Shown here in pieces: positions 1 to 36,890 of a DNA stretch of 36,890 bases. The position numbers and the translations under genes were made by a program. Below the pieces are notes generated by a model, which did not search any database, was not told the origin of the DNA, and saw nothing but the letters and a program-made list of their open reading frames with translations. The DNA comes from a candidate division TM6 bacterium GW2011_GWF2_32_72 (GTDB lineage: Bacteria; Babelota; Babeliae; Babelales; GWF2-32-72). Positions within the stretch are counted from its first letter, which is position 1, and each line of letters starts with the position of its first letter. The DNA is taken from assembly GCA_000989525.1 (NCBI GenBank), contig LBON01000007.1, positions 1 through 36,890 of the forward strand, read 5' to 3'.

Positions 1-200
1 AGGGTTTCCAAAGGGCTTGCCCTTGGTGCACAGGAGTGCAGAGGGTGTTTGCAAGAACACCCTTTGCAAAACATACAAAGGTAAATTTACAAATTTTAAA
101 GTGGTTAAAAATAATTAAATAATCAAAAAAAGAAAACAACACCCTTTGCAAAAATTATACAAAAATAAACTTACAAATTTTAAAATGACAAAAATTAAAT
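1..200. repeat. Dispersed repeat, copy of the right arm of the 15.3-16.2 kb element
   Basis: Bases 1-70 match 15925-15994 with a single mismatch (c/t at base 31), and may start before the window. They contain the palindrome AAGGGC-TT-GCCCTT and the hairpin GGGTGTT...AACACCC. Two degenerate copies of an A+T-rich ~50 bp unit follow (63-117 and 145-200), each starting TTTGCAAA and containing TACAAATTTTAAA; both are in the same orientation as the copies at 15987-16200. No gene is seen before 300. The pilin promoter probably lies in 200-290: a TTGACT stands at 233-238, but no convincing -10 is at the right distance. Confidence 0.85.
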
Positions 201-299
201 AAGGATAAAAACAACATAATAAATTAAAATTATTGACTAACTTCTTATTTATATGCCTAAATTTGAATAAATAATTTCTTCCAAATAAAGGAGTAAATA

Positions 300-764
300 A
301 TGAAAAAAGGATTTTCTTTAATTGAATTGATGATTGTTATTGCTATCATTGCATTTTTAGCGGTTATTGCTGTACCAAGTTTTAATAAATTTCTTGCAAA
401 ATCAAAGCGAACTGAAGCCTATGTAAATTTGGCTTCTATTTATACGGCTCAAAAAGCTTACTGGGCAGAAAAAGGTGAATATTCAAATGTTTTAAAGGGC
501 GTGAATGGGATTGGTTGGGAGCCAGAAGGATATGCTTCAGGAAAAGTTAAAAATTATTACACTTATGGGTTTCCTGGTGCTGACGGTGTGAATTGTTTTG
601 TTGGCAAGGGTGGTGGCTCTTCATCAGATCTTAGCATGGGTAAGGCTGGAAAAGATGCTTTTGTAGCAATAGCAGTTGCGGATATTGATGGTGATGGAAC
701 CTTGGATATTTTGGCTGTTAATGAAGCTAATGAAATTACCGTAATTCAGGATGATTTGGCTTAA
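300..764 (+). CDS. Type IV pilin / pseudopilin, major-pilin-like
   Basis: A 154-residue class III signal protein. The leader is MKKG with cleavage expected between Gly4 and Phe5. FSLIELMIVIAIIAFLAVIA follows, with the conserved Glu at mature position 5, and forms the hydrophobic helix that packs in the pilus core. The remainder is a small globular domain rich in Gly, Tyr and Asp. It has only one Cys (C99), so the disulfide-bounded D-loop of classical pilins is absent. Residues 128-136 (DIDGDGTLD) form a calcium-loop-like DxDxDG motif, as seen near the C-terminus of some pilins. AAAGGAG at 287-293 supports this start. The prepilin peptidase that would process it is encoded 0.9 kb away on the other strand. 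The last 29 bases overlap the end of the convergent gene. Pilin versus type II pseudopilin cannot be settled from sequence. Confidence 0.92.
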   Translation: MKKGFSLIELMIVIAIIAFLAVIAVPSFNKFLAKSKRTEAYVNLASIYTAQKAYWAEKGEYSNVLKGVNGIGWEPEGYASGKVKNYYTYGFPGADGVNCFVGKGGGSSSDLSMGKAGKDAFVAIAVADIDGDGTLDILAVNEANEITVIQDDLA

Positions 765-1560
765 AAAGTTTAGTTTTTTGATCTTTTATTTTTTTTATTA
801 CGGTTGCTCCAAGTTCTTTTATTTTTGGGGATACCCAAATAATTGAGCAAGTTAAAATAGTAGAAATAAAAGTTGTGATAATTAATGGAGTGTTGCCTTT
901 ATTATTTAAATCATTTTTTATAGAGTCGATTTCTTTTTTTAAATTATTAATTTTTGTGTCAGATTCTTTTAAAGAGTTAATCTGTGTAATCACATTCTCT
1001 GTTTGTTCTTTTAAGTTTTTAATATCGTTGATAATACCTACAATTTGAGTTTTGTTAAGAGTTTCTAGATTTTGAATATTGGTTGTTTTGGCTATTAAAA
1101 CATCTATTTGTTCTGCTACCTTTTGAATATAGTTGAAAATGATTATACGTTGATTTTTAGTTGAGGTTTCATTTTGTTGTAGTCTTTTTATGTTGTTTTT
1201 AACGGGATTAAAAACATTTGATAAATTATTTATTTGGGAGTTTAAAATTTTAATTGTATCTATATTATTTTGGTTAATTGTTTGAATTAGATTTTGTAAA
1301 TTGATAATTTTTTCTTCTAAGTTTTTAAATGTAGCATTAGATTCTTCAGATATTTGTTGTTGTTGAAGTTTATTGTAATTTTCGATTTGATCACAGATTT
1401 TAAATATAGATAATATGTCTTGACTGATAGCATCAAGCTTGCAATTAACTTCTGCCATTATATTTTTTATATTAATTTCATCATCAGTATAAAAATTGCT
1501 ATAAACCACATTAAACATTGAAACAAACAAAATGGTAATTAGTAAATTTGTTTTTTTCAT
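736..1560 (-). CDS. Exported coiled-coil protein with C-terminal membrane anchor, unknown function
   Basis: A 274-residue protein of no family I recognise. Residues 1-21 are a Sec-type signal or anchor (MKKTNLLITILFVSMFNVVYS). Residues ~25-222 are almost entirely helical and rich in Asn, Gln, Ile, Leu and Lys with heptad-like spacing, predicting a long coiled coil. A hydrophobic segment at ~224-244 is followed by a basic tail (Lys-rich, ending PNHPELR). The likely topology is a periplasmic coiled coil fixed in the inner membrane at the C-terminus. TTTAAAGGAAC just before the ATG is the ribosome site. The stop lies inside the pilin gene, a 29-base tail-to-tail overlap, so neither gene has a separate terminator. 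Its position between the pilin and the prepilin peptidase makes a link to pilus function possible but unproven. Confidence 0.8.
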   Translation of the reverse strand: MKKTNLLITILFVSMFNVVYSNFYTDDEINIKNIMAEVNCKLDAISQDILSIFKICDQIENYNKLQQQQISEESNATFKNLEEKIINLQNLIQTINQNNIDTIKILNSQINNLSNVFNPVKNNIKRLQQNETSTKNQRIIIFNYIQKVAEQIDVLIAKTTNIQNLETLNKTQIVGIINDIKNLKEQTENVITQINSLKESDTKINNLKKEIDSIKNDLNNKGNTPLIITTFISTILTCSIIWVSPKIKELGATVIKKIKDQKTKLFKPNHPELR

Positions 1561-1643
1561 TTTTGTTCCTTTAAATTTTTTAAGGTTAAAAATAAAAGCT
1601 TATACAAAAAAAGAAAGATTTTAAAAAATTGTGTAAATTTTTA

Positions 1644-2411
1644 TTATATTGAATTGATTATGGTCCAGATTTGTGTTTCAAATAATACGAATAAAATTGC
1701 AGCAATTGCAATAAATGGTCCGAATGGGAATTTGCGGGGGATATGTTTATAAATGAGTCCGTAGAAAATTATGTAAAATAAGCCTAAGAACGAAGCGCCA
1801 AATAATCCCATAATTGCACCAATTGACCCCGTAAATGATCCTATGAATGAAAGAAGATCCATATCGCCTTCTCCCATGCCTTCTTCTTTGCGTATTAATA
1901 AGAAAGTTTTGGCTATAATTAACGGAAAAGCGTAACCAACAAGTGCGCCTAGAACACTATCTAAAAAAGTAAGCGGTATGATTTGAAAATAACTAAAAAT
2001 TAATCCCAGCGGAACAAGCCAAAGAGTTGCAAATCTTGAAATTAACATTGTTTCAAAGTCTGAACGAATAGTGATAATGAGGGCGGAAAAAAATATAAAG
2101 TAAGGCCAGAAATAGTCAGGATGTAGTTTAAGCAATGTTAGCAGTACAACGCTGGTAAATATTTCTATGAACGGATAAAGAGCTGAGATTGTTCGCGTAC
2201 AGTGTGAACATCTGCCTTTGAGGATTAACCAAGAAATAACAGGAATTATTTCTTTAAATGATAGTTTGGCATCACACTTTGGGCAAAAGAAATATTTTCT
2301 AAAAATGCCATCCAGTGAGATTAGCCTGTATCCTAAAACGTTTAAAAATGAACCCCAAAATAAAAATATTAATCCTGCTAAAAGCAGGGGCATGGGACCA
2401 TCTATACTCAC
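1644..2411 (-). CDS. pilD: Prepilin peptidase / leader peptidase (A24 family)
   Basis: A 255-residue polytopic membrane aspartyl protease that cleaves class III leaders such as that of the pilin at 300 and usually also N-methylates the new N-terminus. Visible family marks are the N-terminal GSFLNVLGYRL, a four-Cys zinc knuckle (CPKC at 43-46, CSHC at 68-71), and the two catalytic aspartates D118 (RSDFETMLIS) and D183 in GMGEGDMDLL. About seven to eight hydrophobic segments fit the known topology, and the length is typical. Translation starts at GTG (2411-2409), which overlaps the TGA of rbfA as GTGA; GGAG upstream supports it. It is thus the last gene of an rpsU-rbfA-pilD operon and probably translationally coupled to rbfA. 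Confidence 0.93.
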   Translation of the reverse strand: MSIDGPMPLLLAGLIFLFWGSFLNVLGYRLISLDGIFRKYFFCPKCDAKLSFKEIIPVISWLILKGRCSHCTRTISALYPFIEIFTSVVLLTLLKLHPDYFWPYFIFFSALIITIRSDFETMLISRFATLWLVPLGLIFSYFQIIPLTFLDSVLGALVGYAFPLIIAKTFLLIRKEEGMGEGDMDLLSFIGSFTGSIGAIMGLFGASFLGLFYIIFYGLIYKHIPRKFPFGPFIAIAAILFVLFETQIWTIINSI

Positions 2412-2773
2412 TTAGGAGTCTCCTTAGATTTGACCTCGTCTAAAAGATGTTCGATTCGTTGTTGTTTTTCAAATACTTCATCATATTTAAAGACTAAGTC
2501 TGGTACATATCTTGATCTAATTTGTTTAGCTATAGTTGCTCTTATTGATGGTTTATAGAGCTTTAATTCTTCTAAAAATTCTTTAAATTTTTCTGGACCA
2601 CCTTCAAGATAAAAGAACATATTACAAATACTTTTTTTACTTGAAAGTTCTACTCGGGTTATTGAGAACATCGGCCATTCAGGATGGTCTTTTACTATTC
2701 TATAAATTAGTTGAGAAATTTCTTTGAGCAAGAGGGCCTCTTTTTGGGCCCTCTTAATATCTTTGACTTCCAT
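2408..2773 (-). CDS. rbfA: Ribosome-binding factor A
   Basis: A 121-residue RbfA-like protein, which helps 16S rRNA 5' end processing and late 30S maturation. The KH-like core is visible: an N-terminal amphipathic helix, ITRVELSSKKSICNMFFYL in the middle, and the diagnostic C-terminal part RATIAKQIRSRYVPDLVFKYDE with a closing helix RIEHLL. The length fits the family. It lies 19 bases downstream of rpsU and overlaps the prepilin peptidase start by three bases (GTGA). The pairing with rpsU fits a translation operon. Confidence 0.9.
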   Translation of the reverse strand: MEVKDIKRAQKEALLLKEISQLIYRIVKDHPEWPMFSITRVELSSKKSICNMFFYLEGGPEKFKEFLEELKLYKPSIRATIAKQIRSRYVPDLVFKYDEVFEKQQRIEHLLDEVKSKETPK

Positions 2774-2792
2774 GATACCTGGTTATTTTTTC

Positions 2793-2987
2793 TTAACCAA
2801 GGTTTTTCATAACGTTTAATTTGATGGCTCTCATCAGACGTTTTCTCTTTTTTTGAGTTTCTGGCTCAAAATAGACTATTCTTTTCATGTCTCTTGAAAC
2901 GCCTTCTCTTTCAATCTTTTTTTTCAATTGACGAAGAGCTTTTTCCGGATTGTCATTAACATGGACTTGAACGTTTGATCTTTTCAT
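2793..2987 (-). CDS. rpsU: 30S ribosomal protein S21
   Basis: A 64-residue S21 protein of the small ribosomal subunit, needed for initiation on structured mRNA in many bacteria. It shows the family's NPEKALRQLKKKIEREGVSRDMKRI, then a strongly basic tail (KKRKRLMRAIKLNVMK). AAGGATGGTGAT ahead of the ATG is the ribosome site. It is the first gene of the operon with rbfA and pilD. Confidence 0.95.
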   Translation of the reverse strand: MKRSNVQVHVNDNPEKALRQLKKKIEREGVSRDMKRIVYFEPETQKKRKRLMRAIKLNVMKNLG

Positions 2988-3046
2988 TATTTAAATCACC
3001 ATCCTTAGTGCGGCAAAATTTATTAAAAATTTAACAGATAACTCTA

Positions 3047-3076
3047 ATTCTACGGATTTTTTTTATTGATGTCCAA
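3047..3076 (-). promoter_or_regulatory. Putative sigma70 promoter of rpsU-rbfA-pilD
   Basis: On the minus strand, TTGGAC (3076-3071) and TAGAAT (3052-3047) are separated by 18 bases, about 60 bases before the rpsU ATG. An inverted repeat TCCAATC (3072-3078) / GATTGGA (3094-3100) overlaps the -35 and could be an operator. Prediction from sequence only. Confidence 0.45.
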
Positions 3077-3120
3077 TCTAGTTTGCAATGCTTGATTGGA
3101 TTGACCTTTGTTTTTGGCTT

Positions 3121-3170
3121 TTAAAATGACCTGATTGCTGATTTATTCAATTAATCAGTAATCAGGTCAA
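3121..3170 (-). terminator. Rho-independent terminator of the 3195 outer-membrane protein gene
   Basis: A 17-base stem (TGACCTGATTGCTGATT at 3127-3143 with its near-perfect complement at 3153-3169, one mismatch) and a 9-base loop. On the minus strand it is followed by TTTTAAAA. It sits about 25 bases after the stop codon. Confidence 0.7.
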
Positions 3171-3194
3171 ATATAGAAGGATCGGTTAATATTT

Positions 3195-4886
3195 TTAGAA
3201 TCTTCCTGTTATGCTTCCCATGAATGTCCAACTTTTATATGCGGCTTTTTGGGCTATTGGGGCTTGATAAAGTATACCAATGGTAAGATTTGGGGATAGA
3301 TCATAATTTAAAGCTATATCCAGATGATGAGAGGTCCATTTAGTTTCCTGTTCATATTTTTCTGGAAGAAATGCATCTTGAGGTGTATAGCCAGCAAGAT
3401 TGGTCGATATTTGATCGTATTTAGAGTTTAGTGCGGCAAGTTGGTCTGCATCTATTGTCCCTTGGCTTTCTGCTTGGGCAAACTGCGCTTTGAGCGCGGT
3501 AATTTCTGTGTTTAATACTGCTGCAGGTACGGTTTTTATACATTTTTTTAATTTTACTGAATCTTGGTTGTGATTTACATATTCATATAGTAAGTGAAAC
3601 GATAGATTTTTTATGAAATGATAAGCCAGGAACTTGCCAATTAAACTGAAGTTACCACCAGGTTTGTAGTTTACATCTGTTTTATAAGGATAAACGGCTT
3701 GTTGTGATGGATGATTTGGAAGATAAAAGTTGTTGATATCTCTGCCTAAAAAGTATGTATATCCACCACCTATTCCAAACTGAATCGTATCAAAAAAATC
3801 AAGATCGATAGCAGCATCTATGCCAAGCCCAAAATGGCCATTATTACCAGCTCGAATTGCGAATTTTTTCCAAGTTGGTTCTGCAGGGCTTGTAGGGGCC
3901 GTGAGTCCTAATGTAATTTGTGGGATAAAGAAAAATTTTGGATAATCTTCATTATTCATATTTCCAGGATATAGATGAGTCCAACGAAGTTTTAAATTTA
4001 CATCTTCAAACGATGTTTTTGAGAAGGTTTCAAAATTTTGGCCTGTTTCTTGTCCGATGCATTTTAATCTGAACATCAAATAGTTATTTACAAGATTTTG
4101 TCCTACTGTGCTACTTTTGTATGGTTCTGATAGTTTATTGCTTTCTGCTATCATTAAGTTTAAAAAACCGGTCTCTTGGTTTGAAATACTGGAAGTTGTT
4201 TGTTTAACTTCGGCAATACCTGTTTGAACTGTTAAATTCAAATCATCTAAAATTTGCCAGGCAAGTTCAAATCTTAATCCTGTCTTTTTGTATTTTAAAG
4301 GTATGGACGCAAATCCAAAAATTTCTAAAGGATCAACAGCTTGATTTTCTAATAATGTGATTGTTGTTGTTGAGTCTGTTCCTTTTGCCCAGGCTATATC
4401 AAGTTGATATTGATAAAGTTGAAATACACACGGAAGATTTGCATCTTCTGGGCGCATTGTGGGCAAGGCTAAACAGCTGGAAGAACATGGAGATCCGCAA
4501 GTTGTTGCTGTATTTGGCATGGCTAAAATATTCCAAAAGCCTTTAATATCACCGAGATTTACCAGATCACCTGTTGTGAGAGGGGTAGATTCGTCTGAGC
4601 CATTTAAAAATAACCGGTTTTTGCCCCAGGTTCTAGCATCTGTTGCTGTCTGGCTAAATGGTGTTACGGATAATCCAATTATTGGGTGTTTTCTTTTAAA
4701 TTCGGCTTCATCAGAAGGGTCATCAAAGCTATTTTTGATGTGATTTTTTAAACTGAATATCATGTAGTTTTCAGCTAGTGTTGTAAATACAGGTGAAGGG
4801 TCTGCCTGATTGTTGGAAGTGATCGCTTCAATATTAGTTAAAGGTATTAAAAGAAATAACGCTAGAAGTAAAAATTTGGGAGTCAT
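3195..4886 (-). CDS. Outer-membrane beta-barrel protein, tandem paralogue 1
   Basis: A 563-residue exported protein with signal peptide MTPKFLLLALFLLIPLTNIEA. The body is rich in short amphipathic strands with aromatic residues, and the C-terminus is SWTFMGSITGRF, ending in Phe as outer-membrane barrels do. Residues ~346-350 are GNNGH within a conserved strand-turn (RAGNNGHFGLGID). Family is unrecognised; a porin- or transport-like barrel is the best guess. It is closely similar over nearly its whole length to the gene at 5062. The main exceptions are residues ~452-498 (an Ala/Gln-rich helical stretch) and shorter patches near 95-105 and 140-185, probably surface loops. It has its own promoter at 4926-4955 and a strong terminator downstream. 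Confidence 0.82.
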   Translation of the reverse strand: MTPKFLLLALFLLIPLTNIEAITSNNQADPSPVFTTLAENYMIFSLKNHIKNSFDDPSDEAEFKRKHPIIGLSVTPFSQTATDARTWGKNRLFLNGSDESTPLTTGDLVNLGDIKGFWNILAMPNTATTCGSPCSSSCLALPTMRPEDANLPCVFQLYQYQLDIAWAKGTDSTTTITLLENQAVDPLEIFGFASIPLKYKKTGLRFELAWQILDDLNLTVQTGIAEVKQTTSSISNQETGFLNLMIAESNKLSEPYKSSTVGQNLVNNYLMFRLKCIGQETGQNFETFSKTSFEDVNLKLRWTHLYPGNMNNEDYPKFFFIPQITLGLTAPTSPAEPTWKKFAIRAGNNGHFGLGIDAAIDLDFFDTIQFGIGGGYTYFLGRDINNFYLPNHPSQQAVYPYKTDVNYKPGGNFSLIGKFLAYHFIKNLSFHLLYEYVNHNQDSVKLKKCIKTVPAAVLNTEITALKAQFAQAESQGTIDADQLAALNSKYDQISTNLAGYTPQDAFLPEKYEQETKWTSHHLDIALNYDLSPNLTIGILYQAPIAQKAAYKSWTFMGSITGRF

Positions 4887-4925
4887 TACGATCCTTTCTT
4901 AGAGATAATTTTCTAATTTTTGTAA

Positions 4926-4955
4926 CTTATATCACCTTTAATTATTGCACGTCAA
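4926..4955 (-). promoter_or_regulatory. Sigma70-type promoter of the 3195 gene (duplicated)
   Basis: TTGACG (4955-4950) and TATAAG (4931-4926) with 18-base spacing on the minus strand. The same arrangement, TTGACG-18-TATAAA, precedes the paralogue at 5062. Flanking sequence (ACAATTGACGT, AAAGGTG, TTACAAAAATTA) is also shared, so promoter and leader were duplicated with the gene. Confidence 0.7.
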
Positions 4956-5061
4956 TTGTCTGCAATAAATTGCTGAATTTAGTTATTATTTTTTTCGCAG
5001 AAAAAATGATAACTGTTAGCATGATTAATAATTTAAAATATTGTTTTTATTGTATGTAGTT

Positions 5062-6795
5062 TTAGAATCTGCCTGTTATGCTTCCCATAAAGGTCCAACT
5101 TTTATATGCAGCTTTTTGAGCAATTGGAGCTTGATATAATATACCAATTGTAAGATTTGGTGACAGATCATAATTCAATGCAATATCCAAATGATGAGAA
5201 ATCCATTTTGTATCCCGTTCATATTTTTCTGGCAAGAATGCATTTTGTGGGGTGTATCCTTTAAGATTATTTTTTATTTGACCGTATCTTCCAGCTGTAG
5301 GAAAATTAGCCGGTTTTTCTTGTTCTCTGTCTATGCCAATCAGTAATTGTTGTTCTTCATTACTTAATACACTTACAGGTTCATCATAAATCTGATTGGA
5401 TATTGTGAGTATTCTTTTTTCAACTATATCCATAGGTACTTTTTTTATACATTTTTTTAATGATACTGAATCTTTGTTATGTTTTACATATTCGTATCTT
5501 AAATGGAATGATAAATCCTTAATAAAGTGGTAAGCCAAAAAAGTACCATTCAAATTAAAGTTGCCACCCGGTTTGTAGTTAACATCTGTTTTATAAGGAT
5601 AAACGGCTTGTTGTGATGGATGGTTTGGAAGATAGAAATTGTTGATGTCTCTTCCTGTAAAGTATGTATATCCGCCACCAACACCAAATTGAATTGTTTC
5701 AAAAAAATCAAAATCAATTGTTGCATCTATGCTAAGACCAAAGTGTCCATTGTTTCCTGCTCGGATTGCAAATTTTTTCCAAGTTGGTTCGGCAGGACTT
5801 GTAGGTGCTGTTAAAGCTATTGTTACTTGTGGTATAAAGAAAAATTTTGGATAATCTTCATTATTCATATTTCCTGGATATTGATGTGTCCAGCGAAGTT
5901 TAATATTTATATCTTCTAAGGATATTTTGGAAAAAGATTCAAAGTTTTGGCCGGTTTCTTGTCCTATACATTTTGTTCTAAACATTAAATAGTTATTTAC
6001 AAGATTTTGAGCGATTGTACTACTTCTGTAGGGTTCTGCTAAGGTATAGGATTCTACCAACATTAAATTTAAAAAACCTGTATTTTGATTTGCTGTATTA
6101 GAGGTTGTTTGTTTAACATCAACAATACCTGTTTGAATTATTAAATCGATGTCATCCAAAATTTGCCAGGCAAGCTCGAATCGTAATCCAGATTTTCTAT
6201 ATTTTAAGGGAACAGATGCAAATCCAAAAATTCCTAATGGATCTACAACTTGATTTTCTAGAGCTGCAAGAGCTTGATCTGTTTGATTTTGTGCCCAGGC
6301 TAAATCTAGTTGATATTGATAATATTGAAAAACGCAAGGCAAATTTGCATCTTCTGGTTGCATAATTGGAATAGGATTACAGCCTACAGTACAAGGAGCA
6401 CCGCAGGTTGTTGCTGTATTTGGCATGGCTAAAATATTCCAAAAACCTTTAATATCACCAAGGTTTACCAACTCTCCTGTTGTTAAAACATTTGTTTCCG
6501 TTGACGTGTTATCCAAAAATAAACGGTTTTTGCCCCAGCTTCTTGCATCTGTTGCTGTCTGGCTAAATGGTGTTACAGATAGTCCAATTATTGGGTGTTT
6601 TCTTTTAAATTCGGTTTCATCAGAAGGGTCATCAAAACTATTTTTGATGTAATTTTTTAAACTAAAAATCATGTAGTTTTCAGCTAACGTGGTAAATACA
6701 GGTGAAGGATCCGCCTGATTATTTGAAGTTGTTGTTTTTATGTTTGTAAACGGTGCTAAAAGAAACAGTATTAGAAGTAAGATTTTGCGAGACAT
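5062..6795 (-). CDS. Outer-membrane beta-barrel protein, tandem paralogue 2
   Basis: A 577-residue paralogue of the 3195 product with the same plan: signal peptide (MSRKILLLILFLLAPFTNIKT), conserved mature N-terminus SNNQADPSPVFTTLAENYMI, RAGNNGHFGLSID near 346-350, and the same C-terminal SWTFMGSITGRF. It differs mainly in a segment at ~454-509, between KKCIKKVP and GYTPQNAFLP, where it has an unrelated Glu/Gln/Ile-rich sequence about ten residues longer. This pattern fits an exposed, fast-changing loop on a constant barrel. An A/T-rich inverted repeat at 4981-5013 could end its transcript but lacks a clear U run. Its promoter sits immediately after the permease stop codon. Confidence 0.82.
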   Translation of the reverse strand: MSRKILLLILFLLAPFTNIKTTTSNNQADPSPVFTTLAENYMIFSLKNYIKNSFDDPSDETEFKRKHPIIGLSVTPFSQTATDARSWGKNRLFLDNTSTETNVLTTGELVNLGDIKGFWNILAMPNTATTCGAPCTVGCNPIPIMQPEDANLPCVFQYYQYQLDLAWAQNQTDQALAALENQVVDPLGIFGFASVPLKYRKSGLRFELAWQILDDIDLIIQTGIVDVKQTTSNTANQNTGFLNLMLVESYTLAEPYRSSTIAQNLVNNYLMFRTKCIGQETGQNFESFSKISLEDINIKLRWTHQYPGNMNNEDYPKFFFIPQVTIALTAPTSPAEPTWKKFAIRAGNNGHFGLSIDATIDFDFFETIQFGVGGGYTYFTGRDINNFYLPNHPSQQAVYPYKTDVNYKPGGNFNLNGTFLAYHFIKDLSFHLRYEYVKHNKDSVSLKKCIKKVPMDIVEKRILTISNQIYDEPVSVLSNEEQQLLIGIDREQEKPANFPTAGRYGQIKNNLKGYTPQNAFLPEKYERDTKWISHHLDIALNYDLSPNLTIGILYQAPIAQKAAYKSWTFMGSITGRF

Positions 6796-6833
6796 GACTA
6801 CCCTTTTTAGAGATAAAATTTTAATTTTTGTAA

Positions 6834-6863
6834 TTTATAGCACCTTTATTTATTGAACGTCAA
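6834..6863 (-). promoter_or_regulatory. Sigma70-type promoter of the 5062 gene (duplicated)
   Basis: TTGACG (6863-6858) and TATAAA (6839-6834), 18-base spacing, minus strand. It matches the promoter at 4926-4955 in boxes, spacing and flanks. It begins five bases beyond the permease stop codon. Confidence 0.72.
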
Positions 6864-6867
6864 TTGT

Positions 6868-8076
6868 CTATAGTAATTTAGTTATTTCGGCGATTACACC
6901 ATCTGCTGCAAAAATAAATATAGCAAGCGCCGTTATAATTCCTAATATTGTTTTAATGTTTCTTCCGGAAGTCCATTCTTGTTTTATTGTAAAAAGTGTA
7001 ATCATTGAACTAATGTAGGCAAATACTATGCAAACTGATGTTGTATACATAAGTAAGTCTATGGATTTTAATGTTAAAAAACTTATAAACATTGTTATTC
7101 CAAAAAGAATCACAGCAGTTCTTTGTGTAAAAATATTTTTTTTAATTAAGTTACGCGCGTAAGTACTTTTCATTTTTCCAACTAATGAAACAAGTAGATT
7201 GCTGACTCCCCATATCATGGAATTTATTGTTCCGCATATTACTGCAATAATGCAGAGTCTAATTGCTTCCACTAAATATATATTTTGTGGTGAAATTAAA
7301 GAAAGAGCTGTTGAAACGGTCATCCCTGGTTGTATAAAAATATTTTGTGGAACTGCAAATATTAATGCTGTAACTAATGTTACGTAAACAAATCCAACAA
7401 TGGCAACGCCCATTGTTATTGCTTTTGGAACATTGCGTTCAGGATTTTTTACTATTCTAAATAATGATGTTGCACATTCAAATCCAAAGTATCCAAATAT
7501 AGGGATGCTTGCTGCTTTGAATATTGGAAATATACCATTTGGTGTAAAGTTTGTTGCCAAATTTAAATCGAAATTAAAAAGACAAATCAAAATTGTTGTG
7601 ACAAGTGGAAAAATTGTTAAAGCCAATAAAATGTATTGACCAATTTCACTTATTACAACTCCAACTGCATTTAATCCGATTAAAAGAGTTAGGGTTATAA
7701 TTCCTAATATTGTTACTGAAAGAGATGGAATATAGTGTTGCATTTCACCACATGCGATTCTAGTTAATGCTCCCATTGCTATGATTAAACCAAATATATA
7801 GGCTCCACTGGCGATAAGTCCTATTTTGTGACCCGCCCATTTTTGGGTATATGCGTAAAAAGAACCTTCTTCTGGAAAAAGTGTTGCAACCCTTGCTATA
7901 GAATCGGCCATAAAATAAATAGCTATAGATACAAATATAAATGTTAATATAGCTGCAGGACCAACAACTTGTGCTGTTTTAATGGGTGTTCCAAAAATAC
8001 CAGCTCCAATCATGGCATTTAATCCAACAATTGTTGCAACGGCTAAGCCAATTTTTTTTGTATCTGAGTTGGCCAT
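6868..8076 (-). CDS. APC-superfamily amino-acid permease
   Basis: A 402-residue integral membrane protein with about twelve hydrophobic helices. The first helix has the APC hallmark GLNAMIGAGIFGTP, where the unwound Gly-rich segment binds the amino-acid backbone; FPEEGSFYAYTQKWAG follows in the TM2-3 region. It probably imports or exchanges an amino acid across the inner membrane; the substrate cannot be told. It is slightly shorter than typical family members (430-480). GGAG (CCGGAGAAG) before the ATG supports the start. It is monocistronic in appearance, with the next downstream gene carrying its own promoter. An amino-acid importer fits an organism that takes building blocks from a host. 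Confidence 0.9.
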   Translation of the reverse strand: MANSDTKKIGLAVATIVGLNAMIGAGIFGTPIKTAQVVGPAAILTFIFVSIAIYFMADSIARVATLFPEEGSFYAYTQKWAGHKIGLIASGAYIFGLIIAMGALTRIACGEMQHYIPSLSVTILGIITLTLLIGLNAVGVVISEIGQYILLALTIFPLVTTILICLFNFDLNLATNFTPNGIFPIFKAASIPIFGYFGFECATSLFRIVKNPERNVPKAITMGVAIVGFVYVTLVTALIFAVPQNIFIQPGMTVSTALSLISPQNIYLVEAIRLCIIAVICGTINSMIWGVSNLLVSLVGKMKSTYARNLIKKNIFTQRTAVILFGITMFISFLTLKSIDLLMYTTSVCIVFAYISSMITLFTIKQEWTSGRNIKTILGIITALAIFIFAADGVIAEITKLL

Positions 8077-8172
8077 GGTTTACTTCTCCGGAAAAAGATT
8101 TGAAATTTAAACAAAACAGTTAAAATGAAAATTAAAGTCTACATAAATCAATTAGGATCTACAAGGAATTTT

Positions 8173-8439
8173 ATGAAACCTCAAAAAACATTATGCATCT
8201 ACTTTCAGGCAAAAATCAAACGGGAAAAATGTTGGATGCTGACGGCTATCTTGCGTGGTATGGAGCATGTTGCTTTTGATAGAACAATAGATAAAGAAAC
8301 GAGTACATTTGAATTTTTTGTTCCAGAGGCAACCAAAGACATTTTCCTAAATATAATGGAACGATTAAAAAAAGAAGGAGTTGTTCTTGAGTTGCAAGAG
8401 CTTCCAAATAGATTGGCTGAACCAGATTCTGTGCTTTAA
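8173..8439 (+). CDS. Small DUF4911-like protein
   Basis: An 88-residue cytoplasmic protein if started at ATG 8173, where AAGGA (8163-8167) is well placed. The frame stays open to an ATG at 8125, which lacks a ribosome site. The pattern (CIYFQAKIKRE, GMEHVAFDRTIDKETSTFEFFVPEA, a helix IFLNIMERLKKEG, then LQELPNRL) resembles DUF4911, a small alpha/beta domain of unknown function. The match is from memory of the family, not a search. It is divergent from the permease gene and upstream of the secreted-protein cluster, from which it is separated by 95 bases. Confidence 0.6.
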   Translation: MKPQKTLCIYFQAKIKREKCWMLTAILRGMEHVAFDRTIDKETSTFEFFVPEATKDIFLNIMERLKKEGVVLELQELPNRLAEPDSVL

Positions 8440-8466
8440 TAATTGTTACAATATGTTGTATCGAAA

Positions 8467-8494
8467 TTGCTTTAATTCACGAGTTTTGTATTAT
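8467..8494 (+). promoter_or_regulatory. Putative promoter for the 8535-10199 cluster
   Basis: TTGCTT (8467-8472), 16-base spacer, TATTAT (8489-8494), about 40 bases before the first gene of the cluster. The -10 is good and the -35 moderate. Confidence 0.4.
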
Positions 8495-16380: not shown

Positions 16381-17097
16381 ATGTGTGGATGTTCATTTAA
16401 CGATAAGAATTGTAATACCAAATTAAATAACTTTAGTGGTCATAAACATACGACCATCTGGGATGAATTAGTCTGTCATTTGCCTTATGCCGTCCTTTCT
16501 GTTGCATTTGGCTTGATATTGATTAGTTTTTTGGATTATTACAAATTTGCTTTTAATGATGAAAAGATTATGCGAAAAGGCGCTCATGGATTGTTTCATA
16601 GCTTTCACTTTTTGCACTTGGTTTTTTCTTCGCTGGGAACAGTGATTGCCTTTTCTAGATATTCAAAGAGTATTTTTAAGGCAATTTTTATTGGTACAGT
16701 TGCGCCAATAGTTTTTTGTGTCCTTTCTGACGTTGTCCTTCCTTATTATGGTGGACGTATGTTAGGGGCTAATATGCATTGGCATTTTTGTTTTTATTCT
16801 GAATTGCATCAGGTTTTGCCATTTTTATTTGCCGGTTTGCTTACTGGATTATTATTAAGTCGCCATGGTGATGCATTACAGAGTTTTTATTCATTTAGTT
16901 CGCATTTTACTCATATCTTGGTCAGTTCGTTGGCTTCATTATTTTATTTAGTTTCTGAAGGTTTATATAATTGGCAACCTCAGATGGGAATGGTTTTTTT
17001 ATTTTTGATTGCTGCTGTTGTTATACCATGCACTTTTTCTGATGTAATAGTTCCAATTACATTTGCAAAATGGGGTGATAAGAATGAGAAGCATTAA
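16381..17097 (+). CDS. His-rich polytopic membrane protein with internal duplication, unknown
   Basis: A 238-residue protein not recognised, with about six hydrophobic helices. It has an N-terminal Cys cluster (C2, C4, C11). Two halves repeat one pattern: H76/H79, SSL 83-85 and SDVVLP 116-121 in the first; H175/H178, SSL 182-184 and SDVIVP 220-225 in the second. Extra His sit between (H133, H135, H143), giving a membrane protein with clustered His and Cys that could bind metal. It is directly upstream of potA, which starts inside its last codons, so it is part of the polyamine-transport transcript. An AGGGGA lies about 12 bases before the ATG. A TATAAA stands about 25 bases upstream, without a good -35. 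Confidence 0.78.
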   Translation: MCGCSFNDKNCNTKLNNFSGHKHTTIWDELVCHLPYAVLSVAFGLILISFLDYYKFAFNDEKIMRKGAHGLFHSFHFLHLVFSSLGTVIAFSRYSKSIFKAIFIGTVAPIVFCVLSDVVLPYYGGRMLGANMHWHFCFYSELHQVLPFLFAGLLTGLLLSRHGDALQSFYSFSSHFTHILVSSLASLFYLVSEGLYNWQPQMGMVFLFLIAAVVIPCTFSDVIVPITFAKWGDKNEKH

Positions 17098-18175
17098 ATT
17101 AATAAATATTTGTAAAAAATATCGTGATGAAAATGTTTTAACCGATCTTAATTTAACTATACCAAGTGGTAAGTTTTTTGCTTTACTTGGGCCGAGTGGA
17201 AGTGGCAAAACAACTTTGTTGCGCTTAATTGGTGGCTTTACTGAAGTCGATTCTGGTAAGATTTTATTAGGTGATGATGATATTACCAATTTTCCAATAA
17301 ATGAAAGAAAAATTAATACAGTTTTTCAAAATTATGCTCTTTTCCCACATTTAAATGTTTTTGATAATGTTGCTTACGGTTTAAAAGTTCGTAAAGTTCC
17401 AAATGATATAATTAAACAAAAAGTAAGTAGAATGCTAGAGGCCGTTGGCTTACAAACTCAAATGTTTAAATCAATTAATGAACTTTCTGGTGGTCAAAAA
17501 CAAAGAGTTGCATTGGCGCGCGCGATTATCAATGATCCAGAAGTTTTATTATTGGATGAGCCATTAGCGGCATTGGATTTGAAGTTGCGTGAAAAAATGT
17601 TGGTTGAATTGGTTGATCTTCAGGATAAGCTACAGACTACATTTATTTATGTGACTCATGATCAAACTGAAGCTTTAACTGTTGCTGATCAAATGGCAAT
17701 TATGAATTATGACGGTGAAATAGAGCAAGTTGGAACACCTAAAGAGATTTATGAATACCCCGCCTCTGTATTCGTGGCGGAGTTTGTTGGGTCCACAAAT
17801 ATTTTCCCAGGTGTGCTAGAAATTAATATCGATTCAAAGAAATTAGATGTTGAAGGTATTGGTAAATTGAATGTTGATATCACATCCGAAAAAAAATGGG
17901 CTCAGGATGGTGTTAAGGCATCATTGAGTTTGCGTCCAGAAAAGATATTAATTAGTAAATCACCCGTGGCTGGTTTTTCTAACCAGTTGACTGGAACGGT
18001 TGAATCAATTGTTTATCATGGTCGATCCACTGAATATATTGTAAAGTTGCAAAATGGAAAAAAGATTCAGGCGTTTGAGCAAAATGAAGAACATTTTCCA
18101 AAAGAAGTTATCGATTATGATGATAAGGTTAATATTTATTGGCAAGCGGAAAATGCGATTTTGTTGGAGAAATAA
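17084..18175 (+). CDS. potA: Spermidine/putrescine ABC transporter ATP-binding protein
   Basis: A 363-residue ATPase that powers polyamine import with PotB, PotC and PotD. Walker A GPSGSGKTT at 36-44, Q-loop Gln82, signature LSGGQ at 134-138, Walker B VLLLDEP at 154-160, and switch His in THD (~192) are all intact. The C-terminal TOBE-like regulatory domain (SLRPEKILI) follows after ~230. I take ATG 17084, preceded by GGGGTGAT, as the start; an in-frame TTG at 17063 is less likely. It overlaps the upstream membrane gene by 14 bases and the potB start by one base (TAATG), indicating tight translational coupling. Confidence 0.94.
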   Translation: MRSIKLINICKKYRDENVLTDLNLTIPSGKFFALLGPSGSGKTTLLRLIGGFTEVDSGKILLGDDDITNFPINERKINTVFQNYALFPHLNVFDNVAYGLKVRKVPNDIIKQKVSRMLEAVGLQTQMFKSINELSGGQKQRVALARAIINDPEVLLLDEPLAALDLKLREKMLVELVDLQDKLQTTFIYVTHDQTEALTVADQMAIMNYDGEIEQVGTPKEIYEYPASVFVAEFVGSTNIFPGVLEINIDSKKLDVEGIGKLNVDITSEKKWAQDGVKASLSLRPEKILISKSPVAGFSNQLTGTVESIVYHGRSTEYIVKLQNGKKIQAFEQNEEHFPKEVIDYDDKVNIYWQAENAILLEK

Positions 18176-19050
18176 TGTTAGAAAGATTGAAAGTGGCTTT
18201 TGGCAAAGAGCTTGATTTCTTTTTGTCAGTACCCGCTGCCATTTGGCAAATTCTTTTTTTTGGTGTGCCTATTTTATTAATTGTTGCATTAAGTTTTATA
18301 CAATTTGACGGTCCTTTCCAGTTTCCACGATTGACTTTGGTTTATTATTTATCTCTTTTGGAATGGCCCATTGCAAAAATTATTTTGCGTTCTATTTTTT
18401 TAGCTGCTATTGCATCTATTTGTTCATTTTTGATTGCCTATCCATTTTCATATTTTTTGGTTATGAAGATAAAGCGATTTAAAGTTGCTTTTTTATTTTT
18501 ATTAATTTTACCTTTTTGGACTAATTTTTTACTTCAAGTTTATGGATGGTATTACATTTTGGATGATGGTGGTTTAGTAAATCAAACATTTCTTTATCTG
18601 GGTTTAATCTCTTCACCGCTGCATATGTTAAACAATTTTTTTGCTGTTAATTTGTTGATGATTTATTGTTATTTACCTTTTATGATTTTGCCTATTTACA
18701 GTAGTTTAGAAAAACTGGATAAAAGCCTAATAGAGGCCTCTTTAGATTTAGGCGCAACTCCGCTACAAACTTTATTTAATGTAACTATTCCTTTGACCAA
18801 AGTTGGTATAAAAATTGGAACTGTTTTAGTTTTAGTTCCAGCTTTTGGTGAATTTGCAATTCCATCTTTAATGGGTGGTGGAAAAGATATGTATGTTGGT
18901 AGTTTAGTTTCTCACTTTTTTTTAACAGCAAGAAATTCATCAAGAGGTGCGGCTTTTACATGTTTAAGTGTGTTGATATTATTTGCTTTTGTGGGTCTGG
19001 TTTTTTATACATTTTTCCCCAAAAATGATTTGATGGAGGAAGAAGAATGA
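18175..19050 (+). CDS. potB: Polyamine ABC transporter permease PotB
   Basis: A 291-residue inner-membrane permease with about six helices. The cytoplasmic EAA loop that docks with PotA reads EASLDLGATPLQTLFNVTIP. The start is ATG 18175, overlapping the potA stop (TAATG), with GGAG nearby; the reading frame is open upstream to 18139, but that would extend into potA. It ends with an ATGA overlap with potC. It forms the translocation pore together with PotC. Confidence 0.93.
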   Translation: MLERLKVAFGKELDFFLSVPAAIWQILFFGVPILLIVALSFIQFDGPFQFPRLTLVYYLSLLEWPIAKIILRSIFLAAIASICSFLIAYPFSYFLVMKIKRFKVAFLFLLILPFWTNFLLQVYGWYYILDDGGLVNQTFLYLGLISSPLHMLNNFFAVNLLMIYCYLPFMILPIYSSLEKLDKSLIEASLDLGATPLQTLFNVTIPLTKVGIKIGTVLVLVPAFGEFAIPSLMGGGKDMYVGSLVSHFFLTARNSSRGAAFTCLSVLILFAFVGLVFYTFFPKNDLMEEEE

Positions 19051-19820
19051 AGCTTTTTTCTGCTATTTGGCTTCCGTTAATTACATTATTAACTTACTTA
19101 TTTTTATATTTACCTATATTGGTTTTAATTTTGTTTTCATTTAACGAAGCTGATTTGACATCTGGTTTTTCTGCCTTTTCTCTTAAGTGGTATAGTGAGC
19201 TATTTTCTTCAACAGAAATTTGGATAGCTATTCAAAATTCTTTGATCGTTGCTGGTTTTACAGTTTTTTTGAGTTTAACAATGGGTACTTTTTTTGTCCT
19301 TTATTCTTCTAAGCCGATGATGAAATGGATTAACATTCTTAATTATGGTGAAATTGTAATCTCGGACGTTGTTATTGCGGGCGCATTACTTTCATTATTT
19401 GCTTTTTTTACAGTACCATTAGGTTTGGTGACTTTAATAGCAGGTCATACATTAATTGGTTTGGGTTATGCGATTCCAATTATAAAAACGAGTTTTGATG
19501 AAATAGACAAACGGCTTATTGAAGCCTCTATGGATCTGGGCGCAACCAAAGGACAAACATTTAGAAAAGTGGTCATACCTTTAATGACACCAGCCCTTGT
19601 GGCCTCTGGATTACTTGTTTTTATAATTTCTTTAGATGATTTTACTATATCTTTTTTTTGTGCCGGTACTTCGGCTCAAACACTTTCTCTTTATGTGTTT
19701 ACAACAATTAAAAGTGGGCTTTCACCCGTAATTAATGCAGTTTCAACTTTGATGATAGCATTTAGTAGTTTGCTGGTTTTAATTTTCTGTTCTCTTCAAA
19801 CTAAAACAAGGTTTTTTTAG
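19047..19820 (+). CDS. potC: Polyamine ABC transporter permease PotC
   Basis: A 257-residue inner-membrane permease with about six helices and the EAA loop EASMDLGATKGQTFRKVVIP, matching that of PotB. It starts within the potB stop (ATGA) after GGAGGAAGA, a strong ribosome site. It forms the heterodimeric channel with PotB. Length is typical. Confidence 0.93.
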   Translation: MKLFSAIWLPLITLLTYLFLYLPILVLILFSFNEADLTSGFSAFSLKWYSELFSSTEIWIAIQNSLIVAGFTVFLSLTMGTFFVLYSSKPMMKWINILNYGEIVISDVVIAGALLSLFAFFTVPLGLVTLIAGHTLIGLGYAIPIIKTSFDEIDKRLIEASMDLGATKGQTFRKVVIPLMTPALVASGLLVFIISLDDFTISFFCAGTSAQTLSLYVFTTIKSGLSPVINAVSTLMIAFSSLLVLIFCSLQTKTRFF

Positions 19821-19821
19821 C

Positions 19822-20883
19822 ATGGAACAAATGAATTATACAAAAAAAGTTTTAATTGTTTTCTTTTGGATGTTGGCTCTAATTTTTGTTTTATTTTTAC
19901 CTAAAGTTAAAATTTTTAATGGTAAAAAAAGTATTAATGTATATTCATGGGCGAGTGTATTTAGTCCGGATTTTTTAAAAAAATTTGAAGAAAAAACAGG
20001 TATACAGGTTAACGTAAGTTATTACGAATCCAATGAAGAGCTTTTTGTAAAGTTAAAAGCTACTCAAGGTAGAGGTTATGATTTAATATTGCCTTCTGAT
20101 TATTTTGTTCCACACCTTATTTCATTAGGTTTAATTAAAAAAATTAATAAAGAAAAACTTAATTTTTTTGATCGAATAAATCCGAATCTTAAAGGTTTTT
20201 ACTACGATGCTAAAAATGAATATACGGTTCCGTATCTTTGGGAGGCTTATGGCATAGTTCTTTCTAAAGAAAGACTGGCGGGGCTAAAAGAAGTTTCTTG
20301 GTCATTAGTTTATGATAAAGCCCCTGAGCGCATAGGTGTGGTAGATGATCCGATTGAATTGATATTTATTGCTTCAAAATATTTATATGGTGATATTAAT
20401 GATTTTAGTGACGAACGACTTGATGTTATTTCTAAATTGTTAAAAGAACAAAAAAAACATGTGGTCGCCTACAGTAATTTTTTGGGTGATAGGGCATTAA
20501 CTTCTTTTGGTTGTTCCGTAATTATGTCGGCAAGTTCTGAAGTTTGGAAACTGTTGCGAAGAAGTAACGATTATTCCTTTGTGGTACCAAAAGAAGGCAG
20601 CATTTTGAGCGTAGAAAATTTTGCGATTCCAATATTTTCAGAAAAAGAAGAATATGTTTATGAATTTTTAAATGAGTTATACAGGATAGAAAATTTAGTT
20701 GAGTCTGCATCTGAGGCTCCTTTTTTACCAGTTGTCTTGGGTGTTGAAGAGGAACTGCAAATTCCTTCAGACCTTCAAAAAATACTCGATATGAGTAAGT
20801 CTGAGTTTCAAAAATTTGATTTTCTTCAGGATGTGATTGCTGAAGATAAAATAAATGATATATGGATATCATTAAAATCTTAA
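19822..20883 (+). CDS. potD: Polyamine-binding protein PotD
   Basis: A 353-residue substrate-binding protein of the spermidine/putrescine family. Residues ~9-27 are a hydrophobic signal or membrane anchor without a lipobox, so it is either cleaved or tethered. Family marks: INVYSWASVFSPDFLKKFEE, the PSDYFVPHLISLGLIKKI segment, YLWEAYGIVLSK, and IGVVDDPIELI. It captures polyamine in the periplasm and delivers it to PotBC. It starts one base after potC. A second ATG at codon 4 is a possible start. The operon ends here; no clear hairpin terminator was found in the next 100 bases. Confidence 0.92.
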   Translation: MEQMNYTKKVLIVFFWMLALIFVLFLPKVKIFNGKKSINVYSWASVFSPDFLKKFEEKTGIQVNVSYYESNEELFVKLKATQGRGYDLILPSDYFVPHLISLGLIKKINKEKLNFFDRINPNLKGFYYDAKNEYTVPYLWEAYGIVLSKERLAGLKEVSWSLVYDKAPERIGVVDDPIELIFIASKYLYGDINDFSDERLDVISKLLKEQKKHVVAYSNFLGDRALTSFGCSVIMSASSEVWKLLRRSNDYSFVVPKEGSILSVENFAIPIFSEKEEYVYEFLNELYRIENLVESASEAPFLPVVLGVEEELQIPSDLQKILDMSKSEFQKFDFLQDVIAEDKINDIWISLKS

Positions 20884-21354
20884 ATTATTTGTCAGTGTAT
20901 AAAAATTAAAAAATATCTTACTGTGATCATTTTTTTAATTAAAAATTTTTCACACATAGCCCAGTTAATTTTTAGGGTTTAAATCATTATCGAAAATTTG
21001 TCCTATTTATTTCAAAAATGTTCATAATGTACATGAAAATTTTTAAGAAGACGCATAGCTTCTTTGGGCCGTTTATTAGGCTAAATTAAACCTTTTTTAA
21101 GTTTTGATAAAATCTTAAATAATAAAAGTGTTGACTTTTTTTTTTCGAGTTTGAAATATGAATTCATTGAATTCATCATTATTATTTAGTTTTTTTTGGT
21201 AAGAAGGAGAGCTTTTAATCTTAAAGTAAAAAAGGAACATTGAAAGGAGAAAGAGTGAGGTGTCTATATTAAATATTCATTTAAAAAAAATCAAAAATTT
21301 TACTACAGAGGTAGGTAGTATTTCTTTAAACCCTTTTAAAAAAAGGAAGAGCGT
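20884..21354. other. Intergenic leader of the surface-protein locus
   Basis: About 470 A+T-rich bases without a confirmed gene. A TTGACT at 21131-21136 with AATATG 18 bases later is a weak promoter candidate. The last 100 bases contain two purine-rich ribosome-site-like stretches (AAAGGAGAAAG near 21243 and AAAAGGAAGAG near 21342); the first precedes a 32-codon frame. Confidence 0.5.
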
Positions 21355-21358
21355 ATGA
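21260..21358 (+). CDS. Possible 32-residue leader peptide
   Basis: A GTG-started frame of 32 codons, preceded by AAAGGAG about ten bases upstream, whose TGA overlaps the ATG of the following 1357-residue gene as ATGA. The peptide would be basic (it ends NPFKKRKSV). The overlap and site suggest translational coupling, but a frame this short can occur by chance and the sequence is low in complexity. Confidence 0.3.
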   Translation: MSILNIHLKKIKNFTTEVGSISLNPFKKRKSV

Positions 21359-24300
21359 TGAGACGATTGCTAAAATTCTCCATCGCTATTGTATTAATGT
21401 TTTCGGGCTCCGTAGTCCAGGCTATAAACTGGACTGGTCCCATTGCAGCCGATGTTGTTGATACAGATATAAACGTAACTGGTGATACCACTATTGTAGA
21501 TGGTGTTTCTGTTATGGCTTTAACAACTAACGTTAATGTCAACATCACAGGGGATTATTCAATAAGCGGTACAAGAGAATTATATTTTTATGCCGATAGT
21601 GGTCAAATAATTTATGTTAATGTTGATAATAATCTATCATTTTTTGGTGGAAATGATGGTGTTGTTGATAAAGATTTTCTTATTACTGTTTCTGGTTTAG
21701 GTGATGTTATTTTCATTTTAGCAAATGGTAAAAATGTAAGCATTACAAAAGATACAGAAGGTTCGGCACAGTTTTATGTTCTTTCAAATTCAGATGTATC
21801 TAATTTATCATTTACAAGAGAGAATGGTACTTCTAATTCTGAAGTGATAATTGGTAGTGGTGCTGTTCTTGGCTATATAGCAGAAGATACTTTGCTTGCT
21901 GGCGCAACTGATCAAGGTCGAATTAATTTTGATGTTTCTAATGAAGATGAAGGCCGAACAGTCTTGAGAATTCAAGATAACGGTGCTGTTGTTGTTACAC
22001 CAGCTAAATTGAATGTTGCTTCAAATACCAAATTTGTTTTAACTGATATTACTCAATTAATTCCTGGTAATGGTAATGCTGTTTTGACGGTTTCCAATTC
22101 AGAAGATGAGGCTCCAGGTCTTTTGGTGATTAATGAAAATACGGTTTTAACAGATTTCTGGGCAAATCCATGGGGAACAAATCCTACAGTACCATTCTCT
22201 GGTGTTAGAAAAGGATTTGTTTTAGGTTGTAACGGTATTCTAAATATTGGTAATAATTCATATTTTGACTATGTTGGCACAGTAACAAATGAAAGTCCAT
22301 GGCCAGTAGGAATGCCTGCAAGTTGGTTAGATGGTCAAATGCAAAGTTCTGTTGTTAAAAATAGAAACGCGTCAGCTTTAATTGTTGATGGAAACTATGA
22401 TTATTCAAATGTAACAATTCCTGCAAAAATTATGATGGAAAACACATCAGCATTCTATTTAAGATCCGGTGTGGATAAAGATGGTGTTGTTGTAGAAACT
22501 GTAAATTTGGGTGGAGATATAGTTTCTTCATTCACAATTAATCCAGACAAAATGTCTTCTAACGAAGGTCTTTTGGTAATGGATGTTGAAGGTACATGTT
22601 CAGTGTTTAAGTCTGCTATTGTAGCATTCCCTTCAGATGGTAATGAAGCAATCTTTAAAGTTCTTGGTATGCATGAATATGATAATGGTGGTCCAATTAT
22701 GATTGACTACTTTAATGGCGATAGACTATTCAAGTATAAATCATTCTTGAAAGATGCAGATGAAAATTATTATCAATATAACAAGGCTTATGTTTTAGCA
22801 AACGCAAGAATTGAATTTGAAAATATAGAAATTATCCATGTTGATACGCTTCATACGGTAAAACAAAATAATGATGTTTCTTCTGAACCAACTTATGTTG
22901 GCGGTGAAACATTTAACTTAAAGCAAAATGCAAAACTTATTACAACAGCTAAGCAAATTTCTTCTGCTCGTCCAAAAATAACATTGTTAAATTCTAACGT
23001 CCACTTCAATGAAAGTGCGGCTTTTACAGGTGTAGATCTATTTATTCCAAACTACTTGGCAAGTGCTCAAACAGGTCTTCAATACGATAATGAATCAAGA
23101 ATGATTTTCTACAGCAATGGTAGATTAGTTGATTCTGGTTCTGGTAGAAATGTGATTATGGGTACAGATGTTGGTTCTAGTTCTTCAGATGGAACACTTG
23201 TAAATCGTGATGCACACTTGGATATCTTCCAAGACTGGGCAGAAAGAGGTGTTTCACACACAATTGATCTTTATTTAGATAAGTCTTACAACACAACTTT
23301 TGTAAATGAAAACATAGACACATCTGTTGCAATTAATGGACAAGATTCTGTTGAAACAATTTATATAGGTCATGCAAGTAACGTTTCTATTGGTACAGCT
23401 TATGCAACAGGAACAGATCCGCTGGGTGTATCATTCGCATTAACAGATACAGCTGTTGTAACAATCAATGGCGACTATATGTCATTTGAAACTCGTGGTG
23501 GATCACTTGGTCTTCCTGAGCTTAGTGGTACAACTGGTGAAGGTGGAATATTTGTAGATAGATTAGGTCAATTCATAATTGGTAATATTAGAAGAGCAAA
23601 CGTATCTGCAATGGTAACATTGAGCGCAGATGGTATTGCAACTCTTCCAAAATCAAGAGTTCGTTTTGACAACCGTGTAGGTATTACAGATTGGCAACCA
23701 ACATTAGCAAATGCTGATATTGTGTTGAACGCTGTTGGTGAAAGCCGTGAAGCTTATACATTGGATTGGGAAGCTGTAGTAAAAGATTACTCAGGTACAC
23801 CATCCTTTACTCCATATCCGTTGGATGTTTATGCTCCTTACGCAGCACCAGCTGTTGTAGCAGCAAACTTATTCCCTCTTCCTGTATTCAGCGGCATTAT
23901 TGATCAATTACAAATTAAACGAGCAAGACTTGGTGATGAACCTCATATTAAGATAACTGGTGACAAAACATTCATTAGAGAACTTATATTCCTAACTGGT
24001 TTTGATTCAGCAGAAGCTCCTGTTGGCGTAGTTGTTCTTGATGATAATGCAAGATTGGGTCTTGGTTCTGCAGATAGAACAGTAGATTCAAGTGAAGCGA
24101 ATGTTATGCTTGGTGTAAATGGTGTAACTTTAATTCCAAACAGCGAAGCTGTTGTTGAATTGAATGATGATATCCTTGTAAACAATATGTGTCATATTCT
24201 AAGAGGTACAGCATTTGGTATTAATCAAGAAGTAGATCACTTAATCTTTACATCTCAATCTTCAAAAGAATTGAGAATTAAAGGCACTGGTACTTTAGAT

Positions 24301-25428
24301 TTGACTCAGTTTACAAATGAATATCAAAGAGTTCGTTTTGCGGGCAATGTCAAATTGGTATTGGAACCAGGTGCAGAGCTTTATCTTGGTGGTGGTATGA
24401 TTGAGTTTACTGATAATGCTCAATTAGTATTCAGTAGATTCGTTGATTCAGAAAGACCCGCTGGTACATCTGTTACTGATTATGATGATATTCGTGTAAA
24501 ACTAATTGGTTCAGGTATTTTTGAATTCTCTGAATATGCGGCATTATTTGTAGAAGATGATTCATTTGTTGGTATTGAATCCAATATTTATTCTGAAGGT
24601 GTAACAACATTTACATGGAATTTCTTGGATAGTTCATCATTCAAAATTGGTGATATGGCAAGACCAGGTGGTGCGTTACAAATTGGTAACACAACAGATG
24701 ATGGATCAGTTTCATTTGAATTAAATATTAATGGTATTGGCGCAGAGTTTGAACTTAACCGTCTAGGTTTCTTTGGAACGGGCGTTGGTGTTGTTGATAA
24801 ACGTTCATTGATTCCTAATGAATGGGCTTTTGGTGCTCTTTATGGCGTAGACAAAGTAACAATTAATATTCCAAATGGTAAGTTCCTACATAACCAGATT
24901 ATAAATAGCGCAGATTCTAGAGCAAGCTTGTGGGCACTTGGACCTGTAACTGAGTACACTTGGTCAAATGATTCTGTAAATTCTATTGTTCGTGGTGGTG
25001 GTAACATAGCATTATTAGATGCAACAAAGACAAATACCCATGTGATTGTAGATGTAGTAGCTACAGATACAATTGGTTTAATGTCTTCCTCAATTATGTT
25101 AGCTGATTACAATAAAGATGATTATAGACCTGCCACAAATTTAGTTCCTGCAGATTTCTTTAGGTTCTTGCGAATGGACACATATGACACCTTGGGTAGT
25201 AAATATTGTCCTATATCACAAACAGCATTGGGTACATTTAATATTGTTTATATAGATGGAACTCAAATTTTCAGAAGACCGGTATACCGTGTAATTGGTG
25301 ATGGTGGTAATTATACTTCCCCACAAAGATCTCAATATATTGGTGCACTTGGCTTTGAGTTGGGCTACGAAACAGAAGATCAGCTCGAAAGAGATTTAAC
25401 TTCTGTTATGCAATATATAAATAGCTAG
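21355..25428 (+). CDS. Giant secreted solenoid-like surface protein
   Basis: A 1357-residue exported protein, family not recognised. Signal peptide MMRRLLKFSIAIVLMFSGSVVQA. The mature part is built of short beta-strand-like stretches rich in Val, Thr, Asn, Asp and Gly with very few Cys. It looks like an irregular beta-helix or beta-solenoid of the kind used by adhesins and large autotransporter passengers. There is no C-terminal barrel; it ends in a mostly charged tail (YETEDQLERDLTSVMQYINS), so it is not a classical autotransporter. AAAAGGAAGAG precedes the ATG. A perfect GC-rich hairpin follows the stop, then the barrel gene at 25502. The barrel could anchor or export it, but no evidence beyond adjacency supports this. 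Confidence 0.82.
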   Translation: MMRRLLKFSIAIVLMFSGSVVQAINWTGPIAADVVDTDINVTGDTTIVDGVSVMALTTNVNVNITGDYSISGTRELYFYADSGQIIYVNVDNNLSFFGGNDGVVDKDFLITVSGLGDVIFILANGKNVSITKDTEGSAQFYVLSNSDVSNLSFTRENGTSNSEVIIGSGAVLGYIAEDTLLAGATDQGRINFDVSNEDEGRTVLRIQDNGAVVVTPAKLNVASNTKFVLTDITQLIPGNGNAVLTVSNSEDEAPGLLVINENTVLTDFWANPWGTNPTVPFSGVRKGFVLGCNGILNIGNNSYFDYVGTVTNESPWPVGMPASWLDGQMQSSVVKNRNASALIVDGNYDYSNVTIPAKIMMENTSAFYLRSGVDKDGVVVETVNLGGDIVSSFTINPDKMSSNEGLLVMDVEGTCSVFKSAIVAFPSDGNEAIFKVLGMHEYDNGGPIMIDYFNGDRLFKYKSFLKDADENYYQYNKAYVLANARIEFENIEIIHVDTLHTVKQNNDVSSEPTYVGGETFNLKQNAKLITTAKQISSARPKITLLNSNVHFNESAAFTGVDLFIPNYLASAQTGLQYDNESRMIFYSNGRLVDSGSGRNVIMGTDVGSSSSDGTLVNRDAHLDIFQDWAERGVSHTIDLYLDKSYNTTFVNENIDTSVAINGQDSVETIYIGHASNVSIGTAYATGTDPLGVSFALTDTAVVTINGDYMSFETRGGSLGLPELSGTTGEGGIFVDRLGQFIIGNIRRANVSAMVTLSADGIATLPKSRVRFDNRVGITDWQPTLANADIVLNAVGESREAYTLDWEAVVKDYSGTPSFTPYPLDVYAPYAAPAVVAANLFPLPVFSGIIDQLQIKRARLGDEPHIKITGDKTFIRELIFLTGFDSAEAPVGVVVLDDNARLGLGSADRTVDSSEANVMLGVNGVTLIPNSEAVVELNDDILVNNMCHILRGTAFGINQEVDHLIFTSQSSKELRIKGTGTLDLTQFTNEYQRVRFAGNVKLVLEPGAELYLGGGMIEFTDNAQLVFSRFVDSERPAGTSVTDYDDIRVKLIGSGIFEFSEYAALFVEDDSFVGIESNIYSEGVTTFTWNFLDSSSFKIGDMARPGGALQIGNTTDDGSVSFELNINGIGAEFELNRLGFFGTGVGVVDKRSLIPNEWAFGALYGVDKVTINIPNGKFLHNQIINSADSRASLWALGPVTEYTWSNDSVNSIVRGGGNIALLDATKTNTHVIVDVVATDTIGLMSSSIMLADYNKDDYRPATNLVPADFFRFLRMDTYDTLGSKYCPISQTALGTFNIVYIDGTQIFRRPVYRVIGDGGNYTSPQRSQYIGALGFELGYETEDQLERDLTSVMQYINS

Positions 25429-25436
25429 TGAATTAT

Positions 25437-25463
25437 GGAAGCAGGGGTGGCTCCCCTGCTTCC
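25437..25463 (+). other. Intercistronic hairpin without U-tract
   Basis: A perfect 11-bp stem, GGAAGCAGGGG (25437-25447) / CCCCTGCTTCC (25453-25463), with a 5-base loop. What follows (AGTTAGAAAAGG) has no run of T, so a simple intrinsic terminator is unlikely. It may protect the upstream mRNA end or set relative expression of the two genes. Confidence 0.75.
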
Positions 25464-25501
25464 AGTTAGAAAAGGATGTTTAACCTATTCCAAGGAGAGC
25501 T

Positions 25502-27418
25502 ATGAAAAGATTATTTTTAAGGTCGGCAGCAATTGCAATGTTGTTCGGTGTTACCGGCAAGATAGCAGCTGAAATTACAAGAACTCCAATTAGTTTGGAG
25601 CGTGGTTATATGCACTGCCCAATAGTTGACAAAGACGAAGGTGCAGGCTGGATGTTTAACATTTGGGCTGGCGGATATTTAAAACAAGCGGATCGTGCAT
25701 TTATAAAATCTGGAACAAAAAAATCATCATTGGGTACATTGTGGTTTGGTGAACCAAGTTTTACTATTTCACAAATATTTGCAAATGAAGATGTTTCTGC
25801 CGCAGAAAATCCAATATTATCTCTTCAAAAATTTGAACCTAAATTTGATTATAATGAAGAAGGTGTAATTGCTGGGTTGAATTTTGATGTTCAGTTTGGT
25901 TCAGAAGATAAATGGCACATGGGTTATAGAACCAACTTGCCATTCAAGCGTATTAAAGTTGAAAGAAAATCAGATTTTGATGCAGACAAATCAGCGCAAG
26001 ATGTTTTGGATGATTTTATTATAAAAAAAACAGAACAATTACCTATTTGGCAAAAAGTTGATGATGCATGGACAAAGGAAGGGCAAAGAGAAGAAACATT
26101 GAATTCTTATGCTTATAATTTAAATTTACTTTCACAATTATATTCTTCACCAGGTAATAAATTGGTTAAATTTGCTGATGTTACAACAAGTGATCATATA
26201 ACTATCGCAGGTAAGGATTTGACTGGCAATATTGCTGCTGCTGGTAATATTGTTAATATAAGACCTGGTGTTGCAGCTCTTCCTGGTACAGTATCAAGTT
26301 TGGATTCTGTTGATGTTCAGCTTATCGATAGCAACTTGATTAATGTTACTGATACTATCAGCACGGATGTTGCACCAATTGGTGATGCTAACACATCTAT
26401 TAAAGTTGCTGTTCCTACAGATGGAAGTATTGAATCAAGGGCAATGTTTGTAGCAGATAATAATTATACTAATTTAGGCAATGATAGTTCTGCGTTAGAG
26501 AATCTATGGATTGTTCCTCAAACATATTGGGAAGTAGTTAATGAAGGCAGCCCTGAAGATCCTTTGCTGGTTGCTTATCCACGAGAAACGGCTGATTCTG
26601 TTTCTATCAGAAATACTGTAGAAAATCTTGTTGGACAATTAAGTTCTTCAGCATCAGATTTCTTAAAATCAAAAAATGTTTCATGGGATGATCAAGTTGC
26701 AACAGGTTTGGGTGATTGGTTACATGAACTTTATATTTCTTACGATTTCACTAACTGGTGGACATCAGAATTAATTGGTGGAATTAAAATACCAACCGGT
26801 GAAATTAAGAAAAAAGAAGATGTTTTAAAATTGTTGATGCCTATTTTGGGTAACAATGGTCACGTAGAATTACATTTGGCAATTGAAAATAGATTTGCTC
26901 CGCTTGCTTGGTTGAGATTCAAAGGATTTAACCAACTTTCATGGGCTCTAGAAGCAACAGAAAACAGAGCTGCAGCATTTGCAAATACTTGCAATTTCTG
27001 TGGTACTCAACCTTCTTCTTGTACATTGCCTAACATTAATTGTTTCAGAGTAAAAAACATCGGACCTTCTGTTGAAGCAAGAAATCATTGGTGGACATAT
27101 ACTGGCCGCTGGGATTTAACTGTTGTTCATCCTTACAATCACAAAGTTGGCTTTGACCTAGGTTATGAATTTTATTACAAAGGTCATGACAGAATTCGTT
27201 ACAAAGATTCATGTGTTTGTGACTGGTTGAATAATGTAAATACATTAGATCATAAGGTTCTAGAATGTGGAACAAAAGAATATTCACATAAAATTCGTGC
27301 AGAATTGTTTGGCATTGGTGACTATTACCAAATTTTTGCTGGTATGACACAAGTTCTTGGTGGTAAAAATGCCCCTGCAGAAACAGATTTCCACGTTGGT
27401 GCAAATATTGTGTTCTAA
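25502..27418 (+). CDS. Outer-membrane beta-barrel protein, distant relative of the 3195/5062 pair
   Basis: A 638-residue exported protein. Signal peptide MKRLFLRSAAIAMLFGVTGKIAA. The C-terminus ends GANIVF with terminal Phe, and the last ~250 residues alternate aromatic and polar residues as barrel strands do. GNNGHVELHLAIENRF near 450 parallels GNNGHFGLGID in the 3195 and 5062 products, suggesting one barrel superfamily. The region ~220-350 is Val/Ala/Asp/Thr-rich and may be a large extracellular insertion. A Cys-rich stretch (CNFCGTQPSSC near 500, then CVCDW) is unusual. CCAAGGAGAG precedes the ATG. It lies between the giant secreted protein and the fibre gene, probably in one transcript. 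Confidence 0.8.
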   Translation: MKRLFLRSAAIAMLFGVTGKIAAEITRTPISLERGYMHCPIVDKDEGAGWMFNIWAGGYLKQADRAFIKSGTKKSSLGTLWFGEPSFTISQIFANEDVSAAENPILSLQKFEPKFDYNEEGVIAGLNFDVQFGSEDKWHMGYRTNLPFKRIKVERKSDFDADKSAQDVLDDFIIKKTEQLPIWQKVDDAWTKEGQREETLNSYAYNLNLLSQLYSSPGNKLVKFADVTTSDHITIAGKDLTGNIAAAGNIVNIRPGVAALPGTVSSLDSVDVQLIDSNLINVTDTISTDVAPIGDANTSIKVAVPTDGSIESRAMFVADNNYTNLGNDSSALENLWIVPQTYWEVVNEGSPEDPLLVAYPRETADSVSIRNTVENLVGQLSSSASDFLKSKNVSWDDQVATGLGDWLHELYISYDFTNWWTSELIGGIKIPTGEIKKKEDVLKLLMPILGNNGHVELHLAIENRFAPLAWLRFKGFNQLSWALEATENRAAAFANTCNFCGTQPSSCTLPNINCFRVKNIGPSVEARNHWWTYTGRWDLTVVHPYNHKVGFDLGYEFYYKGHDRIRYKDSCVCDWLNNVNTLDHKVLECGTKEYSHKIRAELFGIGDYYQIFAGMTQVLGGKNAPAETDFHVGANIVF

Positions 27419-27454
27419 GCCGATGTTAATTTTTAAGTAAAAGGAAATTATCCT

Positions 27455-28834
27455 ATGAAAAGAATAGTTAAATTTTTGAGTTTAGCAGCCTTAGTAGGCT
27501 GCTCCCTCTTGGCGCAGGACAGAGCTCCGCGTGAAGATACGCCATCAGCTACAGCTAATGACGCAGTTGTAAGTCCAATCATTGATGTTGCATTGATAAT
27601 GAATGATCTTGCAAATATTAAGGGTCAAATTGGTAACGTAAATCAAGATGTTTCCGCGGACACAGTTCTTGGTGTTCTAGGTGATGCAAATACAATCTTA
27701 ACAGGTTCTTCAATTTCTGAAGCTTTGTCAGAATTGAAAGATACAACAACTGAAGGTTTTGCTGATTTAAAACAGACTGTGACAAATGGTTTTGCTGATT
27801 TAACAGCGACGGTAACTGATTGTTGTGCAGATTTAAAACAGACTGTGACAAATGGTTTTGCTGATTTGACAGTGACGGTAACAGATGGTTTTGCAGATTT
27901 GAAAGTGACATTGACAGATATCTTAGGTCAGGTTTCAGATCCAGCCTCAGATGATACAGTTCTTGGTGTTCTAGGTGATGCAGATACAATTCTTTCAGGT
28001 TCATCTATTTCTGCAGCCATTAAAGAATTAATAGTTTCTGGAACTTGGTCTGATGGCACACCTATAACTGCAGCAATGACAATTTCAGTTCCAGGATTAT
28101 ATTTTGTAGCAAACGACTTTACTGGCGATGTTGCAATTGCTTCTGATAACGTGACAATCGAAGGTCATGGCAGAACAATTACAGGTACTATTTCAGCTAC
28201 AGGATACGATCATATTTGCATTCATGAATTGAGAGTTCAGAATCCTGGTTCTGTTTGCTTAGATTTTAATACATGTTTAGATATTTGTTTAAAACATATA
28301 TTTGCAACTGATGGAACAATAGGCTTTAATTTTGACACTTGTTATACAATAAAAATGGAAGACTGTAAGGCTGCAGATAGCACAACTTATGGATTGTCTT
28401 TTGATACATGTGCCGACATAGTTATTGATCAATTAAGGTCTGAATATTGTACAGCTAATGATGGTCTCTATGCTGTCGATGTACAAAATATTGTTGTTGC
28501 ATATTCTCAATTTTATGGAAATACACTGAATGGAATGACCTTAGATGCTACAAGTTCAGCAGTGCTTTTAAATTGTGGATTTACTAATAACGTAGTTACA
28601 GGACTAAGTCTTATTAATACAACAACAGCAACACTAGTTCAAGATTGTAAATTTGTCGCCAATACAAACGGCGTTGTTAATACTAACCCTACAGGCGTTA
28701 TATTCTTGAATAACGTTGCAACTGGAAATTTAACAGCTGATTATACAGGTGTTGTAAGTGCAACTGTTGTTCATGCAGGAAGTTTAGGTACAGCAGGTAC
28801 TTACGACAATATTTATACTGGTGTAACCATCTAA
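27455..28834 (+). CDS. Modular fibre protein: DTVLGVLGDAD modules, 11-residue coiled-coil stalk, beta-helix
   Basis: A 459-residue exported protein. The N-terminus MKRIVKFLSLAALVGC has a lipobox-like LVGC at 13-16, so it may be a lipoprotein; a signal-peptidase I site after LLA is the alternative. Domain order: DLANIKGQIGNV with a first DTVLGVLGDAN module (~69-90); then five consecutive 11-residue units of the type GFADLKQTVTN / GFADLTVTVTD (~100-157), which fit a hendecad coiled coil; then a second DTVLGVLGDAD module (~168-190). A right-handed beta-helix with Cys-containing rungs (FDTCADIVIDQL) runs from ~215 to the end. The first module and N-terminal region match the gene at 34512; the beta-helix resembles the genes at 28898 and 30657. 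Likely a surface fibre; function unknown. Confidence 0.82.
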   Translation: MKRIVKFLSLAALVGCSLLAQDRAPREDTPSATANDAVVSPIIDVALIMNDLANIKGQIGNVNQDVSADTVLGVLGDANTILTGSSISEALSELKDTTTEGFADLKQTVTNGFADLTATVTDCCADLKQTVTNGFADLTVTVTDGFADLKVTLTDILGQVSDPASDDTVLGVLGDADTILSGSSISAAIKELIVSGTWSDGTPITAAMTISVPGLYFVANDFTGDVAIASDNVTIEGHGRTITGTISATGYDHICIHELRVQNPGSVCLDFNTCLDICLKHIFATDGTIGFNFDTCYTIKMEDCKAADSTTYGLSFDTCADIVIDQLRSEYCTANDGLYAVDVQNIVVAYSQFYGNTLNGMTLDATSSAVLLNCGFTNNVVTGLSLINTTTATLVQDCKFVANTNGVVNTNPTGVIFLNNVATGNLTADYTGVVSATVVHAGSLGTAGTYDNIYTGVTI

Positions 28835-28854
28835 TAATTTAATTAAATTTGAAA

Positions 28855-28881
28855 TGAGAGGGGCTTTTAGGGCCCCTCTCA
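28855..28881 (+). other. Intercistronic hairpin without U-tract
   Basis: A perfect stem TGAGAGGGGC (28855-28864) / GCCCCTCTCA (28872-28881), 7-base loop. It is followed by GTAAAAGGAG, the ribosome site of the next gene, not by T residues. Same style and position as the hairpin at 25437-25463. Confidence 0.75.
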
Positions 28882-28897
28882 GTAAAAGGAGTTTTTT

Positions 28898-30376
28898 ATG
28901 AAAAGAATTTTAGGTTTATTTTTTCTTTGTTCAATGGTTTTTGTTGTTTCGGCAAAAACTCCAAAAGCAAAGAAAAGCTTTTCAGGGCCTACTCGTGTAG
29001 ACTTGACTAATTTAGAAAATACTTTTGAAAAAGTTGATGGTATACCATTGACTTTAGTAACTGGCGCAAATGCAATTAGTAGCTCTGGCGTTTATTATAT
29101 TGATGATTCGAAAGCTGATGCTGATATTACGATTTCAGCTGATAATGTTGTTTTAGATTTGCGCGGCCGATTAGTACAAAGCATTACTGTGGCTGGTAAT
29201 TTTGTAAAGGTGCTAAATGGAAGTGTTGCCTACGCTTCTAATACGGCTATTTCTGCGACTGGATTCCATGATATAGTTTTTGAAAATTTATTTGTTGAAA
29301 ATAGTGGTGGTACAGGAACAACCTATGCTGTTACTTTTTCTATGTGTAGTAATGTTGTATATTCCAATGCTAATATGTATGGCGATGCCGCACAACTTTT
29401 ATTTGATACTTGCAAATCTATTGATGTAAGAGATCTTCAAATTCTTGGTTCAGGGGCTGGATCTTTTGATTATTGTGCGTCAATGTCTTTGTGTTCAAAT
29501 ATTAGTTGTAGAAATATTTCTATATCAAATCAGGCGCCTACTTATTCACCGTTGTATACTTTTAGTTCTAAAAATTTTGTAATGGAAGATATTATCATTT
29601 CTCAGTGTAGCAATGGGGCAAATATAGGGTCGATAGATTTATTTAGTTGCTCCGGTGGTGCTATGCATAATTGTTCTGTTGAGCCTACTACAAATGGATA
29701 CGGCGTAAGGTTATATAATTGTTTAGCTACATCGTTAGATAGTTGTTCTGTTATTGGTGCCGCTCAGAGTGGCTTTACTTTTGCTGGCGATACATCTTCT
29801 GTATTAGTAACAAATTGTTTGGCAGCAAGAAATAGTTTAATGGGTTTTGCTATTTCTGTGAATGGAACAGTAGACTTATATAATTGTATATCATCAAATA
29901 ATACTCTTGATGGAATTAGAATTGATGGTGGCAGTAAAATATCTATAGATAATTGTTCTTGTATTGATAATGCTGGGAACGGGATAACTATGGAAGATAG
30001 CCTTGTTTTAGATTGTACAGTTGAAAACAGTTTAGTAACAGGTAATAGTGGGCATGGTATTTTAGTTCAAGATAATGGTGGTGGTATTCCTAAGCAAGGA
30101 GCCATAATTAATAATTATGTTGCTTCAAATACGGGTGAGGGTATTTACTTAAGGTCCGCGGGGATTTTTAGATTTACAGTCGCTGATAATAAATGTATCG
30201 GAAATACAGTTGGAGTTGAGCAAGATGCCGGATCTACTGGTAGTAATGCTATTTTTAATAATGTTGCATTGGCAAATTCTGTAAATAATTATGTAAATGT
30301 GTCCGGAACAAATATTTGTACATTAGCTAATCTTAATGCTGGCACCCAAACTGCTTGGATGAATATACAAAATTGA
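28898..30376 (+). CDS. Secreted right-handed beta-helix protein, paralogue 1
   Basis: A 492-residue protein with signal peptide MKRILGLFFLCSMVFVVSA. After a short linker (PTRVDLTNLENTFEKVDGIP) the rest is a parallel beta-helix of NosD/pectate-lyase type. Repeated rungs of 20-25 residues carry stacked Asn, Cys and Ser (DLYNCISSNNTLDGIRIDGG; SIDNCSCIDNAGNGITMED). No catalytic Asp/Arg set is recognisable, so a structural or glycan-binding role is more likely than lyase activity. The N-terminal rungs align with those of the 27455 product, and nearly all of it aligns with the 30657 product, most strongly in the last ~190 residues. It ends at a strong terminator. Confidence 0.85.
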   Translation: MKRILGLFFLCSMVFVVSAKTPKAKKSFSGPTRVDLTNLENTFEKVDGIPLTLVTGANAISSSGVYYIDDSKADADITISADNVVLDLRGRLVQSITVAGNFVKVLNGSVAYASNTAISATGFHDIVFENLFVENSGGTGTTYAVTFSMCSNVVYSNANMYGDAAQLLFDTCKSIDVRDLQILGSGAGSFDYCASMSLCSNISCRNISISNQAPTYSPLYTFSSKNFVMEDIIISQCSNGANIGSIDLFSCSGGAMHNCSVEPTTNGYGVRLYNCLATSLDSCSVIGAAQSGFTFAGDTSSVLVTNCLAARNSLMGFAISVNGTVDLYNCISSNNTLDGIRIDGGSKISIDNCSCIDNAGNGITMEDSLVLDCTVENSLVTGNSGHGILVQDNGGGIPKQGAIINNYVASNTGEGIYLRSAGIFRFTVADNKCIGNTVGVEQDAGSTGSNAIFNNVALANSVNNYVNVSGTNICTLANLNAGTQTAWMNIQN

Positions 30377-30388
30377 TTGTTTAATTTT

Positions 30389-30421
30389 AAAAAGGAGCGG
30401 GTTAATTCTCGCTCTTTTTTT
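30389..30421 (+). terminator. Rho-independent terminator after the first beta-helix gene
   Basis: GAGCG (30395-30399) / CGCTC (30410-30414), extended by A-T and G-T pairs, then T7. The same structure ends the paralogue at 32148-32180. Confidence 0.85.
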
Positions 30422-30510
30422 GTTTATTGGGGTTTGCCGTATTAAATCATTTTTAAGCAGGCCATTTTAATTTTAATAGTATTATCAATGTTTTTAGACA
30501 TTAGAATTAA

Positions 30511-30558
30511 AAGTATTGATTGTGTAAATGTGTGAGGATAAGGTTTTTGCATTCTATA
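30511..30558 (+). promoter_or_regulatory. Shared ~48-bp upstream element, copy A
   Basis: Begins AAGTATTGAT and ends TAAGGTTTTTGCATTCTAT. A closely matching copy lies at 34330-34376 before the module-repeat gene. TTGATT, a 17-base gap and TAAGGT could be -35 and -10. Located about 100 bases before the 30657 gene. Confidence 0.65.
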
Positions 30559-30656
30559 AGCTCTAAAGGAATTGCTTAATTAACAATGGTATTAGTAAAT
30601 TTATATTAAGGTTATGTTTTGTTAGTTAATTGATTATAATTTGACAGGAAACTGGT

Positions 30657-32135
30657 ATGAAAAAAAATTGGGGTTGGTTTGTTATTTGTTCAATGACACT
30701 TGTTGAAGCAAGGATTCCGTTGAATCAGAGTAAATTTTTGGAACCTACCCGTGTTAACTTGAATCGATTGGAAGATACCTTTGAAAAGGCTGATGGTATA
30801 CCATTAACTTTAGCAAGTGGTACAAACACAATTAGTAGTTCTGGCGTTTATTATATTGATAATTCGAAAAGTGATGCTGATATTACGATTTCATCTGATA
30901 ATGTGGTTTTAAATTTACGTGGTCGGCTGGTGCAAAGTATCAATGTGGCAGGTAGTTATGTAAAAGTACAAAATGGAAATGTTGCTTATTCTGCTAACAC
31001 GGCTGTTTCTGCAACTGGTGTTCATGATATATTTTTTGAAGATTTGATTGTTGAAAATAGTGGTAGTACTGGCACAACATACGCAGTTACTTTTTCTATG
31101 TGTAAAAATGTTGGATATTCTAATATTAATATGTATGGGGATGGAGCTCAGCTTTTATTTGATGTTTGCACGATTGTTGATGTAAGTGATCTTAAAATTC
31201 TTGGAACAAATGGGGGAACACCAACTTATGGGATAAGGATGAATTCCTGTCCAAATATTAGTTGTAGAAATGTTTCAATTGCAAATTATAAGGCTACCAC
31301 ATCAACTTTTTATGTGTATGGTGCAAGTAATTTTGTAATGGAAAATGTTTTAACAACCAGCTGTAGCGCTTCTGGATCGACTGGTGTTTTGGAGCTTTCA
31401 ACATGTTCTGGTGGTAGTGTAAAGGGTTGTTCTATTAAAGGTAGTGCTTCTGGTGGTCATGGAATTCTTGTTAATAATTGTTTGGCAACTACATTTGATA
31501 ATTGTTCTGCTGTTAACGCTAATTTGTCTGGATTTTATTTGACAGGTAATACATCATCTATATTAGTAACAAATTGTTTGGCAGCAAGTAATGGTTCTAA
31601 TGGTTTTGCTATTACTGTGAATGGAACTGTAGATTTATATAATTGCATTTCAACAAATAATACTAGTGACGGGATAATAATTGATGGAGGAAGTAGAATA
31701 TCTATAGATAATTGTTCCTGCGTTGATAATAACGGGAACGGGATAACTATGGAAGATAGTCTTGTTTTAGATTGTACAATTGAAAACAGTTCAGTAACAG
31801 GTAATGGTGGGCATGGTATTTTAGTTCAAGATAATGGTGGTGGTGTTCCTAAGCAAGGAGCCATAATTAATAATTATGTTGCTTCAAATACGAGTGAAGG
31901 TATTTACTTAAGATCCACGGGGATTTTTAGATTTACTGTTGCAAGTAATAAATGTATAGGAAATTCAGTTGGAATTGAGCAACCTTCCGGATCTACTGCT
32001 AGTAATGCTGTTTTTAATAATGTTGCATTGGCAAATACTTCAGCTAATTATGTAAATGTGTCTGCAGGCAATAGGGGTACATTAGCTTCTCTTAATACTG
32101 GCACCCAAACTGCTTGGGCAAATATAACAAATTGA
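30657..32135 (+). CDS. Secreted right-handed beta-helix protein, paralogue 2
   Basis: A 492-residue paralogue of the 28898 product, exactly equal in length. Signal peptide is MKKNWGWFVICSMTLVEA. Same linker (PTRVNLNRLEDTFEKADGIP) and the same stacked-Asn/Cys beta-helix rungs. The C-terminal ~190 residues are close to identical (SLVLDC, HGILVQDNGGG, PKQGAIINNYVASN), while the middle rungs (~185-300) differ clearly. Unlike paralogue 1 it has its own upstream region, carrying the element shared with the gene at 34512, so it is probably separately transcribed. A ribosome site is present as ACAGGAAACTGGT before the ATG. No catalytic motif is seen. Confidence 0.85.
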   Translation: MKKNWGWFVICSMTLVEARIPLNQSKFLEPTRVNLNRLEDTFEKADGIPLTLASGTNTISSSGVYYIDNSKSDADITISSDNVVLNLRGRLVQSINVAGSYVKVQNGNVAYSANTAVSATGVHDIFFEDLIVENSGSTGTTYAVTFSMCKNVGYSNINMYGDGAQLLFDVCTIVDVSDLKILGTNGGTPTYGIRMNSCPNISCRNVSIANYKATTSTFYVYGASNFVMENVLTTSCSASGSTGVLELSTCSGGSVKGCSIKGSASGGHGILVNNCLATTFDNCSAVNANLSGFYLTGNTSSILVTNCLAASNGSNGFAITVNGTVDLYNCISTNNTSDGIIIDGGSRISIDNCSCVDNNGNGITMEDSLVLDCTIENSSVTGNGGHGILVQDNGGGVPKQGAIINNYVASNTSEGIYLRSTGIFRFTVASNKCIGNSVGIEQPSGSTASNAVFNNVALANTSANYVNVSAGNRGTLASLNTGTQTAWANITN

Positions 32136-32147
32136 TTGTTTAATTAT

Positions 32148-32180
32148 AAAAAAAGAGCGGGTTAATTTCCGCTCTTTTTT
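32148..32180 (+). terminator. Rho-independent terminator after the second beta-helix gene
   Basis: AAAAGAGCGG (32151-32160) / CCGCTCTTTT (32169-32178) with an 8-base loop and T6. Nearly the same sequence as the terminator at 30389-30421, so the 3' untranslated region was duplicated with the gene. Confidence 0.9.
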
Positions 32181-32310
32181 GTTACAAAATTGTTTAAAAA
32201 TTTTGAATTATTCAACACAAAGTAGGATATTCTTGGAAGTTGCTCCATTTTGCTTTATTCTAAATTAATCTCTTTGTTGAATTAAGTTAAGTTAGATTAA
32301 GGAATTTGCT

Positions 32311-34242
32311 GTGGCTAAAGAAAATAAATTTTATGTAACTACCCCCATTTATTATGTAACGGCTAAACCTCATCTTGGCACATTGTATTCAACTGTGTTG
32401 GCTGACATTGCGGCTCGTTGGAACCAAATTGCGGGGAAAAAGACATTTTTTTTAACCGGTACGGATGAACATGGTCAAAAAGTTGAACAAGCAGCTATTG
32501 CAGCCGGCAAAGACCCTAAAAAATTTGTAGATAGTTTTATCCCAGCGTATAAAGATTTGTGGAAAGAGTACGAATTAGATTTTAATTATTTTATTCGAAC
32601 AACAGATCCTGACCATGTTAAGGCCGTTCAAAAATGGATAACGTTGTTAATAGAAAAAGGGGATATTTATAAATCTAAGTATCAAGGATTGTATTGCTCG
32701 CCGTGCGAAACGTTTGTAACAGAAAAAGATGCAGTTGTAGATTGTGGAAAATTCTTATGTCCAGATTGTAAGCGTGAGTGCACATTTGTGGAAGAAGAAA
32801 GTTATTTTTTTAGACTATCTGCATATCAGGATAAAATTCTTAAATTTTTTGAAGAAAATCCAAATTTTATTACACCAAAAGATCGAATTAATGAAGTTAT
32901 AAGTTTTGTAAAATCAGGGCTTAAAGATTTGAGTGTTTCTCGAACAACTGTTAAATGGGGTGTTCCTTTTCCAAATGATCCTAATCATGTTGCTTATGTT
33001 TGGCTTGATGCATTGAGTAATTACATTACAGCAATTGGTTTTGGCAAAGAAGGTCAAGAAAAGGAATTTGATTTTTGGTGGCCGGCTGATTTACAAATTT
33101 TGGGAAAAGACATTGTTCGATTCCATGCTGTTTATTGGTTGGCTTTTTTAATGGCAACTGATTTGCCACTTCCCAAAAAAATGTTAGTACATGGTTGGAT
33201 TCGTGTGAATAAACAAAAGATGTCAAAATCTTTTGGTAACGTTATTGATCCAAAAGATTTATTAGATAAATATGGTGCTGAGCCAGTTAGATATTATTTG
33301 GCGCGTAAAATTGCAGTAACGCAAGATTCAGAATTTTCAATAGAAGACTTGGAGAAAACAATTTCTGCAGATCTTGCAAATGAATTGGGTAATTTACTTA
33401 ATAGAATGACAACTTTAGCTTTTAAAAATGAACTTCAAGTTGTTTGTGCTCCAAATATTTGGTCTGAGTCTGCGATGGAATTGCGTCAGGAGTGTTGGGA
33501 TACAATAGAAGAAGTTGAATTGCATATGCAAGATTATATGTTCCATATGGCTTATGCACGACTTTGGAAACTTGTTAATAAAGCAAATGCATATTTTCAT
33601 TCTCAGGAACCATGGAAACTTGCACGTACAGAAAAGGAAGCATTTAATGAATGTATTTCTTGTATATGTCATGTTTTGCGAGCGGTAGCAATAATTTTAT
33701 GGCCTGTGATGCCAAAAAAAATGGAACAACTCTTGCAAAGTTTGGGTATTCAGTTTGAATTGAGTAAAAACTTGTTACAAGAATTAAGTGAAGATGTTTG
33801 GAATACAGAATTTAAGTTAATGAAAATCGATAATTTATTTGAAAAATACGATATTCAAGAGGTTGCTGTGGAAAATAAAGAAATTTTAAATAGTGTAGAA
33901 CAAAAAATAGAAAACTATATTCAAATTGATGATTTTGCAAAGATTGATCTTTTAGTTGGAACTATTCTGGAGTGCGAAATTGTAGAAGGTTCTGATAAGT
34001 TACTTAAAATGCAAGTAGACTTTGGTGAGAAAGGTAAAAGACAAATTTTTGCTGGCGTTAAAAAGTTTTATTCGCCAACAGAATTAATTGGAAAACAAGG
34101 TGTATTTGTTGCTAATTTAAAGCCGCGTAAAATTATGGGTATGGAGTCTCAGGGGATGATGCTTTTTGCTGAATCTGAAGATGGCAAATTGCAAATGACA
34201 ACAATTTCTGGATTGGTTCCTAATGGTACTAAATTAAGATAG
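32311..34242 (+). CDS. metG: Methionyl-tRNA synthetase
   Basis: A 643-residue class I synthetase charging tRNA-Met. The HIGH-type motif is PHLGT (HLGT 21-24), and KMSKS stands at 303-307. A Cys-rich connective zinc region (C129, C132, C145, C150, C153, C157) lies between. The helical anticodon-binding domain is ~350-520, and a C-terminal EMAP/Trbp111-type tRNA-binding domain is fused at ~540-643 (DLLVGTILECEIV, GVFVANLKPRKIMGMESQGM). The start is GTG 32311 after AAGGA. It ends at a strong terminator and looks monocistronic, an ordinary housekeeping gene inserted between surface-protein genes. Confidence 0.96.
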   Translation: MAKENKFYVTTPIYYVTAKPHLGTLYSTVLADIAARWNQIAGKKTFFLTGTDEHGQKVEQAAIAAGKDPKKFVDSFIPAYKDLWKEYELDFNYFIRTTDPDHVKAVQKWITLLIEKGDIYKSKYQGLYCSPCETFVTEKDAVVDCGKFLCPDCKRECTFVEEESYFFRLSAYQDKILKFFEENPNFITPKDRINEVISFVKSGLKDLSVSRTTVKWGVPFPNDPNHVAYVWLDALSNYITAIGFGKEGQEKEFDFWWPADLQILGKDIVRFHAVYWLAFLMATDLPLPKKMLVHGWIRVNKQKMSKSFGNVIDPKDLLDKYGAEPVRYYLARKIAVTQDSEFSIEDLEKTISADLANELGNLLNRMTTLAFKNELQVVCAPNIWSESAMELRQECWDTIEEVELHMQDYMFHMAYARLWKLVNKANAYFHSQEPWKLARTEKEAFNECISCICHVLRAVAIILWPVMPKKMEQLLQSLGIQFELSKNLLQELSEDVWNTEFKLMKIDNLFEKYDIQEVAVENKEILNSVEQKIENYIQIDDFAKIDLLVGTILECEIVEGSDKLLKMQVDFGEKGKRQIFAGVKKFYSPTELIGKQGVFVANLKPRKIMGMESQGMMLFAESEDGKLQMTTISGLVPNGTKLR

Positions 34243-34266
34243 TATTTTTATATTTTACATTTAATT

Positions 34267-34295
34267 AGCTGGGCAAAAAAAGCCCAGCTTTTTTT
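34267..34295 (+). terminator. Rho-independent terminator of metG
   Basis: AGCTGGGC (34267-34274) / GCCCAGCT (34282-34289), 7-base A loop, followed by a T run. Confidence 0.93.
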
Positions 34296-34329
34296 ATTTT
34301 AAAGCTCATTATAAAAATTAAATTTATAA

Positions 34330-34376
34330 AGTATTGACTCGGTAAATGTGAGAGAGTAAGGTTTTTGCATTCTATC
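34330..34376 (+). promoter_or_regulatory. Shared ~48-bp upstream element, copy B
   Basis: AAGTATTGACT ... TAAGGTTTTTGCATTCTAT, matching 30511-30558 at most positions. TTGACT (34335-34340), a 17-base spacer and TAAGGT (34358-34363) are possible promoter boxes. It lies about 140 bases before the ATG at 34512. Confidence 0.65.
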
Positions 34377-34511
34377 TGTTTTTTAAAAAAAAGTGTAATT
34401 AACAAAATGATATTTTGGGTAACATTATATTTTTTATTATTAATAAATGAGGCTTTTAGTTTATCAAAAATGTAAATGAATTTAATGATCATTATAAAAA
34501 AGGTGATGTAA

Positions 34512-35801
34512 ATGAAAAAATTAAATTTATCGTGTTTTTTGTTGTTAATATCAACATTTGTTTTTCCATATAGTTCAAATATTCCAAAAAAATCTGTCCG
34601 AGACCGTGATGGAAGAGCAAATGATTTTGTTGTTATTCCCAATAATGGTTGCAGTATTGCAATAAGTGATCTTTCTAATATAAAAAGTTTAATTGGTAAT
34701 GTAAGTCAACCTGCATCGGCAGATACAGTTTTAGGTGTTCTTGGAGATGCAGATTCAATTTTAGGTAAATCCATATCGCAAGCAATCAATGATATTTCAG
34801 GAAGTGGCGATGTGTTAGCAAAATTGGGTGATGTAAATCAACCCGCTTCAGATGATACAGTTTTAGGTGTACTTGGTGATGCAGATGTTGCTTTAACTGG
34901 TTCATCAATATCTGAAGCCCTTAGAGTTGTTCAATTAACACTGGAGGGTCAGGGAACGGCTGCAATATTAAATGTACTTGGTGATGTTTCACAGGCTGCT
35001 TCAGACGATACTGTGTTAGGAGTTCTTGGAGATGCAGATTCAATTTTAGGTAAATCCATATCGCAAGCAATTGGAGATATTGCTGGTAGTGGTGATGTTT
35101 TGGCTGTGCTTGGATCTGTGACACAATCGGCATCAGATGATACAGTTTTAGGTGTACTTGGTGATGCGGATGTTGCATTAACGGGTTCATCAATTTCGCA
35201 AGCGCTTAGAGTTGTTCAATTAACACTGGAAGGTCAGGGAACGGCTGCAATATTAAATGTACTTGGTGATGTTTCACAGGCCGCTTCAGATGATACAGTT
35301 CTTGGTGTGCTTGGCGATGCAGATGTTGCATTAACAGGTTCATCAATTTCCACAGCGTTAGCAGCATTGAAGACGACATTAACAGATGGAGATCAAGAGA
35401 TTAAAGATATCTTGGGAACAGTTGCACAAACAGCTTCAGACGATACAGTTTTGGGAGTTTTGGGCGATGCAGATGTTGCTTTAACGGGCTCATCAATTTC
35501 GCAAGCACTTAGAGTTGTTCAATTAACACTGGAAGGTCAGGGAACGGCTGCAATATTAAGTGTACTTGGTGATGTTTCACAGGCAGCTTCAGATGATACA
35601 GTTCTTGGCGTGTTGGGTGATGCAGATGTTGCCTTAACAGGTTCATCAATTTCCACAGCGTTAGCAGCTTTGAAGACGACATTAACAGATGGAGATCAAG
35701 AGATTAAAGATATCTTGGGAACAGTTGCCCAAGCAGCATCAGACGATACAGTTCTTGGCGTGTTGGGATGCATTGAACACAGTAAAAACAGATGTAAATA
35801 A
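34512..35801 (+). CDS. DTVLGVLGDAD module-repeat surface protein, N-terminal part (frame broken)
   Basis: 429 residues up to a TAA that follows a repeat contraction. Signal peptide MKKLNLSCFLLLISTFVFPYS. Then SDLSNIKSLIGNV, homologous to the same region of the 27455 product, and seven complete modules plus a broken eighth. All modules begin (S/A)xDTVLGVLGDAD. They come in types: about 51 residues with SEALRVVQLTLEGQGTAAIL; 44 residues with LGKSISQAI; and 50 residues with STALAALKTTLTDGDQEIKDIL. The module order here is 44-51-44-51-50-51-50. AGGTGAT precedes the ATG. At 35767-35772 the sequence jumps from the start of one module into the middle of another, losing 35 bases net relative to intact copies, and terminates at 35801. 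The coherent reading continues in the next frame. Confidence 0.8.
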   Translation: MKKLNLSCFLLLISTFVFPYSSNIPKKSVRDRDGRANDFVVIPNNGCSIAISDLSNIKSLIGNVSQPASADTVLGVLGDADSILGKSISQAINDISGSGDVLAKLGDVNQPASDDTVLGVLGDADVALTGSSISEALRVVQLTLEGQGTAAILNVLGDVSQAASDDTVLGVLGDADSILGKSISQAIGDIAGSGDVLAVLGSVTQSASDDTVLGVLGDADVALTGSSISQALRVVQLTLEGQGTAAILNVLGDVSQAASDDTVLGVLGDADVALTGSSISTALAALKTTLTDGDQEIKDILGTVAQTASDDTVLGVLGDADVALTGSSISQALRVVQLTLEGQGTAAILSVLGDVSQAASDDTVLGVLGDADVALTGSSISTALAALKTTLTDGDQEIKDILGTVAQAASDDTVLGVLGCIEHSKNRCK

Positions 35802-36588
35802 AATAGGTGCGGTAACAGATTTGCCAGGAGCAGATACAGTTCTGGGTGTTTTGGGTGATGCAGATGTTGCCTTAACAGGTTCATCAATTTCCACAGCGTT
35901 AGCAGCTTTGAAGACGACATTAACAGACGGAGATCAAGATATTAAAAATATTCTTGGAACAGTTGCTCAAACAGCTTCAGACGATACAATTTTGGGAGTT
36001 TTGGGCGATGCAGATGCAGTTCTTGGAAGTTCAATTTCAACTGCATTGAACACAGTAAAAACAGATGTAAATAAAATAGGTGCTGTAACAGATGCACCGT
36101 CAGACGATACAATATTAGGAATACTTGGAGATGCAGATGTTGCCTTGACAGGCTCTTCAATTTCCGAAGCACTTAGAGTTGTTCAATTAACATTGGAAGG
36201 TCAGGGAACGGCTGCAATATTAAGTGTACTTGGTGATGTTTCACAGGCCGCTTCAGATGATACAGTTCTTGGCGTGTTGGGTGATGCAGATGTTGCCTTA
36301 ACAGGTTCATCAATTTCCACAGCGTTAGCAGCATTGAAGACGACATTAACAGATGGAGATCAAGAGATTAAAGATATTCTTAATACAGTTCTTGGTGTTT
36401 TGGGCGATGCAGATGCAGTATTAGGTAGTTCAATATCTAGTGCATTGGTTGATATTAAAAATACAACTACAGAAAACATCGCAGATTTAAAAATGACAGT
36501 TACAGATGGATTTGCAGATTTGAAAGTAACGCTTACAGATATTTTGGGTCAGGTTTCAGATGCAGCTTCAGATAATACATTGCATTAA
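35689..36588 (+). CDS. DTVLGVLGDAD module-repeat protein, middle part in shifted frame
   Basis: An open frame whose module-coherent reading begins at about 35767 (ALNTVKTDVNKIGAVTD); the ATG at 35689 is within the preceding module in another frame and is unlikely to be a real start. It encodes modules of the 50-, 41- and 51-residue types, a shortened one, and one in which the module is followed by the 11-residue stalk motif (IADLKMTVTDGFADLKVTLTD) also present in the 27455 product. It ends at a second out-of-frame contraction near 36579. It is a continuation of the 34512 gene, not a separate gene. Confidence 0.6.
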   Translation: MEIKRLKISWEQLPKQHQTIQFLACWDALNTVKTDVNKIGAVTDLPGADTVLGVLGDADVALTGSSISTALAALKTTLTDGDQDIKNILGTVAQTASDDTILGVLGDADAVLGSSISTALNTVKTDVNKIGAVTDAPSDDTILGILGDADVALTGSSISEALRVVQLTLEGQGTAAILSVLGDVSQAASDDTVLGVLGDADVALTGSSISTALAALKTTLTDGDQEIKDILNTVLGVLGDADAVLGSSISSALVDIKNTTTENIADLKMTVTDGFADLKVTLTDILGQVSDAASDNTLH

Positions 36589-36890
36589 CAGGTTCATCAA
36601 TATCCGAAGCACTTCGAGTTGTTCAATTAACAATAGATGAAGATTATGCAGATTTAAAAATGACAGTTACTGACGGTTTTGCAGATTTGAAAGTAACGTT
36701 GACGGATATTTTGGGCCAAGTTTCAGATGCAGCCTCAGATGATACAATATTAGGAATACTTGGTGATGCAGATGTTGCCTTAACAGGTTCATCAATATCC
36801 GAAGCACTTCGAGTTGTTCAATTAACAATAGATGAAGATTATGCAGATTTAAAAATGACAGTTACAGATGGATTTGCAGATTTGAAAGTA
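36579..36890 (+). CDS. DTVLGVLGDAD module-repeat protein, third part, truncated by the window end
   Basis: After the second scar the reading returns to the frame used by the 34512 part (the two net losses of 35 and 28 bases sum to 63, or 21 codons). It reads IALTGSSISEALRVVQLTID, then two rounds of stalk sequence (YADLKMTVTDGFADLKVTLTD) separated by a DTILGILGDAD module, and is open to base 36890. By analogy with the 27455 product, a beta-helix may follow outside the window. Confidence 0.6.
   Translation, partial: MALTGSSISEALRVVQLTIDEDYADLKMTVTDGFADLKVTLTDILGQVSDAASDDTILGILGDADVALTGSSISEALRVVQLTIDEDYADLKMTVTDGFADLKV

Follow-up and report, generated by a model that had tools for sequence, protein, structure and literature searches.

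The question raised by this locus is what kind of protein is encoded by a long array of related modules that runs off the end of an assembled contig. The source bacterium is a tiny protist parasite of the phylum Dependentiae (Babeliales), a group in which many exported proteins belong to no recognised family. Its genome comprises 987 kb in 10 contigs, and the window, that is, the whole stretch of DNA analysed here, is one entire contig of 36890 bases. The closest relatives of its metG (51–64% identity) are found in Dependentiae/TM6/Babeliales genomes.

The array gene and its modules

The module array spans positions 34677 to 36890, where its right end is also the end of the contig. The following features mark the beginning of the gene.

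34267..34289, + strand: intrinsic terminator after metG, which sets the array gene apart from the gene upstream
34512..34578, + strand: probable Sec signal peptide MKKLNLSCFLLLISTFVFPYSS, with a basic n-region and a hydrophobic core
34512..35801, + strand: array gene, first open block, with a signal-like N-terminus, seven intact modules and then a premature stop
34677..35768, + strand: modules A1 B1 A2 B2 C1 B3 C2 and one truncated core, in frame 0

The terminator, an 8-pair stem with six GC pairs followed by a T run, was the one found against 0.1 expected. As read from the sequence, the ATG at 34512 has a good ribosome-binding site (AAAGGTG) upstream. The signal peptide was likewise called by reading the sequence, without a signal-peptide predictor, and the signal-like N-terminus at 34512 agrees with the earlier note on this DNA, which had placed a signal peptide before the modules.

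The array contains 13 intact and two broken DTVLGVLGDAD cores, which bears out the previous count of about 15 related modules in tandem, and two more intact cores are found in a second gene that starts at 27455. A module length of 41–51 residues had also been proposed. This holds for types A (44 aa), B (51), C (50) and D (41), but not for types E and F (~62 each) or for the first module of gene 27455, which has 98 residues. All are built around a conserved joint of ~22 residues, S-D-D-T-V-L-G-V-L-G-D-A-D-x-x-L-x-G-S-S-I-S. Tandem Repeats Finder scores of up to ~1100, together with profile E-values down to 2.4e-28, rule out a chance origin of the array. The joint is evidently held by selection at the protein level, more than by fresh duplication of DNA, because the 10-codon core TVLGVLGDAD occurs in 14 different DNA versions among 15 copies that encode nearly one peptide (pN/pS ~0.15 over the 15 copies). 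For whole modules, pN/pS lies between 0.00 and 0.14, including pairs on either side of junction 1 (below). That the module array and its purifying selection are real is near certain. A nucleotide pattern for the core gave zero matches genome-wide at up to three mismatches because the synonymous sites of the core vary too much.

Breaks in the reading frame

The region 34512–36890 had been taken for a single open protein. Instead, the frame is broken near 35770 and again near 36579, and the rest of the array consists of the following parts, in which missing bases were counted against intact copies.

35766..35776, + strand: junction 1, ~35 core bases missing; frame 0 changes to +1
35773..36588, + strand: second open block, in frame +1, with modules C3 D1 B4 C4 E1 and the start of F1
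36376..36384, + strand: junction 2, near 36381; ~27 bases missing, in frame
36573..36584, + strand: junction 3, ~28 core bases missing; frame back to 0
36579..36890, + strand: third open block, in frame 0, with the remainder of F1 and with F2, which the contig end truncates

As assembled, the array gene encodes a product of 429 residues that ends at a frame 0 stop at 35799–35801. The break at junction 1 is either recent or an assembly error, because both purifying selection and the open second block continue past it. Assembly trouble is plausible because the last 48 bases of the contig recur at 36481 and exact repeats within the array reach 86 bases; on the other hand, the junctions share only a few bases at the join, which speaks against an artefact. 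The frame breaks are either assembly errors in the repeat that ends the contig or the outcome of recent slippage that leaves a truncated product.

If the breaks are real, the array gene could be a recent pseudogene or a silent store of modules, with 27455 alone yielding a working protein. Two out-of-frame junctions and one in-frame junction with such short overlaps would suit decay, unlike the collapse over long k-mers that short reads produce. Against decay, the second block has no stop over 271 codons, against 27 and 15 stops in its other two frames, the low pN/pS across junction 1 implies that any decay is very recent, and the ending of the contig in the same repeat keeps an assembly error plausible, so that we consider this explanation rather unlikely. 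Alternatively, slippage or recombination might drop the out-of-frame pieces in some cells and so switch the distal head or the length of a phase-variable stalk. The long exact repeats would favour such switching, as would the fact that the two frame shifts (~−35 and ~−28) cancel and both fall inside cores, but recombination at homologous positions of whole modules would preserve the frame, and phase variation appears very improbable.

The earlier note had also pointed to the sequence beyond the right edge, but the contig itself stops there, inside the array. The missing 3′ part of the array gene is absent from every other contig end of the genome, and none of the contig ends carries a 5′-open beta-helix frame.

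Breaks of this kind recur in the assembly. Ankyrin-repeat arrays run off two contig ends, at the start of contig C4 (L234) and the end of contig C5 (L249), which indicates that breaks at repeat genes are common in it. Another large coiled-coil array, made of TDTGLLSTSTISLQNQLDQVMTDTTNLQDQIDLFTTSTINLQNQIDAVA units between two beta-rich domains, was observed at the start of contig C6 (L236) and the end of contig C2 (L246), apparently in one gene that bridges the gap from one contig to the other.

A paralogue with a beta-helix head

The second gene with modules lies upstream of the array gene.

27455..28834, + strand: paralogue, with a signal-like N-terminus, a module, a hendecad coiled coil, a module and a C-terminal right-handed beta-helix
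27680..27910, + strand: hendecad coiled coil of the paralogue (TVTDGFADLKQ units), seen in its periodicity and in a 33-base tandem repeat

The beta-helix matches the Beta_helix model with an E-value of 1.5e-10 (41.3 bits against a cut-off of 25.9); the domain is absent from the assembled part of 34512, the contig ending inside the array. By blastp, the two genes match with an E-value of 5e-23 and have the N-terminal region and the modules in common. A common origin is clear. Modules of the two genes had been called identical, and at the protein level this stands for the core and a tail of 19–22 residues, but at the DNA level they differ. The common tail DLKVTLTDILGQVSD is the same protein in both, while its DNA differs at 8 of 57 sites between the genes and at 6 within the array. 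The two cores of 27455 are closest to each other (31/33). The idea that modules are exchanged between the genes is therefore unsupported as far as recent exchange is concerned. A separate observation is that the signal region of the paralogue at 27455–27502, MKRIVKFLSLAALVGCSLLAQ, includes LVGC, a sequence compatible with a lipobox; 27455 could be a lipoprotein.

Known families and periodicity of the tails

The earlier note did not recognise the module as a named domain, and the searches concur: no single stretch passes the limit in Pfam, NCBIfam, PHROGs or PDB, where only weak summed scores were obtained. The Pfam families UPF0114, DAHP_snth_FXD and Pheromone passed the whole-protein cut-off through summed weak repeats with 0 significant stretches, and were rejected. 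A literature search found no description of the module.

Four kinds of known protein resemble parts of this system. Trimeric autotransporter adhesins (YadA, UspA1, AtaA) are secreted and combine a beta-rich head with a coiled-coil stalk that is rich in repeats and has exchangeable segments, but the order is reversed in the paralogue, whose head is C-terminal. Identity with them fails at the anchor, since YadA_anchor (PF03895) was found in 0 of 101 Dependentiae genomes with a positive E. coli control, the 3′ end of the array gene being missing. In phage LGAPAGASVSADIAAVKADT spacer proteins, an LG...GxSxS motif is followed by a probable coiled coil before variable domains; as a relative of the module, the phage LGAPAGASVSADI spacer was rejected (hhalign probability 3%, 16 columns aligned). 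Right-handed beta-helix proteins (PF13229 Beta_helix / NosD) resemble the head of 27455 and its neighbours at 28898 and 30657, but their models cover no part of the module and none matches in the assembled array gene. Hendecad coiled-coil proteins have the same 4-3-4 hydrophobic spacing, here over up to 74 residues, but the DTVLGVLGDAD joint, which is no coiled-coil repeat itself, interrupts the hendecads. The module is accordingly filed as new and lineage-restricted, and the protein as of an already known kind, an exported coiled-coil stalk with swappable heads.

Hendecads have a period of 11/3. In the 74-residue tail of the paralogue, the hydrophobic period is 3.68, with a power of 126 against 0.5 at 3.5, and 0 of 500 shuffles were as good. 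Most tails have a period of 3.4–3.7: 3.60 in type C (3/500 shuffles as good), 3.66 in type E (12/500) and 3.38 in type A (0/500). The signal is weak in type B, with a best period of 3.24 (44/500), and in type F (35/500), and amphipathic periodicity is absent from the core (445/500). This pattern suggests that coiled-coil segments alternate with a non-helical or capped joint. Structure prediction, which the earlier note had proposed, gave monomer AlphaFold models with pLDDT 34 and 39 that are uninformative, so that the fold is read from periodicity.

Distribution of the module

To follow the distribution, Dependentiae genomes were searched with a single module and with a profile, the latter against 101 of them. 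The profile HMM, a check already proposed for this module, showed it to be rare: it is clear in 2 of the 101 genomes, the source genome and G003, and marginal in a third, G017. The G003 match (E 1.2e-8) was obtained with a query without any G003 sequence, and this genome belongs to a different family of the same order. The G017 match (E 4.6e-5) came from a profile without any G017 sequence. A profile including both added only one weak match (E 0.0068) among the Dependentiae genomes. Neither the module profile against wider collections of genome and viral contigs, which gave no confirmed relative, nor tblastn against phages and plasmids, which gave nothing significant, extended this distribution.

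In G003, a frame of 698 residues after prfB contains three modules, two of them clear and one weaker, and ends in a C-terminal domain of another kind, phrog_8198 (E 3.1e-37). Cyanophages and various other phages encode relatives of phrog_8198 next to genes for the neck, portal, terminase and tailspike. At this locus (L053), the end domain of the exported protein is common to proteins of cyanophage structural regions at ~30–35% identity. The G017 gene also follows prfB and is cut off by a contig end. The order of a signal-like N-terminus, module(s) or coiled coil and a C-terminal domain is therefore found in two families of Dependentiae.

A probable coiled-coil stalk and its surroundings

The neighbourhood of the array gene is related to the envelope, with a BamA-like Omp85 at 12323, a putative outer-membrane protein at 25502 and three beta-helix genes. 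The putative outer-membrane protein (25502–27418) has no Pfam match. Other Dependentiae (L152, L153, L160, L161) encode homologues of it upstream of metG, which points to a conserved neighbourhood. Beside 27455 lie two adjacent genes (28898–30376 and 30657–32135) for exported beta-helix proteins that are paralogues of each other, both of 492 aa. Between the operon of a solute-binding ABC transporter and the gene for the outer-membrane protein, 21355–25428 encodes a further protein, of 1357 aa, without a significant Pfam or NCBIfam match.

By a modest preference, the array gene probably encodes a stalk that belongs to an exported, fibrous protein and is made from a coiled-coil kit. This is the best reading because the tails have coiled-coil periodicity and because 27455 combines a signal-like N-terminus, modules and a beta-helix in that order. 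An extended fibre built from a kit of parts, as first proposed, is retained as an extended stalk, but not as a single long gene. In each module, the conserved joint would lead into a coiled-coil segment whose length and periodicity vary. Through these segments several chains would wind around one another, and the joint would cap one segment and start the next. A binding head would terminate the chain and would be the right-handed beta-helix in 27455; the 3′ end of 34512 is missing. The part order, the periodicity, the low pN/pS, the envelope-related neighbourhood and the second coiled-coil array count for the stalk, and the weak B and F tails, the aperiodic core, the broken frame and the fact that no outer-membrane anchor is recognised count against it.

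The stalk protein may be an oligomer, may be located at the surface and may have a binding role; that it acts as a surface adhesin is a matter of inference only. Modules could instead form an exported spacer in a periplasmic scaffold or a secreted host-directed protein. The missing anchor would agree with such a role, as would the Chromulinavorax proteome, 44% of which carries signal sequences, these being enriched among host-directed enzymes and proteins without a known function (PMC6561590). The envelope genes and the beta-helix head favour a cell-bound fibre but are also compatible with a spacer, and a location away from the cell surface seems unlikely. A bolder version of the stalk, in which an interchangeable spacer specific to Dependentiae presents beta-helix or phage-derived heads to protist hosts and slippage switches the distal head, is decidedly doubtful.

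Because repeat genes lie at contig ends (the module array, the second coiled-coil array and the ankyrin arrays), such proteins are probably under-counted in Dependentiae. To our knowledge, little has been established about how these bacteria attach to their protist hosts and enter them, and the conserved module, with its coiled-coil signature and exchangeable heads, provides a concrete candidate for their host-facing surface.
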